In this document: positions 1 to 64,000 of the stretch, in pieces
Position numbering within the stretch: position 1 is the first letter of the stretch
Layout: each line of letters starts with the position of its first letter
NCBI RefSeq assembly: GCF_005222225.1
Contig: NZ_CP036536.1
Span: 3,806,001 to 3,870,000 of the forward strand
Source of the DNA: Salinimonas lutimaris
GTDB taxonomy: Bacteria; Pseudomonadota; Gammaproteobacteria; Enterobacterales; Alteromonadaceae
DNA: 64,000 bases
Reading direction: 5' to 3'
Notes under the pieces: model-generated
Told to the model about the DNA's origin: nothing
Seen by the model: the letters and a program-made list of their open reading frames with translations, nothing else
Databases searched by the model: none
Translations under genes and position numbers: made by a program

Positions 1-1
1 C

Positions 2-2725
2 GCTGACCTGCCTATTGCCACGCCACTTGAACTGTATATCCGCGTACAAAGTCACTCATCCAGCCTGATTGTGCCACTGACTGTGTCGCCCGAACCTATG
101 CACAGTAAAGCCGCGCAAATAGACAGCATCATGTGGGGCTTGTTTTATGGCGGGCTGATCATTCTGGCGGTATACAATCTGGTGCTATTTTTTGGTGTTC
201 GCGAGCCCAGTCTTATTGCCTATGTAGGCTATATTATTGCCGTCATATTCTGGCAGTTTATGTGGGGCGGACATATTCAGATTTTCAGTGGCGAAACGCC
301 CTCCTGGCTGGCCGGCCACACTGAACTTTTCTTTGTAGTCATTGGCATCAGCTCGGGTATTTTTACCCTGCTTTTTCTGGATTCTCGCCAACATGCGGCA
401 GCGGCTCACCCGGTGGTATTGCTGTTACTGGTTTTACAAATGCTGACAGGCATATTGTGTCTGGTCGATATTCTGCCTCTGGTGTGGAAGCACAATCTGG
501 TTTATTGCATTGGGATCGCGGCTATTTGCAGTTATATTTTTGCCGGCTTCGAGGCTTACTTTAATCAGTTCCAGCCCGCCCGCTACTTTATTTTTGCCTG
601 GAGTATGCTGGCAGTTGGGGCGATCATCGGCATGCTGAGCCTGACCGGTTTATTGCCGTCCAATACGTTTACCACCTACTGTTTTCAGGTTGGGGTATTT
701 CTGGAAGCGGCGCTGTTTTCGCTGGCGTTAATGGAAAAAAGTCGTAGTCAGCTGGAAGCAGAAGTGGACCAGGCCACCAACGACCTGCGCAATAATATGG
801 AGCTGATAGAAGAGCAGAATGCGCGCCTGGATATTGCCCGCAAAGACGCCATCAAAGCCAGTAACATTAAGTCTCAGTTTCTGGCGAATATGAGCCATGA
901 AATTCGCACCCCGTTAAATGCCATTCTTGGTTTTAGCCGGGAGCTAGGCAATGCCGCACTGCCCATGGACCAGAGCGAGCAGGTTCGGATTATCAATACC
1001 GCAGCCGACAACCTGCTGATTATCGTCAACGATGTGCTCGACTTTTCTAAAATTGAAGCCGGTAAGCTGCAAATCAATAATCAGCCGTTTTCGCCTAATG
1101 CACTGCTCGAAGAAATGGTCACCCTGATGGCCAAAAGCGCGCATTCTAAACGCATTGAGTTTGTGTTTGAGCTGGAACCTCTGCCAGAAAAACTGATTGG
1201 CGATCTGTTCAGAATTAAACAGGTGCTCAATAATCTGCTTAGTAACGCTCTGAAATTCACCTCGGTGGGCACCGTCACCCTGGGCGTCACCAACCGCGAG
1301 CTGAATCATGGCCTGCACGAAATTATCTTTACGGTGGCCGACACCGGTATTGGTATCAGTCGCCAGGACCGCAAAAAACTGTTCAGCGCCTTTTCGCAGA
1401 TAGATGATGCATTGAATCGTCATTATCAGGGAACCGGACTGGGACTGGTCATTTGCCGGGAACTGGTGCGCCTGATGCGCGGTCAGATGAACCTGCGCAG
1501 TGAGCTGGGCCTGGGCAGTACTTTTACCATTAATCTGCGGGCTAACCGCATGAGTCCCAAGCTTAACATTGAGCCGGACAACGAATGGCAGGGTAAGCAT
1601 ATTGTGGTCTTTGACCCCATCCCGCAAACCCGCCGCGCTACGGTCCAGTTACTTAATCATTTAGGGGCGGTCACCACCAGTGTGGAAAGCTTGGACTACC
1701 TGCAAACCATTGAGTCTAATCCTGACTATCTGTTTGCCACTGTGCCGGTATCCAAGCTGGCCCAGCGGGACGCCATGCTCAGCGCCCTGATTCAGGTCCC
1801 CGCCCAAAAACGCATTTTGTGGTATTCCGGCTCTGAGCCGTTTAACCAGTATCCCAGCCTGAGCCAGCATTTTCATGATCAGATCCGCATGCCGGTGACC
1901 CTGTCCAAGATGGATGACCTGCTGCATCATAAAACCAGTCTGAGTAAAAATCCGATGCAGGGTAAGCTGGACGCCATGCCTAAAGCCCGCATTCTGGCCG
2001 TGGATGATATGGAGATGAACCTGAAGCTGCTGGCCACCTGGCTGGAAAACAGCCCGCTGGAACTGACCTTGTCAACCAGCGGCCAGGAAGCGGTAAATCT
2101 GTGTCAGGTTAACGAATACGACCTGATTCTGATGGATGTGCAGATGCCGGGGATGGACGGGCTCAAAGCCACCCGCGAAATCCGCAAAACTCCACTGAAT
2201 CTGGGCACCCCGATTATTGCGGTGACCGCCCATGCCTTTAAAGAAGAACAGGAGCGCCTGCTGGCCTCAGGCATGGAAGACTATCTGCCCAAGCCCATTG
2301 AAATCTCTGCTCTGCTGGAAATTATCCGACGCTGGTGCCATAACCATTCAATGCCGGCAATTCCTGAGTCGACCCTGGACTGGGATTTGGCCATTAAGCG
2401 CACTAATCACAACGATGAAACCGCCAGAGAACTGCTGCGCGATTTTATTAAACTGCTGCCTGAATCAGTGGAGGTACTGACCCGTGCCTGGCACGAGCGG
2501 GACTTTGACACCCTTAAATTGGAAGTACACCGGCTGCACGGGGCGTGTTGCTATACTGGCGTGCCGCGCCTGCAAACTCTGGCAGATGAACTGGAAAGCG
2601 CGTTAAAGCAGGATCAAACCATGCTGATTGCTGAACTGATGCCAATGTTTATGGAAGAAATAGACGTGGTGCAGGAAAAAGGCATGGGACTGCTCGGCGA
2701 CCATCAGATGCCCGGTATTAGTTAA
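2..2725 (+). CDS. 7TMR-DISM hybrid sensor histidine kinase, BarA-like C-terminus (5' partial)
   Basis: The reading frame is open from the window edge, so the true start lies upstream; the GTG at 71 is internal. The visible part begins with the end of a probable extracellular 7TMR-DISM sensor domain, followed by about seven hydrophobic segments to roughly base 740 and a short coiled coil. Next come a HisKA domain (His codon 896-898 in SHEIRTPLN), a HATPase with DTGIGI and GTGLGL boxes, a degenerate receiver without a phosphoacceptor Asp (about 1590-1930), a normal receiver (Asp codon 2135-2137 in LMDVQMPG) and a C-terminal Hpt domain (His codon 2537-2539). This is a four-step phosphorelay in the inner membrane. 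The pseudo-receiver and the Hpt sequence HRLHGACCYTGVPRL resemble BarA/GacS, but the sensor is of the 7TMR-DISM type. The signal and the response regulator are not visible. Its 3' end overlaps the convergent DUF2982 gene by 8 bp. Confidence 0.9.
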   Translation, partial: ADLPIATPLELYIRVQSHSSSLIVPLTVSPEPMHSKAAQIDSIMWGLFYGGLIILAVYNLVLFFGVREPSLIAYVGYIIAVIFWQFMWGGHIQIFSGETPSWLAGHTELFFVVIGISSGIFTLLFLDSRQHAAAAHPVVLLLLVLQMLTGILCLVDILPLVWKHNLVYCIGIAAICSYIFAGFEAYFNQFQPARYFIFAWSMLAVGAIIGMLSLTGLLPSNTFTTYCFQVGVFLEAALFSLALMEKSRSQLEAEVDQATNDLRNNMELIEEQNARLDIARKDAIKASNIKSQFLANMSHEIRTPLNAILGFSRELGNAALPMDQSEQVRIINTAADNLLIIVNDVLDFSKIEAGKLQINNQPFSPNALLEEMVTLMAKSAHSKRIEFVFELEPLPEKLIGDLFRIKQVLNNLLSNALKFTSVGTVTLGVTNRELNHGLHEIIFTVADTGIGISRQDRKKLFSAFSQIDDALNRHYQGTGLGLVICRELVRLMRGQMNLRSELGLGSTFTINLRANRMSPKLNIEPDNEWQGKHIVVFDPIPQTRRATVQLLNHLGAVTTSVESLDYLQTIESNPDYLFATVPVSKLAQRDAMLSALIQVPAQKRILWYSGSEPFNQYPSLSQHFHDQIRMPVTLSKMDDLLHHKTSLSKNPMQGKLDAMPKARILAVDDMEMNLKLLATWLENSPLELTLSTSGQEAVNLCQVNEYDLILMDVQMPGMDGLKATREIRKTPLNLGTPIIAVTAHAFKEEQERLLASGMEDYLPKPIEISALLEIIRRWCHNHSMPAIPESTLDWDLAIKRTNHNDETARELLRDFIKLLPESVEVLTRAWHERDFDTLKLEVHRLHGACCYTGVPRLQTLADELESALKQDQTMLIAELMPMFMEEIDVVQEKGMGLLGDHQMPGIS

Positions 2726-3404
2726 CCGGGCGGGTTTGCTGGCATTGTCGGATAAAGGTCACAAACTCTGCCGGTGAACGGTCCAGATCAGACGCCGAAA
2801 TATACACATCATAGCCTAAACGTTCACGCAGCTGGGTCATCCGGTTGGCCAGCATCGCTTTGATACCGGTCAGCACCTCGCCATTTTCCAGCACATAGGC
2901 CTTGTCATCAAACATTTCATGATTGAAGCAGTTACCGCTGTCACAATTTTGCGGCAGGTTATGCAACAGCAGCGGGCGCTGCTCCATCAACAAGTGCGTC
3001 GCCAGACGGGGAGACACGGTTTTAAGAAAAGGCGCGTAGGCTTTCAGGCGCAGTCCCACCGCTTCTAATTCAACCTGATCAAGCCCTTGCTGGACCCGCG
3101 GGCAGTCGATACGCTGAACATTATCCCATTCAATGGTCCAGTTTCCGCGCCGGTGATGATACAGAATCTGACTGGGAGAAATTTCAATACTGTGGTCAGG
3201 CTCGCGCAGCTTGAACCAGCCCACCAGCATGGTCACCAGCGATGCGCTGGTTAAAAAGATGCCAGCCAGAAACAGCCATTGTGGCGCCAGTGTCAGCCAC
3301 AAGACCGACAGCAACAGACCCGCGCCGCCAATGGCCAGCGTGGTAAAGCCATTGCGCTTGGAAATCGCTTTGACATAGATAGGCGCAGTATCACTCGAAG
3401 ACAT
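2718..3404 (-). CDS. DUF2982 family membrane protein
   Basis: A 228-residue protein that resembles the DUF2982 family found in Vibrio, Shewanella and Alteromonas; function unknown. It has a short polar N-terminus, two closely spaced membrane segments (about residues 20-65), then a soluble region with a PH-like beginning (EISPSQILYHHRRGNWTIEWDN) that is probably cytoplasmic. I chose the ATG at 3404 because the 13 codons before it (from 3443) are rich in Trp and Cys and unlike the family start. The ribosome site before either start is weak. It is convergent with the hybrid kinase and divergent from pyrB. Confidence 0.75.
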   Translation of the reverse strand: MSSSDTAPIYVKAISKRNGFTTLAIGGAGLLLSVLWLTLAPQWLFLAGIFLTSASLVTMLVGWFKLREPDHSIEISPSQILYHHRRGNWTIEWDNVQRIDCPRVQQGLDQVELEAVGLRLKAYAPFLKTVSPRLATHLLMEQRPLLLHNLPQNCDSGNCFNHEMFDDKAYVLENGEVLTGIKAMLANRMTQLRERLGYDVYISASDLDRSPAEFVTFIRQCQQTRPVN

Positions 3405-3715
3405 AAAAATAAACCACCAGCATAAGTATCGTCCAGACCACATACAGTCGCATCCGGCGGCACTTTTCGCACCCGGAGGACCACCACGAGGGTTTACTTT
3501 GTTTTGATCGGGTCACGTCCGCTCCCGCCTGTATGTTGTCAGTCCCAAAAGTGAACTTACAGTTTACACCAAAGGCACCGGGCCACCCTAGTATTACGCG
3601 ACAAAAGCCGGCCAGTGGCTATTAAATTTGCGTAACCCGCGCTTGATGCACAATCTTCTACACCGCCGCGCTTTTTTGCTAAACTAGGCCGTCCTAATCA
3701 ATCGTTGAGAGCACC
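3405..3715. other. Intergenic region between DUF2982 gene and pyrB
   Basis: About 310 bp between two divergent genes. It must hold both promoters. I see a possible extended -10 for pyrB (TGCTAAACT near 3679-3687) but no convincing -35, and no pyrimidine-type attenuator hairpin followed by a U tract. No ORF or RNA gene is supported. Confidence 0.4.
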
Positions 3716-4732
3716 ATGTCAGAGTTTACCGGCAATCATATCCTTTCGGTTAACCAGTTCAATCGCGACGCCATCGAAAAAGTTTTCGAGGTTGCCACAA
3801 CGATGCAGCCCTACGCCAGACGCCAAAAGCGCACCACGGTACTGGAGGGCGCTATCCTTGGAAACCTGTTTTTTGAACCCAGCACCCGGACCCGGGTAAG
3901 TTTTGGAACGGCATTTAACCTGCTTGGTGGCGAAGTCCGGGAAACCACCGGAATGTCCAGCTCTGCGCTGGCTAAGGGCGAATCGCTTTATGATACCGCC
4001 CGGGTGCTTAGCGGCTATTCTGACATTATTGCGATGCGCCATCCGGCCGCCGGGTCGGTGGCCGAATTTGCTGAAGGCAGCCGGGTACCGGTGATCAATG
4101 GCGGGGATGGCGCTAACGAACACCCGACTCAGGCTTTACTGGACTTGTTCACCATCAAGCGTGAAGTTGAGTATCAGGGCAAAGGTATTGATGGTCTGCA
4201 TATCGCCATGATTGGAGATTTGCGCTATGGCCGGACGGTACATTCGTTGTCCCGCCTGTTGTGCCTGTACAAAAATGTTCACTTTACCCTGGTATCGCCC
4301 AACGAGCTGGCTATGCCGGAGCCGATTATCGCCGCGATTGATAATGCCGGTCACAAGCTGTCGATTACTGACCAGCTTGAAGGCACGCTGGATGCGGATA
4401 TCTGTTATCAGACCCGGATCCAGGAAGAACGCTTCCCATCGCAGGATGAAGCAAACAAATACCGTGGCAAATTTCGCCTGAACCAGTCGATTTATACCCG
4501 CCACTTCCAGTCTAAAACCGTCATTATGCATCCGTTGCCCCGTGATTCACGGGCCGAAGCCAACGAACTGGATAATGATCTGAACCTGAACCCTAACTTA
4601 GCCATATTCAGACAGACAGATAATGGCGTGCTGGTACGCATGGCGTTATTTGCCCTGACGCTGGGCGTTGAAAATCTGCTCAGTCGCTATGAAAAAGATG
4701 TGGTTTGGTACAGCAATAAGAGTAGTGAGTAA
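3716..4732 (+). CDS. pyrB: Aspartate carbamoyltransferase catalytic subunit
   Basis: Catalyses carbamoyl phosphate + L-aspartate to N-carbamoyl-L-aspartate, the committed step of pyrimidine synthesis in the cytoplasm. The carbamoyl-phosphate loop FFEPSTRTR is at residues 52-60, the SALAKGES lysine at 87, and [11 protein letters not shown] at 135-145. The protein has 338 residues, longer than the E. coli chain (about 310). It belongs to the long form seen in Shewanella and Alteromonas, with extra residues at the C-terminal end. No pyrI regulatory-chain gene follows, so allosteric control through PyrI is not indicated locally. The stop is one base before the hemL start, so the two are probably co-transcribed and translationally coupled. 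Confidence 0.95.
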
Positions 4733-4733
4733 T

Positions 4734-6017
4734 ATGCAAAAATCTGAAGAATTATTCGCCCGCGCCCAAAAAACGATTCCTGGTGGCGTCAACTCACCGG
4801 TGCGTGCATTTAAAGCCGTTGGCGGCACTCCGCGCTTTATCACCAAAGCCGATGGCCCGTATATGTGGGACGCTGACGGTAACCGCTACATCGACTATGT
4901 ATTGTCATGGGGTCCGATGGTACTGGGCCATAACAATAACAAGATTCGTGAAGCCGTGGTACAAGCGGCGGCAGAAGGCTTAAGCTTTGGTGCGCCGACC
5001 GAGGCCGAAATTCACATGGCAGAAAAAATCAGTGAACTGGTGCCGTCAATGGAAATGGTGCGCATGGTGAACTCAGGCACAGAAGCCACCATGTCTGCCA
5101 TTCGGATTGCCCGTGGCTACACCAACCGCAATAAAATTGTGAAATTTGAAGGCTGCTACCATGGCCATGCTGACTCACTGCTGGTCAAAGCAGGCTCTGG
5201 CGCCCTGACCATGGGCGTACCCAGCTCACCGGGCGTACCGGCTGAAGTGGCCCAGCACACCATCACTGTGGAATTTAATAACCTGGACAGCGTCAAAGAA
5301 GTGTTTGCCCGGGAAGGTGATGACATTGCCTGTATTATCGTTGAACCGGTCGCCGGTAACATGAACTGCATTCCTCCGGTAGATGGCTTTTTGCAAGGCC
5401 TGCGCGAGATTTGTGATGCCCACGGCAGCATTTTAATTTTTGATGAAGTCATGACCGGCTTCCGGGTTTCTAAAGGCGGGGCCCAGGAGCGCTATCAGGT
5501 TACCCCTGACATGACCTGTTTAGGTAAAGTGATTGGTGGCGGCATGCCGGTCGGCGCATTTGGCGGTAAGCGTGAGATTATTACGTATGTCTCTCCTACC
5601 GGTCCGGTTTATCAGGCCGGTACTTTGTCGGGTAATCCGGTGGCCATGGCAGCCGGTCTGGCGGCACTGAACCAGATAGCGGATGACGATATTTATCCGC
5701 AAATTTTTGCCAATACACAAAAGCTGGCAGATGGCATGCAGGCACTGGCAGACAAACACGGTATTCCACTGACGACCAATGTGGCCGGCAGCATGTTTGG
5801 GTTGTTTTTCACTGACGTGGATAAGGTCACCAACTACCAGCAAGCCACCAGTTGTAATACCGAACAGTTTAAAACATTTTATCATGGTATGCTGGAACAG
5901 GGCGTGTACCTTGCCCCGGCCTCATATGAAGCTGGCTTTGTGTCTTATGCGCATGATGACAGTATTATTGAAGCCACACTGGCAGCCGCCGATAAGGTGT
6001 TTGCTACACTGAAGTAA
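4734..6017 (+). CDS. hemL: Glutamate-1-semialdehyde 2,1-aminomutase
   Basis: PLP enzyme that converts glutamate-1-semialdehyde to 5-aminolevulinate in the C5 heme pathway. It has 427 residues, the usual length. The PLP lysine is K265 (codon 5526-5528, in [13 protein letters not shown]), the same number as in the E. coli enzyme; FDEVMTGFR supplies the cofactor Asp, and [13 protein letters not shown] is typical. I chose the ATG at 4734 (MQKSEELF), which matches the family start; the longer frame from 4668 lies inside pyrB. One base separates it from the pyrB stop. Confidence 0.96.
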
Positions 6018-6041
6018 GTGGCATAACTCAGCGAGCAGGAT

Positions 6042-7163
6042 GTGACAGAACTGGTATTGGTATTACTCTTTTTCGCCGTCAGCGTTAGTGTATACGGTGC
6101 TGTTGTCACCCTGCTTTATCTGCGTAGTCAGCGCCTGGTCAGTCAGACCAGAGCTGAACGCTTCAGTCACCATCAGGGGGTACTGGCCGATAACGATGAG
6201 GCCAAGGCCCGTATTTTCGCCCGGCGCGCCGATGAAGCGCTGGTCCTGACCAAAACCCTGCAAAAGTTTATTCCCCGCCAGTTTGTTGATCATTTTGCCA
6301 AGCACGGCACAGTGGAGTTGACCCTGGGACATGCTGATGAAGATGAAGTGGCCATTTTGTTCTGTGATATCCGCGGTTTTACCGGATTGTCAGAACGGAT
6401 GGGACCACAGCAGCTGATGACCTTTCTCAATTCCTATTTTTTACGGATGAACGAACCGATTCACCAGAACCGGGGGTTTATCGACAAGTTTATTGGCGAT
6501 GCCATCATGGCTTTGTTTGATCATCCCGGCGGTAGCGCCAAGGCCAAAGCCATTGATGCGGTGAGCGCCGCACTGGATTTACGTAAAGCCCTGACCCTTT
6601 ATAATCAGCATCGTCAAAATAGTCATTATGACCCGATTGGAGTAGGTATCGGCATTCATTTCGGCCCGGTCATTCTGGGCACGGTCGGCTCTGAAGACAG
6701 AATGGACACCACGGTGATTGGCGATAGCGTGAATATTGCTGCCCGGCTGGAAAGCCTGACCCCGCTGTATAATGCCGACATCATTGTCAGTGCCACGGTA
6801 CTGGAAACTATCGGAGCGGAATTTGGCCTGAAAACCCGCTTACTGGATTGGGTCAGAGTAAAAGGCCGGCGCGCGCCCATTGAGATTTATGAGGTGTTGA
6901 GCCATTTAAGTGAGCCTGAGCAACAACAAAAGTTTGCCCTGCAAACTCAGATTGCAGCCGGGCTGGCCTGCCGGATAAAGCAAGACTGGGATGGTGCCCT
7001 GGTGCATTTTTATAAAGCCCGGGAAATGTCGCCGGACGACTCTCTGGCCCTGCATCATATTCGCACAATTGAAGCGATTCGGTATCAGCCATTTCCGCCC
7101 AACTGGGATGGCGCCATCGCCACTGATGGCTCGCAATTTAACTGGCAGCCTGCTGACGAATAA
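6042..7163 (+). CDS. Membrane-anchored class III adenylate/guanylate cyclase
   Basis: A 373-residue protein with one N-terminal membrane segment (residues 3-27), a short linker and a class III cyclase domain (about 95-290), followed by a roughly 80-residue C-terminal tail. Metal-binding aspartates are D109 (FCDIRGF) and D153 (KFIGDAIM). K149 fits the adenine-selecting lysine, T224 the second base-selecting position, and N231/R235 the transition-state pair, so the domain should be active and most likely makes cAMP. Thr instead of Asp at the second position places it with the class IIIb type. GTG start at 6042 after GAGCAGGA. It follows hemL by 24 bp, and its 3' end overlaps the convergent peroxidase gene by 26 bp. 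Confidence 0.9.
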   Translation: MTELVLVLLFFAVSVSVYGAVVTLLYLRSQRLVSQTRAERFSHHQGVLADNDEAKARIFARRADEALVLTKTLQKFIPRQFVDHFAKHGTVELTLGHADEDEVAILFCDIRGFTGLSERMGPQQLMTFLNSYFLRMNEPIHQNRGFIDKFIGDAIMALFDHPGGSAKAKAIDAVSAALDLRKALTLYNQHRQNSHYDPIGVGIGIHFGPVILGTVGSEDRMDTTVIGDSVNIAARLESLTPLYNADIIVSATVLETIGAEFGLKTRLLDWVRVKGRRAPIEIYEVLSHLSEPEQQQKFALQTQIAAGLACRIKQDWDGALVHFYKAREMSPDDSLALHHIRTIEAIRYQPFPPNWDGAIATDGSQFNWQPADE

Positions 7164-8058
7164 ACGTCAGGGCCGGGGCAAAGTAAGCGCCGCCGGTTTC
7201 CGCGCTGGTAAAATCCAGCCAGCGGTCGTAATCCCCTTCGGCATTTCCCACAATCTGGCTGTGCAGCATGGCTTTAAAAGGCTGAGCACTGGCCGCACAG
7301 CTGATAAAAAACAGGCCTTGAATCAGCAAGTCACCATAAGGCATTCCCTGCTTCAGTAAATCATGATGGCCATCGTCACTGCCCGGGGCACAGGCCCGCA
7401 CACTGTGCGAAGAGTCTGATTGCTCCGGGCTGGGCTGATTGTATTCCCGGGTCACCCCCATGACCTGTTCCTGCTGACGCTCAGACAACGACTTCCAGCG
7501 TCGTAAATCATGGCGAAAACGCTGAACATGTATATAACTGCCCCCAGCAAAATCAGCGTCCTGCCGGGCGTCAATAATCGCCACCTGTCGACGCTTCATC
7601 CCCCGCGGGTTATCCTGAGCGTAAATAAAGCCGTTTAAGTCCCGGCCATCCAGATACCGGAACGCCTTGATTTGTTCTACCAGTTCCACATGCAGATGCA
7701 GCAGCTCCATGACTTCGCTGCCAATGGCATGACAAATATCCAGCCGGTCGGCCCGAATCTGGATAAATAAATCGGTGCCGGTATCCGGTGCACTGCGATC
7801 TTCACACTGCATGCGGGGGAAGGCGGTCAACTCGGTGGGAATCAGACCCTCGTAAAGTTCAGACCAGTAGCCGGCCCCAACAGCAATGACGCCGGTGACC
7901 ATCGCCTCATAATGCTCATTCTCATACCAGTCAAAAATATCCAGCACCCGGGCGAGCTTGGCGCGCACAGCCTGACTGTCATCATCAATCACATTAAGCA
8001 GCAGATACTGCGCATGCAGATTCGATTCTGCACATATTCCTTTTTGCGGTTGTGTCAT
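7138..8058 (-). CDS. DyP-type peroxidase family protein with altered distal heme pocket
   Basis: A 306-residue protein colinear with YfeX-like DyP heme peroxidases: GGSYIHVQR, SHSVR, MPYG, FFISCA and GGAYFAP blocks are all present. The proximal heme ligand is probably H218 (SSHSVRA). The GxxDG motif that carries the catalytic distal Asp reads GFIYA, with Tyr146 in place of Asp. The distal Arg position, in the block LLKQGMPYG where YfeX has VRQSLPYG, is Lys236. Normal peroxidase chemistry is therefore uncertain; heme binding is likely. No signal peptide. It follows the gamma-glutamyltransferase gene by 60 bp on the same strand and may share its transcript. The start has TAAGGAA about 12 bp upstream. 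Confidence 0.88.
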   Translation of the reverse strand: MTQPQKGICAESNLHAQYLLLNVIDDDSQAVRAKLARVLDIFDWYENEHYEAMVTGVIAVGAGYWSELYEGLIPTELTAFPRMQCEDRSAPDTGTDLFIQIRADRLDICHAIGSEVMELLHLHVELVEQIKAFRYLDGRDLNGFIYAQDNPRGMKRRQVAIIDARQDADFAGGSYIHVQRFRHDLRRWKSLSERQQEQVMGVTREYNQPSPEQSDSSHSVRACAPGSDDGHHDLLKQGMPYGDLLIQGLFFISCAASAQPFKAMLHSQIVGNAEGDYDRWLDFTSAETGGAYFAPALTFIRQQAAS

Positions 8059-8118
8059 GCCAGCTAAAGTTCCTTATCCCCATGCGGCCCTGCACTGGTT
8101 ACTATTTTTCCAGTGTGG

Positions 8119-9801
8119 CTAATACCCTGCGGCTTGTCCATCTTTTCGGCTTTCAGATGCTCCCATATATACCCCACGCTCAGCATCATGCATGATTGCC
8201 TGGTAGCCCCCATACACTCCCAGTTTCGGAGCCAGGGTATGACCCATCTCAAGAAGCTCACGGCGGGTTTGCGCCGAAAATCCGTTTTCCAGATGCACCT
8301 GACCTACGCCGCTCATCCGCTCACCGGTCGGACTTGATGAACCGCTGTGCAGGATGCGCGGGGCATCACCGGCCTCCTGCAGGTTCATACCAAAATCAAT
8401 CAGATTGACCAGAATCTGTGCATGCATTTGTGGCTGAGTGGCCCCGCCCATCACGCCAAAGCTCAGCCAGGGCTTGCCATTGAGGGTAACAAACGCCGGA
8501 ATAATCGTATGAAACGGGCGTTTTCCGGGAGCGTACTCGTTAAAATGGCCAGCCTGCATGGTAAACAGCTCGCCCCGGTTTTGCAGCACAAAGCCCAGTT
8601 CAGGCGGCGTCATGCCTGAGCCCATCCCGCGATAATTACTTTGAATCAGCGAAACCATGTTACCAGCGCTGTCAGCGACGGTCAGGTAGACGGTGTCACC
8701 TTCATACCGACCGGCATCAAGCCGGCTGGCCGGCGCGTCAGGCACAATGAGCGACATGCGCTGACGGGCGTATTTTTTTGAAATCAGCCAGTCTACCGGG
8801 ATCTGATTAAAATCCGGGTCAGCGTAGTACTTGGCGCGATCCTCAAAGGCCAGCTTTTTAGCTTCCACAAAAGTATGGATGTAACGGGCAGAGTCGAATC
8901 CCATACCTTCTATGTCATAGTTTTCCAGGATATTAAGAATTTGCAGCGCGGCAATGCCCTGACCATTGGGCGGCAGTTCCCAGACATCATATCCGCGATA
9001 GTTGGTGGACACCGGCTCAACCCACTGTGAGGTGTGCTGCGCTAAATCTGCATAGGTTAAATAGCCGCCCTGCTCTTTCATGTAGGCAGCAATACGACGG
9101 GCGATATCGCCTTTATAAAACGCCTCAGCCCCGCCGGTTGCTATCTTTTCATAGGTATTGGCCAGATGCGGATTTTTGAAAATATCGCCTTTCTGAGGCA
9201 CCTTGCCACCAGGCATAAAGGTGTCGGCAAAGCCATCATACTGGCCAATGCGCTGGGCGTTTTTCTGCCAGTAATAGGCAATGAGTTCACTGACCGGAAA
9301 GCCTTGTTTGGCATAGCGGATAGCGGGTGTAAGAATATCCTGTACTGGCAGCACACCAAATTTTTTGTGTAGTTCAAACCAGCCATCTACGGCGCCTGGC
9401 ACAGAGACGGGTAGCGGACCAAAAGAGGGTATACGGGTCAGCCCCTGCTCAGCAAACACCGACTTTTTCAGCGACTGCGGCGAGCGGCCTGATGCATTAA
9501 GTCCATACAGCCGTTTGGTTTTGGCATCCCACACAATGGCAAACAGGTCTCCGCCAATACCGCTGCCGGTAGGCTCGACCAGTCCCAGCATCGCATTGGC
9601 AGCAATGGCCGCATCGACCGCACTGCCGCCCTGCTTCAATATATCCAGTGCCACCTGAGTGGCCAGGGGCTGACTGGTGGCAGCCATTCCCTGGGTGGCT
9701 ATTACCTCTGAGCGACTTGCAAAGGGTGCCCCGGTGATCCGATCATAAGCCTGAGCGCCGATAGCCCATAGTAGTGCCAGACAGCACATCCATCTTTTCA
9801 T
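8119..9801 (-). CDS. ggt: Gamma-glutamyltransferase (periplasmic)
   Basis: A 560-residue Ntn-hydrolase that would cleave gamma-glutamyl bonds such as those in glutathione. It has a signal peptide (residues 1-18, MKRWMCCLALLWAIGAQA), the GSGIGGDLFAIVWD block and the autoprocessing site, where Thr370 (GDTVYLTVADSAGN) aligns with the E. coli nucleophile Thr391. The following YRGMGSGMTPPELGFVLQNRG region is typical of the small subunit. The ATG at 9801 is preceded by AGGAAG at good spacing; the open frame continues upstream to 10347 but that part is not protein-like. The DyP-like gene lies just downstream. Confidence 0.9.
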   Translation of the reverse strand: MKRWMCCLALLWAIGAQAYDRITGAPFASRSEVIATQGMAATSQPLATQVALDILKQGGSAVDAAIAANAMLGLVEPTGSGIGGDLFAIVWDAKTKRLYGLNASGRSPQSLKKSVFAEQGLTRIPSFGPLPVSVPGAVDGWFELHKKFGVLPVQDILTPAIRYAKQGFPVSELIAYYWQKNAQRIGQYDGFADTFMPGGKVPQKGDIFKNPHLANTYEKIATGGAEAFYKGDIARRIAAYMKEQGGYLTYADLAQHTSQWVEPVSTNYRGYDVWELPPNGQGIAALQILNILENYDIEGMGFDSARYIHTFVEAKKLAFEDRAKYYADPDFNQIPVDWLISKKYARQRMSLIVPDAPASRLDAGRYEGDTVYLTVADSAGNMVSLIQSNYRGMGSGMTPPELGFVLQNRGELFTMQAGHFNEYAPGKRPFHTIIPAFVTLNGKPWLSFGVMGGATQPQMHAQILVNLIDFGMNLQEAGDAPRILHSGSSSPTGERMSGVGQVHLENGFSAQTRRELLEMGHTLAPKLGVYGGYQAIMHDAERGVYMGASESRKDGQAAGY

Positions 9802-9973
9802 TTTTTTCTTCCTGTGCGGGGTCATTAATATCCTGACATTGTCAGTATACGTCATTGCCTGCCCGGATAAACCCGCATTACCCGGTTGCCAGTTGAACGC
9901 GCAGCCTTGCACAACTAAAGTGCATCTGACGTGTGTTATTTTTGTTAACAGCAGGATGAGGGTACATTTTTTC

Positions 9974-9989
9974 TGGCACGATTTACGCA
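9974..9989 (+). promoter_or_regulatory. Sigma-54 (-24/-12) promoter element upstream of glycosyltransferase gene
   Basis: TGGCACGATTTACGCA matches the RpoN consensus TGGCACGNNNNTTGCW at all of the first seven positions and has GG-N10-GC spacing; positions 12-13 differ. Expected start of transcription is near 10000, giving a leader of about 94 bases before the ATG at 10094. Confidence 0.7.
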
Positions 9990-10093
9990 ACCTCCTCAAC
10001 CGTACTGAATCTGGTACGTAAAAATAGTGACCGCGGTAAACATGGTCCATGCTGGCTGACGCAGTACAAGGCCAGCAGGAATGGGAGATAGCT

Positions 10094-10930
10094 ATGGATC
10101 CACAATTTAGTATTGTTACCATTGTAAAAGAACGCAGCAGGCAGCTGGCCAGTCTGGTACAAAGTCTGGAAAAAACCCGTCTTCGGCCACAGGAACTGAT
10201 TGTTGTCTGGATGACATCCCCCTGCGATGAATCATTGATCAGCAGTGAGGCTTTTTCCGTCCAGCATCGTTTTTTAGCTAATGAATCTGTGCCTGTCCCC
10301 CGGGCCAGAAATAAAGGCATGGCCGCCTGCTCCACCGAACAAATCATTTATCTTGATGTCGACTGTTTGTGCCCGCCGGATTTATTTGAATCCGTGCTGA
10401 CGGAGTTACACGATGGTCAGGTTGTGAGTACACAGGTACGCTTTTTACCCTCCCCGGCACAGACGCAGGATTATGCCACTGCCAGGCAGCATGCTGTGAG
10501 CGCACCGGACGCGGTTGAACTGTTACACAATCAACCCGTCGCCTGGTCTTATTTTCATACCTTGCTATTTGCCATCACCAAAGCGGATTTTATCCGCACC
10601 GGTGGGTTTGATGAGTCATATCATGGTGTGGGGGTAGGTGATATTGATTTTGCTGCCCGCTGTGATGAGCTTGGTTTTGCCCTGGTTATGCTCAAAAACG
10701 ATGTGCTTCACCAGTTTTATCCCGGTGTTGAGCCGCCTGTGCAGCAGCTTTTTGATATTGTGAATAATGCAACCCGCTACAAACAGAAGTGGGGAGAGTA
10801 TCCGCTTCAGGGCTGGTTACAACAGTTTGCCCAAAGCGGCCTGATTAATGACGATTATGAAACCGAAGGATTGCGGGTAAAACGCCTGCCGACTGACGAA
10901 GAAATACAGGCGCAAATGGCACCTGAGTAA
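10094..10930 (+). CDS. Family 2 glycosyltransferase, galactosyltransferase-like C-terminus
   Basis: A 278-residue cytoplasmic GT-A enzyme. The N-terminal SIVTIVKERSRQLASLV strand-helix, YLDVDCLCPPDLF (DVD metal motif) and the C-terminal block GGFDESYHGVGVGDIDFAARC are typical of GT2 enzymes with a Glyco_transf_7C end. It would move a sugar from a nucleotide sugar to a surface glycan; donor and acceptor cannot be told. I chose the ATG at 10094 because GGGAGA lies 7 bp upstream; an earlier ATG at 10049 has no such site. It stands alone, with a sigma-54 element 105-120 bp upstream and a terminator directly after, so it is a single-gene unit. Confidence 0.85.
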   Translation: MDPQFSIVTIVKERSRQLASLVQSLEKTRLRPQELIVVWMTSPCDESLISSEAFSVQHRFLANESVPVPRARNKGMAACSTEQIIYLDVDCLCPPDLFESVLTELHDGQVVSTQVRFLPSPAQTQDYATARQHAVSAPDAVELLHNQPVAWSYFHTLLFAITKADFIRTGGFDESYHGVGVGDIDFAARCDELGFALVMLKNDVLHQFYPGVEPPVQQLFDIVNNATRYKQKWGEYPLQGWLQQFAQSGLINDDYETEGLRVKRLPTDEEIQAQMAPE

Positions 10931-10944
10931 CTCATGAGCACCCG

Positions 10945-10976
10945 CGGGCATGCGCTGTGCTGCCCGTTTTTTATTT
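10945..10976 (+). terminator. Rho-independent terminator after glycosyltransferase gene
   Basis: Inverted repeat CGGGCA...TGCCCG (10945-10950 and 10961-10966) followed by TTTTTT, 14 bp after the stop. Confidence 0.75.
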
Positions 10977-11116
10977 ACCTTATCAGCACGCCTTTTCAGC
11001 ACTTCCTTTAAACTGCTTTATCCTTTCTTTGTAAAACCACCTCGATGGTAACTGGGTTGTTACCCTGTGCCCGCCATTCAAGCGTTATCAGCGCACAGTG
11101 CTGTGGGTATCAGAAT

Positions 11117-11142
11117 GAAAAAAGCCCCGTTTAAACGGGGCT
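11117..11142 (-). terminator. Rho-independent terminator after amtB
   Basis: AGCCCCGTTTAAACGGGGCT forms a strong stem. On the minus strand it is followed directly by a run of T (AAAAAA at 11118-11123 on the plus strand). It ends the glnK-amtB transcript. Confidence 0.88.
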
Positions 11143-11195
11143 TAAGCTTGGTGAGTTGAACGTTATTAGAATTGTTATGGTGTGTTCAATCAGGA

Positions 11196-12434
11196 TTACT
11201 TACGGCCACTTGTGAAATCAGGATAGGCTTCCAGGCCACACTCACTCATATCCACGCCGTCGAACTCTTCTTCTTCGCTAACCCGGATACCCATGATGGC
11301 TTTAATCACCAACCAGGCCACCAGACTGGTCACAAAGACCCAGACAAAGATGGTGACAGCGCCAAGCAGCTGGCCGCTGAAAGTTGAGTCACTGTTGGTG
11401 ACCGGCACCAGCAACAGACCCAGCAGACCAACCGTACCGTGTACAGAGATAGCACCCACCGGATCGTCAATTTTCATTTTGTCCAGCGCCACGATACTAA
11501 AGACCACCAGCAGGCCACCTAACGCACCAAACAGGGTTGCCTGTAATGCCGTAGGCGTTGACGGCTCAGCAGTAATGGCCACCAGACCAGCCAGCGCACC
11601 GTTGAGTGCCATGGTCAGATCCGCTTTACCAAACATGATACGCGCCAGTAACAGGGCAGCAATTGTACCGCCGGCAGCAGCAGCATTGGTATTCATAAAG
11701 ACGACCGCCACCGAGTTTGCACTTTCCACCGTTGCGGTGGCCAGAACTGAACCACCGTTGAAACCAAACCAGCCCATCCACAGAATAAATGTACCCAGCG
11801 TGGCCAGTGGCAGGTTAGAACCCGGAATCGCATTGATTTTGCCATCGGCGGTGTATTTGCCTTTACGTGCACCCAGAATCAACACACCGGCCAGTGCAGC
11901 AGAGGCACCTGCCATGTGAACAATGCCTGAGCCGGCAAAGTCAGAAAAGCCCATATCACCCAATACGTACATGCCAAATACCGCATCACCGTTCCAGGTC
12001 CAGGCGCCTTCCATTGGATAGATGAAACCGGTCATCACCACGGCAAACAGCAGGAAGGCCCACAGTTTCATACGCTCAGCAACCGCACCAGATACGATGG
12101 ACATAGCTGTGGCCACAAACACCACCTGGAAGAAGAAGTCAGCTGAAGGTGCATAGGTCGCCGGATCTTCTGCGATGCCCGTGGCACCATCTGCCACAAT
12201 ACCATCCAGGAAAATACCGCCACCGTACATGATGTCATAACCACAAATCATGTACATGGTGCAGGCTATCGCGAACAGCGCAACGTTTTTGGTCAGAATT
12301 TCAGTAGTGTTTTTAGCCCGAACCAGACCGGCTTCCAGCATCGCAAAACCCGCTGCCATCCACATGACCAACGCGCCACAAATCAAAAAGTAAAAGGTAT
12401 CTAAGGCGTACCCTAATTCAAAAGTGATTTCCAT
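11196..12434 (-). CDS. amtB: Ammonium transporter
   Basis: A 412-residue Amt/Rh family channel of the inner membrane. About eleven hydrophobic segments are visible; the twin pore histidines lie in VHMAGASAAL and SVHGTVGLLG, and FEFN-type aromatic gate residues occur in GWFGFNGGS. There is no separate cleavable signal; the first segment starts in the N-terminal 25 residues. The gene follows glnK by 29 bp, the standard pair in which the PII protein GlnK blocks AmtB when nitrogen is plentiful. Expression should follow the NtrC/sigma-54 region upstream of glnK. Confidence 0.95.
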   Translation of the reverse strand: MEITFELGYALDTFYFLICGALVMWMAAGFAMLEAGLVRAKNTTEILTKNVALFAIACTMYMICGYDIMYGGGIFLDGIVADGATGIAEDPATYAPSADFFFQVVFVATAMSIVSGAVAERMKLWAFLLFAVVMTGFIYPMEGAWTWNGDAVFGMYVLGDMGFSDFAGSGIVHMAGASAALAGVLILGARKGKYTADGKINAIPGSNLPLATLGTFILWMGWFGFNGGSVLATATVESANSVAVVFMNTNAAAAGGTIAALLLARIMFGKADLTMALNGALAGLVAITAEPSTPTALQATLFGALGGLLVVFSIVALDKMKIDDPVGAISVHGTVGLLGLLLVPVTNSDSTFSGQLLGAVTIFVWVFVTSLVAWLVIKAIMGIRVSEEEEFDGVDMSECGLEAYPDFTSGRK

Positions 12435-12463
12435 TATGGTTTCTCCGCAATTTTTATTATTGG

Positions 12464-12961
<498 letters not shown>

Positions 12962-13044
12962 TTAAATAGTTTTTGCCTTTTTTTTGTGCGCCAGTACCAA
13001 TAATGTGTTTGAACTGGTTCAGGTCACTGAGCAGGAAGCCCGAG

Positions 13045-13803
13045 ATGACAATGTGGATGATTGATATCAGCACAGATATACGCCCTTCTGATGTCGGCGG
13101 TAAGCCGGTCGGCAATGCGCCTAAACACTTTTTGCGCCAGCATGCTATCTGGCTGTTTTCTTTATTGATTCACACTATCATTTTGATGCTTGTCAGCCTC
13201 AACCGGCCACCATCTGCCTCGATGGTAGCCCCCATAGTGCCGACACTGGCGGCGCATCTGTATCAGCCCCGCCTTGTCAGGCCGAAAGCAACACCACCAG
13301 CAAGCTCAATTGCACCGGATTTACCCACCCATGCACCAAGTGCGGCAAAATCAACAAAGGATACGACCAGTGTCACCAAGACTGCGTCGACAATATCGGC
13401 TCCGGTGACGACACCCGCCGAATCGCCGGACACTCCACCCACAACATCCTTAGCTGTACCGACTCACCCAGTCCCCCCTAAACCGGCAGACACCACGGGA
13501 AAACAGGCCTTGCGCCGGTTCATGGCACAGCATAATGCCACCGCGCTACAGGACTTAGCCGGACAGCAGGCAGGTGATTATCAACACAACAAAACATCAC
13601 CTCGACTAATTGAAACCCGCACACTGAATGAGATACAGGCGCCCGCCACACCGCGTACTACCAAAGTGCGCTGTGATAATACCCTTAGCACGGCACTGGC
13701 AACGCTCAGTGGCATTGCAGGCGGTACGCTGGTCTGTTCGCAAAGAAAAACCAATCATGATGAATTTATCCAGCGCCAGCGCAATCCTGAACTCAGAGAT
13801 TAA
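13045..13803 (+). CDS. TonB-like single-span protein with Pro/Thr-rich periplasmic linker
   Basis: A 252-residue protein I do not recognise as a named family. Visible parts: a cytoplasmic N-terminus of about 35 residues, one membrane segment (HAIWLFSLLIHTIILMLVSL), a long Pro/Thr/Ala-rich stretch (about residues 55-155) and a small C-terminal domain with two cysteines (VRCDN and LVCSQ) that could form a disulfide. This layout is that of TonB/TolA-type proteins, but no canonical TonB C-terminal YP motif is seen. The ATG at 13045 follows AGGA by 8 bp; the longer frame from 12973 has no ribosome site. It is divergent from glnK and shares the intergenic region holding the NtrC site. Confidence 0.7.
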   Translation: MTMWMIDISTDIRPSDVGGKPVGNAPKHFLRQHAIWLFSLLIHTIILMLVSLNRPPSASMVAPIVPTLAAHLYQPRLVRPKATPPASSIAPDLPTHAPSAAKSTKDTTSVTKTASTISAPVTTPAESPDTPPTTSLAVPTHPVPPKPADTTGKQALRRFMAQHNATALQDLAGQQAGDYQHNKTSPRLIETRTLNEIQAPATPRTTKVRCDNTLSTALATLSGIAGGTLVCSQRKTNHDEFIQRQRNPELRD

Positions 13804-13871
13804 TTTTTTGTTCCCTTTGCTGCCGGTTTCGTAGCAAACTGCATATAGATTACTGAACCAAAGGAAAGACT

Positions 13872-14795
13872 GTGGCCGCGGCCAATTTACTTGCTTTACT
13901 CGATGATATTGCCACCATGCTGGACGACATCTCCGTGATGTCCAAGGTAGCAGCCAAGAAAACAGCTGGGGTACTGGGTGACGACCTGGCGCTTAATGCC
14001 GATCAGGTGCAGGGCGTGCGCGCCGAACGGGAGTTGCCGGTTGTCTGGGCGGTGGCTAAAGGCTCACTGCTTAATAAGGTCATCCTGGTGCCGGCAGCAC
14101 TGATTATCAGTGCATTGTTACCGGTACTTATTACCATTTTTCTGGTTATTGGCGGGCTTTATTTGTGTTATGAGGGCGCCGAAAAAGTGTTGCACCGTTT
14201 TCTTCCCCACGAAGAAACTCCTGACCGGGAAGAGCGGCTGGAAAAACTGAGTCAGCCGGATGTGGATTTAGTTGCGCTGGAAAAGGAAAAAATTAAAGGC
14301 GCCATTCGCACAGATTTTATTTTGTCCGCTGAAATTGTGGTTATCGCTCTGGGTACGGTGATTGAGTCAGATCTTTCCACTCAGATTGGGGTTCTGGTTG
14401 CGCTAAGCCTGGCAATCACTGTGGGCGTGTATGGTCTGGTAGCGGGCATCGTGAAGATGGATGATGTCGGACTGTATCTGCTGCGTAAATCATTAACCGG
14501 CCACTACAATGCTTTTCAGCGTTATACCGGACGGGCTTTGTTAATTGCCGCACCGGCACTGATGAAAGTGCTGGCTCTGGTCGGCACCATAGCCATGTTC
14601 CTGGTGGGCGGAGGCATACTGACTCACAATATTGACATGGTTCACCATCTGGTCGTTCCGGCCATTGAACTTGTAGCCAGTCCTGATACCACTTTATACG
14701 CGGTGGTGGCGATGCTCGCGGACGGCGTTGTAGGACTGATTGCCGGCAGTATAGTCGTACTGTGTGTCACGCTTATCAGCAAACTACGGGGTTGA
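13872..14795 (+). CDS. DUF808 (YedI-like) inner membrane protein
   Basis: A 307-residue protein of the DUF808 family, function unknown. It begins with the typical [40 protein letters not shown] region (split here only by eye) and has about five or six membrane segments, including one cluster near residues 65-100 and several from 145 to the end. GTG start at 13872 with AAGGAAAG upstream at good spacing. It follows the TonB-like gene by 68 bp on the same strand, so they may share a transcript that ends at the terminator just downstream. Confidence 0.85.
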
Positions 14796-14845
14796 ATAAC
14801 CAGATAGAGCGGCCCGGTAGCAGCCGCTTCAGGTTATCTGACATA

Positions 14846-14878
14846 AAGGTGGTCACATTGACCACCTTTTTTATTTTC
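14846..14878 (+). terminator. Rho-independent terminator after DUF808 gene
   Basis: AAGGTGGTCA-CAT-TGACCACCTT, a perfect 10-bp stem with a 3-base loop, then TTTTATTTTC. Confidence 0.88.
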
Positions 14879-15103
14879 TCACCAGATCTTAGTTTGTTTT
14901 TAATAAGCTGAATTTCACACATCGCATGATTTTAAAAAATAAACTTTAATTTCAGTATGTTATAAGTTTCACACCAGCTGGCACATCCCTCGCTTACAAC
15001 CTTTGTATAACCACAAGCGACCAATGCTTTAATCACTATCAGCGATACGTTCATGCCGTACAGACGTTGCCGGTAAATATAAAGTCACACAAAGGGGTAC
15101 ACC
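14879..15103. other. Intergenic region and leader of the small membrane protein gene
   Basis: AT-rich DNA between the DUF808 terminator and the 35-codon gene at 15104. It holds the sigma-54 element at 14979-14994 and a leader of about 100 bases. I see no other ORF or stable hairpin. Confidence 0.5.
14979..14994 (+). promoter_or_regulatory. Sigma-54 promoter element upstream of 35-residue membrane protein gene
   Basis: TGGCACATCCCTCGCT matches TGGCACGNNNNTTGCW except at positions 7 and 13, with exact GG-N10-GC spacing. Transcription would begin near 15005. It is the only promoter-like element I see between two terminators. Confidence 0.68.
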
Positions 15104-15211
15104 ATGATAAGTCACACTGCTGTATTTTTTGCTGCGATGGCACCGTTACTGGCCTTTACCGCCAGTGCACTGATACTGAGCAGTCTGCGCAAAGTGTTAA
15201 GCCGCGTCTGA
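15104..15211 (+). CDS. 35-residue hydrophobic membrane protein
   Basis: A small gene read directly from the sequence: ATG at 15104, TGA at 15209-15211. The product starts MISHTAVFFAAMAPLLAF, has one membrane span (about residues 5-25) and a basic end (SLRKVLSRV), so the C-terminus is probably cytoplasmic. AAAGGGG lies 6-8 bp before the ATG. The gene has its own sigma-54 element about 125 bp upstream and a perfect terminator 45 bp after the stop, which argues strongly for a real one-gene unit. I recognise no family. A leader-peptide or dual-function RNA is an alternative. Confidence 0.7.
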   Translation: MISHTAVFFAAMAPLLAFTASALILSSLRKVLSRV

Positions 15212-15256
15212 CCATATTCCATCCCTGTCTGGGCCTTTCTTTGTCACTCTGGCCTG

Positions 15257-15291
15257 CCCGGTCAGCGCTGTGCGCTGACCGGGATTTTTTT
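15257..15291 (+). terminator. Rho-independent terminator of the small membrane protein gene
   Basis: CCCGGTCAGCGC-TGT-GCGCTGACCGGG, a perfect 12-bp stem, followed by ATTTTTTT. The T run reaches into the stop codon of the convergent mrcB gene. No T run follows on the minus strand, so it serves the plus-strand transcript. Confidence 0.92.
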
Positions 15292-17611
15292 AGCCAAACC
15301 AGCGATCCCACCAGCTTTTTTCTTTTTTACCGTCCTGCTGCTTCACCGGTTCTCCCCGGCAATCTTTACGTGGTGGCGGCAACACATCCAGAATGGCCGG
15401 CACACTGAGCGAGTCCGGACACCCTGCCACCGTCACTTCACCGGTCTGGCGGTTAAAGTGGGCTATCCCCAGTCCGTTTGGAAAACGGCGCGATAACGAT
15501 TTGGGACTTTGCTGCTTCTGATAATTGATAAATACCGGCAGTGCGCCGCTTGCGCCGGTCAGATTAGTATTGGCATTGTCATCATTGCCTACCCATACAG
15601 TCGACACATTATTGCGGTCAAAACCACTGAACCAGCTGTCGCGGTAATCATCGGTGGTACCGGTTTTGCCTGCCATATTAATATTGGGGAAATGACGAGA
15701 CAGCCGTTGTGCCGTGCCTTCGCGGGTAACTTTATACAACCCATAGTTCAGCAGGTAAGTGGCAGCTTCATCTGCTCGCTGTGAATAGTACTCTGCATGT
15801 TTCCACAGCAGGTTATCCCGCGCTGATACCACCGCATCCACCGTGTGCAGCGGCACATACCGGCCATTATTGGAAATGGTCTGGTACATCTGGTTCATTT
15901 GCAGCGGGGTCATCGACATAGCGCCCAGGGTGAGTGCCGGTACCTTACGCACCGGAACATCACCGGCCAGACGATGAATGGTCTCAATCACCGACTCCAG
16001 TCCCACTTCCATGCCCAGATTCACCGTCGGCACATTTAACGACTCAACCAGACCATTGATCAGTGGCACCTGATCCTGAAACTGCTTGTCATAGTTTTTT
16101 GGCGACCACAGCTTGCCATCCTGACTTTTCAACGTGATGGGCTTGTCTTCTATCGGCGTGGCCAGATTGTACTGCGTCGGATCTTCAAGGGCGGTTAAGT
16201 ACACCGCCGGCTTAATCAGTGACCCCACCTGACGGCGCGCATCCAGTGCCCGGTTAAATCCGTTGTAGCCCGACTCTCTGGCCCCCACAATGGCGCGGAT
16301 TCCGCCACTGCTGATATCTGTCACAACCATCGCCCCTTCCAGTTTGGCGTCACGGTTTTTCTGTAACCCGTCCAGTGTCTGAGTCAGGGCGTCCTCGGCC
16401 CGTCGCTGAGCATAGATATCCAGGGTGGTGAACACCTTAACACCAGAGTCCCGCAAACTGGGATCGGCCAGAATCTCCTTGAGTTCCTGCCGGACCTTCT
16501 GCATATACGCCGGGTGCTTGCCGCTGGCCAGGCTGGCACCGCTGGCCAGTCCCAGTGGCATGTGCACATACTTTTCATACTGGGTACGGTTAATTTCATT
16601 GGCATCAAATAACAACCGCAGGATCAGGTTACGACGCTCCAGCACCCGCTCCGGATGGCGACGGGGATTATAGTAGGAAGGCCCTTTTATCATCGCCACC
16701 AGGGTGGCTATTTCCGGTACATTAAGTTCGTTGGCCGGCCGGTCAAAAAAGAAATAGCTGGCCAGTCCAAACCCGTGCACGGCCATATCGCCATCCTGGG
16801 CCAGAAAAACTTCATTCAGATAAGCCTGCAGAATTTCGGTTTTGCTATATCGGGCATCAATAATGATGGCCATCAGTGCTTCTTTGGCTTTGCGCACAAT
16901 GGACTTTTCTCGTGACAGATACAGGTTTTTCACCAGCTGCTGGGTGAGTGTGCTGCCCCCCTGTACCGTCCGCCCGGCACGCAGGTTGGCAATCAGTGCC
17001 CGCACAATCGACAGCGGAGCAACGCCGTGGTGATCGTAAAAATCACGGTCTTCAACCAGGGTCAGGGTTTTAGGCAGCATGTCAGGAACATTGTCCAGCT
17101 GCACCAGCATGCGATCTTCGCGGGTGCTGCTAACCAGCCGGGTCACCAGCCAGGGCTCCAGCCGCACCGCGCCCACTTCCTGACCTGACGAACGGTCACT
17201 AATTTTGCTGATTCTCTCTCCCTGCCAGCGAATATCCAGGGTACGCTGGGGTTCGGCACCATCGGCAAACTGAAAAGCCCGGCGCACCACCGTCAGCTGG
17301 TTGCCGGTATAGGCATATTCACCACTACTTTTAGGGGCACTGACCTTGCGATAACCCAGCAGCCTAAGCTCTTCAAGCACCTCTTTGGGCGTAATTTCCA
17401 GCGTCCGTTCCAGCGTCAGCGGGCGGGCAAAAATTTGCGCAGGCACCTCCCATTTATTGCCACTGAAGGTGTGCTTGATTTGCGCATCCAGGTAAATCAT
17501 ATACCCGGCCAGTGCAATAACACCGACCAGCGCAAACTTAAGGAAAAAACGAATTACACCGCGCCGGTTTTTTTTTGCTTTTGGTTTCGCTTTGGTTTGT
17601 TTTTGAGCCAC
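15290..17611 (-). CDS. mrcB: Bifunctional penicillin-binding protein 1B
   Basis: A 773-residue class A PBP that polymerises and cross-links peptidoglycan. The order is a short basic cytoplasmic tail, one membrane span (about residues 24-44), a UB2H-like domain, a GT51 glycosyltransferase with catalytic E187 (VEDRDFYDHHG) and the GGSTLTQQLVKN block, and a transpeptidase with S464-LI-K467 (GSLIKPAVYL), SLN in VESLNVPTVN and KTGTTDDYRDSWFSGF. The C-terminus ends in a Cys/Pro/Lys-rich tail. Length matches E. coli PBP1b without its long N-terminus. No lpoB-like gene is seen nearby. The gene is monocistronic here. Confidence 0.94.
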   Translation of the reverse strand: MAQKQTKAKPKAKKNRRGVIRFFLKFALVGVIALAGYMIYLDAQIKHTFSGNKWEVPAQIFARPLTLERTLEITPKEVLEELRLLGYRKVSAPKSSGEYAYTGNQLTVVRRAFQFADGAEPQRTLDIRWQGERISKISDRSSGQEVGAVRLEPWLVTRLVSSTREDRMLVQLDNVPDMLPKTLTLVEDRDFYDHHGVAPLSIVRALIANLRAGRTVQGGSTLTQQLVKNLYLSREKSIVRKAKEALMAIIIDARYSKTEILQAYLNEVFLAQDGDMAVHGFGLASYFFFDRPANELNVPEIATLVAMIKGPSYYNPRRHPERVLERRNLILRLLFDANEINRTQYEKYVHMPLGLASGASLASGKHPAYMQKVRQELKEILADPSLRDSGVKVFTTLDIYAQRRAEDALTQTLDGLQKNRDAKLEGAMVVTDISSGGIRAIVGARESGYNGFNRALDARRQVGSLIKPAVYLTALEDPTQYNLATPIEDKPITLKSQDGKLWSPKNYDKQFQDQVPLINGLVESLNVPTVNLGMEVGLESVIETIHRLAGDVPVRKVPALTLGAMSMTPLQMNQMYQTISNNGRYVPLHTVDAVVSARDNLLWKHAEYYSQRADEAATYLLNYGLYKVTREGTAQRLSRHFPNINMAGKTGTTDDYRDSWFSGFDRNNVSTVWVGNDDNANTNLTGASGALPVFINYQKQQSPKSLSRRFPNGLGIAHFNRQTGEVTVAGCPDSLSVPAILDVLPPPRKDCRGEPVKQQDGKKEKSWWDRWFG

Positions 17612-17771
17612 TTATCATGCCATGATGGAGGAACACTAGGGGGATTTTGCTGGTTTACACGCACAATTTCCAGTGTCGCAATCATCAGTCAGGTTCGGAG
17701 TGTCAGGCAGTCTCTCCAGGGGTGTAGTTAACCAACTGATCCAAGTGAATTTTATTCGTGAAGGATGCATC

Positions 17772-18014
17772 ATGAAACTGTCTATCGACATTGACCTTAC
17801 GCCTGCTGAAGCGCGGGAATTGTTTGGCTGGCCAGATTTAAGTGAGCTTCATCAGAAAACGCTGGCGACCTTCGCAGAACAGCTCAACGATGGTAATCAG
17901 GACGCCGCCATGGCGCTTCTTAAGCCCTATCTCCAGGGCAGTCAGCAGGCTTTCAGTCTGTATCAGAAAATGTTTGAAAATATGGCTGGCAAACAGGCCA
18001 CCACCAAGGATTAA
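17772..18014 (+). CDS. DUF6489-like small protein upstream of phaC
   Basis: An 80-residue acidic soluble protein (MKLSIDIDLTPAEARELFGW...) resembling the small DUF6489 family; function unknown. It has no membrane segment or signal peptide and is largely helical, with alternating polar and hydrophobic residues near the end (QQAFSLYQKMFENMAG) similar in style to phasin segments. ATG at 17772 follows AAGGA at a spacing of 7. Its stop is only 10 bp before the phaC start and the phaC ribosome site overlaps its stop codon, so the two genes are translationally coupled. A role in PHA synthase function or granule formation is inferred from position only. Confidence 0.8.
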   Translation: MKLSIDIDLTPAEARELFGWPDLSELHQKTLATFAEQLNDGNQDAAMALLKPYLQGSQQAFSLYQKMFENMAGKQATTKD

Positions 18015-18024
18015 GGAGAAGCAG

Positions 18025-19794
18025 GTGCAAGAGCAGGATTATACTGAAGTTATGGGTATGCTTAATCAGTATGCCAACCAGTTTAATACCATGGTCCACG
18101 ATATTTTACGTAAGCGTCGTACCAGTGATGATGTATCGGGGGCTTTTGACCCGCAAAAACTGTTTAGCCTGTTAAATGAAAATGTGGAAGTGGATAGCGC
18201 GCAGCTCATGCAGCATCACATGGCGTTTATGCAACAACAAACCACGTTATGGCAAAACGCCAGTAAAGCCATGCTGGGTGAAAAAGTCGAGCCGGTGATC
18301 CATGAAGATGCCGGTGATAAACGGTTTACCCATTCAGACTGGCAAGACAACCCGGTATTCAGTTATCTCAAACAGGCTTATCTCATCAACGCACAGATGA
18401 TGCAGGGTATGATTGAGTCGATGCGTTTTAAAGACCCCAAAGCCGCTGAGCAGGTCAGGTTTTATACCCGACAGTATATTAATTCTGTCTCACCTACCAA
18501 TTATTTGCTGTCTAACCCCGAAGTATGCGAGGAGCTCCTCAAAAGTAAAGGACAGAGCCTGGTTCAGGGTATCAAAAATTTTCTTGAAGACCTGGAACAC
18601 AGTCCGCTTGAAGCATTTAAAATTACCCAGACCCAGCGCGACGCCTTTAAAGTGGGGGAGAATCTGGCCGTCACGCCAGGCAAGGTGGTGTTTCAGAACG
18701 AACTGATTCAGCTGATTCACTATACGCCCACCACCCCAAAACAATACGCGCGCCCTGTTCTGTTTGTACCGCCGTTTATCAATAAGTATTACATTCTTGA
18801 TCTGAATGAGCGTAAATCCATGGTGAAAGGGTTACTGGATCAGGGCTTCAATGTATTTATGATTTCCTGGGTCAACCCGGATGCCAGTCTGGCCGAGCAT
18901 GACTTTGTCAGTTATATGTTCAACGGGCCAATCGCTGCGCTTGATGTGGTTGAGCAGATCACCGGGCAGGACAAAATCAACATGACCGGTTTTTGTGTAG
19001 GCGGGACCCTGCTGGCCATGACAGCAGCCTACCTGCGCGCCAAGGGAGATGAACGAATCGGCTCGCTTACCTTACTGACCACCCTGCTGGATTTTACTGA
19101 CCAGGGCGAGATCGGCAATTACCTGAGCGATGACAGCCTGCCTATTATGGAGCAACATGCTGATATCAAGGGAATTTACGACGGGCGTATTCTGGGACTG
19201 AGTTTTTCATTATTGCGGGAAAATAACCTTTTCTGGTCGTATTTCATCAACAATTATCTGAAAGGCAAAGATCCGGCGCCATTTGATATTCTGCACTGGA
19301 ACAGCGACGCCACCAATATTACCGCAGCGTGTTTTAAACAGTATGTACGCAACACCTACTGGAAAAATAAACTGAAAGTACCCGGCGGCATGCGGATTGA
19401 TGGGGTAGATATTGACCTGCGCAAGCTGGACATGCCGGTCTATTTTTTATCAACCATGGCCGACCACATTGTTCTGTGGCAGGGCGCGTATCGCGGGACT
19501 CAGATCCCTACAGGCGATGTACGCTTTATTCTGGCCGGTTCCGGGCACCTGGCCGGTGTTATCAATCCGCCTGATAAAGGCAAGTATCCCCACTGGCGCA
19601 ATGATGCACTACCAGAAACCGCCGCCCAGTGGTTTGAGCAGGCCGAGCAGGTGGAAGGTTCGTGGTGGCCCGACTGGTACAAATGGATGACTGATCAGGA
19701 CGCCACCCAGATCAAGTCTGTTACGCCCGGTGAACACAAGACGTATCCGGCACTTGAGGCCGCGCCAGGTAGCTATGTGCTGAAAACACTGTAA
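18025..19794 (+). CDS. phaC: Class I poly(3-hydroxyalkanoate) synthase
   Basis: A 589-residue alpha/beta-hydrolase that polymerises (R)-3-hydroxyacyl-CoA on the PHA granule surface. The catalytic triad is C324 in the lipase-like box GFCVGGT, D480 (MADHIVLW) and H508 (GSGHLAGVINPP). The spacing is nearly that of the Ralstonia eutropha enzyme (C319/D480/H508). The N-terminal 190 residues form the class I PhaC_N region. The start is GTG at 18025, with AAGGAG 7 bp upstream; the open frame from 17842 overlaps the preceding gene in another frame and is not the start. No phaE is present, consistent with class I. Convergent with the DUF4168 gene. Confidence 0.96.
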   Translation: MQEQDYTEVMGMLNQYANQFNTMVHDILRKRRTSDDVSGAFDPQKLFSLLNENVEVDSAQLMQHHMAFMQQQTTLWQNASKAMLGEKVEPVIHEDAGDKRFTHSDWQDNPVFSYLKQAYLINAQMMQGMIESMRFKDPKAAEQVRFYTRQYINSVSPTNYLLSNPEVCEELLKSKGQSLVQGIKNFLEDLEHSPLEAFKITQTQRDAFKVGENLAVTPGKVVFQNELIQLIHYTPTTPKQYARPVLFVPPFINKYYILDLNERKSMVKGLLDQGFNVFMISWVNPDASLAEHDFVSYMFNGPIAALDVVEQITGQDKINMTGFCVGGTLLAMTAAYLRAKGDERIGSLTLLTTLLDFTDQGEIGNYLSDDSLPIMEQHADIKGIYDGRILGLSFSLLRENNLFWSYFINNYLKGKDPAPFDILHWNSDATNITAACFKQYVRNTYWKNKLKVPGGMRIDGVDIDLRKLDMPVYFLSTMADHIVLWQGAYRGTQIPTGDVRFILAGSGHLAGVINPPDKGKYPHWRNDALPETAAQWFEQAEQVEGSWWPDWYKWMTDQDATQIKSVTPGEHKTYPALEAAPGSYVLKTL

Positions 19795-19803
19795 CCCTGA
19801 AGA

Positions 19804-19839
19804 AAAACGGCGCGCTACCGTCAGGTAACACGCCGTTTT
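19804..19839. terminator. Bidirectional terminator-like hairpin after phaC
   Basis: AAAACGGCG (19804-19812) pairs with CGCCGTTTT (19831-19839) around a long loop. A runs on one side and T runs on the other would serve both phaC and the convergent DUF4168 gene. Confidence 0.6.
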
Positions 19840-19888
19840 CAGACTTCTATAAAGCGCAGAGAACCGTCTCTGCCAGATCTAGCGTTAA

Positions 19889-20290
19889 CTAGCTGTTTTC
19901 TTTTTGATTATCACGCGCAATATTCAGTACACGCTCACGCAGAGTTTCGTCTGTTTGCACCTGCTGTGCAATCGTCGTGTATTTTTCCACAGTCAGACCG
20001 GTTTTCTTAATCTGGTCAACCATTTCTGTCTGCGCTTGCTTTTGAATTTCCTGTGCTTCCTCAGGATCTTCTACTTTCTTGAACTGTGGATCGTATTTGG
20101 TCGCAACGTCGCTGACCGCTTCCATTGCCATGGTAAACTTCAGCAGGGTTGCATCATCATAGTTTGCGGCTTGCTGCACCTGAGCGTTGTCCTGTGCAGG
20201 CTGTGAAGACGCTTCCTGTGCGTTTGCAGTGAATGTTGCAAAACCAGCGATAACAGCACTTGCGGCAATTGTCTTAACAAATTTGTTCAT
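19889..20290 (-). CDS. DUF4168 family secreted protein
   Basis: A 133-residue protein with a clear signal peptide (MNKFVKTIAASAVIAGFATFTANA, cut before QE), a Gln/Ala-rich spacer and a helical domain of about 95 residues that resembles DUF4168; function unknown, expected in the periplasm. The ATG at 20290 follows TGGAG; the longer frame to 20368 lacks a ribosome site and would destroy the signal peptide. It sits between phaC and phaR but points the other way, so a role in PHA metabolism is not indicated by the layout. Confidence 0.8.
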   Translation of the reverse strand: MNKFVKTIAASAVIAGFATFTANAQEASSQPAQDNAQVQQAANYDDATLLKFTMAMEAVSDVATKYDPQFKKVEDPEEAQEIQKQAQTEMVDQIKKTGLTVEKYTTIAQQVQTDETLRERVLNIARDNQKENS

Positions 20291-20576
20291 ACATTGACTC
20301 CAGGTCAGTTTTAAGTTGCCCATCGAAGGGCGCGCTCTGAGATCAAAGCTAATTCCGTACCAGAACATTATTGCCTTTGTAAATCATAAGCTTGCGTACA
20401 CCGCTACACTAACATACCTGACAATGTACAAAAAAGTGTCTGTTTCTCTCACACCCCCCTGTATACATCAGGGCGTAAATAGCGTGCGTCGGGTAGCCTA
20501 ATGTCGCTGCGCGCCTTGCTCTGCCGGTCATAACTGGGCTACTCTGGCAATACCGATGCTTCACACTGGCTAAATC

Positions 20577-21011
20577 ATGATTACTATAAAAAAATATCCC
20601 AACCGCCGTTTGTACGACACCGCCCAAAGCCAATATGTGAACCTGGACTACATCAAGCAGCTTATCGAGCAGCGCGAGGAATTTACGGTAATAGATTCAA
20701 AGACTAAAGATGATATTACCAAAACTATTCTGTTGCAGATTATCAGCGAGTCCGAAACCAGTGACGGACAGTCTCTGCTCACTAATTCCCTGCTTAAACA
20801 GCTCATACGTTTTTATGACACCGATATGCAACTGTATGTCAGACAATACCTTGAGCAAAGCCTTCTGCAGTTTATTGAGCAACAGGACAAAATGCAGGGC
20901 GTGATGCAGAACATGATGGATAGCAATCCGTTTTCTATGTTCAGTAAAATGATGGAAAAGAATATGGATATGTGGAAGTCTTCCGGCGATCCGAAAAAGC
21001 CCAAAGAATAA
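20577..21011 (+). CDS. phaR: PHA synthesis repressor
   Basis: A 144-residue regulator with the PHB/PHA accumulation DNA-binding domain at the N-terminus (MITIKKYPNRRLYDTAQSQY, residues 1-63) and a C-terminal PHB_acc region (about 68-110) thought to bind PHA. In Paracoccus and Ralstonia PhaR sits on phasin promoters until nascent polymer titrates it away. Here it lies directly upstream of two phasin genes, whose promoter region carries three dyads of the PhaR type. No clear Shine-Dalgarno sequence is seen before the ATG. Confidence 0.93.
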   Translation: MITIKKYPNRRLYDTAQSQYVNLDYIKQLIEQREEFTVIDSKTKDDITKTILLQIISESETSDGQSLLTNSLLKQLIRFYDTDMQLYVRQYLEQSLLQFIEQQDKMQGVMQNMMDSNPFSMFSKMMEKNMDMWKSSGDPKKPKE

Positions 21012-21025
21012 CCTCCCCCTCATTA

Positions 21026-21040
21026 TGTTGCAGCGCAGCA
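21026..21040. promoter_or_regulatory. PhaR-type operator 1
   Basis: TGTTGC-AGC-GCAGCA, one mismatch from the TGCTGC-N3-GCAGCA dyad of sites 2 and 3; 15 bp after the phaR stop and about 80 bp upstream of the phasin -35. PhaR of Paracoccus denitrificans binds CTGC-N3/4-GCAG. Confidence 0.5.
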
Positions 21041-21081
21041 TTAAACGTGATTTGTTTAGACTTTAATGTTCTAAAAAGCCA

Positions 21082-21096
21082 TGCTGCTTTGCAGCA
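21082..21096. promoter_or_regulatory. PhaR-type operator 2
   Basis: TGCTGC-TTT-GCAGCA, a perfect dyad with the CTGC-N3-GCAG core. It ends 7 bp before the -35 box of the phasin promoter. Confidence 0.7.
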
Positions 21097-21103
21097 AAAC
21101 CCA

Positions 21104-21132
21104 TTGACAATCGCCTTCGCCCTGTCTAGTAT
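21104..21132 (+). promoter_or_regulatory. Sigma-70 promoter of the phasin genes
   Basis: TTGACA at 21104-21109 and TAGTAT at 21127-21132 with 17-bp spacing. The start of transcription is expected near 21139, just before operator 3. Confidence 0.8.
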
Positions 21133-21144
21133 TTAATCAAATCT

Positions 21145-21159
21145 TGCTGCATCGCAGCA
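21145..21159. promoter_or_regulatory. PhaR-type operator 3
   Basis: TGCTGC-ATC-GCAGCA, a perfect dyad just downstream of the expected +1 and 47 bp before the phasin ATG. Binding here would block initiation or early elongation. Confidence 0.72.
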
Positions 21160-21205
21160 TAATTAGTGTAAATGTAATTTGGTTAACAGGACTCGGGAGA
21201 TTCGT

Positions 21206-21892
21206 ATGTTCGGCACCTTTTCAGAGCAACTGAAAAACTCTACCAAACCGGTTCATACCCTGCTGGAACTGAACGCGAAAGCATTGGAAAGTTTGGCACA
21301 ACAACAAACAGAGCTGTTCACTGGCCTATTGTCAGATGGCGTAAAATACATGGAAACCGTATCCGTTCAACCTGAACTGAAGACGATTCTGGCCGCCAAC
21401 AGTGATTATGCGGCCTCTATGCGGGAGCGGCTGTCCAGCGCTTCAAAAGAAACCTACTCCACACTTAATGATGTGCGGGAGCAGGTGACTGAGGTGATGA
21501 CCAGTAGTCTGGCTCATACAACCGAAGAAGTGCAGAAGCAGACGCAGGCTACTGCTGAAACAGTGCAAAAAGCAGCACAAACCACGCAGGAAAAAGCTCA
21601 GAGCACAGCCAAAGCCACGGCAAAAAACACTGAGCAAACTGCCCAAAAAGCTGCCGACACTGCAGTAGCAACAACGCAGAAAGCCACTGAAAAGGCTGCC
21701 GAGGCGACCCAAAAAACAGCGGATACAGCCAAAGACACGATTGAAAAAACGGCCGAGGCCAGCCAGAAAAACGCGGCTTCAGCCACCCCATCAGCCAGCT
21801 CTGGCTCGGCTGACAAGAAAACAGCATCAGGACGGTCTCGTCGCACCAGCAGTTCTGCGAAATCGACCGCATCGACGAAATCGTCCAGTTAA
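21206..21892 (+). CDS. phaP: Phasin with PhaF-like Ala/Thr/Lys-rich tail
   Basis: A 228-residue PHA granule-coating protein. Residues 1-105 are a phasin domain (MFGTFSEQLKNSTKPVHTLLELNAKALE...) closely related to the second phasin just downstream. Residues about 110-195 are a long amphipathic Ala/Thr/Lys/Gln repeat region (many TAEKAAEATQKTAD-like units), and the last 30 residues are Ser/Arg/Lys-rich (GRSRRTSSSAKS). Such tails in PhaF bind DNA and help distribute granules at division; here that is an inference. ATG at 21206 with GGGAGA upstream; the nine codons before it are not coding. First gene after the PhaR operators. Confidence 0.9.
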   Translation: MFGTFSEQLKNSTKPVHTLLELNAKALESLAQQQTELFTGLLSDGVKYMETVSVQPELKTILAANSDYAASMRERLSSASKETYSTLNDVREQVTEVMTSSLAHTTEEVQKQTQATAETVQKAAQTTQEKAQSTAKATAKNTEQTAQKAADTAVATTQKATEKAAEATQKTADTAKDTIEKTAEASQKNAASATPSASSGSADKKTASGRSRRTSSSAKSTASTKSSS

Positions 21893-21919
21893 CGTTCGCC
21901 ACTAAACGGAGATACCACT

Positions 21920-22267
21920 ATGTTTGAACAAATGAATGAACAACTACAATCTGCTATGAAACCAATGACTGACCTGGCTACACTGAACATGTCTACCATG
22001 CAAAGCCTGGCTGAAAAACAAAACGAACTGTATTCGTCTTTGTTGTCTGAAGGTATGTCTTATGTTGAGAAAGTATCACAGCAAAAAGACATGATGGCCA
22101 TTGCCGAGACACAAAAGGCATATATGGAAACCGTTCAGGAAAAAATGACCGAAACGGCGAAAAGCTCGTATTCTATAATGAGTGAAGCGCAGCAGAAAGC
22201 GGGTGAGATGGTTAAAGGTATGAGTGAGGAAGCTACCTCTAAATTCCAGGCTGCTACTAAGAAGTAG
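21920..22267 (+). CDS. Phasin family protein (short)
   Basis: A 115-residue phasin, helical, without a signal peptide. It coats PHA granules. The first 70 residues match the N-terminal domain of the preceding phasin (TLNMSTMQSLAEKQNELYSSLLSEGMSYVEKVS against LNAKALESLAQQQTELF...GVKYMETVS), so the pair arose by tandem duplication and one copy gained or the other lost the long tail. It follows the first phasin by 27 bp and is probably on the same transcript. ATG preceded by CGGAG. Confidence 0.9.
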   Translation: MFEQMNEQLQSAMKPMTDLATLNMSTMQSLAEKQNELYSSLLSEGMSYVEKVSQQKDMMAIAETQKAYMETVQEKMTETAKSSYSIMSEAQQKAGEMVKGMSEEATSKFQAATKK

Positions 22268-22277
22268 TCCCCCATTT

Positions 22278-22303
22278 GCCGGAGCCAGTCTACGTGCTCC
22301 GGC
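22278..22303. other. Hairpin between phasin and phaZ
   Basis: GCCGGAGC (22278-22285) pairs with GCTCCGGC (22296-22303). No T run follows, so it is more likely an mRNA processing or stability element between the phasin and phaZ parts of a transcript than a terminator. Confidence 0.35.
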
Positions 22304-22377
22304 TACCTCCAGGCCTCCCGCCTTCCAAGCGTACAACACGATATCGAACCCCCAGTCAGTAATTGTGGAGAAACGTG

Positions 22378-23595
22378 ATGAATTATCAGGCTTATGATTT
22401 TTTAACCCGCAGTGCTCATGTTATGCATGAAGGATTTAGTTTGCTTAATTCCGTTGCGAGTAATCCATACAATCCTTATTCCCATACCTTGCCCGGTCGT
22501 ATTACCCGCGCCTCGCTGGAAACTGCCATGCGACTGACCCAACGCTACGAAAAGCTGGGGTTCAACATTGATGAGATTAATATCGAAGGCAAGCATCATC
22601 GCGTTCGAGAAGAAGTGGCATTAAGTAAACCGTTTTGTGATTTGATTCACTTCAACCGGTTGGGCGTAAAAGACAACTACAAAGTGTTATTGGTTGCCCC
22701 GCTTTCCGGCCACTTTGCCACTCTGCTTAAAGGCACGGTTGAAGCCTTATTGCCGGATCATGAAATTTATGTGACTGACTGGGCCGACGCCAAGGAAGTC
22801 CCGCTCGAAGAAGGCCCATTTACCTTCGACTGTTATGTTGAATACCTGATGGAGTTTTTAGAGTATCTGGGCCCTAATACCCACATGATTGCGATTTGCC
22901 AGCCCACCGTACAGGCGCTGATCGCCACCGCGGTCCTGGCTGAGAAAAACAGCGATTGTGTGCCTGAGACCCTGACCCTGATGGCCGGCCCGCTGGATAC
23001 CAGCAAAAATTCGACCCGGGTGAATGAGTTTGCTCAGCAGCATTCCATGGCTTGGTTTCGTAATGTTGCTATCATGAAAGTGCCCCATGGCTACCCGGGC
23101 GAAGGTCGTCAGGTTTATCCTGGCTTTATGCAACTGGGTGGGTTTATCAGTATGAACCAGCAGTCGCATATGAAGAAGTATGCTAATTTCTTTCAAAACC
23201 TGGTGTATGGCGAAGAAGAAGATGCAGATCGGTTCCGCGCTTTTTATGATGAATATATGGCGGTGCTGGATATTCCCGGCGAATTCTATCTGGAAACGAT
23301 TGAGCGGGTATTTAAAAATAATGAACTGGCCAAAGGCGCCATTACCTTTAAGGGTAAGCCAGTTAATTTTGAAGCCATTAATAAGACACCACTGCTCACG
23401 GTAGAGGGTGCAGATGATGATATTTGCGGCCTGGGTCAAACCGAAGCGGCGCAGACTATCTGCAAAAGCATTCCTAAAAATAAACGTATGCATCACATTC
23501 AGCAGGGTGCTGGCCATTATGGCATTTTCAGCGGCTCTAAATTCCGCAAACACATCCGCCCTCTGATCACCGAATTTATTCACAAGTACGTGTAA
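22378..23595 (+). CDS. phaZ: Intracellular polyhydroxyalkanoate depolymerase
   Basis: A 405-residue cytoplasmic alpha/beta-hydrolase that mobilises PHA granules. It resembles PhaZ1 of Ralstonia, with a Cys nucleophile (C174 in AICQPT) in place of the Ser of secreted depolymerases. The C-terminal PHB depolymerase domain holds VEGADDDICG (probable Asp) and GAGHYGIFSG (probable His). The ATG at 22378 follows GTGGAG; five upstream codons in frame are ignored. It lies 110 bp after the phasins in the same direction, joining polymer breakdown with granule proteins. Confidence 0.92.
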   Translation: MNYQAYDFLTRSAHVMHEGFSLLNSVASNPYNPYSHTLPGRITRASLETAMRLTQRYEKLGFNIDEINIEGKHHRVREEVALSKPFCDLIHFNRLGVKDNYKVLLVAPLSGHFATLLKGTVEALLPDHEIYVTDWADAKEVPLEEGPFTFDCYVEYLMEFLEYLGPNTHMIAICQPTVQALIATAVLAEKNSDCVPETLTLMAGPLDTSKNSTRVNEFAQQHSMAWFRNVAIMKVPHGYPGEGRQVYPGFMQLGGFISMNQQSHMKKYANFFQNLVYGEEEDADRFRAFYDEYMAVLDIPGEFYLETIERVFKNNELAKGAITFKGKPVNFEAINKTPLLTVEGADDDICGLGQTEAAQTICKSIPKNKRMHHIQQGAGHYGIFSGSKFRKHIRPLITEFIHKYV

Positions 23596-23710
23596 TATGA
23601 CGTTGGCGCTGCTCTGCCACCAGGGAGTAGCGCTGATTGATGCGAAAAACAATTCGCCTAGGGAAGTCGCTTTGCGATAGCATGGAGACATCCCGTGTTG
23701 AGGTGAACTT

Positions 23711-24925
23711 ATGAAGCGTTTCTTTTCTCTTTTTTCAGGCCTGACAGTGGCCTGCGCAACACTTGCGGCCCCTGCCGTATCCGCCACTGACGATTTTGCA
23801 CAATGTAAAACCCGCCTTGCTGCCAAAGCCGTTTCTCAGGGCGTGGCAAAAGAGGTGGTCGACAATGCCTTTTCCACTATTACCTATGTCAACAGAGTCA
23901 TTGAGCTGGATCGCAGTCAGCCGGAATTTGTCACCACGTTTCCGTCTTATTATAGTAAACGTGTGACCAACTGGCGGGTCAGCAAAGGCCGTCAGTTAAT
24001 GCAGAAGCACTGGCCAATGCTAACCAGACTGCAACAGAAATACGGTATTCCACCGCATTATCTGGTGGCTTTCTGGGGACTTGAAACCAACTTTGGTGGC
24101 TACAAAGGTACTATGCCGGTACTCAGCTCGTTGGCGACCCTGGCCTGTGATGAGCGTCGCAGCACCTATTTCACCGGTGAACTGATGACAGCGCTGAAAC
24201 TGGCAGAGCGGGAATATCTGAATCCTGCCAATATGGTCGGCTCGTGGGCCGGCGCCATGGGTCACACCCAGTTTATGCCCAGCGCCTATTACAAATACGC
24301 AGTCGATGGCGATGGCGATGGTCAGGCAAATCTGTGGGACAGCGAAGCCGACGCGCTCACCTCAGCGGCGAATTTTTTAAACAATCTGGGCTGGAATCAG
24401 GGCACCCGCTGGGGCCGTGAAGTGGTGTTGCCAGAAGGCTTTGATTATCGTGAGTCAGGCTACGGCAATCGTCGTTCAGTCATTGACTGGAAAGCCCTTG
24501 GCATTACTCAGGCCGATGGTAGCGCCCTGCCCGACAGCACATTGTCGGCGTATGTGGTAGTGCCGGCCGGCCATGAAGGTCCTGCTTTTCTGGCGTATCA
24601 GAATTTTCGCGTAATTATGCGCTGGAACAATTCAGAGTTTTACGCCATTGCGGTGGGTGAACTGGCGAATCAGATTGCCGGTAGCGACGGTTTGGTTGCC
24701 TCATTGCCAGATTTGCCGGCGTATACCCGAAACGACATTATGGCCTTACAGCAAAAGCTGAATGATGAAGGATATGATGTGGGTAAACCCGATGGCATTA
24801 TGGGCCCTGCCACGCGCAGTGGAATTCGGGAATTTCAGCTGAAACACAATATGATTGCCGATGGCTTTCCGGCAATGGATGTGATGAAAAAAGCGGGTGT
24901 TAAACTAGCAGCAGGTAACAACTAA
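23711..24925 (+). CDS. Lytic murein transglycosylase, MltB type, with peptidoglycan-binding domain
   Basis: A 404-residue periplasmic enzyme that cleaves glycan strands to 1,6-anhydromuropeptides. It has a signal peptide (MKRFFSLFSGLTVACATLAAPAVSA), an SLT_2 catalytic domain with E125 in FWGLETNFGGYKG and the GAMGHTQFMPS block, and a C-terminal PG_binding_1 domain (about 345-400: ALQQKLNDEGYDVGKPDGIMG). There is no lipobox, so it is likely soluble. ATG follows GAGGTGAA. It stands between phaZ and the convergent phaB gene with no functional link seen. Confidence 0.92.
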   Translation: MKRFFSLFSGLTVACATLAAPAVSATDDFAQCKTRLAAKAVSQGVAKEVVDNAFSTITYVNRVIELDRSQPEFVTTFPSYYSKRVTNWRVSKGRQLMQKHWPMLTRLQQKYGIPPHYLVAFWGLETNFGGYKGTMPVLSSLATLACDERRSTYFTGELMTALKLAEREYLNPANMVGSWAGAMGHTQFMPSAYYKYAVDGDGDGQANLWDSEADALTSAANFLNNLGWNQGTRWGREVVLPEGFDYRESGYGNRRSVIDWKALGITQADGSALPDSTLSAYVVVPAGHEGPAFLAYQNFRVIMRWNNSEFYAIAVGELANQIAGSDGLVASLPDLPAYTRNDIMALQQKLNDEGYDVGKPDGIMGPATRSGIREFQLKHNMIADGFPAMDVMKKAGVKLAAGNN

Positions 24926-24952
24926 TACACCTGCTACAGACATTAACGGTGG

Positions 24953-25675
24953 TTAGTACATGTGCTGACCGCCGTTCACCGAGATAGTCGAGCCGGTGAT
25001 AAACTCTGCAGTGTCGTCGACTAAAAACAGTACCGTACGCGCAATATCATTGGTATTACCCAGGCGCCCAACCGGAATTTTAGCGACAATTTTTTCCAGT
25101 ACTTCAGGTGGAACAGCGCGAACCATTTCTGTATCCACATAGCCCGGTGCAATAGCATTAACCGTGACACCTTTGGCTGCACCTTCCTGTGCCAGTGCTT
25201 TGGTAAATCCGTGAATACCGGATTTAGCCGCCGCATAGTTAACCTGACCATACTGACCTGCCTGGCCATTGATAGAGCCAACATTCACAATACGACCAAA
25301 CTTACGCTCGCGCATCCCGTCAATAACCGCACGACAGGTGTTAAAACAAGAGCTCAGGTTAGTCTGAATAACCGCGTTCCACTGCTCAAAACTCATTCTG
25401 TGCATGGTGCCATCACGGGTGATACCGGCATTATTGACCAGCACATCAATGGGACCATAGTCCGCTTCAATATGCTCGATCGCATCCTTTGTTTTCTCAA
25501 AATCAGACACATCAAATTTCAGTGATGTAATGCCTGTTTTTTCGGTAAACGCTTTGGCGGCTTCATCATTACCGCCATAGTTCGCTATGACCTTATAGCC
25601 AGCATCGTTTAATGCTGTACAAATAGCTTCACCAATACCTCGGGTTCCACCAGTTACTAAAGCTACTCTACTCAT
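24953..25675 (-). CDS. phaB: Acetoacetyl-CoA reductase (NADPH)
   Basis: A 240-residue short-chain dehydrogenase that reduces acetoacetyl-CoA to (R)-3-hydroxybutyryl-CoA for PhaC. The TGGTRGIG cofactor loop (8-15), NNAG (81-84) and catalytic S134, Y147 and K151 (NVGSINGQ, VNYAAAKSG) are present; NAGITRDGTMHRMS and PGYVDTEMVRAVPPEVL are typical of PhaB rather than FabG. The ATG at 25675 is preceded by GGAGGG at a spacing of 7; the ATG at 25690 overlaps that ribosome site and is rejected. phaA (thiolase) is not in the window. Confidence 0.93.
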   Translation of the reverse strand: MSRVALVTGGTRGIGEAICTALNDAGYKVIANYGGNDEAAKAFTEKTGITSLKFDVSDFEKTKDAIEHIEADYGPIDVLVNNAGITRDGTMHRMSFEQWNAVIQTNLSSCFNTCRAVIDGMRERKFGRIVNVGSINGQAGQYGQVNYAAAKSGIHGFTKALAQEGAAKGVTVNAIAPGYVDTEMVRAVPPEVLEKIVAKIPVGRLGNTNDIARTVLFLVDDTAEFITGSTISVNGGQHMY

Positions 25676-25722
25676 TGAGCTACCCTCCATGTTTCTGATT
25701 GTGGTTTTTGTACAACAAAGCC

Positions 25723-25745
25723 AGTATAGACATGGATTGATCCAT
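25723..25745 (-). promoter_or_regulatory. Possible phaB promoter with inverted repeat
   Basis: On the minus strand a -10-like TATACT (25728-25723) lies about 50 bp before phaB. Just upstream, ATGGAT-TG-ATCCAT (25732-25745) is a 14-bp inverted repeat that would sit between the -10 and -35 and could be an operator. No good -35 is seen. Confidence 0.35.
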
Positions 25746-25833
25746 TTTAATAGACTAAAGTATTAAAAATTTGTCCTTTAATATTAGGTAGTTAGCATAG
25801 CTCTCGTAAATATAATGTTAATTACCAATGAAA

Positions 25834-28323
25834 TCAGTCCATTGCCTTTTTGGTCTTAGTGGTTGGCATGGCAGTGGTCGGATCTTCCGGCCAATAGTGT
25901 TTTGGGTAACGTCCTTTCATCTCTTTTTTCACCTCGTGATAACTGCCCTGCCAGAACGCCGGAATATCGCGGGTCATCTGAACCGGACGCCCGGCCGGTG
26001 ACAATAACGAAAAAACCACGGTAACCTGGTCTTCCGCCACGGTCAGTATGGTATTTTCGCCATACATCTCCTGCATTCTTACCGGCAGCACAACCTGCCC
26101 GTCGTTTTGATAATCCAGTTTATGCGACAGCCCGGAGGGTACCTTGATGCGTGGCGGCAAATATAAGTCCAGCGCATGTTGCTGTGACCAGGGCAATGAA
26201 GGATGTAACACTTTGGCCCAACGTATGGTCTGTACTTCCTCTAATGTTTTTAGCCCGGCCAGTAGCGGTATCAGCAGGTTGTCGTCAAAATGATTAAACA
26301 GATGCACCACATCCGGCCATGCCGGGGCTTCATCAAATGCCTGAGGCTGCGATAGATTGAGCAGGGCCGCCAGCGCCAGCCGGTTCAGCCACTGCCGGGT
26401 ATCCGGTTCCAGTTTCAGTGAGCCAGCATCCTGCTGTCGCAGATAGGTCAGCCAGGCCCGGCCTATTTCCTTGCGGCTCATGCCACTGACCGGCTCTGAG
26501 CTGATGATGATATTGCCAAATCCGGAAACCTGGCGGGCCCGCATTTGTTTTTCTGTGGCCGAATAGTCCACCTGCTGTTGCTGATAAAATTTATCACCAA
26601 ACCAGTGCTGCAACAGGCCCAGGCTCAGCGGCTGTGCTAGTCGGATTTTTATCTGTGAGCCGAGTTGCTGCGCCTGTAACACCGCAATCCATTCGTGCCG
26701 GGCCGCTCCACCGTTAAGCTCAGCACGTTTCCCGTTCACCATTTTCCACTGAGCGCCGTCCCGGGCAAAGGCAATATGGTCGGTATAGGCCTGTGCAATG
26801 GCCAGCCCCAGTCCCTCTTCCTGTAATGTTGCGGCCTGCGGTACATCGCTACCGGCCCCCAGCAGCGACAGATAACGCCGGGCCTGCCGGGTGATGCGCT
26901 GCCACTGAGCTCCGCCCATGGACGTGAGCGCCTCTTTTACCCAGGTCTGCTGCACAGTACCGGATTCTTCGGCCAGTGCTGCAATCACTGCCGCCTCACC
27001 AACAAACTGCGGCGCATTATCATGGATATGCATCAGCATATGAGCCAGCCGTGGATGGCAGGGAAATCCGCTCAGGCGCCGCCCGTATGGCGTCACAGAC
27101 ACCTTACCGTCATCCACCGACAATGCACCAATACGCTGTAGCAACTGTCGGGCAGACTGCTGCTGCGCCGGGCCCGGTACATCCAGCAGGGCCAGCTGAT
27201 CCAGCCCGCTGCCCCAGCTCAGTGCTTCGAGCATCAGCCCGCTGATATCTTCACGCAAGATTTGCGGTGTACTGTGCCGGGCCAGTCGCTCATGCTGTTC
27301 TTTTGCCCATAACCGGATACAAATTCCCGGTCCCAGACGGCCGGCACGCCCCAAACGCTGGGTGGCAGATGCCTGCGAAATCATCTGGGTCGTCAGCTGG
27401 CTCAGGCCACTGCCGGGATGAAACTCCGCCTGATTTTCCTGACCACTGTCCACCACCGCTTCAATATTTTCAATGGTCAGTGAGGTCTCAGCGATGTTGG
27501 TCGCCAGAATCACTTTTTGCCGGCCCTGATCATCCGGCTGCAGCGCCTGCTGCTGGGCGGCTTTATCCACGGCCCCGAACAACTGATGCACAATCACCGG
27601 CTGACCCGATAAACGCGGCTCAAGCAGTTGGCCCACCTTGCGAATGGCACCAGCACCGGGCAAAAATACCAACACATCGCCGTCGACCTGCTGCAATACA
27701 TCAAATGTGGCGTTTGCCACCACCTCGTGAAGCTTTTCGGCCTGTATCTGGCCGGTGTAACGGGTCTGTACATCAAACATCCGGCCGCTGGTCTGCAAGA
27801 CTTCGGCCTCGGGTAGTAGCGTTCTCAGAGCGTCGGTATCCAGCGTGGCTGACATCACAATCAGGCGCAGATCCTCGCGTAGCCCCTGTTGCACCTCCAG
27901 CGCCAGAGCCAGGCCAAAATCACTGTGAATGCTGCGCTCATGAAATTCATCAAAGATAATGATGGCAGTGTCTGCCAGCTCCGGGTCCTGCTGAATACGC
28001 CGGGCCAGAATCCCTTCTGTGATCACCTCCAGCCGGGTATGCTGGCTGACTTTACTTTCTCCGCGAATCCGGTAGCCAACGGTCTGGCCGACAGACTCTT
28101 TGAGCTGACTGGCCAGAAATCCGGCCAGATTACGCACCACCACCCGGCGCGGCTGCATCAGCAGAATCTTTTTATCCGGAAATGCCTGTAACAACGCCAG
28201 TGGAAGCACCGTAGATTTACCGGCACCTGGCGGCGCACCAACGATCACATTGTGTTGGGTCAGGGCCTCACATAACGGAGAGATAATAGCCTGAGCCGGA
28301 AAATCCGCTGGTCTTTTTGACAT
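25834..28323 (-). CDS. hrpB: ATP-dependent helicase HrpB
   Basis: An 829-residue DEAH-type RNA helicase-like protein. Motif I GAPPGAGKST (residues 29-38), motif II DEFH (in IFDEFHERSIHSDF), motif III SAT, and motif VI region QRLGRAGRLGPG are intact, followed by helicase-associated domains and the HrpB C-terminal domain. Full length compared with E. coli HrpB (about 810). The cellular role is poorly known; related proteins are linked to RNA metabolism and, in some species, cell wall synthase partners. Divergent from thpR. Confidence 0.94.
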   Translation of the reverse strand: MSKRPADFPAQAIISPLCEALTQHNVIVGAPPGAGKSTVLPLALLQAFPDKKILLMQPRRVVVRNLAGFLASQLKESVGQTVGYRIRGESKVSQHTRLEVITEGILARRIQQDPELADTAIIIFDEFHERSIHSDFGLALALEVQQGLREDLRLIVMSATLDTDALRTLLPEAEVLQTSGRMFDVQTRYTGQIQAEKLHEVVANATFDVLQQVDGDVLVFLPGAGAIRKVGQLLEPRLSGQPVIVHQLFGAVDKAAQQQALQPDDQGRQKVILATNIAETSLTIENIEAVVDSGQENQAEFHPGSGLSQLTTQMISQASATQRLGRAGRLGPGICIRLWAKEQHERLARHSTPQILREDISGLMLEALSWGSGLDQLALLDVPGPAQQQSARQLLQRIGALSVDDGKVSVTPYGRRLSGFPCHPRLAHMLMHIHDNAPQFVGEAAVIAALAEESGTVQQTWVKEALTSMGGAQWQRITRQARRYLSLLGAGSDVPQAATLQEEGLGLAIAQAYTDHIAFARDGAQWKMVNGKRAELNGGAARHEWIAVLQAQQLGSQIKIRLAQPLSLGLLQHWFGDKFYQQQQVDYSATEKQMRARQVSGFGNIIISSEPVSGMSRKEIGRAWLTYLRQQDAGSLKLEPDTRQWLNRLALAALLNLSQPQAFDEAPAWPDVVHLFNHFDDNLLIPLLAGLKTLEEVQTIRWAKVLHPSLPWSQQHALDLYLPPRIKVPSGLSHKLDYQNDGQVVLPVRMQEMYGENTILTVAEDQVTVVFSLLSPAGRPVQMTRDIPAFWQGSYHEVKKEMKGRYPKHYWPEDPTTAMPTTKTKKAMD

Positions 28324-28439
28324 AACTGCACCACTGTTTGTTGTAGATGGGAAATCGCAAGTTGCGCTATTTTACGTACCCGCAGTATAAATGCATAGTG
28401 AACCGGGTATTGCCACCCCATAAAACAGGAGCCTTAATC

Positions 28440-29072
28440 ATGAATATGCGATGCTTTGTCGGGCTCGATTTACCCGTACAGACCAAACTGGCACTGGAAG
28501 ACTGGCGACAACGGGCGCTGCCAGAGGTGATCACCCGTGATGCGCTGCCGATGCCAGCGGCTAAGATAAAGACCAAAGCCAGGGCAAATCAGCCGGCCAG
28601 ACCGGTCGCGGTCCCCACCGCAAACCTGCACATCACTCTGGGCTTTTTAGGTCAGATTAATCATCGTCAGCATGAGGCCGTGATGACCACGCTCAGCAAT
28701 GTACAGCAAGAACCCTTTGCACTGACGCTGGATTCCACCGGATTGTGGAACGGGCCCAAAATCTTGTTCTGCGCCCCTGAGACCCCACCCGCGCCGCTGA
28801 TGGACCTGGCCAGGCAGGTCAGAAAAGCAGCCCGTTTGGCTGGCATTGAAATGGAAAGCCGTGAGTACCGCCCGCATGTCACGATGGTGAGAAAAGCCCC
28901 GGTCACATTGCCGCCACCGCTGTTTACTCCACAGATAGAGGCAACCTTCAATCAGTTTCACCTGTTTGAGTCAGTCTCCTCCCCTCAGGGAGTCAGCTAC
29001 CCGATTCGGCACAGCTGGCCACTGATTCCTCATTTGAGTGTTCGCGAACGCCTAAAGCGTGGTTTGGCCTGA
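28440..29072 (+). CDS. thpR: RNA 2',3'-cyclic phosphodiesterase
   Basis: A 210-residue 2H phosphoesterase of the LigT/ThpR type, which opens 2',3'-cyclic phosphates on RNA. Both catalytic HxT motifs are present: H64-I-T66 (NLHITLGFLG) and H146-V-T148 (RPHVTMVRK). About 20 extra basic residues (38-58, AAKIKTKARANQPARPVAV) sit before the first motif, which is unusual compared with the E. coli protein. ATG at 28440 follows AGGAG; the frame from 28347 has no start signal. Short cytoplasmic protein, 75 bp before purU. Confidence 0.9.
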   Translation: MNMRCFVGLDLPVQTKLALEDWRQRALPEVITRDALPMPAAKIKTKARANQPARPVAVPTANLHITLGFLGQINHRQHEAVMTTLSNVQQEPFALTLDSTGLWNGPKILFCAPETPPAPLMDLARQVRKAARLAGIEMESREYRPHVTMVRKAPVTLPPPLFTPQIEATFNQFHLFESVSSPQGVSYPIRHSWPLIPHLSVRERLKRGLA

Positions 29073-29147
29073 TTTATCGCTCTTCGCCCTTTACTTACGG
29101 GCGTTGCACCGGTAAAAAGAGAAGCCTCACAGGAGTACACAAACCTT

Positions 29148-30002
29148 ATGCAACAAACCTTCAGACTTGTTATCGACTGCCCTGATCAGATTGGCCTGGT
29201 TGCCCGTGTGTCACAGTTTCTTGCTGACCACAGCGCCACCATCGTCGAGGCAAATCATCATACCGACCTGCAAACCGGTCGCTTTTTCATGCGCCACGAA
29301 ATTGGTGCTGATTCAATACAGCTGGATTACGACAGCTTCATCCGGGAATTTACCCCGCTGGCTAATGAGTTTCAGATGAACTGGAAGCTGACTGACTCCG
29401 GCCAGCAGCAGCGTGTAGCGCTACTGGGTAGCCTGGAATCACACTGTCTGATAGATCTGCTGCATCGCTGGCATACCGGCGAGCTGCACTGCGATATCCC
29501 GTGCATTATTTCTAATCACCCGCAAATGAAACAATTTGCCGACTGGTACAAGGTGCCATTTCACTGGGTTGATTTTAAAGGCCTGGGAAAAGAAGCCGCG
29601 TTTGCCCAAATTGAAACATTACTGGATGAGTACAAGATTGATCTGACCGTGCTGGCCAGATTCATGCAAATCATTCCTGATACCCTGTGTCGTAAGTTGG
29701 AAGGCCGCATGATCAATATTCATCATAGCTTTCTGCCATCATTTGCCGGCGCCCGGCCATATCAGCAGGCCTATGATCGCGGTGTTAAACTGATTGGTGC
29801 GACTTGTCACTATGTGACCAGTGATCTGGATGAAGGCCCGATCATTGAACAAAGCGTAAAGCGTATCAGTCACAGCGACAGTGCTCCGGATATGGTACGC
29901 AAAGGAAAAGATTGCGAAGTGACCGCGCTGGCCCACGGTGTGCGTTATCACCTGGAAGACCGGGTAATTATTCATCGCAATAAAACGGTGGTATTTGCCT
30001 GA
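29148..30002 (+). CDS. purU: Formyltetrahydrofolate deformylase
   Basis: A 284-residue enzyme that hydrolyses 10-formyl-THF to THF and formate, balancing one-carbon pools. It has an N-terminal ACT domain (residues 5-85, LVIDCPDQIGLVARVSQFL) and a formyltransferase-like domain with INIHHSFLPSFAGA (catalytic Asn/His) and SDLDEGPIIEQ (catalytic Asp). Length is standard. Start ATG 29148 with AGGAG 12 bp upstream. Convergent with ygjV; a GC-rich hairpin (about 30023-30044) lies between them without a T run. Confidence 0.95.
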   Translation: MQQTFRLVIDCPDQIGLVARVSQFLADHSATIVEANHHTDLQTGRFFMRHEIGADSIQLDYDSFIREFTPLANEFQMNWKLTDSGQQQRVALLGSLESHCLIDLLHRWHTGELHCDIPCIISNHPQMKQFADWYKVPFHWVDFKGLGKEAAFAQIETLLDEYKIDLTVLARFMQIIPDTLCRKLEGRMINIHHSFLPSFAGARPYQQAYDRGVKLIGATCHYVTSDLDEGPIIEQSVKRISHSDSAPDMVRKGKDCEVTALAHGVRYHLEDRVIIHRNKTVVFA

Positions 30003-30075
30003 CGGCAAATCTGCAGATATACGCGGGGGAAACGCAGCCCCCGCTGTACTAAGCTGTGATTTCTATGCTTTACTT

Positions 30076-30597
30076 CTACACCGTGGCCGGGCGGGTACGC
30101 CGCTGTAAACGCGCCAGATAAAACGCATTAGTCAGGGCAAACAGGCTCTCGGTAGCCGCCACTCCCCAGCTGTGATTGACCAGGGCATACGAAGCAAAAC
30201 ACACCGACCCGGTGATCATACACAGCCGTAAGCCGGCTTCACGGCAATACAGCTCCCCAAACCGATATAAAATAAAGGTCATCACAGGCAGGATTTCCAG
30301 CCAGCTGGTTTTGCCAGTCTGAATATTGATATAGCCGATAAGCGATGTCATCAGCACAATAAACACGCCGGTCAGGCGCGGGTCCACCAGTTTATTGGTA
30401 ATCAGCCGGTAGCTGGTACTCAGACCCGCCACACACATTACTAACACACCGGACCAGGCTTCCTGTAAAACCAGTGAGATAGAAATAGTAATACATAACC
30501 CCAGGTTTAAAAGGAGCACCTTGCGCTCAGTGTTTGACCAGAAAGACAGCACAGCTATCACTACCGGCAAACCATGCATAAACACATCAACTAGCAT
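30076..30597 (-). CDS. YgjV family inner membrane protein
   Basis: A 173-residue integral membrane protein with about five or six spans, resembling the Imp-YgjV family; function unknown. Two charged loops (near RLITNKLVDPR and YCREAGLR) separate the spans, and the tail is basic (RLQRRTRPATV), so the C-terminus is probably cytoplasmic. I chose ATG 30597, with GGAG 6 bp upstream; a GTG four codons earlier is possible. Divergent from the peptidase gene. Confidence 0.78.
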   Translation of the reverse strand: MLVDVFMHGLPVVIAVLSFWSNTERKVLLLNLGLCITISISLVLQEAWSGVLVMCVAGLSTSYRLITNKLVDPRLTGVFIVLMTSLIGYINIQTGKTSWLEILPVMTFILYRFGELYCREAGLRLCMITGSVCFASYALVNHSWGVAATESLFALTNAFYLARLQRRTRPATV

Positions 30598-30844
30598 CTG
30601 CCTCTCCACTCAAATAAACATGCTCGTTCAAAAATCGCGCGGAGTGTAAACCCACGTCAGGCATGGGCTCAAGCAGTTTTTAGTTATTTTTTTGTGACAT
30701 ATTTTTGTTGCGATTAACGGTCAGATTTTTACGATTTATGACAGCCAGAATGGCCCTGATTTTGGTCGGCATATTTTACTTATGCTGGCGTTGCTCTAGT
30801 ATGGCAAAAGTAAACAAAATGATAACGAACGACAGGAAGCACAG

Positions 30845-33019
30845 ATGAAAAAATTTAACGTAACTCTGACCGCGGCAGCGGTGGTGTTCGGACTTAGTGC
30901 CTGCGCACCGCACAGCGAGACAACCAGCTCACCGGCGGCCAGTGTTGAGCAAGCCAGTTTTGACAATGCTCTGCTACAACAGTTTACCGGGCCGTATGGC
31001 GGCGTGCCGGCTTTTGACAAGATGCAACTTGCTGACCTTAAGCCGGCGCTGGAACAAGCCATGGCGCTGAATCTTAAAGAAATTGAGGCTATTGCGAGCA
31101 ATCCGGCCGCGCCTACTTTTGAAAATACCATTGCTGCCATGGAACGTTCTGGCAGCGCTCTGGACCGGGTCTTCACTTACTATGGTATATGGAGCTCCAA
31201 CAAATCGAGCCCGGAGTTTCGTGCCATTCAGGCCGAAATGTCACCTAAACTATCGGCTTTTTTCACCCGGATTACGCAAAACCGTCAGTTATTTGAGCGC
31301 ATTAAGACGGTCTATGAAAGCGATGAGCTGGCTTCTCTTACCCCGGAACAACAACGTATAACCTGGCTTATCTACAATAACTTTGCACATAACGGCGCCA
31401 CGCTGGATGGCGAGAAAAAACAGCGCTATGCCCAGATCAATCAGGAGCTGGCCAAACTGTATACCCAGTTTTCTACCAACGTGCTGGCCGACGAAGAAAA
31501 TTATGTCACCTACATCGACAAATCCCAGTTAGGCGGACTGCCAGACGCCTTTATCAAGGCGTCAGCAGCCGCTGCCGAAGAACGTGGCCAGCCGGGCCAG
31601 TATGCTATTACCAATACCCGCTCATCCATGGACCCGTTTCTCACCTACTCCACCGACCGTGCGCTGCGCGAAAAAGTATGGCGTACCTATTACAACCGTG
31701 GTGACAACGGTGATGCCAGTGATAACAACGACATTATCAAACAGATTCTGATCCTGCGCGATGAGCGGGTTGAACTGCAGGGTTACGACAACTACGCGCA
31801 GTGGCGACTCGAAGACCGCATGGCAAAAAACCCGGATAACGCCATGGATTTGATGATGAAAGTGTGGCCGGCGGCCATTGCCCGGGTGGAAGAAGAAGTG
31901 GCTGATATGCAGGCCATTGCGGATAAAGACAATGCCGGTATTACCATTCAGCCGTGGGATTATCGCTTCTATGCTGAAAAAGTGCGTCAGGCCAAATACG
32001 ACCTGGACTCCAATGAAGTAAAAGCCTATCTGCAACTGGATAAACTGCGTGAGGCCATGTTCTATGTAGCCGGTCGCTTATTCAACTTTGACTTCAGTCC
32101 GGTGGAAGCGGGCAAGGTACCGGTCTTCCATCCGGATGTAAAAGTGTGGGAAGTCACCGATAAAACCACCGGGGAGCACATTGGCTTGTGGTATCTGGAC
32201 CCCTTCGCCCGTCAGGGTAAGCGCTCCGGCGCCTGGGCAACCACTTACCGTAGCTACACCACCTTTGATGGTAAAAAGACCGTGTTGTCGTCTAACAATT
32301 CTAACTTTGTCAAAGGCGCCAACGGCGAGCCAACTTTGCTGTCATGGGATGATGCAGAAACCTATTTCCACGAATTTGGTCATGCCCTGCACTTCTTATC
32401 CTCTGATGTAGCCTACCCCACCTCACACAGCGGCGTTCGCGACTACACTGAATTCCAGTCGCAGTTACTGGAGCGCTGGCTGACCACCGATGAGGTCATT
32501 GACAATTATCTGGTGCATTATAAAACCGGTGAGCCGATTCCATCTGAACTGGTGGCGAAAATCAAACGGGCGTCGACCTTTAACGAAGGCTTTAAGACTA
32601 CCGAATATATGGCCTCAGCGATAATGGATCTGCTCTACCATACTACCGACCCGGACCAGATTGACCCGGACAGCTTTGAGCGTGAGCAGCTGGGCAGACT
32701 GGATATGCCTGAAGAAATCGTGATGCGTCATCGCAGTACTCAGTTTGGCCATGTCTTCTCTGGTGAGGGCTATGCCGCAGCCTACTATGGCTATATGTGG
32801 GCCGAAGTGCTGACCGCCGATGCCGCTGAAGCTTTTGAGCAGGCCCCGGGCGGTTATTATGATAAAGAACTGGCAGCTAAGCTGGTGCAGTACCTGTTCT
32901 CAGTACGCAACGCGATGGACCCGGCGCAAGCGTATCGCCAATTCCGAGGCCGTGACGCCAACGTTGAGGCCCTGATGCGCGACCGCGGCTTCCCGGTGCC
33001 GAAAAATAAACCACAGTAA
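30845..33019 (+). CDS. dcp: M3 family peptidyl-dipeptidase, predicted lipoprotein
   Basis: A 724-residue zinc metallopeptidase of the M3A family (Dcp/oligopeptidase A group). The zinc motif is H509-EFGH-513 followed by ALHFL; the C-terminal GEGYAAAYYGYMWAEVLTADA block is typical of Dcp. The N-terminus has a lipoprotein signal peptide ending FGLSACAP, so the enzyme is anchored in the periplasm. E. coli Dcp lacks this; Alteromonadales and Xanthomonadales forms often have it. It removes C-terminal dipeptides. ATG follows AGGAAG; a strong terminator follows the stop. Confidence 0.9.
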   Translation: MKKFNVTLTAAAVVFGLSACAPHSETTSSPAASVEQASFDNALLQQFTGPYGGVPAFDKMQLADLKPALEQAMALNLKEIEAIASNPAAPTFENTIAAMERSGSALDRVFTYYGIWSSNKSSPEFRAIQAEMSPKLSAFFTRITQNRQLFERIKTVYESDELASLTPEQQRITWLIYNNFAHNGATLDGEKKQRYAQINQELAKLYTQFSTNVLADEENYVTYIDKSQLGGLPDAFIKASAAAAEERGQPGQYAITNTRSSMDPFLTYSTDRALREKVWRTYYNRGDNGDASDNNDIIKQILILRDERVELQGYDNYAQWRLEDRMAKNPDNAMDLMMKVWPAAIARVEEEVADMQAIADKDNAGITIQPWDYRFYAEKVRQAKYDLDSNEVKAYLQLDKLREAMFYVAGRLFNFDFSPVEAGKVPVFHPDVKVWEVTDKTTGEHIGLWYLDPFARQGKRSGAWATTYRSYTTFDGKKTVLSSNNSNFVKGANGEPTLLSWDDAETYFHEFGHALHFLSSDVAYPTSHSGVRDYTEFQSQLLERWLTTDEVIDNYLVHYKTGEPIPSELVAKIKRASTFNEGFKTTEYMASAIMDLLYHTTDPDQIDPDSFEREQLGRLDMPEEIVMRHRSTQFGHVFSGEGYAAAYYGYMWAEVLTADAAEAFEQAPGGYYDKELAAKLVQYLFSVRNAMDPAQAYRQFRGRDANVEALMRDRGFPVPKNKPQ

Positions 33020-33038
33020 CACTGTTTTTAATTGCTTC

Positions 33039-33069
33039 ACGCAGGCATGCTCATGCCTGCGTTTTATTC
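33039..33069 (+). terminator. Rho-independent terminator after dcp
   Basis: ACGCAGGCATG-CT-CATGCCTGCGT (33039-33062), a perfect 11-bp stem, followed by TTTATT. Confidence 0.9.
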
Positions 33070-33149
33070 CCCTGTCATAAATTACATACTTATCCACGCT
33101 GCCGCCGCTGATATTTTCAGGGTATATTTGTCAGCCACACGGTTAGCGC

Positions 33150-33176
33150 TAAAACAATAAAAATAACCGCCGATAA
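33150..33176 (+). promoter_or_regulatory. Sigma-28 (FliA) promoter of chemoreceptor gene
   Basis: TAAAACAA, 11 bp, then GCCGATAA: the -10 is a perfect match to the flagellar sigma-28 consensus and the -35 keeps TAAA, at the correct spacing. It lies 127 bp before the MCP start, placing this receptor in the flagellar class 3 regulon. Confidence 0.82.
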
Positions 33177-33302
33177 CCTGATTCCGGACCTGCCTGCTTC
33201 GGGAATATAAACGGATGTTTGTCGTCTTCTCGACACACCAGCTCAACATGATGCACACCTGCTTTTACGTCATGGTGCAATTGACACAGGGTTACAAAAA
33301 TA

Positions 33303-35222
33303 ATGAAATTCAGCGCGCTAAGTATCAAGCAAAAGCTTATTCTCATCTTACTGTTTGCAGTGCTCGCCTCAACCGCACTTATCAGTACCGTCAGTCAGTT
33401 TATCGCCCGGGATCTGCTGGCCGAGAACGTGGAACAGGGGCAGCTTCCCAGTCTGGTCAAACAATTAGGTAACCGGGTCGACAAAGAAGTCACCATGATG
33501 ACCACCATGGCCCATGCCGTGGCGACCAACCCTGACATTCTGGAATGGTCAGCCGCTGGCGCCAGTAAAACCAAAGAGCCACAGATAGTTGCCTATATGG
33601 GTGAACTGGCACGCTTTAACGATCTGGCCGTGGTGTCGTTTGTCGATCGCAAAACCTACAATTACTGGAACCAGGACGGCTTTTTACGCACCCTGAAAAA
33701 TGATCAGCTTGATGGCTGGTTTTTTGCCTATAAGGACAGTGGCGAAAATACCTCACTGAGTCTGTATAACGAGCCTGGCGTAGGTTACCGGTTATTTGCT
33801 AATTATCAGCAGCTTAACGGCCGGGGGATGTCCGGGGTGGCCAAATCGGTGGATGGACTGGTCAGTATTTTAAATGCCACCCGGATTGCCCGTACCGGCG
33901 ATGTGTTTATGGTCGACAGCCAGGGCCGTGTTATTGCCCACAAAGATGCCAGTCTGGTGGGTCAGGTCAGCCTTAATGAGCTGACCGATGCCCGCATCAG
34001 CCGCACGCTGCTAGCCCAGAATGAATTTAATCTGGCGCGGTTGGAAGCCGACACTGGCACACGTCTTTATGCCAGCACCTATGTTGCCAGCGCCGGCTGG
34101 TATGTCATTGCTCAGGTGCCCGAGGCAGAATTGTTTCTTGCGCTCAACGAGGCCACCACCCAGACAGTGTTGTGGGCCGTCGGCATCGCCGCAATATTTG
34201 CCGTTCTGGGTGTGATTCTGGCCGGTACCATCACCCGTCCTATTGAGCAACTGGCCGATACCTTCCAGGCGCTGGGCAAAGGCAATGGCGATCTGACTAC
34301 ACGACTGGCCATTCCGGCGCAGCAGGAGATGCGCCGGCTGGTCAGTGGTTTTAACAATTTTATCAGCGCGCTGCATGACACCATGTCATCGGTCTCCGAT
34401 ACCAGTCAGCATCTGCGCAATTCAGCCGCTAATGTGGCCGGAAAGTCGCAGGAAACCGAGCATGCCAGTCAGATTCAACGCGACCGTACAATTCAGGTGG
34501 CAGCCGCGCTGACCGAATTGGGCAGTTCAGTGGCAGAAATAGCTCGTTCAGCGCAAACCGCTGCCGACAGCGCCAATACTTCGGCTAAAACCACGCAGCA
34601 GGGCCGTGAGTTAACCACCGAGGCGGTCGGCGCCATCAGTACGCTATCCACCCAGGTGACCAGTGTGGCCAATACCATAGAAGCGTTGGATGAGCACACC
34701 AGCGCCATCGGCGGTATTCTGGAAACTATTCGCAGCATTTCAGAACAAACCAACTTACTGGCTCTGAATGCGGCTATCGAAGCTGCCCGGGCCGGCGATC
34801 ACGGACGGGGCTTTTCTGTGGTGGCGGATGAAGTGCGCACTCTGGCGCAGCGGGCCGCCAGTGCCACCGATGAGATTCAGCAGAAAATCGACAGCTTCAG
34901 AACCGACTCGCAGCAAGCAGTCTCGCAAATGCAGGCCAGCCGCGCCCAGACCGAGTCAGTGGTGGAAGCAGCCACGAATATTGATGTCTTGCTGGTACAG
35001 ATAGCGGCCGATATAGAGCGTATCAATGATATGAACGCGCAGGTGGCCACCGCCACAGAACAGCAAAGCAGTGTGGTACACGAGATCAGTCAGAATATTA
35101 ATGAAATCAGTGATACCAGCGAAGATAACCTGAATACAGCATCGCGCCTGGTGGATGTCAGCAGTGAACTGGACCAGCTGGCCAGCGAACTGGGTCAGCA
35201 GGTTGGCCGGTTTCGTTTGTAA
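33303..35222 (+). CDS. Methyl-accepting chemotaxis protein with periplasmic Cache domain
   Basis: A 639-residue transmembrane chemoreceptor. TM1 is residues 11-31, a double-Cache-like ligand domain spans about 35-280, TM2 about 288-308 ([20 protein letters not shown]), HAMP about 309-360, then the long coiled-coil signalling domain with the conserved hairpin tip [21 protein letters not shown]. It controls CheA kinase activity; the ligand is unknown (Cache domains often bind amino or organic acids). No CheR-docking pentapeptide is seen at the C-terminus. A near-perfect FliA promoter precedes it. Confidence 0.93.
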
Positions 35223-35236
35223 ACAGGTCAGCAGAT

Positions 35237-35264
35237 GCCAGAGCGCAGGTTTTCGCGCTCTGGC
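35237..35264. other. Inverted repeat between convergent MCP and lipoprotein genes
   Basis: GCCAGAGCGC (35237-35246) and GCGCTCTGGC (35255-35264) form a perfect 10-bp stem. Neither side has a T run, so termination here would be inefficient or Rho-assisted. Confidence 0.5.
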
Positions 35265-35271
35265 AGGCGAT

Positions 35272-36141
35272 TTAGCGGGAGATGGCCATTCTGGCCAGCT
35301 TGGCACTGTTAAGTGGTGACTTTTCCTGAGATACCCAGATTTCCTCTGGTCCATTTACACACACGCCTTCAACTTGTGCAAAATCCTCCAGCCTGGCCAC
35401 ACCGGTAAGCTGATAATCTTCAGAAATCGTCGCGACAAATGGCCGGAACAGGCCAATGGTACTGTTGTTATAACCGACTACCACAAACCGGTTGTTGTAC
35501 GGGTCCCAGTCAGCACCGGTAATGATACCTGGTAGTCCGTCGATAAAAGTCACCGGCTCCAGCGCCTGATCTTCCTGATTCGGATCAACATGGTATACCC
35601 GCACTTTGCGACTGGCCCAGCTTTTGGAAAACAGAATCAGTTTGCGGTCGTGATACACCAGTGACTCAGCATCAAAGTCGTGGGCATAGGGTAGATTTAT
35701 CGCCGGATCGTTATCTTTGTAGGTCAGTTTCAGGGTTTTAGCGATCTTGTAGGTAGCCTGAGATACCTTGCGTACCATGACATGGTCACGACGCCCATCG
35801 TTGTTACCCACATCCCCAATATAAAAATACTGATGGTCGGCGGTCACCGCTTCCCAGTCTTTATTTTTAAAGTCCAGCGGTTGCTCACCAATACTCTGCC
35901 CTTTACTGTTAATAGAAAACAGCACCGGGTCGTTACCCGAATCATTAATGGTCACAGCAATGCGCCCTGTGCACACCAGCCCGGAAGTTTCCTTCATCTT
36001 GTCGTTCAGCGTATGTTCTTCAACCAGCTTAATTGTCAGCGGCGGTTCGCCTGTTGCGCTGCACGCCGGTAACGCAGCCAGAATCCCGATCCATGCGCAG
36101 GCTAAAGCTCGCAAACTTAACCTTTTTTTTATTTTAATCAT
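35272..36141 (-). CDS. Beta-propeller-like lipoprotein of unknown function
   Basis: A 289-residue protein with a lipoprotein-type signal peptide (MIKIKKRLSLRALACAWIGILAALPAC). The mature part has repeated blade-like segments (GLVCTGRIAVTINDSGND, YIGDVGNNDGRRD, DAESLVYHDRKLILFSKSW, GADWDPYNNRFVVVGY, VEGVCVNGPEEIWVSQE), suggesting a propeller related to SdiA-regulated/phytase-like folds. Function is not known. I chose ATG 36141; the ATG at 36162 would place charged residues before the signal and has no better ribosome site. Monocistronic, convergent with the chemoreceptor gene. Confidence 0.72.
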   Translation of the reverse strand: MIKIKKRLSLRALACAWIGILAALPACSATGEPPLTIKLVEEHTLNDKMKETSGLVCTGRIAVTINDSGNDPVLFSINSKGQSIGEQPLDFKNKDWEAVTADHQYFYIGDVGNNDGRRDHVMVRKVSQATYKIAKTLKLTYKDNDPAINLPYAHDFDAESLVYHDRKLILFSKSWASRKVRVYHVDPNQEDQALEPVTFIDGLPGIITGADWDPYNNRFVVVGYNNSTIGLFRPFVATISEDYQLTGVARLEDFAQVEGVCVNGPEEIWVSQEKSPLNSAKLARMAISR

Positions 36142-36364
36142 TGAAAAATTTTTGCCTACCATTAGTTAGCCAGACTATGTCCATTTACAGCCTGAGTTGT
36201 ATGTACCACCAAGCTAGGTTAATACTAGGTTGTCCACACTCAGGTTCAGTACCGGACATACTATGTCATCCGTCTGCGTGCTTGCAAAGTACAAACAGAT
36301 AACGAATAAAAAACTATCGTTCAGACACCGTGTTCTGTGACGACTTATTATAAGGGAACTGCTT

Positions 36365-38164
36365 TTGTCTGATCCGTTAATCAGCCTGGTTGCTGTAGGT
36401 CTGCTGTCTATTGCCTGTCAGTATCTGGCTTACAAGATTCGATTACCCGCTATTTTGCCCCTGTTGATTGTGGGCATTATTGTCGGACCGGTTATGGGCG
36501 TACTCAATGCCGATGATTTGTTTGGCGACTTACTGTTTCCGGTGGTGTCATTATCGGTCGCCATCATTTTATTTGAAGGCTCTCTGACCCTTAAATTCAG
36601 TGATATCCGCGGCCATGGCAACATGGTGCGAAATCTGTGCAGTATTGGGGTGGTGGTGACCTGGGCGGTAGCCACTGTGGCAGCCCACTATGCGCTGGAT
36701 ATTCCCTGGCAGCTGGCGTTTTTGTTTGGTGCCATCGTGACAGTGACCGGCCCAACCGTCATTGTGCCCATGATTCGCACCGTCAGACCACAAACCAATG
36801 TTGCCAATATTCTGCGCTGGGAAGGGATAATTATCGACCCGATTGGCGCCCTGCTGGCAGTACTGGTGTATGAATATATTGTGGCCTCCCAGGCCGAGGC
36901 TATCACCCACACCCTCATTACGTTTGGCAAAACCATTGGTATGGGCGTGTGCCTGGGTCTGGTCAGCGGCTATTTACTGGGTATCTGTTTACGTAAACAG
37001 TGGATTCCCCATTACCTGCAAAATACCGCAGTACTAACCCTGATTCTGGGGGTCTTTGCCGCCTCCAACTATGTGGCCCATGAGTCCGGGCTGCTGGCGG
37101 TCACCATTGTGGGTATGGTGCTGGCCAATATGAAAAATGTCGAGGTAGAAGACATCCTGGAGTTTAAGGAAACACTCAGTGTCTTGCTTATCTCCGGATT
37201 ATTCATCCTGCTGGCCAGCCGGCTAAATCTAAGCTCAGTGACCGATCTGGGTTTCGGCGTACTGTGGATACTTCTGGCTATCATGTTTGTGGCACGTCCT
37301 CTGTCAGTGGCGTTTTCCTCTATCGGCACCGGTCTGAACTGGCGTGAGCTGGCACTTATTAGCTGGATTGCGCCCCGGGGTATTGTTGCCGCTGCGGTGT
37401 CAGCGCTATTTTCGCTGAAACTGGAAGAGATTGGCTATGAAGGCGCCGGTGTTATTGTACCAATAGTCTTTCTGGTCATTATCACAACGGTAGTGCTGCA
37501 AAGCCTGACCGCCAAGCCGGTGGCTCAGCTATTGCAAATGCGCGCGCCGCCGCCTAATGGGTTTTTAATTTTTGGTGGCAGCAAGTTCAACCGCTTGCTG
37601 GCCATTGAGATGCAGAATCAGAAAATTCCGGTGGTCATTGCCGATACCAACTGGGATGCCATTCGTGAAGCCCGGATGAAAGATATCCCCGTGTATTTTG
37701 GTAACCCGGCGTCTGACCATGCTGCCCGGCACATGGAGCTGGAGCGGATTGGCACTGTTCTCATCATGTCACCTTATAAACAGCTTAACCCATTAATTGC
37801 CTATCACTTTGAATACACCATGGGCAAAGACAAAGTATGGGGGCTGACCAATAACGAGCAGGCAACCCGCCCCAGCCACCAAGTGGGACAGCACTATGCC
37901 CAGCGCATGACGCTGTTTGATGAAGGTGTCACCTATGGCTATCTGGCGTCGTCTATCGCCCATGGAGCGACGATTAAAACCACCCGGATTACCGAAGAGT
38001 TCAGTTACGAAAAGTATCTGGAGACCTATGGTGGCCGGGTTACACCGCTGATTGCACTGGATAAAGCCAGTAAGCCTCATGTGATTCTGTATGGTAAGGA
38101 GATTACACCGGTGCCTGGATGGCGCCTGATTAGCCTGATAAGGCCGGAAGATGAGCCGGTCTGA
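36365..38164 (+). CDS. CPA1-type cation:proton antiporter with TrkA-N domain
   Basis: A 599-residue inner membrane protein. Residues 1-390 hold about twelve membrane segments of the Na+/H+ exchanger domain (GPTVIVPMIRTVRP, WEGIIIDPIGALLAV with the acidic ion-site Asp, APRGIVAAAVSALF). Residues about 400-590 form a cytoplasmic Rossmann-type TrkA-N/RCK region (FLIFGGSKFNRLLAIEM) that may gate transport in response to nucleotides. The start is TTG at 36365, with AAGGGA about 8 bp upstream. The transported ion (Na+ or K+) cannot be told from sequence. It is a different subfamily from the second antiporter at 49277. Confidence 0.9.
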   Translation: MSDPLISLVAVGLLSIACQYLAYKIRLPAILPLLIVGIIVGPVMGVLNADDLFGDLLFPVVSLSVAIILFEGSLTLKFSDIRGHGNMVRNLCSIGVVVTWAVATVAAHYALDIPWQLAFLFGAIVTVTGPTVIVPMIRTVRPQTNVANILRWEGIIIDPIGALLAVLVYEYIVASQAEAITHTLITFGKTIGMGVCLGLVSGYLLGICLRKQWIPHYLQNTAVLTLILGVFAASNYVAHESGLLAVTIVGMVLANMKNVEVEDILEFKETLSVLLISGLFILLASRLNLSSVTDLGFGVLWILLAIMFVARPLSVAFSSIGTGLNWRELALISWIAPRGIVAAAVSALFSLKLEEIGYEGAGVIVPIVFLVIITTVVLQSLTAKPVAQLLQMRAPPPNGFLIFGGSKFNRLLAIEMQNQKIPVVIADTNWDAIREARMKDIPVYFGNPASDHAARHMELERIGTVLIMSPYKQLNPLIAYHFEYTMGKDKVWGLTNNEQATRPSHQVGQHYAQRMTLFDEGVTYGYLASSIAHGATIKTTRITEEFSYEKYLETYGGRVTPLIALDKASKPHVILYGKEITPVPGWRLISLIRPEDEPV

Positions 38165-38181
38165 ACCGGTCAACCCATAAA

Positions 38182-38212
38182 AAACTATACCCTGCCGATA
38201 TCGGCAGGGCAT
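38182..38212 (-). terminator. Rho-independent terminator on the minus strand, far downstream of waaA
   Basis: CCCTGCCGATATCGGCAGGG (38190-38209) is a perfect dyad. Read on the minus strand it is followed by TATAG and a run of six T (38180-38184 region); the plus strand has no T run. It would end a minus-strand transcript about 270 bp after the waaA stop. Confidence 0.65.
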
Positions 38213-38480
38213 AGCCTCCCTGGAATAACGTGTAATTAAGCACCCTGCGACAGAGGGTATTATTATTGGTGTTTTACTATAATCACACTGTCGCTTTATA
38301 TAGAGCAAGCACCAGACCAACTTGCAGAACACTTTAAAATCAGCAAGTTAGCATTTTTACCAGTAGATTCCCAAAATCGACTTCCTTGCTTTGGTGCAAA
38401 ACACCAGTGCAGCCGCACCATGGCGGGGTTTACTTTTCCAGCAAGCCTTTGTTTCTTAACATTTTATTTACCATAGCCAA
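38213..38480. other. Intergenic region downstream of waaA
   Basis: About 270 bp between the waaA stop and the minus-strand terminator, possibly a long 3' untranslated region. I see short dyads only (for example ACCCTGCGACAGAGGGT near 38242) and no convincing ORF. Confidence 0.4.
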
Positions 38481-39809
38481 TTACTTAGCCCGATGAATAC
38501 CCAGCTTGATGCACGCCAGTGTCGCGGTCAGTGCGCCACGATTGGATTCCAGTACCGCCTTGCCACTTGCACCGGCCTGCCGGGCAGATTCCGGATGGCT
38601 AAGCCATTGTTTACAGCAGCTGGCAATCTCAGCGGCTGACGCAGTGATGGTGAGTGCGCCATGCGCTTTCAAATACTGGCAAATAACGGGGTTATTGAAC
38701 GTATGCGGTCCCATCATAATAGGCACTGCAACAGCCGCAGGCTCCAGCGCATTATGCCCGCCACGTTGTGCAACAGACCCGCCGACAAAGGCAAAATCTG
38801 CTACCTGATAGGCATCATTCAGCTTACCCATTTCGTTAAGCAGCACCACCTGACAATCGGCAGGCACGCTGGTTGTATCGGCTGACCGGCACCAGGTAAA
38901 TGCAGAGTCCTGTAACAGCCGGGCCACCTGCTCAAACCGCTCAGGATGTCTGGGAACCAGAATCAACAGGGTATCAGGATATTTGCGGTGGATATCTGCC
39001 AGTGCATCCAGCAACACCTGCTCTTCCGGATCATGGGTACTACCGCCAACCAGTACAGGGCGGGTACGGCTGGCCAGCTGCATAAAATCAGCCGCTGTGC
39101 TGATACTGGCAGCCTGGTCAAATTTGATATTATTGGTCAGGGTCAGGCGATCGGTGTGCATGCCCAGTTGCAGATAATTACGATAGTCACGCTCTCCTTG
39201 TGCACACACATGAGACAGCTTTTTTAGCATAGGAGAAAATAGCAAACTGACTTTGTTATAGCGTCTGGCTGAGCGGTCAGTCAGCCGGCCATTGATAACA
39301 AATGCCGGAATATGACGACGCCAGCAGGCATGAATCATATTTGGCCACAGTTCCACCTCGGTCACGACCACCGCTTTGGGTTTCACCCGGCGCAGCATGC
39401 AGGCCATGATAATGTGCAAATCATACGGCAGATAAAAATGATGAACGGCGTCACCAAAAATAGCCTTTACCCGGGCAGAGCCGGTAGCCGTGGTGGTGGT
39501 AATTGACACCGGTGTATCAGGCTCCTGTTGCATGATTTGCTTAATCAGCGCAGAAGCGGCCACCACCTCTCCCACTGAAACACAATGAAACAGATAGCCA
39601 TGGGGTTGGGGACGTCGCATCAGACCCAGGCGCTCCAGCGGTCGGCGTCCGGGTGACTTGACCCGCCATGCACCACGCATCATCAAAATAATAAATGCCA
39701 CTGGTGCAAGCAGTACCAGCAAAAAAGAATAAATCCAGCGAACGCTGTTCTCTGACAAGGTCGGGCGATACGGTTTGGTGTGCTTCACAGGTTCCCCATT
39801 TTCAGTCAT
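38481..39809 (-). CDS. waaA: 3-deoxy-D-manno-octulosonic acid (Kdo) transferase
   Basis: A 442-residue inner membrane GT-B glycosyltransferase that adds Kdo to lipid A precursor. An N-terminal anchor (about residues 23-43) precedes the Kdo transferase N-domain with the catalytic Glu in HCVSVGEVVAAS, then TEVELWPNMI, NGRLTDRS, and the CMP-Kdo binding half with GGSTHDPEE and GGSVAQRGGHNALEPA. Length is near that of E. coli (425). The ATG at 39809 is used; a GTG one codon earlier is possible. It follows the S10 operon terminator on the same strand, so it needs its own promoter. Confidence 0.94.
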   Translation of the reverse strand: MTENGEPVKHTKPYRPTLSENSVRWIYSFLLVLLAPVAFIILMMRGAWRVKSPGRRPLERLGLMRRPQPHGYLFHCVSVGEVVAASALIKQIMQQEPDTPVSITTTTATGSARVKAIFGDAVHHFYLPYDLHIIMACMLRRVKPKAVVVTEVELWPNMIHACWRRHIPAFVINGRLTDRSARRYNKVSLLFSPMLKKLSHVCAQGERDYRNYLQLGMHTDRLTLTNNIKFDQAASISTAADFMQLASRTRPVLVGGSTHDPEEQVLLDALADIHRKYPDTLLILVPRHPERFEQVARLLQDSAFTWCRSADTTSVPADCQVVLLNEMGKLNDAYQVADFAFVGGSVAQRGGHNALEPAAVAVPIMMGPHTFNNPVICQYLKAHGALTITASAAEIASCCKQWLSHPESARQAGASGKAVLESNRGALTATLACIKLGIHRAK

Positions 39810-39904
39810 CACCTGGCAAAAAAGTACAGGCTTGGTCGATAGGTATTGTAATGGCGTAACGCTGATCGTCCAGTGCTAATACTGGTCGGGATTATCTGAC
39901 AGGC

Positions 39905-39934
39905 AATAAAAAAGCCGCTCCAAAGAGCGGCTTT
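39905..39934 (-). terminator. Rho-independent terminator of the S10 operon
   Basis: AAAGCCGCTC-CAAA-GAGCGGCTTT (39911-39934), 10-bp stem. On the minus strand it is followed by TTTTTTATT, 23 bp after the rpsQ stop. Confidence 0.93.
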
Positions 39935-39957
39935 CAATTTCGTGCAAAAGCTTGCGA

Positions 39958-40215
39958 TTAAACGCCGGCTTTTTCTACAACGTTTACCAACATCCAAGTC
40001 TTAGACTTAGACAGTGGACGACATTCGCGAACTGTCACGATATCGCCTTGGTTGGCTACATTGCTTTCGTCGTGAGCGTGCAGCTTAGTAGAACGACGGA
40101 TAAACTTCCCATAGATAGGGTGCTTAACATAGCGATCTACAACAACTGTGATGGTTTTATCCATCTTGTTGCTAACCACACGACCTTGTACTGTACGAAT
40201 ATTTTGCTCAGTCAT
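39958..40215 (-). CDS. rpsQ: 30S ribosomal protein S17
   Basis: An 85-residue primary 16S rRNA-binding protein with the S17 signature region [18 protein letters not shown]. It is the last gene of the S10 operon here, overlapping rpmC by one base (stop/start sharing). The terminator follows, and rplN of the spc operon is absent, unlike the usual gene order. Confidence 0.97.
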
Positions 40216-40406
40216 TACGCATCAGCCTTTTGAGTCAGAATGGTTTTAACACGCGCGATGGTACGACGCACTTTTTTCAACTGGTCGGTTTTTTCAAGCT
40301 GACCGGTTGTGTGCTGCATACGCAGGTTGAACTGTTCGCGCAGCAGATTCAAAAGCTCTGCATTCAGCTCTTCTACGCTTTTTTCTTTCAGTTCAGTCGC
40401 TTTCAT
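40215..40406 (-). CDS. rpmC: 50S ribosomal protein L29
   Basis: A 63-residue helical protein near the polypeptide exit tunnel ([33 protein letters not shown]). It overlaps rplP by one base and rpsQ by one base, so it is translationally coupled on both sides. Confidence 0.97.
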
Positions 40407-40819
40407 TACATCACCGTCCGAGTTACAAAGGTTGTTTTAAATGGCAGTTTAGCAGCTGCCAATTCAAACGCCTCGCGTGCAAGAGCTTCTGGAACACCTT
40501 CCATCTCGTACAATACACGGCCAGGTTGAATCTGGCATACCCAGTACTCAACGTTACCTTTACCTTTACCTTGACGAACTTCAAGAGGCTTTTCGGTAAT
40601 TGGCTTGTCAGGGAAAACCCGAATCCAGATTTTACCTTGACGCTTAACGTGACGAGTCATAGCACGACGCGCGGCTTCGATTTGACGCGCAGTCATACGA
40701 CCACGGCCAGTTGCTTTCAGGCCATATGTACCGAAGCTTACTTTGCTACCAGCAACAGCAAGACCACGGTTACGACCTTTATGCTGTTTACGAAATTTCG
40801 TACGCTTAGGTTGTAACAT
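40406..40819 (-). CDS. rplP: 50S ribosomal protein L16
   Basis: A 137-residue protein of the tRNA-binding region of the 50S subunit. [19 protein letters not shown] at the start, the [19 protein letters not shown] block and the PVxxRMGKGKG-like end ([17 protein letters not shown]) are typical. Two bases separate it from rpsC. Confidence 0.97.
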
Positions 40820-40821
40820 GA

Positions 40822-41523
40822 TTAGCCCTCTCGCTTAGCGCTGCGGCCTTTCTTCTTAGGCTGTGCAGGAGCTGGCTCCTGGTTTGTAGGCAGACCGCCC
40901 AAAACTTCACCTTTGAAGATCCATACTTTAACGCCGATGATACCGTAGGTAGTAGACGCTTCAGACGTCGCATAATCGATGTCTGCACGGAAAGTGTGTA
41001 GTGGTACACGACCTTCACGATACCATTCTGTACGTGCAATCTCTGCACCGCCCAGACGGCCGCTAACTTCTACTTTGATACCTTTAGCACCAAGACGCAT
41101 CGCGTTTTGTACCGCACGCTTCATGGCGCGACGGAACATAACACGGCGCTCAAGCTGGCTAGAGATGCTATCAGCAACTAACTGACCATCCAGCTCCGGC
41201 TTACGTACTTCCGCAATGTTGATCTGAGCAGGCACACCGGCCAGCTTAGATACATAGTTGCGCAGCTTTTCAACGTCTTCACCTTTCTTACCGATAACAA
41301 CACCAGGACGAGCTGTGTGAATAGTCACACGGATGCTCTTCGCTGGACGTTCGATAACAATGCGTGAAAGTGAAGCGTTTTTCAGTTTCTTAGTCAGGTA
41401 TTGACGTACCTGATGATCGTTATACAGGTTGTCTGCATAGTCTGCAGTATTAGCGTACCAGGTAGAAGTCCATGGTTTGCTGATACCCAGGCGTATACCT
41501 GTAGGATGTACCTTCTGTCCCAT
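40822..41523 (-). CDS. rpsC: 30S ribosomal protein S3
   Basis: A 233-residue protein at the mRNA entry channel. The N-terminal [14 protein letters not shown], a KH domain (about 40-105, [14 protein letters not shown]) and the C-terminal S3 domain are complete, and the tail is Lys/Ala/Pro-rich ([17 protein letters not shown]). Nine bases after rplV. Confidence 0.97.
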
Positions 41524-41532
41524 AATCTACTC

Positions 41533-41865
41533 CTAGTTATCCGCTACAACTACAGTGATGTGGCTGCTACGCTTAAAGATACGATCAGCACGGCCTTTGG
41601 CGCGTGGCTTAATACGTTTCATAGTAGGACCTTCGTCAACGAAGATCTTAGCTACGCGTAGCTCATCAATGTCAGCACCTTCGTTATGCTCTGCGTTAGC
41701 AATAGCAGACTCCAGTACTTTCTTAACCAGTGCAGCGCTTTTCTTCGGGCTGTACGTCAGAAGCTCAAGGGCTTTCTCAACGTGCATACCGCGAACTTGA
41801 TCCGCAACCAAGCGTGCTTTTTGAGCCGACGTGCGGGCAAAACGGTGTTTAGCTAATGCTTCCAT
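41533..41865 (-). CDS. rplV: 50S ribosomal protein L22
   Basis: A 110-residue protein lining the exit tunnel; the beta-hairpin loop ([20 protein letters not shown]) reaches into the tunnel and is the site of macrolide resistance changes in other species; no oddity is seen here. Eleven bases after rpsS. Confidence 0.97.
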
Positions 41866-41876
41866 CTTCCTACCCC

Positions 41877-42152
41877 TTAACGTTTGCTTTTCTTATCCGC
41901 GACATGGCCGCGGTAAGTACGCGTTGGCGCAAATTCGCCCAACTTGTGGCCGACCATTTCGTCACTAATAATGACAGGTACATGTTGGCGACCGTTATGG
42001 ACCGCAATGGTCAACCCAATCATATCTGGGATGATCATAGAACGACGAGACCAAGTTTTGATTGGTTTACGTTCGTTCTTTTCCACTGCAGCCTCTACCT
42101 TCTTCAGCAAGTGAAGGTCAATAAAAGGACCTTTCTTGAGAGAACGTGGCAT
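41877..42152 (-). CDS. rpsS: 30S ribosomal protein S19
   Basis: A 91-residue 30S head protein ([38 protein letters not shown]; signature [12 protein letters not shown]). Fifteen bases after rplB. Confidence 0.97.
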
Positions 42153-42167
42153 GGTGAATCCTCGCTA

Positions 42168-42992
42168 TTACTTGTTACGACGACGTACGATAAGCTTATC
42201 AGTACGCTTGTTGCTTCGGGTCTTCTTACCTTTAGTAGGAGTACCCCAAGGTGATACTGGGTGACGGCCGCCAGATGTACGTCCTTCACCACCACCGTGT
42301 GGGTGGTCAACCGGGTTCATGGCAACACCACGAACGGTAGGACGAACACCACGCCAGCGGGTTGCACCTGCTTTACCCAGTGAACGTAGCATATGCTCTG
42401 CATTACCAACTTCACCGATAGTGGCGCGGCAATCAGACAATACTTTACGCATTTCGCCAGAACGCAGACGAAGAGTAACGTAGTTACCTTCACGAGCCAG
42501 GATCTGAGCGTATGCACCAGCAGAACGTGCAATCTGTGCACCTTTGCCAGGCTTCATTTCGATAGCGTGTACAACGGTACCTACTGGCATGTTGCGCATA
42601 GGCATAGCATTACCAGCTTTGATTGGCGATTGTGTACCAGACTGTAGTTCGTAGCCTGCTTTAACGCCTTTAGGTGCCAGAATGTAACGACGCTCACCAT
42701 CTGCATACAGTACCAGAGCAATGTTTGCAGAACGGTTAGGATCGTATTCCAAACGCTCAACTTTGGCTGGAATGCCATCTTTGTTGCGTTTGAAGTCAAT
42801 CAGACGATAGTGATGCTTATGACCACCACCAACGTGACGTACAGTGATACGACCGTTGTTGTTACGACCGCCATTCTTGCTGTTCTTTTCCAGCAGAGGT
42901 GCGTAAGGCGCACCCTTGTGCAGGTCGTGGTTAATTACCTTAACAACGTGACGACGACCGGCAGAAGTTGGCTTAGCTTTCATTAATGGCAT
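42168..42992 (-). CDS. rplB: 50S ribosomal protein L2
   Basis: A 274-residue protein next to the peptidyl transferase centre. [13 protein letters not shown], the OB-fold and SH3-like parts, and the C-terminal signature [17 protein letters not shown] with the conserved His are present. Fourteen bases after rplW. Confidence 0.97.
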
Positions 42993-43006
42993 TTCTAATC
43001 CCCTTC

Positions 43007-43306
43007 TTACTCAGCGCCACCGACAAAGTCGATGTCCTGACCTTCTTTAAGCGATACGTACGCTTTTTTCCAGTCGCTGCGTTTGCCGAAAGACATACCG
43101 TGACGCTTAGTCTTACCTTTAACGTTCACAGTGCGAACACCTTCAACTTCAACTTCAAACAGCTTTTCAACAGCTGCTTTAACTTCAGCTTTAGTTGCGT
43201 CTTTCGCTACCTTAAATACAACTGTGTTGCCCGCTTCAGCAGCCATAGTAGACTTTTCTGAAACGTGAGGTGCTACTAGCACCTTCAGTAGACGTTCTTC
43301 ATTCAT
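43007..43306 (-). CDS. rplW: 50S ribosomal protein L23
   Basis: A 99-residue exit-tunnel protein that docks trigger factor and [16 protein letters not shown] and the [18 protein letters not shown] signature are typical. Its start overlaps the rplD stop by four bases. Confidence 0.97.
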
Positions 43307-43908
43307 GCTAACGCCTCCTCAAGTTGTTTAACTGCATCAGCAGTGATTAGCACTTTTTCAAATGCAATCAGGCTTACCGGATCAATACCAGCAACATCAC
43401 GAACGTCAACTTTGTACAGGTTACGCGCTGCCAGGAATAGATTTTCTTCTACTTCTGAAGTCACGATCAGTACATCGTTTAACTCAAGTTCATTCAGTTT
43501 GCCAACCAGAGCTTTTGTCTTAGGTGTATCTACACCGAACTTCTCAACCACAACCAGACGGTCTTGGCGAATCAGTTCAGACAGGATGCTCTTGATCGCA
43601 CCGCGGTACATCTTCTTGTTAACTTTTTGCTCGTGATCGCGAGGCTTAGCTGCGAAAGCACGACCACCGCCAACCCAGATAGGGCTACGGATTGTACCGG
43701 CACGTGCACGGCCAGTACCTTTTTGACGCCATGGCTTCTTACCGCCACCACGTACTTCAGCGCGAGTCTTCTGCGCTTTAGTACCCTGACGAGCACCTGC
43801 ACCGTAAGCTACAACGACCTGGTGTACCAGGGCTTCGTTGAATTCACGTCCAAAGGTCGCTTCGGATACTTCAAGAGCGCTTTGCGCATCTTTCAATGTT
43901 AATTCCAT
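43303..43908 (-). CDS. rplD: 50S ribosomal protein L4
   Basis: A 201-residue protein. The [33 protein letters not shown] extended loop (here from [13 protein letters not shown]) reaches the exit tunnel. In E. coli L4 also represses its own operon by acting on the S10 leader; a matching attenuator hairpin is present upstream of rpsJ here. Eighteen bases after rplC. Confidence 0.97.
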
Positions 43909-43926
43909 CAGTTCACTCCCCAGACG

Positions 43927-44565
43927 TTACGCTTTAACAGCTGGCTTAACGATTACATCGCCGCCAGTTGCGCCAGGTACGGCACCTTTAACCAGGATCA
44001 GGTTGTTTTCTACGTCTACACGTACTACTTCCAAAGACTGAGTAGTCACTTGCTTGTTACCAAGCTGACCAGCCATTTTCTTGCCTTTGAATACTTTACC
44101 TGGTGATTGGTTTTGACCAATTGAACCAGGAGCACGGTGAGACAGAGAGTTACCGTGAGTCATACGCTGAGAACTGAAGTTCCAACGCTTGATTGCACCG
44201 GCAAAACCTTTACCTTTAGATGTACCTGTTACATCAATTTTCTTGGTGTCGTTGAAGATTTCAACAGTGATTTCACTGCCCACTTCGATTTCGGCACCTT
44301 CGTTGTCTTCCAGGCGGAATTCCACTAGAGAACGACCTGCTTCAACACCTGCTTTAGCAAAGTGACCTGCTTCAGCTTTGTTGACTCGGTTCGCTTTCTT
44401 GGTTCCAGCAGTAACCTGAAGAGCGCGATAACCGTCAGTTTCCTCAGAACGAACCTGAGTAACACGGTTTGGGGTCGCTTCGATAACAGTCACAGGGATA
44501 GACGTGCCATCTTCAGTGAAGATGCGAGTCATACCCACTTTACGACCGACTAGACCAATCGCCAT
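43927..44565 (-). CDS. rplC: 50S ribosomal protein L3
   Basis: A 212-residue protein with the signature Fxxx[16 protein letters not shown] (methylatable Gln in [12 protein letters not shown]) and [19 protein letters not shown] at the end. Eighteen bases after rpsJ. Confidence 0.97.
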
Positions 44566-44583
44566 TGTTATAACCCTCTCTTG

Positions 44584-44898
<315 letters not shown>

Positions 44899-44918
44899 TT
44901 AAGCTCCAATCGAAAGAA

Positions 44919-44968
44919 CAAAAAAATTCATCTTTTCTCTCCCTTTTTATTAATGGGAAGAAAAGATG
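44919..44968 (-). promoter_or_regulatory. S10 leader attenuator hairpin
   Basis: On the minus strand, CATCTTTTCTTCCC pairs with GGGAGAGAAAAGATG around an AT-rich loop, followed by AATTTTTTT, 23-73 bp before the rpsJ start. It has the position and form of the L4/NusA-dependent attenuator (hairpin HE) of the E. coli S10 leader. A second hairpin, GGTTCCAAATCGGAACC at 44982-44998, lies just upstream of it in the transcript and could be the HD equivalent. Confidence 0.75.
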
Positions 44969-45127
44969 CGCGTAAACCGGTGGTTCCAAATCGGAACCCT
45001 GTTCTTTTTCTAGCTCGCCGGCAACAGGTTTGAATCCAGCTGGATCTTGTCTATCACTTCGGCATCCACCCTAAAAGCAGTGTGGTTGCGGCTAAAATTT
45101 CATGCCCCCTTTGGGCAGTGGGCGCGA

Positions 45128-45155
45128 ATTATACAGAGACGCTTGCTTTTTGCAA
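45128..45155 (-). promoter_or_regulatory. Sigma-70 promoter of the S10 operon
   Basis: On the minus strand: TTGCAA (45155-45150), 16 bp, TATAAT (45133-45128). Transcription should begin near 45121, giving a leader of about 225 bases. A further TATAAT (45247-45242) upstream may be a second -10, with a poor -35. Confidence 0.75.
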
Positions 45156-45508
45156 GGCTATTTGCTCTGTTTTTGATCAATTCTGACAAATTTATTTCGC
45201 GCGCTGGCTATCTTTGTCGGGCCAGCTATATTGTGCGCTGCATTATACAGCTTCTGATCTCAAGGTCTAGTAAAGTTGCTCACAGATTATTCATCAGTTG
45301 TGCACTTTTGCTGCTGCCTGACGCGCCCCTTTACCTTCGCCCGGAGATCTCTCTTTCAAGAAGAATGACTTACCTGAAAAGTGCTAGACTATTTTAAGAC
45401 AGTCGCTGTACGATAGCTAACCAGCTGTCATTTTTCGCAGCTGTTATTTGCGTCCGCTGTCCACAGTGGTTCGCGCTCTTTGATGGACAGAAATACAAGA
45501 CGTAAACC
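45156..45508. other. Intergenic region between the S10 promoter and the GspE-like gene
   Basis: About 350 bp between divergent transcription units. Apart from the second TATAAT (45242-45247) I see no clear element. A possible plus-strand -10 (TAGACT near 45385) has no good -35. No ORF is supported; the frame at 45047-45397 lies in the ribosomal leader. Confidence 0.4.
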
Positions 45509-47731
45509 ATGCCAGATATCAGCAGCCAACAACAAACTCTCGATAAAATTCATATGCTGCTGAGCAGCCATTCCAGTCTGCTCGGTGCTTACAGTGAGCT
45601 GGAACAAATTCTGTTAACCCTGTTTGATGCTGCCCGCATGAGTATTTTTCAGCGCCGGCGCCAGCATCAGGACCTGATTGCCCGCTTTAAAACCGGCAAG
45701 ACCACCATGGAAATTAAGGTCCCGATTACGCCGATGTCGATTGCCGGCTACGTGGCACTGTCACAACAGCCCCTGATTATTGCTGACCCATATAATAAGC
45801 AGGACCTGCACAGTATTCATCCACGCCTGCGCTTTGCTGACAAATTTGATAAATCCAATGCGTTTAAGACAGCCAACATCCTGTGTGTACCGATTCTTAA
45901 CGCCGGTGTACTGCTGGGCGTGATGCAGATTATTAATAAGCAGGGCGGTCCGTTTAGCCAGGCCGACCAGGAACTGGCAAACCGGGTAGCAGAGATTCTG
46001 GGCAATAAGTTTCGTTACGAACTGGGCGGCACCGCCAATCCGTTTGACTCATTAGTCCATCAGGGTCAGATACTGGAGAAGTCGCTTAATGAACTGCAAC
46101 AGCAAACCCCTGATGCCCGCCAGCTGGTACAGCGTCTTATCAGTGAGCACAGAATTACCGAAGCCCAGATTGGAAACTCATTGTCGATTCACTATCAGGT
46201 GCCGTATATCCCCTACCTGCCTGATAAATTTCATCTGTTTCAAAGCGACAGTAAGCTCAATACCTCTTATTTGAAACGCAACTTTGTGGCGGTTATTGCT
46301 GATGTACAGGACAACCCTATTGTACTGATGGCTGAGCCTAACAACGCCACCTTGCTGATGGAAATCGAAAGCGCCATGGGCATCGATGTCTACGACATCG
46401 CGGTGGGTCTGCCTACTCAGATTCTGCAATATCTGGGGGAAGGCGGTGGTGGCGCCACACCGGGCGAGATGAGCGAGATTCTGGATGAAATAGGCAGTGC
46501 CAGTGAAGATAAAGAAGAGGTAATTGATGAGCTGTCTGACGATGCGCCGGCCGTGGTCAGGCTGGTTAGCCGAATTTTGCATGATGCCAAGCGCCTGAAT
46601 GCCTCTGATATTCATGTGGACCCGGAAAAAAATGGTCCGACCCGGGTCCGGATGCGAATTGACGGTGTTTGCCGGGATATGAACCAAATCCCCAATTCCC
46701 ACCATAGTGCGGTGATTGCCCGCATCAAAATTATGTCGAACCTGAATATTGCAGAAAAGCGAGTGCCCCAGGATGGCAAGCTGGCCTTCAAGACGGGCGG
46801 CCAGCTGGTAGAAGTGCGGGTAGCTACCATTCCTACTGTAGCCGGCGAAGGCGTGGTCATGCGGATACTGGCTTCAGGCGGCGCGATGCCTATTGATAAA
46901 ATGAATCTTGCCGCGGCCAATATGGAGCGGCTGAAAAGCATGATCAAAAAGCCCCACGGGATTTTGCTGGTAGTGGGGCCGACCGGTTCAGGGAAAACCA
47001 CCACCCTGCACGCTATTCTGGGTTATTTGAATACACCGGATAAGAAAATCTGGACCGCCGAAGATCCCGTGGAGATTACCCAGGCCGGCTTACAGCAAGT
47101 GCAGGTCAGCCCCAAAATCGGCTTTACCTTTGCCAATGCCCTGCGGGCGTTTTTGCGGGCCGACCCGGATATTATTCTGATTGGGGAAATGCGGGATAAG
47201 GAGACCGCGCATGCCGGGATTGAAGCCTCACTGACCGGTCACCTTGTATTGTCTACGCTACACACCAACTCAGCCCCTGAGACCATTACCCGTCTGCTTG
47301 ACCTGGGGCTTGATCCGGTTAACTTTTCTGATGCCTGTGTGGGAATTCTGGCACAGCGACTTATCCGTACCCTATGCAGTAAGTGTAAAGAGGCGTATCC
47401 GGCGAGCGACAGCGACATGGCCTTTATTCACCGCCAGTACGGTGAACAGTATCTGGGTGAGCTGAATCTGGGACCGACACCAATGCTCTACCGCGCCCGC
47501 GGCTGTGAAGAATGCGGTGACACCGGCTATAAGGGCCGTACCGGCGTACACGAGCTACTGGGCATGACACCTGAGTTACGCTCGCTGGTTTATAAAGAAG
47601 GCAGCGTGTCTCAAATGAAGTCCCAGGCCATGACCGACGGTATGCGTACACTGGTTCAAGACGCGATATATAAAGCGGTGAAAGGTGATACTGACCTGAC
47701 TCAGGTACAAATTATCAGCGGGACCGAATAA
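45509..47731 (+). CDS. Orphan GspE/PilB-family secretion ATPase with N-terminal GAF domain
   Basis: A 740-residue protein. Residues about 20-170 form a GAF-like domain (SLLGAYSELEQILLTLFDAARMSIFQ; NILCVPILNAGVLLGVMQIINKQGG), about 185-310 an MshEN/T2SSE-N-like domain, and about 340-735 the assembly ATPase. Walker A is GPTGSGKTTT (490-499), with the Asp box EDPVEITQ, Walker B ILIGEMRD and His box LSTLHTNSAPETITRL. Four cysteines (CSKCKEAYP, CEECGDTG) form the zinc module of GspE/PilB. Such ATPases drive type IV pilus or type II secretion pseudopilus growth, but no pilus or secretion gene is nearby. The GAF domain suggests control by a small molecule. A remote pilus system or a regulatory role are both possible. 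Confidence 0.9.
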   Translation: MPDISSQQQTLDKIHMLLSSHSSLLGAYSELEQILLTLFDAARMSIFQRRRQHQDLIARFKTGKTTMEIKVPITPMSIAGYVALSQQPLIIADPYNKQDLHSIHPRLRFADKFDKSNAFKTANILCVPILNAGVLLGVMQIINKQGGPFSQADQELANRVAEILGNKFRYELGGTANPFDSLVHQGQILEKSLNELQQQTPDARQLVQRLISEHRITEAQIGNSLSIHYQVPYIPYLPDKFHLFQSDSKLNTSYLKRNFVAVIADVQDNPIVLMAEPNNATLLMEIESAMGIDVYDIAVGLPTQILQYLGEGGGGATPGEMSEILDEIGSASEDKEEVIDELSDDAPAVVRLVSRILHDAKRLNASDIHVDPEKNGPTRVRMRIDGVCRDMNQIPNSHHSAVIARIKIMSNLNIAEKRVPQDGKLAFKTGGQLVEVRVATIPTVAGEGVVMRILASGGAMPIDKMNLAAANMERLKSMIKKPHGILLVVGPTGSGKTTTLHAILGYLNTPDKKIWTAEDPVEITQAGLQQVQVSPKIGFTFANALRAFLRADPDIILIGEMRDKETAHAGIEASLTGHLVLSTLHTNSAPETITRLLDLGLDPVNFSDACVGILAQRLIRTLCSKCKEAYPASDSDMAFIHRQYGEQYLGELNLGPTPMLYRARGCEECGDTGYKGRTGVHELLGMTPELRSLVYKEGSVSQMKSQAMTDGMRTLVQDAIYKAVKGDTDLTQVQIISGTE

Positions 47732-47781
47732 AAGTCGCCGACCTCCCCAGCCTTTGCCCGGCTCATTGAGCACGGCATTCT

Positions 47782-47800
47782 GGCCGGATTATCCCCGGCC
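47782..47800. repeat. Inverted repeat upstream of the PEP-CTERM gene
   Basis: GGCCGG (47782-47787) and CCGGCC (47795-47800). It is centred about 112 bp upstream of the expected sigma-54 start, where enhancer-binding proteins usually bind, but could equally be a weak terminator for the ATPase gene. Confidence 0.35.
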
Positions 47801-47876
47801 GGAACCCGTCTTGCTCTGCCTGCCATGACACCCTCCCCGCCTTTTTTTCACTCCCACATTAGCAAAATAGAATATG

Positions 47877-47892
47877 TGGCACGAAAGGCGCT
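47877..47892 (+). promoter_or_regulatory. Sigma-54 promoter element of the PEP-CTERM gene
   Basis: TGGCACGAAAGGCGCT matches TGGCACGNNNNTTGCW at all first seven positions and at GC-W, with exact GG-N10-GC spacing. Start of transcription is expected near 47903, about 53 bases before the ATG. Confidence 0.75.
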
Positions 47893-47955
47893 AAGCGAGC
47901 CTGTGAAACCTGATTTCACGCATTATCAACCCTTTTTGTGGGAATCATTACAGGT

Positions 47956-48702
47956 ATGAAAAAAACAATTATCGCCACGCTATTCGCAACAACCGCATTA
48001 TTGGCCAGCGCCGCACAGGCCGCCAGTATCGACCTGAGTAACTGGGTAGCAGAAGGTGACGGTAACTGGCAAATGCAGGACGGCCACGACTCCGTGCTGC
48101 AAACCATTAACGGACAACCAACGGTCTTTTTTAACAACCAGAATAGCCAGGGACAGGCGTTATCGGGCAACATCACGGTAACGTCTGCTGCCGACGATGA
48201 CTATATTGGCTTTGTACTGGGTTACAACGCAGGTGATTTAAATAACACCAACGCTGATTACCTGCTGATCGACTGGAAACAGGCTGACCAAAGCTATAAA
48301 TGGGGCAACGCCACCACCGGCCTCTCGGTATCCCGGGTTACGGGTTCACTGAATGCCTATGCCGCCTGGCCGCACGATGAAGCCCGCAATGTACAGGAAC
48401 TGCAACGCAGTACAAATTTTGGTAGTACCGGCTGGGAAGACAATACCAGTTACAGCTTCGATTTAGTTTTCACCGACTCGCTGGTTCAGGTGTTTGTGAA
48501 TGACAATCTGGAACTGAGTATCAATGGTACATTTGCTGACGGCTCATTTGGCTTCTACAACTTCAGTCAGCCTAATGTGCTGTACTCAGGTATCACCAAA
48601 GACACAGCAGAAGCATTTGCCAGTGTTCCGGCCCCTGCAACATTAGGTATCACCCTGATTGGCCTGTTTGGTCTGCTGGCTCGCCGGGTTAGTAAAAAAT
48701 AG
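47956..48702 (+). CDS. PEP-CTERM sorting domain protein (exosortase substrate)
   Basis: A 248-residue exported protein. It has a signal peptide (MKKTIIATLFATTALLASAAQA), a beta-rich domain of about 190 residues with Asp/Asn/Gly-rich turns (NGQPTVFFNNQNSQ, DDYIGFVLGYN, LLIDWKQADQ) that looks like a thrombospondin C-terminal/LamG-type jelly roll, and a C-terminal tripartite tail: VPAPATLGITLIG, a hydrophobic span and the basic RRVSKK. This is the PEP-CTERM signal cut and processed by exosortase; here the motif is VPAPA rather than VPEPA. Such proteins accompany exopolysaccharide in biofilm or floc formation. No exosortase gene is in the window. The ATG at 47956 is used; a GTG at 47938 is possible. 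Confidence 0.9.
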   Translation: MKKTIIATLFATTALLASAAQAASIDLSNWVAEGDGNWQMQDGHDSVLQTINGQPTVFFNNQNSQGQALSGNITVTSAADDDYIGFVLGYNAGDLNNTNADYLLIDWKQADQSYKWGNATTGLSVSRVTGSLNAYAAWPHDEARNVQELQRSTNFGSTGWEDNTSYSFDLVFTDSLVQVFVNDNLELSINGTFADGSFGFYNFSQPNVLYSGITKDTAEAFASVPAPATLGITLIGLFGLLARRVSKK

Positions 48703-48710
48703 TTCCTGTA

Positions 48711-48740
48711 TGCCGCCTGCCCGGGCGGCATTTTCTTGTT
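48711..48740 (+). terminator. Rho-independent terminator after the PEP-CTERM gene
   Basis: TGCCGCC-TGCCCG-GGCGGCA (48711-48730) followed by TTTTCTTGTTTTTT, 8 bp after the stop. Confidence 0.85.
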
Positions 48741-48796
48741 TTTTGAGATTTAATCACGATATCTTAGTCCCGTGTATGCCAATCACCGGTGGTTAA

Positions 48797-49132
48797 GTGT
48801 CCAGATATACTTCTGCGTTTTTGCTCTGTCTGCATGCTGCACTGATATGCGGCCTGATACCGGCTACCCAGTTTTCAGGCTCGCCGCATGCTGAGCGTAT
48901 TACCACCACCCTGACCGCCAGCTCACATCGCCACCTGCTGGAAAAACCACAAGCACAGTCAGAACCCGACGCAGACGGATTTGATGCGCTGTCAGACCAA
49001 CCTGCCACGTCCATCGCCGCTGTCTTTATCTGGCTTTATGACTCTCTTTTGGGTTCGCCCCGAACAGAAGCCTATACTGACTCTTTGTACCCTGACTTTC
49101 AGGAACGCGCTCCCCCTGCAGTAAACTCCTGA
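48797..49132 (+). CDS. Hypothetical small exported or membrane protein
   Basis: A 111-residue frame with GTG start at 48797. The N-terminus is signal-like (MSRYTSAFLLCLHAALICGLIPA), the middle is polar (HRHLLEKPQAQSEPDADGF), and a second hydrophobic stretch occurs at about residues 71-86 (ATSIAAVFIWLYDSLLG). I recognise no family, and the ribosome site (GGTGG) is weak. It follows the PEP-CTERM terminator. It may be a real small envelope protein; support is limited to the signal-like start and lack of an alternative in this 570-bp gap. Confidence 0.45.
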   Translation: MSRYTSAFLLCLHAALICGLIPATQFSGSPHAERITTTLTASSHRHLLEKPQAQSEPDADGFDALSDQPATSIAAVFIWLYDSLLGSPRTEAYTDSLYPDFQERAPPAVNS

Positions 49133-49276
49133 CATTATCAGCCCTGCTCTGCGCTTATGTTTGGTACAAGATTGCCAAACTGGCAGAAAATCTGCTGATG
49201 GTGTGATGTTATACATCCTGATGACTACACGGCTGGTCACGGGTCACAATAAAAAAGAACTGTTCAGGAAGTAAAG

Positions 49277-50989
49277 ATGTTCGCCGTAGATCATGAAATT
49301 CTGATTGCCGCATTACTGCTGTTTGTTGGCATATTATCCAGCAAGTTATCCCCGCGTCTGGGGCTACCGATGCTGGTGTTGTTTCTGGCTGTAGGGATGC
49401 TGGCCGGTGAGGCGGGTATTGGGGGGCTCGCCTTTGATGACACCCACACAGCTCATGCGCTGGGCACGCTGGCGCTAGCCGTTATCCTGTTTGATGGCGG
49501 ATTACAGACCTCGGTTTCTGCCATAAAATCGGTGTGGAAGCCCGCCTCCCTGCTGGCCACCCTGGGTGTGGCTGCCACCGCCGGGATAACCGGTTTTGCC
49601 GCCGCGCATATTCTGGGCATTCCCCCGATGGTGGGACTGTTGCTGGGCGCTATCGTTGGCTCAACCGATGCCGCCGCGGTGTTTTCTATTTTACGTAATG
49701 CCGGCATTCACATCAGCCCGCGACTAAAATCCACGCTGGAAATAGAAAGCGCCTCCAACGACCCTATGGCGATTTTTCTGGTTGTGGGACTGCTGGAGCT
49801 TATTACCCAAAAAATGGAACCCGGTATGGCGCTGGCCGTGTTGTTTGTTAAACAAATGGGCATTGGCGCTGTGGTCGGGCTGAGCATCGGCTGGATTGCC
49901 ATTAAGCTGATTAACCGCATCCGGCTGATTGCCGCCGGTCTGTACCCGGTGCTGGTTGCTGTGTGCGGCGCGCTGGCATTTGGTCTTGCCGCCACACTGG
50001 GAGGCAGCGGTTTTCTGGCAACCTTTATTGCCGGCGTCATCATCGGCAATAACCGGTTTGTGTTTCAGCATGCCACCTTTTTGTTCCTCGACGGACTGGC
50101 CTGGTTAAGTCAGATTGCTATGTTTGTCATGCTGGGCTTACTGGTAAACCCGCCCTCGTTACTGGAGGTATGGGGCGAAGGTCTGGTCATTGCTGCGATT
50201 CTGGTCTTTGTTGCCCGCCCGCTGGCGGTGTCTCCCCTGCTCGCCCTGACCGGCTTTTCTTGGCGTGAAACCGCACTGGTTTCATGGGTGGGTCTGCGCG
50301 GCTCAGTGCCGATTATTCTGGCGATTTTCCCTTTGCTGTTTGGCATAGATGAAGCCGGACTGGTGTTTAATGTGGTATTTTTTGTGGTCCTTATCTCAGC
50401 CACCTTGCAAGGTTCTACCCTACCGTGGGTAGCACATAAACTGGGTCTGACCCAAACTCCGCCACCCAGCCCGGCAACAACACTGGAAATTCCCTCGCTC
50501 GGCGATGTTGATGCTGACATTGTTGAGGTGAAACTGGGAGAAAAAAGCCGGGTGTGCGGCTTTACCCTGACGCAGGTGCCGCTTCCCAACGATATTGAGA
50601 TTGCCATGATGGTGCGGGGCAAAAAAGTGATTCCGCCCAAACCGGACACGATTTTATGTGCCGGGGATCATTTATTTGTCACCCTGAAACCGCATCTGCG
50701 AACCTATCTGGACTCACTGTTCAGTACCGCAGAAGAACCGCTTATTGCGCATTTATCGGTGCATCCTGCCTGCATGAAAGCCAGTATCACGGTGGGCATG
50801 CTGGCCCGTTTTTACGGTTTACCGTTTAAAGAAGGTGATACCACCTCTCTTGCGCAGTTCATGCAGGACCACCTTGAAGACATCAGGCCACAGGCGCAAT
50901 TGTCATTCAAAGGCGTAGTATTTACTGTAGAAAAAGCACACAACCAGCAAATTGATGTGGTGAGCTTTTTATCTAAAGAGGATATCTGA
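49277..50989 (+). CDS. K+/H+ antiporter, NhaP2/CvrA type
   Basis: A 570-residue CPA1 antiporter. About twelve membrane segments occupy residues 1-390 (LPMLVLFLAVGMLAGEAGIGG, GSTDAAAVFSILRNAG, ESASNDPMAIFLVVGLLEL with the ion-site Asn-Asp). The cytoplasmic part has a TrkA-C/RCK-C domain (about 405-480, VEVKLGEKSRVCGFTL) and a CorC/HlyC-like C-terminal domain (about 490-570). This layout is that of NhaP2/CvrA, which exports K+ and supports growth under osmotic or alkaline stress. ATG follows CAGGAAG. A weak sigma-54-like sequence lies upstream (see rejected items). Confidence 0.92.
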   Translation: MFAVDHEILIAALLLFVGILSSKLSPRLGLPMLVLFLAVGMLAGEAGIGGLAFDDTHTAHALGTLALAVILFDGGLQTSVSAIKSVWKPASLLATLGVAATAGITGFAAAHILGIPPMVGLLLGAIVGSTDAAAVFSILRNAGIHISPRLKSTLEIESASNDPMAIFLVVGLLELITQKMEPGMALAVLFVKQMGIGAVVGLSIGWIAIKLINRIRLIAAGLYPVLVAVCGALAFGLAATLGGSGFLATFIAGVIIGNNRFVFQHATFLFLDGLAWLSQIAMFVMLGLLVNPPSLLEVWGEGLVIAAILVFVARPLAVSPLLALTGFSWRETALVSWVGLRGSVPIILAIFPLLFGIDEAGLVFNVVFFVVLISATLQGSTLPWVAHKLGLTQTPPPSPATTLEIPSLGDVDADIVEVKLGEKSRVCGFTLTQVPLPNDIEIAMMVRGKKVIPPKPDTILCAGDHLFVTLKPHLRTYLDSLFSTAEEPLIAHLSVHPACMKASITVGMLARFYGLPFKEGDTTSLAQFMQDHLEDIRPQAQLSFKGVVFTVEKAHNQQIDVVSFLSKEDI

Positions 50990-51042
50990 AACAAGCAGGG
51001 GCGTCGCAACGTCCCTGCTATGCATCAACGCGGGGAGAGGTG

Positions 51043-51783
51043 TCACTTCACCAGCTTGATCTTGCCAAACACAGAGGCATCAATATAACCGCGATTTTTA
51101 TCACCGTTTACCGGCTCAATGTCATGCGACCCCATAAAGTGTTCACGGGTTTCGCTGCCATCGTTATCACAGTATGCCAGCATAAAACCGATGATCTTAT
51201 CCGCTGATAAGGTGACCGGCTCGCCCGGCTGCGCCATGGTGAACGTATCCGGATAGAGCTTTACCGACACTTCCCACACGATTTTGTGCGGTGCGTCAGC
51301 CTGACGCGTCCATTTACTTTCAAGATGATCATTAAGTAGCACCACCTGCTTTCCATCATCCTTACTGCTAAAGTCTGCCACATTGCCATCCAGCGCAATA
51401 TGATAGGCAAAGGCGTTGTAGCTGTGTAGGTGATCACCGCCAGATGCATCTTCATCCAGAAAAATCTCCAGACAATCGTCATCCCAGTAATTCACTTTAG
51501 GGTCCGGGTGGCTGTCTACCAGCACATCATCGACAATTTCCACCAGCAAATACAGACGCTCTTCATCCCAGGCCAGCTTGTAACGGCCAGCAAAATCAGC
51601 AGAGTCAGGTACACTGCCCACCATATGCTTATCCATTTGCTGCCAGCTGGCATCAGCCCACACAGCATCCTTGCTGTTACCATCAATCACCACAGGCTGT
51701 GATGAATAGACCGCCTGCTGCGTTGCCCAGGCTGGCGCAGCCAGTAGCATCAGGCCGGCAAGTGCTGCATTGGTTTTCTGCAT
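51043..51783 (-). CDS. Secreted CBM9-like sugar-binding protein
   Basis: A 246-residue exported protein with a signal peptide (MQKTNAALAGLMLLAAPAWA) and one domain that resembles carbohydrate-binding module family 9 (VIDGNSKDAVWADASW; LAWDEERLYLLVEIVDD; DDDCLEIFLDEDASGGDHLHSYNAFAYHI; IGFMLAYCDND). CBM9 domains bind reducing ends of sugars. It has no catalytic domain, so it may be a periplasmic or surface sugar-binding protein. ATG follows GAGGAATT. Convergent with the antiporter; an inverted repeat AGCAGGG...CCCTGCT (50994-51019) lies between without a T run. Confidence 0.85.
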   Translation of the reverse strand: MQKTNAALAGLMLLAAPAWATQQAVYSSQPVVIDGNSKDAVWADASWQQMDKHMVGSVPDSADFAGRYKLAWDEERLYLLVEIVDDVLVDSHPDPKVNYWDDDCLEIFLDEDASGGDHLHSYNAFAYHIALDGNVADFSSKDDGKQVVLLNDHLESKWTRQADAPHKIVWEVSVKLYPDTFTMAQPGEPVTLSADKIIGFMLAYCDNDGSETREHFMGSHDIEPVNGDKNRGYIDASVFGKIKLVK

Positions 51784-52144
51784 AATGAATTCCTCGTTAG
51801 GGCCAGATCACCCGGCCGGACGTGTAGCGTAAATATTACAACAGGTGCATATAAATCACACCGACTGTCTATCCTGCTGTTATGTTAAAAATCCAGAGAT
51901 AAGACTACCCTGACTATTAACTTTATGTAAACAAAAGTAATTGTAATCAGATTTTATGGTGGCTGACCGCGTTTAGCAAATGGCACTGAGTATGCATTCT
52001 TTTCAATATCCTGATTGTTATATTCTTCTCATCTTATTGAATTGAATGAATTTTAATCAGGCCAACTTACGTACACCCGGTATTTCCCCGTGTACAGTGT
52101 TAAAAATACTGACATGATGAGGCTTCAGCAGTTGCTGTCTGTTG
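51784..52144. other. Intergenic region between CBM9 gene and the orphan coiled-coil gene
   Basis: About 360 bp of AT-rich DNA between divergent genes. It holds the sigma-54 element at 51981-51996 and a leader of about 135 bases for the plus-strand gene. GTAAATATTAC (51829-51839) is a small inverted repeat. Nothing else is recognised. Confidence 0.5.
51981..51996 (+). promoter_or_regulatory. Sigma-54 promoter element upstream of the orphan coiled-coil gene
   Basis: TGGCACTGAGTATGCA matches TGGCACGNNNNTTGCW except at positions 7 and 12, with exact GG-N10-GC spacing. Start of transcription is expected near 52007. Confidence 0.7.
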
Positions 52145-52765
52145 ATGAATGCTATGACGATTAATCAGTTCCCCGCACTTGCTAATGCTCTGATGAAAGA
52201 AACCGCTAAACCACAGGATTCAGCCTCTTCATTTTCCGGACGGGTAGCCGCCCCGCACAGCGCTACCGGTGAGCAGGATCCACCTCCTTTCCGGCCCGCC
52301 ATGTACTTATCACAGGGCGCAGGTTATCGCGGTGCCGCCCAGCCTGACAGACGTAAAGGCGATCGCCGTCAGACTATGAGAGACCGCCGCAAGTCAGTGC
52401 GTACAGAACGTATGCGCCCCCGGCACACTTACAAGCCTGGCCTGGCGACTGTGTCATCTCAATCACAGCAGGGTTATGAGCACACCGACACAACACCTTA
52501 TGCGGCAGCAGTACAGCATAGTCAGGTGTCACAAGCTCCGGTCGACGATGTTATTGATGTACTCAGAGAAGAATCCCTATATCTTCAAATTATGCTAATG
52601 CGTGACCGGTTTCAGCATGAGACCACTCATAAAAATGCTGTGTTTACACGCCTGGAAATGGTTCAGGCAACCCTGCAACGAGAACTGGAGCAGGAAGCGC
52701 GGCGTCTTAAACAGCACTGCGGCACAGCCGAGCGTTGTGGCAATCTGATTGATGAGCGTGGCTAA
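52145..52765 (+). CDS. Orphan protein with Arg-rich DRR repeats and C-terminal coiled coil
   Basis: A 206-residue soluble protein that I do not recognise. The first 70 residues are low-complexity (Ser/Pro/Gln). A basic stretch at about 75-100 repeats the unit DRRKGDRRQ / RDRRKSVR, suggesting nucleic acid, membrane or polyanion contact. The last 75 residues form a probable coiled coil (VIDVLREESLYLQIMLMRDRF...LERELEQEARRLKQH type) ending with two cysteines. No signal peptide or membrane span. Start is one of three close ATG codons (52145, 52154); ribosome site weak. It has a sigma-54 promoter, and its 3' end overlaps the convergent AraC gene by 3 bp. Confidence 0.72.
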   Translation: MNAMTINQFPALANALMKETAKPQDSASSFSGRVAAPHSATGEQDPPPFRPAMYLSQGAGYRGAAQPDRRKGDRRQTMRDRRKSVRTERMRPRHTYKPGLATVSSQSQQGYEHTDTTPYAAAVQHSQVSQAPVDDVIDVLREESLYLQIMLMRDRFQHETTHKNAVFTRLEMVQATLQRELEQEARRLKQHCGTAERCGNLIDERG

Positions 52766-54159
52766 TCAAGGCTGCTAATGTTATTGCCTGCATGGTGTGC
52801 AGGCGTTTCATATTCCAGCTGAAACTTTCTGGGTGTGGTGCCGGCATATTGTTTAAAGCATTTAGCGTAATAGGACGCTGTTCCGAAGCCAGCGCTTATT
52901 GCCACCTGGGTTACACGATTCCCTTGCAACAGAGCGTCGCAGGAACGGCATAATCGGTATTGCTTGAGTAAGTCAGTAAATCCAGCCCCAAAAACCTGTT
53001 TAAGTTTTCGGGAAAAGTTACGCTGACTCGTCGCCAGAGCATCGGCAACCTCAGCCATATTACAGCTTTCGTTATCATACTGTTGCTGCAACACCGCCAT
53101 AAAACGCGCAAAAAATTCCGCCTGCTCGGCGCTTTTCACTTTTGCGTTTAAAATATCCTGAATAAACATGGCACGCAGTCTGCCAGGCATTTCAGCGCCC
53201 GATACCGCCAGCATGGCCTCACACTCAGCGCTAAATAACCGCGAATTAGCGGCGGTGTCGATTTGAGTAGTGGTATGTCCTGACTTGGCTGTGCGGGGTA
53301 TCACCTGCACTTGCGGCATCATTTTTTTCAGCGCAGCGTGACTTGCCGGCTGACTGACCACAGCCACCGGCGTAATTAATTCAGCCAGCGCCTTTAAATG
53401 ACACAGATTGTAGATTCTTACCAATCTGACGTGCGGATAATCAGACTGACAGGAAATGCCGCCCTCAACCAGCACTACCGGCTTGGCCGTATGGCAGGGT
53501 TGCGACTTATTCAGAACAGCCATTTTTTGAGGAACAGCTGTTTTTTGAGGAATAGAAGCCACGGGCAAATAAGGCGAGGGGTTGATATAAGTCATCCTCG
53601 GTCCCTGCCAGTGGCGCTGTAATTGCTTTATCAATATCATGAGTGCCAGCAGCACCAGACTAAATGCAAAGACAGCTTTGCCGCTGTTCGCAGTTGCCCA
53701 GTCAGGAGGCTCAACCGGCTTACCAGCGCTAACTTTGAGCATGACCCGGTTCTGCGTATCCACCATAAACACGCCCTTTACGGTATGCAGAATCATAATA
53801 TGATTACCACTGTCCGACAGGTGGGTGACCGGAAGCGGCGCAAGCTGTTGCTGGTGCGCAATAAAAAGTTTCAGATCAGACGACAGAATAATATCGTTTT
53901 GATGATCCAGAGGCTGGAACACCATCACATCTTCAGGCTGTAGTTGCGCATGAAAGAACTGTATGTGCTGCCCGTGTATATCGATTCGGTGAATTCCCTG
54001 TGCATTAACCGTTCTGACTACGCCGTTGATCAATGAGATAAAATAGTTTGCCTGCCAGGCAGACGCCGAGGAGTGACTATTTGGCTGAGTGTCGGCATAA
54101 GCCAGTTTGCTACTCTGAACTATCACTACCGCAAAAATGAAAAGCTTCAGAATTAACAT
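52762..54159 (-). CDS. Membrane-anchored AraC-family transcriptional regulator
   Basis: A 465-residue one-component regulator. Residues 3-22 are a signal peptide or first span (MLILKLFIFAVVIVQSSKLAYA), 23-158 a small beta-rich domain expected in the periplasm, 162-178 a clear membrane span (VFAFSLVLLALMILIKQL), 180-340 a cytoplasmic region starting with a Pro/Gln linker, and 365-450 a double helix-turn-helix AraC domain (MAEVADALATSQRNFSRKLKQ; VTQVAISAGFGTASYYAKCFKQYAGTTPRKF). DNA-binding residues look intact. The linker codes a short 18-bp imperfect repeat (around 53520-53560). It could sense an envelope signal and act directly on DNA. ATG 54159 follows AAGGA. Its target is unknown; it faces the sigma-54-driven orphan gene. 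Confidence 0.88.
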   Translation of the reverse strand: MLILKLFIFAVVIVQSSKLAYADTQPNSHSSASAWQANYFISLINGVVRTVNAQGIHRIDIHGQHIQFFHAQLQPEDVMVFQPLDHQNDIILSSDLKLFIAHQQQLAPLPVTHLSDSGNHIMILHTVKGVFMVDTQNRVMLKVSAGKPVEPPDWATANSGKAVFAFSLVLLALMILIKQLQRHWQGPRMTYINPSPYLPVASIPQKTAVPQKMAVLNKSQPCHTAKPVVLVEGGISCQSDYPHVRLVRIYNLCHLKALAELITPVAVVSQPASHAALKKMMPQVQVIPRTAKSGHTTTQIDTAANSRLFSAECEAMLAVSGAEMPGRLRAMFIQDILNAKVKSAEQAEFFARFMAVLQQQYDNESCNMAEVADALATSQRNFSRKLKQVFGAGFTDLLKQYRLCRSCDALLQGNRVTQVAISAGFGTASYYAKCFKQYAGTTPRKFQLEYETPAHHAGNNISSLD

Positions 54160-54231
54160 ATTAGGGAATCCTTATCCTAATTAAATTAATTAATTGAAAA
54201 CTTTATCCTACAATTTTTTATCTGGTTACAT

Positions 54232-54249
54232 AGTAGACTTAAGTCTACT
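54232..54249. promoter_or_regulatory. 18-bp perfect palindrome upstream of the AraC regulator gene
   Basis: AGTAGACTTAAGTCTACT, a perfect dyad centred about 82 bp upstream of the regulator start and 35-52 bp downstream of the HAD gene stop. It may be an operator for autoregulation or, with TTT on the plus-strand side, part of a terminator; the minus strand lacks a T run. Confidence 0.5.
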
Positions 54250-54283
54250 TTTCGGTCAGCCGGTCTGGCTCAGGTCGCTTTAT

Positions 54284-54793
54284 CTACACCATCACAAACT
54301 GCATACCGGCGCGCTCAGCGGCTTGCTCATCATAAACAAAGTCGCCCACATACAAACATTTTTCCGGCGCAACGCCCCACTGCCGGGCAACCTGTAACAA
54401 TGCTGTTGGGTCTGGCTTGGCCGGAGCGTCTTCTCGGGTTAACACCAGGGGCACCGGAATCTGGTTGTTGGCAATTTTGAGCTGCGAAGCCTGCCGGCAG
54501 TTACGGGTCACAATGGCCACGGGAAGCGCCCGGTCCATCGCCTGTTCTAAAATCTGTCTACCTGGCTCAAGCCAGGTCGCCTGTTGCGCATCGCACAGTT
54601 CCTGCGCCACAATGTAATCATGTGCATGCTGACGAGCCTGCGCATCAGGGAGTGTTTCAATAAAAGTCAGAATATCGGTGTCCGCCGGACACCCCAGATG
54701 CTTACGCATCGCACCAAAATCCAGTTCCGATTCCACCAGCGTTCCGTCAAGATCAAAAATAACGCCTTGAATACCCTGTAAATCTATCTGCAT
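54284..54793 (-). CDS. HAD-superfamily phosphatase in the umuDC operon
   Basis: A 169-residue HAD-IA hydrolase with motif I FDLDGTLVES (nucleophile Asp16 or so, general acid two residues later), motif II VTRN, the motif III Lys in KPDP and motif IV GDFVYDEQAA. The small cap (about residues 25-80) is short. It resembles phosphoglycolate or small-molecule phosphatases; the substrate is unknown. It starts 12 bp after the umuC stop on the same strand and so is likely co-induced by DNA damage. Confidence 0.85.
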   Translation of the reverse strand: MQIDLQGIQGVIFDLDGTLVESELDFGAMRKHLGCPADTDILTFIETLPDAQARQHAHDYIVAQELCDAQQATWLEPGRQILEQAMDRALPVAIVTRNCRQASQLKIANNQIPVPLVLTREDAPAKPDPTALLQVARQWGVAPEKCLYVGDFVYDEQAAERAGMQFVMV

Positions 54794-54805
54794 GCCTTAC
54801 CTGCC

Positions 54806-56062
54806 CTAACAAAGAATTTTGGGAATATGTTTCCAGTTGGTCGTAAATTGCGGCGACAAAAACTGTCGTTTCATTGACCACTGCGGCTGGTTCCCCTTAG
54901 CGGCCAGCCCCAGTGTGTCAGCACCATAGCGGCTATTAATCGCATCCATGCAAGCCATCACATCAGGGCGCGAGTCCAGCTGGCTAAACAAGTCTGGTTG
55001 TACTGTTTTGGCACTGACAATGTCAATGGCACCGACGCCACATTTATGAAATTTAATACCTTGACGGTACAGTGCAGGGAGCTGGGCAGTGATGGCCCGG
55101 ACAATCTCCCGGCTGTCGCTGACAGGCAGCGCAAATGTATGCAGCCGGGTAGCATGATAATGTCCTTCACTGGCAAAGGGATTTGCATGCGCAAAGCAGG
55201 TCAGGGTTTTCACCGCACTGTGCTGACGCCGCAGCTTTTCAGCCACCTGTTCACCGTGCCAGGCCAGAGCCTGGCGTAATTCTGCGGCTTCAGTCACTGG
55301 CCGGCCAAACGCCCGCGTTGAATAAATCTGCTTTTTGTCTGCACGTTGTGCATCCCACGATAAACAGGGTACACCGCGCAACTCCTGTACGGTACGCGCC
55401 ACCTCAACATTAAAAGCGCGGCGTGCCTCGGCCACCGGCAATGCTGCCAGCTCGGCGGCAGAGTGAATCTGCATAGCCTGTAGCCGGGCACTGATACGCT
55501 TGCCAATACCCCACACATCCTGCACCGACATGCTGGTAAGTACGGTATTAATCACCTGTGGGTTTGCCAGTAGTGCCACTCCCGGCGACGATAAACGCCG
55601 CTTGGCAGCAAAAGAGGCCGCTTTGGCCAGTGTTGGGGTCAGCCCGATACCCACGCTGACCGGCAGCCGCAGTTCCTGATACACCGTATCTTTGATGGTG
55701 GCGGCCAGCGCCTTCCATCCCTGCGGTGGACACCAGCGGCCAAAATCCAGAAAACACTCGTCAATCGAATACACATGCTGTTGGGGCGCGAAACGCCCGA
55801 TTATTTGCATCATTTTGGCTGACAAATCATCATACAGGGCATAGTTGGAAGATCGAATCACCGCCCCGTGACGCGCCAGTTGCTGGCTGGCTTTGTGATA
55901 AGGCCCGAATTTTTTGACCCCAATGGCCTTGGCTCGGTCACACAGGGCGCAGATACAACCATCGTTATTGGTCAGCACCACCACGGGCTTACGCCGCAAT
56001 GCCGGGTCAAACACTTTTTCGGCTGAAGCATAAAAGCTATTAGCATCGACTAGCGCAAACAT
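54806..56062 (-). CDS. umuC: DNA polymerase V catalytic subunit
   Basis: A 418-residue Y-family translesion polymerase. MFALVDANSFYASAEKVFDP (first catalytic Asp), YSIDECFLDF (catalytic Asp-Glu), and GIGLTPTLAKAAS, GIGKRISARLQ helix-hairpin-helix and the C-terminal UmuC domain are present. Length matches E. coli UmuC (422). It overlaps umuD by 13 bp, indicating translational coupling, and is controlled by the LexA box upstream of umuD. Confidence 0.95.
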   Translation of the reverse strand: MFALVDANSFYASAEKVFDPALRRKPVVVLTNNDGCICALCDRAKAIGVKKFGPYHKASQQLARHGAVIRSSNYALYDDLSAKMMQIIGRFAPQQHVYSIDECFLDFGRWCPPQGWKALAATIKDTVYQELRLPVSVGIGLTPTLAKAASFAAKRRLSSPGVALLANPQVINTVLTSMSVQDVWGIGKRISARLQAMQIHSAAELAALPVAEARRAFNVEVARTVQELRGVPCLSWDAQRADKKQIYSTRAFGRPVTEAAELRQALAWHGEQVAEKLRRQHSAVKTLTCFAHANPFASEGHYHATRLHTFALPVSDSREIVRAITAQLPALYRQGIKFHKCGVGAIDIVSAKTVQPDLFSQLDSRPDVMACMDAINSRYGADTLGLAAKGNQPQWSMKRQFLSPQFTTNWKHIPKILC

Positions 56063-56466
56063 CGGGCAAGCTGCCTGACATAGCGGTGCATTCTGACAGA
56101 GCGCATCACAATGCCTTCTTCTTCAAACCAGTCACCCTCAGCCAACTGGTAAGGCTGTTGCCCGGACCCCGGAGACAATAGCGCGCTGGCTTTACGATCA
56201 AACAGCTTGCACACAAACGCACCATTGAGGTTGGCCACGACGACATCCAGCGGTGTGGGCATAGCTGCCCGGTCGACAATCAGCAGATCGCCGTCAAAAA
56301 TTCCCACTCCTGTCATTGAGTCACCCTGAGCCTGGCCAATGAACGTGGCGGTTGGATGCTCTATCAGCAGTTCATCCAAATCCAGTCCCAGCTCTCGATA
56401 CTGGGCAGCAGGCGACTCAAACCCGCTGATGCCTGCCTGTGCAAAAATAGGAATGACTTTTAACAT
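56050..56466 (-). CDS. umuD: DNA polymerase V accessory subunit, RecA-activated autoprotease
   Basis: A 138-residue LexA/UmuD-type protein. The self-cleavage site is A11-G12 (FAQAGISGF), and the Ser-Lys dyad is S50 (QGDSMTG) and K87 (AFVCKLFD), 37 residues apart as in E. coli UmuD (S60/K97). After RecA-stimulated cleavage UmuD' joins UmuC to form Pol V. I chose ATG 56466 (MLKVIPIF); the frame from 56487 would run into the promoter. A consensus LexA box lies 28 bp upstream. Confidence 0.94.
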   Translation of the reverse strand: MLKVIPIFAQAGISGFESPAAQYRELGLDLDELLIEHPTATFIGQAQGDSMTGVGIFDGDLLIVDRAAMPTPLDVVVANLNGAFVCKLFDRKASALLSPGSGQQPYQLAEGDWFEEEGIVMRSVRMHRYVRQLARCLR

Positions 56467-56493
56467 TTTAATTATCACCGGTTGCAAATTATA

Positions 56494-56509
56494 CTGTTTG
56501 TATATACAG
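56494..56509. promoter_or_regulatory. LexA (SOS) box shared by umuDC and yebG
   Basis: CTGTTTGTATATACAG, a consensus CTGT-N8-ACAG box, extended to a 20-bp dyad TACTGT...ACAGTA. It lies 28 bp before umuD (minus) and 49 bp before yebG (plus), so one box can repress both directions. Confidence 0.93.
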
Positions 56510-56557
56510 TATTTTGTGTTGCACCACTAATGTCAAATTACAAATTCGGAGTGAATC

Positions 56558-56845
56558 ATGGCCATTACTGTTCAATATGTAGTAACCCATAAAGGAGTCG
56601 AAAAACTCGTGACCACGGATAAAAAAGCCGCCGATCAGTACGATAAAATGCTGGACACTGCTGATAATCTGGCCGGATTTATCAGTGCTATGGGAATGCA
56701 GCTTAGTGAAGATCAGATGGAAGAGCTCTCTGTCATGCTGGCTAAAAACAAAGACAAAGTCAGCAAATTGCTAAAAGGTAGCGCACTGGATAATGTACTG
56801 GAAGAAGGCGGTGCTGAGGTCGTGAAACTACAGGCTTCTAGCTAG
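56558..56845 (+). CDS. yebG: DNA damage-inducible protein YebG
   Basis: A 95-residue cytoplasmic protein colinear with E. coli YebG: MAITVQYVVTHKGVEKL, DKKAADQYDKMLDTADNL and SEDQMEELSVMLAKNKDKVSKLLK. Its molecular role is unknown; in E. coli it is part of the LexA regulon. Here it is divergent from umuDC with the LexA box between them. ATG follows CGGAG. Confidence 0.92.
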   Translation: MAITVQYVVTHKGVEKLVTTDKKAADQYDKMLDTADNLAGFISAMGMQLSEDQMEELSVMLAKNKDKVSKLLKGSALDNVLEEGGAEVVKLQASS

Positions 56846-56932
56846 CCATTAACTAAGCGACACAAGATTGCCAACGGGTATACCGGATTGGTATAAAGAG
56901 GCATATATTTTTGCACAAAAAAGGTATTTCCT

Positions 56933-57646
56933 CTGTCTCAGTCTGATTCCTCCCCATCGCCGGTGGCGATAGATGTTAAGGGTCTTGAATTCTGGTATCC
57001 CAACGCCCCCTCTGCAGTACTGACCATTGACCGGCTCACCGTTGTCCGTGGAGAAAAGGTATTTTTACAAGGGGCGTCCGGGTCGGGTAAAAGCACCCTG
57101 CTGAATATACTGACCGGTACGTTACCGGTATCCCGGGGAGCAGTGACATTGCTGGACGTACCCTTTTCAACCATGACTGCCCGCCAGCGTGATACATTTC
57201 GGGCCCGGCATATCGGTGTGGTGTTTCAGCAGTTTAATCTGGTGGATTACCTGACGGTTCAGGAAAATATCGATGCAGCTGCCTTCTTTGCAGGCAAAAC
57301 CGGCCCTGCTGTCAGTCAGCGTCTGGCCCGGATTATTGATGCCTTACAATTGCCACAAACCGTGCTGACTCGTCCGGCATCCCAGTTAAGTGTAGGGCAA
57401 CAACAACGGGTGGCAATTGCCCGGGCCCTAATTAATCAGCCCGAACTGCTGATTGTGGATGAACCTACCTCTGCCCTTGATGCAGCAGCCCGGGATAAGT
57501 TCATGCAACTGTTGCTCAGCAGTGCTGCCAACAGCACGGTTGTGTTTGTCAGCCACGATGCCTCACTGGCCAGCTACTTTGAAACCCGGCTGTCGATGCA
57601 GGCACTAAACCGGACCATGCAGACTGGCGGAGACATCTCATGCTGA
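56933..57646 (+). CDS. ABC transporter ATP-binding protein (MacB/LolD type)
   Basis: About 237 residues. Walker A GASGSGKST, Q-loop FQQFNLVDYL, signature LSVGQQQRVAIARAL, Walker B LLIVDEPTSALD and the switch His in VSHDAS are complete. It pairs with the permease that overlaps it by 7 bp. The start is unclear: the first standard start codon in frame is GTG 56963, with no ribosome site, whereas a CTG at 56933 (giving SQSDSSPSP before VAIDVKG) has AAGG 8 bp upstream. I favour the CTG. A promoter-like TTGCCA, 18 bp, TATAAA lies at about 56867-56896. Confidence 0.85.
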   Translation: MSQSDSSPSPVAIDVKGLEFWYPNAPSAVLTIDRLTVVRGEKVFLQGASGSGKSTLLNILTGTLPVSRGAVTLLDVPFSTMTARQRDTFRARHIGVVFQQFNLVDYLTVQENIDAAAFFAGKTGPAVSQRLARIIDALQLPQTVLTRPASQLSVGQQQRVAIARALINQPELLIVDEPTSALDAAARDKFMQLLLSSAANSTVVFVSHDASLASYFETRLSMQALNRTMQTGGDISC

Positions 57647-58962
57647 CCAAAATTGCCCTGGCCAGTCTTAAAAGCCGCCGTACTACAGTATGTCTGACCC
57701 TGGTATCCATTGTTATCAGCGTAAGTCTGCTGATCAGCGTGGAATACATTCGCAGTCAGGTAAAACAAAGCTTTACCCGCACCGTCTCCGGCGTAGACCT
57801 GATTGTTGGCGCCCCGACCGGCGAGCTGAATCTGCTGCTGTATTCGGTATTCCAAATGGGGAATGCCACCAGCGGTATCAGCTGGCAACAACTACAGCGA
57901 CTGGAAAGCAATCCGTTGGTAGACTGGGTGGCCCCGGTATCGCTGGGCGACAGCCATAAAGGATTCAGGGTCATTGGAACCGACAATCGTTACTTTGCTC
58001 ATTATCAGTATGGCGACAAGCAGCCCCTGACACTGGCCCGTGGAACCCGTTTAACTAAAGTCCGGGCCGCAGTCATCGGCGCGCAGGTGGCCAGTGAGCT
58101 CAATTATGATATTGGCGATAGCATTGTGATTTCCCACGGTTTGGGGAATGTCAGCTTTCATCAGCATGACGGTCACCCTTTCACGGTGACCGGTATTTTG
58201 AAGAAAACCGGCACACCGGTCGATAAGGCCGTGCATGTCACCCTGACCGGGATTGAGCAGATTCACGCTCAGCCGGCAGGCCGGCGCTCTGTAATGCGTA
58301 AGCCCGAAGCGAGTAACGATGGCAGTGAGCACGCTCATCATCAGGCGCACGATGAAAACGAGCATGAGCATGAGCATGATACCGTAACAGACGCAGACAG
58401 AGCATCTCATCCTGATCAAATCACCGCTCTGTTTGTAGGTCTGACCAATCGCGCCGCCGCCTTACAGCTGCAGTACCAGCTTAATCAGCGTAATCCTGAG
58501 CCGGTGCTGGCTATTTTACCCGGTATGGCTCTGTCTCAGCTTTGGTCCCTGATGGGCAACATAGAAGCTTTGCTACTGGGGATTTCCGGCTTGATACTGA
58601 TCGCCTCACTGACCGGGCTCATTACCATGATGCTGGCAGGAATGCAGGCCCGGCAGCCGGAGATATCCGTGTTTCGGGCGATGGGCGCCGGCCCGCTGAC
58701 AATCTTGTGGCTGATTCAGGCCGAAGCGCTGCTGATAGCGCTGACCGGCTGTGGTCTGGCGGTGGCCCTGAATGCCATGGCGTTTCCATTGCTCAGTGAC
58801 ACGCTCAGCCAGCAATTTGGGTTGTTTTTAAGCGGCAGTGTATTTACCGGGCAAACTGGTGTCATTGTGCTGGCTGTACTGCTGGCCACCTGGCTATGCA
58901 GTTTTGTGCCTGCGATTGCCGCATATCGGCGAGCGCTTCAGGCAGGGCTAACTCAACGCTAA
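57640..58962 (+). CDS. FtsX-type ABC permease with His-rich periplasmic loop
   Basis: A 440-residue permease with one N-terminal span (about 15-35), a large periplasmic domain (about 40-300) and three C-terminal spans (about 310-335, 360-385, 410-430), the MacB/LolE topology. Residues 231-247 hold nine His mixed with Glu and Asp (HAHHQAHDENEHEHEHD), and HQHDGH occurs at 174-179. This suggests metal binding. Similar pairs occur in Vibrio zinc-regulated (zrg) clusters beside DUF2796 and DUF3299 genes; those partners are absent here, so the link is an inference. The substrate could be a lipoprotein, peptide or metal-linked cargo. Confidence 0.85.
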   Translation: MLTKIALASLKSRRTTVCLTLVSIVISVSLLISVEYIRSQVKQSFTRTVSGVDLIVGAPTGELNLLLYSVFQMGNATSGISWQQLQRLESNPLVDWVAPVSLGDSHKGFRVIGTDNRYFAHYQYGDKQPLTLARGTRLTKVRAAVIGAQVASELNYDIGDSIVISHGLGNVSFHQHDGHPFTVTGILKKTGTPVDKAVHVTLTGIEQIHAQPAGRRSVMRKPEASNDGSEHAHHQAHDENEHEHEHDTVTDADRASHPDQITALFVGLTNRAAALQLQYQLNQRNPEPVLAILPGMALSQLWSLMGNIEALLLGISGLILIASLTGLITMMLAGMQARQPEISVFRAMGAGPLTILWLIQAEALLIALTGCGLAVALNAMAFPLLSDTLSQQFGLFLSGSVFTGQTGVIVLAVLLATWLCSFVPAIAAYRRALQAGLTQR

Positions 58963-58983
58963 TCCTGCCTGGCGCTGCACCAT

Positions 58984-60546
58984 CTATTTAAAGCGGGCAA
59001 TGACCGCGTTAACTTCACTCAGGGTGTCGCGCAGGGTTTGTGAGGCGGCCAGCGATGCATCGGAAGCACGCTGGGTGTCCTGGGCACTGTCGGCGATGCC
59101 AACGATCTGCTGGTTAATGTGCTCAGCCACGCTACTTTGCTCTTCCACCGCGGATGACATTTCCAGCGTCTGATCGGCAATCAGGCTGACCGCCTGGTTA
59201 ATTTCAGATAGTGTATGCCGGGTATGCTCCACGATTTCAGTTCCACGGATAGCCGCCTGCATGCCCTCATCTGACACTTTCACCGCACGCTCAGAGCGCT
59301 CAGCCAGAATCTGGATGATATGATGAATTTTATCAGTGGACTCTCGGGTTTTGGAAGCCAGCGAACGGACTTCATCGGCCACTACCGCAAAGCCGCGCCC
59401 CTGTTCACCGGCCCGCGCAGCTTCAATGGCCGCGTTTAGCGCCAGCAAATTGGTTTGCTCAGCAATCGTAGAGATTATACTGGCAGCTTCGCCAATATCG
59501 GAGGTTGACTGTGCCAGCTCCTGTACCGTTTCAGATATTGAGGACACCGCATCTTTAAGCTGGCGGATAGCCTGTAGTGCCTCATCGGCCTTAATATTCC
59601 CGTCAGATACATTCTGTGACGCGGCCCGGGCACTGTTCGCATTCACATCCACCCGTTCAGACACCTCCTGAATAGCCTGACTCATCTCGGTAATCGCGGA
59701 GGCGATTTGCTGTGTCGCTTCGCTTTGCTTTGACACACTGTTACTGGTCACGGTGGCCTGACTGTGTGTCGTATCCGCCACTTTATCCAGTCCGCCGGCA
59801 GCATCTTTGATTCGGGTCAGTGCCGTGCGTGTGCGGGCCAGTTCACAGGTCAGCACCAGCTTGGCACGGGCAATCTGTGCAGGATCGTCAAAATAGGTCT
59901 GCGCTACAACATCATTAGAAAAACTCCCCGGACTAACCGCTATCAGACTTTGCCACTGCGCACGTTGTTGCCAGTTACTCAGGCCAGCAGTGACCAGCGT
60001 ACCGGCTGCGGTAATTAGCGCCGGCAGTAAACCAGAAACCGCTGCAACGGCTACCGTAGCCAGCCCGCCGCCAACTAAAAACGGCATCTGAGCAGTCAGC
60101 GCCCAGCGCAGCCGCGCACTGACCGGTGCCGCGTTACCGCCGTGACGCAAGCGTTGGTAACAGGCCTCAGCGCGCTGAATTTCCTCGCTGCTAGCCGGTA
60201 CCCTTACTGACTCATAGCCAACAACCTTTGAGTCTTCGAGCACCGGCGTAACAAAGGCCGAGACCCAGTAGTGATCGCCATCCTTACGCCGGTTTTTTAC
60301 CAGCCCCATCCAGATACGACCGGCTTCCAGTGTTTGCCACATAGTTTTAAACACAGCCGGTGGCATGTCCGGGTGACGAACCAGATTATGATTTTTGCCA
60401 ATCAGTTCGTCACGGTCAAAGCCGCTCACCTCGACAAACTGTGCATTGCAGTGGGTAATAACGCCTCGGCGGTCCGTCGCTGAAATCAGTCGGTAATGTG
60501 AGGGAAATTTATATTCTTGCTGGGTAACAGGCTGGTTATTACGCAT
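58984..60546 (-). CDS. PAS-domain (Aer-like) methyl-accepting chemotaxis protein
   Basis: A 520-residue receptor. Residues about 15-125 are a PAS domain ([36 protein letters not shown] read in parts; [19 protein letters not shown]), about 155-190 a hydrophobic hairpin of two short spans, and about 240-520 the signalling domain with [21 protein letters not shown]. This is the Aer layout: a cytoplasmic PAS sensor, possibly with FAD, anchored without a periplasmic domain. It would mediate energy or redox taxis. A degenerate FliA-like -10 (GACGATAA on the minus strand, 60566-60559) lies upstream without a -35. Confidence 0.9.
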
Positions 60547-60608
60547 TTCGTTGCAACCTTATCGTCCGTAAAAACTAATGAATTCTATAATACAAAAGTA
60601 CTAGCCAT

Positions 60609-61622
60609 CTAGATGTTTGGAAAAACCAGTGTGAAGTTACTTCCCCTGCCTGGCTGACTCTTAACGCTGATGTGCCCCTGGTGTTCTTCCATAATAGCCA
60701 TGGCGACGCAAAGGCCTAATCCTACTCCGTCACCGGGCGCTCCGGTGGTATAAAAAGGTGTAAAAATTAAAGGTAAGGCTTCATCCTCAATACCTTTTCC
60801 ATCATCAGCAATCACAATGGTGATGCTGGCCTTACGCGCCAGCCCGGTAATGGCAATTTCGCCCTGATTTCCCACCGCGGCAATGGCATTGGCCAGCATA
60901 TTGGCAAACAACTTACGTAATTTTTCCTCGCACCCTTTGAGATAGAGCGGATTTTCAAATGGCTCAATACTGATATGCACCGCCTGCGGGAGCTTTAAAA
61001 TAACTCCTTCCACCGCCTCTTCGAGTAATCTTGCCAGTGACACGGGCTGCTTATCTGTCAGCGTGGGATAAGCATAAGTACGCAGTGACTCAATCACCCG
61101 GCTGATGCGCCTGATACCCTGCGCCGAACTGTCGGTCAGCTCCGCGCCCATCTCTGCCATTTCTGTGAGCATATATTTCTGCTCTATGTCCTGTATCTGT
61201 ATATGAGCACCGGGAAACTCGTCAGCCACCTGTTTGAGCTCAGTAAATGCACTGAGTACGTCATTAAAAAGCTGCTGGAAAATTTCCAGATTACTTTTAA
61301 TAAAACCCACCGGATTGTTTACTTCATGGGCAATGCCGGCAGCCAGCTGGCTTAACAGCGACATGCGCTCACCCATATCGCCAATACTGGCATCCGGCAC
61401 GTAGTGCAGATGCACCTCGTTTTTTTCAAGAAAATCGAGCAGATCCAGATAACTGTAACGCAAATCACTCAGTTCGCGGCGTAACGCCTGGTTGGCTAAA
61501 TACGCCTCACGGGAATAGTGATTAAGCATGGTCTCAGCACTGAGCCGGGCAGAATGCTCCCGGCTCAGTTTTCGCTCCAGCGCCTGAATGCGATTTTTTA
61601 ATGAGACTTCAGTGTCTGACAC
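60609..61622 (-). CDS. Soluble sensor histidine kinase with N-terminal coiled coil
   Basis: A 337-residue cytoplasmic kinase. A coiled coil (residues 1-75, LKNRIQALERKLSREHSARL) replaces a sensor domain. The phosphoacceptor His is in LAAGIAHEVNNPVGF, and the HATPase domain has the N-box FANMLANAIAAVG, IADDGKGIEDEALP and GDGVGLGLCVAMAIM. It has no receiver and no response regulator gene lies beside it. It is flanked by two chemoreceptor genes on the same strand (62 and 78 bp gaps) and may take its input from one of them. Confidence 0.9.
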   Translation of the reverse strand: MSDTEVSLKNRIQALERKLSREHSARLSAETMLNHYSREAYLANQALRRELSDLRYSYLDLLDFLEKNEVHLHYVPDASIGDMGERMSLLSQLAAGIAHEVNNPVGFIKSNLEIFQQLFNDVLSAFTELKQVADEFPGAHIQIQDIEQKYMLTEMAEMGAELTDSSAQGIRRISRVIESLRTYAYPTLTDKQPVSLARLLEEAVEGVILKLPQAVHISIEPFENPLYLKGCEEKLRKLFANMLANAIAAVGNQGEIAITGLARKASITIVIADDGKGIEDEALPLIFTPFYTTGAPGDGVGLGLCVAMAIMEEHQGHISVKSQPGRGSNFTLVFPNI

Positions 61623-61700
61623 AGCCCATAGTTTCCTGTTGATGGGGAGACATCCCCGGTTACTATGAGCATAGAAGAAATGTGTGGAGTTGCCAGTTAC

Positions 61701-62783
61701 TTACGCACCTAATCGGTCGAGCAGTTGCATAACTTCCTCGCTGGCGTTTTCCATTTCGCGTAAACGCTGCTGTACCAGTGCCTGATTTCCCTCACTGGCT
61801 GCAACCAGGGCTTCTTTACCGGCGGTGTGAACCTGGGCATGAGGACGATCAAGCCGGACAAAAGCATCTTTTTTCATCAGGTTACTGTCGCCGGGGTTAC
61901 GGTACCACTGACCAAGCCGGCAGGCGGTATGATCAGCCAAATCACTGGCTCGCTGACTGGCTTTGCCGCACAGTACCGCATACACTTCACTTTTCCACAC
62001 TACGTGATCCAGCTTTACAGTTTGCAAAAAGGTCTGCACCGACGCTTGTTCAATCGTACCTTTCATATTGCCGCAATGGGTGATCATCTGATCATAGCTG
62101 TTATTAAGCTCGTCAATCCCGCCGGCCAGATGGGTGTTGTTATCTTTTAATTCTGATACCGCACCCACCGCAGCCTTGGTTGACTGAATAATTCCCTGAA
62201 CCAGCTCGGCCACTTCGCTGGCCGATTTATTTGTTTCATTGGCCAGCGCCCGGACCTCATCAGCCACCACGCTGAAACCCCGTCCGGCATCGCCGGCCCG
62301 GGCAGCCTCAATGGCCGCATTGAGCGCCAGCAGATTGGTCTGATCCGAAATGCTGGTGATCGTTGTTACAAATTTATTGATGCTGTCGGCCGTATCAGAT
62401 AACCCGGCGATGCGCTCGCTCATCTGCCCCATACGCTCATTAAGCGCTTCCATATCATGACTGATCCCCTGCAGCGACTGGGCACTGTTACTGAACAGGG
62501 CATTAATGTCAGTCAGCGCACTGCTTTCAGCATTGATGGTTTGATAGGAATGCAACACCGTACTACGTATCCCCTCAACCTGCGCCAGCGAGTCCAGCAT
62601 ACAAAGTGTCAACTCACTGCCTGCGCCGGAAGATTGCGCTTCTTCAAGCGCATTCACCTTTAGCCGCTCCTGGTCCAGGGACAGCTCCAGAGCGTCAATT
62701 TTGGCCTGCATGGCGGCTTTATCCGCTTCCAGCCGGGCAATGTCGTGTTGCGTAGAATCTAGCCTTGATTTTAAGACAAGCAT
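61701..62783 (-). CDS. Cytoplasmic chemoreceptor-like protein with C-terminal CZB zinc domain
   Basis: A 360-residue soluble protein without a membrane span. Residues 1-50 are a coiled coil, about 60-245 a short MCP signalling domain with the tip [21 protein letters not shown], and about 250-350 a CZB domain with the zinc ligands H260, C288, H315 and H319 ([28 protein letters not shown]). CZB domains sense zinc and, through oxidation of the Cys, hypochlorous acid. It could report metal or oxidant stress to chemotaxis or to the kinase encoded just downstream. Confidence 0.9.
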
Positions 62784-62942
62784 GCGAACCCTTTATTCTT
62801 TAAAAATTGGTGGAATTCTGACAGCTAAGTGCGGTGTAGGGTATTGGCCAAAAGTTCAACGCCCTGTGTTTGCCTTACCTGCCTAAGTGCACGTTATATC
62901 GGCACATTTTGCAGAAGGTTTAGGCAAAAACAGGCCATTGAT

Positions 62943-64000
62943 TCAAATCGCCTGGCGGGTGTTCCCGGCCGGTGTTTCCAGCATGATGGTTCTGGCGACA
63001 GATAAATGTTCTGGCAGGCAATGCGTGGCAATAATTACCCGGCGGGTGGTCGCATAGGCATTGATAAGCGCAACCACGGCATTCACCGAGAAGCGATCCA
63101 GCCCTTCAAAAGGCTCATCCAGTAACACTGTCTGCGGCCGATGTAACAGGGCCCGGCCCAGCGCAATGCGCTTGCGCTCTCCTCCCGACAGCTCGCGTCC
63201 GCCTGCACCGAGCCATTCGTGCATGGTCAGGTAGCCCAGCCCCAGGCGGTGCAACAGCTCACTGATCTTAGCTTGATCTGTCGTCCTCCCTGCCGGGTTC
63301 AGGTTTTCCTGTAGCGTGGCCTGTAGCAGGCGGGCCTGCTGGTCAACATAATACCAGCCGGATAACAGCCCGGCTGGCAGCAGGCAACCCTCTGCTGTTT
63401 TGCTGCCCTGCCAGGACAGTTCACCGGCCAGCGCCTGTAACAAACTGGACTTACCGGCTCCGGAGGGCCCGGAGATGATCACGACGCCGGTAGCCGGCAA
63501 CGTATCGGTCACCGGGGGGCACAGCCGCCCTTTGGCACTAAAACGGGTAAGCGTCACTGCCACAGGCTGAGTGCCTATCCCCGTTACCACAGGAACCGGC
63601 TCCACCTGTAAAGATTGCAGCGCGTGTCTGGCCTGAGAAAAGCGGGTCTGAAAAGTGGCCGCCGGGGAGGTTTTTCCCAGCCAGTCGGGCACCGCCAGCA
63701 ACACCATCGGCACACAAATCGCCAGTGGGTTGGCCAGCACCGAGGTGTCAGCAAATCCAATCACCAGCGCCACCAGTACCAGCGCCAGCCCCTGCAGTAA
63801 CCAGGTGCCCTGGCTTGCCAGAGTATGTAACCGGTCCTGTAACTGCCAGACGGGCTGCCTCGAGACCTGCTGATGCTGCGCGGATGTATACAGGTGCCAC
63901 AGTGAGGCACTGCGAAAATAGCCGGTGCTGGCCGCCAGCCAGTCCTGCTCGGCGGTCACAAGACGGGCCGATAACACCAGGCTGCGCCAGACAAGATAGA
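62943..64000 (-). CDS. cydC: Thiol reductant ABC exporter subunit CydC (5' partial)
   Basis: The C-terminal 352 residues of an ABC exporter half; the frame is open to the window edge, and the GTG at 63977 is internal. Visible are two membrane segments (about GTWLLQGLALVLVALVIGF and LANPLAICVPMVLLAV) and the ATPase with Walker A SGPSGAGKSS, signature LSGGERKRIALGRALL, Walker B TVLLDEPFEGLD and the His-loop ATHCLPE. CydCD exports cysteine and glutathione to the periplasm for cytochrome bd assembly. cydD should lie just beyond the window. Confidence 0.85.
   Translation of the reverse strand, partial: YLVWRSLVLSARLVTAEQDWLAASTGYFRSASLWHLYTSAQHQQVSRQPVWQLQDRLHTLASQGTWLLQGLALVLVALVIGFADTSVLANPLAICVPMVLLAVPDWLGKTSPAATFQTRFSQARHALQSLQVEPVPVVTGIGTQPVAVTLTRFSAKGRLCPPVTDTLPATGVVIISGPSGAGKSSLLQALAGELSWQGSKTAEGCLLPAGLLSGWYYVDQQARLLQATLQENLNPAGRTTDQAKISELLHRLGLGYLTMHEWLGAGGRELSGGERKRIALGRALLHRPQTVLLDEPFEGLDRFSVNAVVALINAYATTRRVIIATHCLPEHLSVARTIMLETPAGNTRQAI

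Follow-up and report, generated by a model that had tools for sequence, protein, structure and literature searches.

A DyP-family protein of Salinimonas lutimaris that lacks both distal catalytic residues, and the repeated loss of this pair across its bacterial family

What might a DyP-fold protein do once both residues on the distal side of its active site have been replaced? This question is raised by a gene in the window analysed here, a stretch of 64,000 nucleotides from Salinimonas lutimaris, in which an open reading frame on the minus strand (positions 7138-8058, ATG to TAA) encodes a DyP-family protein of 306 amino acids (P0001). The active site of DyPs is described as consisting almost exclusively of His, Asp and Arg, with a few Glu variants (PMC7611857), and the distal Asp and Arg are described as absolutely conserved in most DyPs (PMC8197335). 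Within the titles and abstract openings of the open-licence literature that we searched, we found no natural DyP without both distal residues.

The family assignment itself is straightforward. Pfam recognizes both DyP domains in the protein (PF20628, 4.5e-29; PF04261, 4.3e-13), which also scores 148.1 bits with the DyP superfamily profile TIGR01413, against a cut-off of 100.5. The genome consists of a single contig of 4.12 Mb, and its close relatives are Alteromonas and Salinimonas species. The Dyp_perox_N profile matches one place in the whole genome, as does the Dyp_perox_C profile, and the gene at 7138-8058 is the only DyP found there. An AlphaFold2 model built with 32 close relatives as input had a pLDDT of 44, but with more close relatives and one YfeX-like sequence this rose to 83.1 (pTM 0.86), and the resulting model has the alpha+beta fold of DyPs; the distal loop that contains residue 146 (block 141-150, mean pLDDT 58) is one of its least certain parts. 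When the model was used as a Foldseek query, all 50 matches listed were DyPs, with 2iiz and 2hag as the best, and comparison with 2hag gives a Z of 38.2 and an rmsd of 1.9 over 301 residues at 37% identity. By profile and predicted fold, the window protein is a member of the DyP family. We refer to it as a DyP-family protein and not as a DyP peroxidase because both distal residues by which the latter is recognized are replaced.

The evidence for these replacements comes from two alignments. The nearest solved structure, also by sequence (E 2e-71), is that of TyrA, or SO_0740, a B/P-class DyP of Shewanella oneidensis (2hag, and 2iiz with heme), which is listed as active on Reactive Blue 5 (PMC8197335). 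TyrA and the window protein have the N-terminal motif and the proximal pair in common, and there are no gaps in their alignment near either distal site (GFIYAQDNP against GFVDGTENP, and LLKQGMPYG against ILRQSMPYG). However, the GFVDG motif and the distal Arg are both present in TyrA, whereas the distal aspartate position of the GxxDG motif is occupied in the window protein by Tyr146 (codon TAC, 7621-7623, minus strand; GFIYA is residues 143-147) and the distal arginine position by Lys236 (codon AAG, 7351-7353, minus strand; LLKQG is residues 234-238). An alignment of 34 rows identifies the same two distal columns. On the proximal side, the heme ligand position is occupied by His218 (7405-7407, minus strand; SSHSV is residues 216-220), and the position of its Asp partner by Asp278 (7225-7227, minus strand). 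The sequence-only reading of this locus had claimed exactly this combination, with both distal catalytic residues replaced and the proximal His218 and the fold kept, and the alignments and the structural comparison with 2hag bear it out. That reading would have failed if another Asp and Arg filled the distal pocket, but the alignments contain no candidate column. Asp149 was considered as a new distal acid and rejected, because canonical rows have the Glu of GTEN in its column.

Published pocket residues could be placed in the same framework. In KpDyP, His215 is bonded to Asp268, which is described as hydrogen-bonding this proximal His, and the distal set is given as Asp143, Arg232, Ser234, Leu246 and Phe248 (PMC6153280). 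For DdDyPA, Asp281 is described as contacting the proximal His, and a corresponding pocket set is given (PMC8230527). Mapped by alignment and spacing, with a YfeX-like row (L183, 32% identical) as the guide in place of the KpDyP sequence, the KpDyP equivalents in the window protein are 218 and 278 for the His/Asp pair, and 146, 236, 238, 249 and 251 for the distal set.

The replacements are not peculiar to one genome. A protein search found the gene in 58 of the 59 genomes of the genus, and Tyr146, Lys236 and Gly238 are present in all 43 distinct Alteromonas and Salinimonas proteins, a count that leaves aside L074, which has undetermined residues, and three proteins named Alteromonas that belong to the neighbouring genus codes g20 and g12 (L070 and L072, which are Tyr/Leu at the two distal sites, and L073, which is Ile/Asn). 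In 18 close pairs within the genus (dS between 0.1 and 1.5), dN/dS ranges from 0.010 to 0.042 with a median of 0.021, while pairs of canonical rows are too distant for a comparison. The gene is thus under strong purifying selection. The supposition that selection keeps this protein therefore held up, and a survey of orthologues for the Tyr/Lys pair, proposed along with it, found the pair throughout the genus. Chance or sequencing error was rejected as an explanation in view of the 43 concordant proteins, and a pseudogene was rejected in view of the low dN/dS, the genus-wide fixation and the lack of internal stops in the listed matches.

Loss of the distal pair is, moreover, a repeated event across a bacterial family, rather than a feature of one gene. 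Of 295 genomes sampled from the GTDB family, 294 have a match to the gene, and the sole miss is a 71% complete assembly. We typed the two distal sites in one or several members of each genus, plus outgroups. In other families of the order (f6, f8, f10, f12, f16, f18, f21, f25 and f27), all 20 rows have Asp and Arg. Within the family, by contrast, the pairs at 146/236 include Y/K, Y/L, I/N, I/D, L/D, V/K, V/N, T/D, T/F, A/L, M/Q, Y/R, E/R, N/R, D/K and D/T, among others, and some genera have several states, as in g5 (D/R, E/R, Q/R, Y/R, D/Q and D/T). On a tree of 133 rows, from which the trait columns were removed before building, the minimum number of changes is 14 for the Asp and 11 for the Arg. 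When only branches with SH-aLRT of at least 95 are retained and polytomies are resolved in the cheapest way, the minimum is still 12 changes between D and non-D and 8 between R and non-R. Tyr arose at site 146 at least four times on the 133-row tree, which needs no special cause, since one base substitution can turn an Asp codon into a Tyr codon. These counts omit two rows with undetermined residues (L074 and L154), three fragments (L077, L078 and L104), the window itself (L001 and L002), L105 and rows more than 88% identical to one that was retained. L105 is a second, different DyP of genome G302 (g19), canonical in appearance (GFVDG) and about 26% identical to the window protein, and the first DyP of that genome is Tyr/Glu. 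Three g11 rows (L100, L102 and L103) are very divergent orthologues or paralogues of 24-35% identity on long branches, in which the His is kept and the distal and 'MPYG' motifs are altered; the long-branched g11 and g50 rows may be non-orthologous.

We wished to know which parts of the protein change along with the distal pair. Setting aside 7 distant outgroup rows leaves 126 tree rows, of which 54 have Asp and Arg, 49 lack both (no D or E at 146, and no R at 236) and 23 are mixed. His218 and Asp278, together with Arg139 and Arg105, are invariant in all 126. Conservation among the 54 D/R rows reaches 98% or more in 48 columns. Of these, 43 stay conserved in the 49 both-lost rows, and the only ones that drop below 85% are 144, 146, 202, 236 and 249. 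With a 90% cut-off, and without the two defining sites, 14 of 82 conserved columns are relaxed: 238, 249 and 251, as well as 142, 144, 159, 202, 204, 229, 233, 253, 268, 284 and 288. All three of the remaining KpDyP pocket positions are therefore among the relaxed columns (hypergeometric P 0.004, which assumes independent columns and is a guide only, as the rows share ancestry). Judged from the alignment, the loss is concentrated in the published distal pocket. Residue 202 (7453-7455) is Arg in 53 of the 54 canonical rows, but 34 of the 49 both-lost rows have another residue there; in the window protein it is Val.

These patterns describe a natural DyP, strongly selected and nearly universal within its bacterial family, whose distal pair has been dropped many times and whose proximal heme pair has never been dropped, and they thereby separate 'binds heme' from 'is a peroxidase'. 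The explanation that we favour, and consider somewhat probable from the sequences and the comparisons above, is a DyP-fold protein that has kept its heme, has lost fast activation of H2O2, and has a role connected with heme or iron. Heme would very probably still be bound through His218, backed by Asp278, because this pair is invariant. Without the distal base (Asp) and the distal arginine, activation of H2O2 would no longer be fast. In KpDyP, the distal Arg forms a salt bridge to heme propionate 7, and Lys236 may take over part of this bridge in the window protein. Tyr146 lies on the loop lining the distal side, from where it would probably cap the iron. The protein would then take part in cytoplasmic handling or sensing of heme or heme iron rather than in H2O2-driven oxidation, and the function under selection is probably heme- or heme-iron-related instead of fast peroxide turnover. 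On the other hand, the conserved His218 and Asp278 could serve folding.

The closest experimental parallel is the KpDyP variant D143A/R232A (6fiy), in which the matching two positions are changed and whose fold matches our model with a Z of 36.9. It is an engineered double alanine, whereas the window protein is natural, carries Tyr and Lys, and is fixed within its genus. According to PMC6153280, the variant keeps its heme, with a water on the iron, and its rate of Compound I formation is lower by more than three orders of magnitude. The window protein would be expected to act in much the same way, or to be blocked further by Tyr146. However, since Compound I is still formed in the KpDyP variant, slow peroxidase activity may persist in the window protein as well.

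This last point bears on the strongest alternative, which is that the protein is a working peroxidase or oxidase, slower or with a different substrate chemistry, in which Lys236 would provide the cation, and Tyr146 (or the adjacent Asp149) the proton acceptor or radical source. Since Y146, K236 and G238 are fixed in all 43 proteins, they appear to be a selected state in the genus, and the proximal His-Asp pair, which favours ferryl chemistry, is invariant. Nevertheless, the two sites are occupied in sister lineages by Ile/Asn, Ile/Asp, Leu/Asp, Thr/Phe, Ala/Leu and Val/Asn, which cannot all support one chemistry, and L070 and L072, which are close relatives, have Leu at the Lys position. We therefore regard this alternative as possible but rather unlikely. 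The same observation weakens the suggestion in the sequence-only reading that the Tyr/Lys pair might perform a new chemistry, because unrelated pairs (Ile/Asn, Leu/Asp, Thr/Phe, Ala/Leu or Val/Lys) are present at both sites in sister lineages.

A second alternative arises from the gene context. A gamma-glutamyltransferase gene (8119-10347, minus strand; PF01019, 1.7e-162) lies 60 bases upstream of the DyP gene; the genome has four genes of this kind in all. The frame beside the DyP gene, of 742 amino acids, is probably too long at the N-terminus, with the true start far inside: the Pfam domain begins only at residue 235, and the 5′ part is overlapped by a plus-strand frame for a family 2 glycosyltransferase (10049-10930), which supports a shorter form. 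A gamma-glutamyltransferase gene is the immediate upstream neighbour in 37 of the 48 both-lost rows (median gap about 50 bases), and this arrangement recurs in 10 of 54 canonical and 7 of 23 mixed rows. The DyP-family protein might accordingly have lost its heme and now work through its fold or through partners, such as the gamma-glutamyltransferase product, and the distal pocket is indeed open to change. Yet the invariance of His218 and Asp278 in 126 of 126 rows is hard to explain without heme, and the neighbour also occurs among the canonical rows, so we consider such a non-heme or structural role unlikely.

It is also quite doubtful that the protein carries or senses heme with His218 and Tyr146 as the two axial ligands, the former below and the latter above the iron. 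A comparable His/Tyr pair of axial ligands is found in the hemophore HasA. Tyr146 could reach the iron, because in KpDyP the aspartate oxygen is given as 5.0 angstroms from it (PMC6153280), and the Tyr side chain is longer and on the same loop. The least probable reading, a gene that drifts towards loss because its peroxidase function is unneeded, could account for the many independent distal replacements of several kinds, but is already contradicted by the selection figures, by retention in 294 of 295 family genomes without internal stops in the listed matches, and by the 43 of 48 canonical-invariant columns that are still conserved.

Two further known groups of heme proteins are comparable with the window protein. 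The coproheme decarboxylases (ChdC/HemQ) belong to a structural superfamily in common with the window protein, and in actinobacterial ChdC the position of the DyP aspartate is described as occupied by His (PMC7611857). The ChdC tyrosine, however, is at a position other than that of Tyr146, and the His of ChdC is not backed by an acid, whereas the window protein has Asp278. Profiles for coproheme decarboxylase and chlorite dismutase in Pfam and NCBIfam had no match at E 0.001, and no chlorite dismutase or ChdC structure is among the 50 matches listed by VIA-align, which by itself excludes nothing. EfeB and YfeX, which are DyPs linked to iron from heme, have the DyP fold, and relatives of the window protein have an iron-uptake gene context. 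The window protein scores 23.2 bits with the EfeB equivalog profile TIGR01412, against a cut-off of 428, and the YfeX-like row L183, unlike the window protein, keeps Asp and Arg. Deferrochelatase activity is described as disputed, and the physiology of bacterial DyPs as comprising several probable but unproven roles (PMC8197335). As the family supplies matched canonical and non-canonical orthologues, it is suited to probing DyP function.

The iron link comes mainly from the neighbours of related genes. An ABC-transporter ATPase gene is directly upstream on the same strand in 3 of 4 tree rows of f6 (Shewanella-like), 4 of 4 of f16 and 3 of 3 of f25, and also in genera g19, g21, g23 and g29 of the family itself; the fourth f6 row (L171) has a gamma-glutamyltransferase gene instead. 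In 11 loci a permease gene precedes the ATPase, and in L172 the transporter genes are preceded by one for a substrate-binding protein that matches FbpA (1q35, ferric-iron binding) at 1e-120. The ABC-transporter proteins were not named above cut-off by NCBIfam. In g19 (Y/E and Y/D) and g21 (A/I), the distal pair is lost and the transporter neighbour is kept. Some other genera, with the canonical pair, have amtB-glnK upstream. A close form of FbpA (at least 55% identity) is present in 31 of 80 genomes searched, and 27 of these 31 have the D/R state, compared to 16 of 48 without it (G067 has no row and is untyped). This association follows the tree closely, starred branches yielding only 5 phylogenetically independent pairs, and does not count as separate evidence. 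For the window gene, any iron link would at most be ancestral, because its neighbour is a gamma-glutamyltransferase gene and the FbpA query had no match in the Salinimonas lutimaris genome.

On its other side, the DyP gene is tail-to-tail with a gene for an adenylate/guanylate cyclase domain (6042-7163, plus strand; PF00211, 6.3e-24), with an overlap of 26 bases. Beyond it is an aminotransferase gene (4734-6017, plus strand), presumably hemL-like to judge from its sequence. This gene converges with the DyP gene, and is found near it in the same orientation in 34 of 48 both-lost rows. Positions 6900-10500 of the window contain 10 terminator-like sites, compared to 3.7 expected from shuffled sequences.

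Follow-up and report, generated by a model that had tools for sequence, protein, structure and literature searches.

A 35-residue membrane microprotein of Salinimonas lutimaris, most likely a Psp-associated product of an orphan PspF/sigma-54 unit

Between a DUF808 gene and mrcB, the chromosome of Salinimonas lutimaris carries a reading frame of only 35 residues (MISHTAVFFAAMAPLLAFTASALILSSLRKVLSRV), starting at an ATG. Is this a gene, and if so, what would switch it on and where might its product act? We examined these questions within a window of 64,000 nucleotides, the whole stretch of DNA analysed, and in related genomes. The frame and its surroundings are arranged as follows.

13872–14795, plus strand: DUF808 gene, the upstream neighbour, on the same strand as the small ORF
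15091–15097, plus strand: ribosome-binding site AAAGGGG, by sequence, six bases before the ATG
15104–15211, plus strand: gene of the 35-residue membrane microprotein, at a locus shared by 57 of the 60 genus genomes, pN/pS 0.12
15290–17611, minus strand: mrcB (PBP1b), the convergent downstream neighbour

The names DUF808 and PBP1b are our reading of the sequences rather than the outcome of a family search, and are presumed here. We took the region downstream of the DUF808 gene in every one of the genus's 60 genomes. In 57 of them a short ORF of the same kind lies between the DUF808 gene and mrcB, mostly 35–40 residues long and up to 59. The DUF808–mrcB synteny is broken in the remaining three, with no mrcB within the 3.1 kb fetched. 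Frame and start are conserved, and the non-coding flanks diverge. pN was below pS in 180 of 180 moderately diverged pairs, and pN/pS was 0.12 over 20 independent pairs (Fisher p = 2e-77). Substitutions at codon positions 1, 2 and 3 numbered 830, 203 and 2476, respectively, a third-position excess. At the position matching AAAGGGG, the relatives mostly have purine-rich, Shine-Dalgarno-like stretches. The ORF at 15104–15211 is a real protein-coding gene under strong purifying selection. An earlier note had claimed as much for this small, undescribed gene and its AAAGGGG ribosome site, and both claims stand; neither loss of the frame nor conservation at the RNA level only was found.

The same note placed the gene between two terminators, and hairpins are present on both sides.

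14845–14869, plus strand: terminator-like hairpin of the upstream DUF808 gene, 11-bp stem, then TTTATTTT
15257–15283, plus strand: intrinsic terminator of the small ORF, 12-bp stem with 10 G–C pairs, then ATTTTTTT

Terminator-like matches overall are at chance in the region (3 found versus 2.8 expected), and the long stems belong to these two. A compact transcript with a strong terminator would also suit a small regulatory RNA in which the ORF is incidental, and in E. coli the sRNA gene pspH lies just after pspG. However, an RNA-level function does not account for the low pN/pS, the third-position excess, the conserved frame and start or the diverging non-coding flanks, and the small RNA was rejected on this codon-level constraint; its probability is negligible. 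The 3′ hairpin also speaks against it, since conservation of the terminator, a comparison suggested in the earlier note, was not borne out: by a strict test, a perfect-stem terminator within 160 bp 3′ of the small ORF occurs in only 3 of the 57 genomes.

AlphaFold2 models the protein as a single helix spanning residues 4–34 (pLDDT 95). Its N-terminus carries a charge of 0 and its short basic C-terminal tail a charge of +3, which agrees with the one membrane span and basic tail described before. For an uncharged N-terminus and a basic tail, the positive-inside rule predicts an N-out/C-in orientation. By this model the product is a single-helix inner-membrane protein, and its insertion and topology would follow from the same features. 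Across 33 aligned members Pro14 never varies and Ala17 hardly does. Four small proteins and the secreted proteins discussed below gave nothing credible when scanned against Pfam and NCBIfam, nor did 32 microprotein members against Pfam. Neither library, as searched, has a family for the microprotein.

The upstream region contains a candidate promoter and an accompanying site.

14950–14962, plus strand: IHF-like site TTTCAGTATGTTA, one mismatch to the consensus WATCARNNNNTTR
14979–14993, plus strand: sigma-54 −24/−12 element TGGCACATCCCTCGC, with TGGCAC and GC invariant in 57/57 genomes

An element of the TGGCACATCCCTCGC type alone is at chance (1 found versus 1.14 expected per 64 kb), and therefore only comparison across relatives could decide whether it is meaningful. 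TGGCAC-N5-T(C/A)GC is found upstream of the small ORF in all 57 genomes, at distances of 69 to 505 bp. TGGCAC, the T at +11 and the GC at +13/+14 are invariant throughout, with most flanking columns about 40–70% conserved. This invariance bears out the claim that the gene has its own sigma-54 promoter, from which transcription would be expected to start near 15005. The strict pattern TGGCACANCNNTCGCW occurs exactly twice in the window genome, and its second copy precedes the gene of a secreted protein directly ahead of pspA2–pspC2. Columns −27 to −17 before the promoter, where the IHF-like site lies, keep TCAA....TTA across the 57 genomes (T.79, C.86, A.95 ... T.88, T.84, A.86). Elsewhere in the window, a sigma-54-like site, TGGCACGATTTACGCA (9974–9989), lies 60 bp before a glycosyltransferase-like gene (10049–10930). 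A simple scan found no strong sigma-54 site at the amtB and glnK (P-II) pair on the minus strand (11196–12952).

Further upstream, two palindromes are candidate activator sites.

14849–14865, plus strand: putative PspF activator site (UAS) GTGGTCACATTGACCAC, palindromic, 17 bp, 130 bp upstream of the −24 element
14880–14893, plus strand: possible second activator palindrome CACCAGATCTTAGT, seen by eye in promoter-aligned upstream regions

The palindrome at 14849–14865 matches a PspF-type activator site and is a putative one, and such a site lies at −130 to −133 in 49 of the 57 genomes. TTAGTCATTTCGACCAA stands upstream in the genus's classical pspA promoters, from which a first PWM was built. 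It scored the small-gene promoters at a median of 11.6 versus 5.6 in shuffles (p = 1e-29), with 74% of the 57 genomes above the 95% shuffle quantile. The window site is among the weaker ones and falls below that quantile with the first PWM; this weakness and the coincidence of the site with a terminator stem count against PspF control. A second PWM was refined only on 94 pspA2/secreted-gene promoters of other genomes, and with it 57 of 57 small-gene promoters exceed the 95% shuffle quantile (median 20.2 versus 0.45). It scores the window site GTGGTCACATTGACCAC at 12.6 (p = 0.007 against 2000 shuffles of the region) and recovers the E. coli sites TTAGTGTAATTCGCTAA (pspA) and GTAGTCAAATTCACCAC (pspG), the latter equal to the window UAS at 14 of 17 bases. 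The pspF of the window genome reaches 549.6 bits against TIGR02974 (cut-off 443.55), and PspF is present in 196 of 197 genomes of the family. As for the possible second palindrome, relatives show CACYAAATTTTRGTG at about the same distance, again by eye. In the window, the stem of the DUF808-gene terminator (14845–14869) is the same inverted repeat as the presumed PspF site; in relatives the activator motif is kept at the terminator-stem position and the arms differ.

The window genome encodes further sigma-54 activators besides PspF, among them PrsR, the regulator of PEP-CTERM genes. PrsR could drive this sigma-54 promoter instead: it is present in 60 of 60 genomes of the genus (TIGR02915, above cut-off), and the PEP-CTERM/PrsK–PrsR regulon, as described in PMC1569441, likewise has sigma-54 promoters before short single-gene units. 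However, the PrsR motif published there closes with TTTACA some 63 nt ahead of the sigma-54 promoter (PMC1569441), and the window promoter lacks TTTACA, which 5 of the 57 genomes have, only this end of the motif being compared, whereas all 57 have the PspF-type palindrome. Pattern scans revealed no PEP-CTERM-like tail among the ORFs of the 64-kb window, and none of the 33 aligned microprotein members has a PEP motif. In one genome (G012) the prsR match contains two stops, yet both the small gene and its promoter remain intact. Control by PrsR is thus quite improbable. The co-control with a PEP-CTERM gene that the earlier note had proposed is unsupported, with neither a PEP-CTERM ORF in the window nor TTTACA at the promoter; the envelope role that it had drawn from this is probable. 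The activator site instead matches PspF sites, and homologues lie in psp loci. The prsR match in G012 (G012:C2:186465-187496) holds only from position 99 onward, with both stops in frame, and the matches in the other genus genomes listed have none.

The second copy of the strict promoter pattern leads to a second psp locus of the window genome, psp2, which lacks pspB.

L127:237-3011 (G000:C1 around 752,000): psp2 locus, in the order dusA – secreted gene – (small gene) – pspA2 – pspC2
L127:1570-1860 and L003:1217-1486: secreted-protein genes, with the TGGCAC..TCGC promoter type shared with the small gene

In the window genome itself the order is dusA – secreted gene – pspA2 – pspC2. The psp2 pair matches PF04012 (PspA) and PF04024 (PspC), without reaching the NCBIfam equivalog cut-offs for PspA and PspC, and the adjacent dusA is an NCBIfam equivalog. 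The classical pspF/pspA-pspB-pspC locus lies elsewhere in the genome, its PspF and PspB scoring above the equivalog cut-offs. In E. coli, the PspF-controlled pspG likewise follows dusA, the position of psp2 in this family. The psp2 loci L187–L244 show two classes of sigma-54 promoter within a single regulon, with a −12 box of TCGC for secreted and small genes and of TTGT(A) for pspA2.

A profile of the small protein has members in 50 of 197 genomes and 17 of 52 genera of the family, and an order-wide search of 296 genomes turned up none beyond the family at E ≤ 0.001; with only 39 positions, the profile may have overlooked distant members. Most of the members inspected in other genera are either arranged as dusA – secreted – small – pspA2 – pspC2 or placed immediately ahead of pspA2. 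Three loci (L290, L291, L299) have no dusA, secreted or psp neighbours in the stretch fetched. Eight genomes of the window's genus also have the small gene at psp2. This distribution bears on a further explanation, that the microprotein is a small subunit of the neighbouring DUF808 protein or of PBP1b and not a Psp component. The constant position between the two genes across the genus would fit such a subunit. However, mrcB is convergent and the small ORF has its own promoter; moreover, the psp2 copies in the eight genomes and the psp2 position of most homologues in other genera, away from DUF808 and mrcB, make a subunit of either neighbour very unlikely.

The secreted protein usually accompanies the small gene. 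It has about 90–100 residues (~95) and no credible Pfam match; its fold was modelled at low confidence (pLDDT 60), with no structural match below E = 2.8, and the model was set aside. At the mrcB locus its gene lies between promoter and small ORF in 38 of 57 genomes, ending shortly before the ATG. The remaining 19 genomes, the window genome among them, lack it at this position. In the window species the microprotein gene stands beside mrcB, and the gene of its secreted partner belongs to psp2; this separation counts against the Psp reading. The secreted protein is likely a periplasmic partner of the microprotein. The simplest reading is that the two form a cassette of the pspB-less psp2, and that a copy of this cassette stands at the mrcB locus in the window's genus under its own PspF/sigma-54 promoter.

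Could the microprotein replace the PspB that psp2 lacks? In a sharper form of the Psp reading it would be a drastically shortened PspB, with the N-out, PspC-pairing helix kept and the coiled-coil tail lost. In four genomes of two other genera (L293, L294, L301, L302) pspA2 and pspC2 flank the small gene, which takes the normal position of pspB; this is not so in the window's genus, where it precedes pspA2 or stands alone. The remaining pspA2–pspC2 pairs leave no room for pspB in between. PspB has a single N-terminal transmembrane helix, N-out/C-in; the same is predicted for the microprotein, and both helices contain a proline. In a profile alignment the two helices pair with P = 0.002. However, 16 of 200 column-shuffled PspB helices align equally well, so that the match is no better than column shuffles and was rejected as homology, and the HH probability is only 9–13%. 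The microprotein has no significant sequence similarity to PspB and no Pfam match to it (PF06667), carries a short basic tail in place of the coiled coil, and occurs beside a genuine, intact pspB in the classical operon of the window genome. The microprotein may or may not descend from PspB, and we regard a shortened PspB as possible but doubtful.

Comparison with other Psp proteins is also informative. According to PMC9239133, pspG is the sole PspF target known in E. coli beyond the psp operon itself. The present gene would resemble it as an orphan sigma-54/PspF target encoding a small inner-membrane protein, and the likeness extends to the activator site and to the place after dusA, which pspG shares with the psp2 cluster. 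In contrast, PspG has 80 residues and two predicted helices (PMC2763126). The microprotein was rejected as a PspG with its 35 residues, less than half that length, its one helix and no match to PF09583 in 32 of 32 members at E ≤ 10. LiaI, PspM and similar proteins, as described in PMC11237479, are likewise lineage-specific membrane proteins tied to a PspA homologue; their regulators and lineages differ, and the microprotein was compared with them only through Pfam/NCBIfam scans.

The gene most likely belongs, as an orphan, to the PspF/sigma-54 regulon of the phage-shock (Psp) response to membrane damage and encodes an undescribed membrane microprotein associated with the Psp system, because its promoter is conserved, a PspF-type site lies upstream, its homologues occur in psp loci and E. 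coli pspG follows dusA. Coding capacity, promoter conservation, the PspF-type site, the presence of pspF and the linkage of homologues to pspA2–pspC2 were computed directly. We give a probability of about 0.8 to this explanation as a whole, a PspF/sigma-54-controlled Psp microprotein that is most plausibly a small partner of PspC2/PspA2. Upon inner-membrane stress, PspA would release PspF, which would bind the palindrome at 14849–14865. IHF would bend the DNA at about 14950–14962, and sigma-54 RNA polymerase would fire from 14979–14993; the transcript, about 280 nt long, would end at 15257–15283. The product would be one transmembrane helix with the conserved proline, N-out/C-in, its basic tail in the cytoplasm, and would probably join the inner-membrane PspC/PspA assembly. 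Position and topology point most plausibly to PspC2/PspA2 of the second psp locus as the partner, with a functional link to the ~95-residue secreted protein whose gene usually precedes the small gene. From genomic context we infer a helper of PspC2/PspA2 or of the secreted protein, induced by stress and acting on the membrane. More tentatively, it may be a minimal PspB-replacing microprotein of a pspB-less Psp system, in which the periplasmic ~95-residue protein and the one-helix peptide signal envelope damage to PspC2/PspA2 and the mrcB-locus cassette copy has become an independent PspF-controlled unit in the window's genus.

In their main texts, two broad genomic surveys of Psp systems make no mention of Alteromonas-type bacteria. 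For this short ORF, regulon membership could be argued from DNA alone. It brings to light an unannotated microprotein family, with a secreted partner, linked across a bacterial family to PspF, PspA and PspC. The family is a concrete addition, open to test, to a stress response in which the sensing step is still poorly understood.
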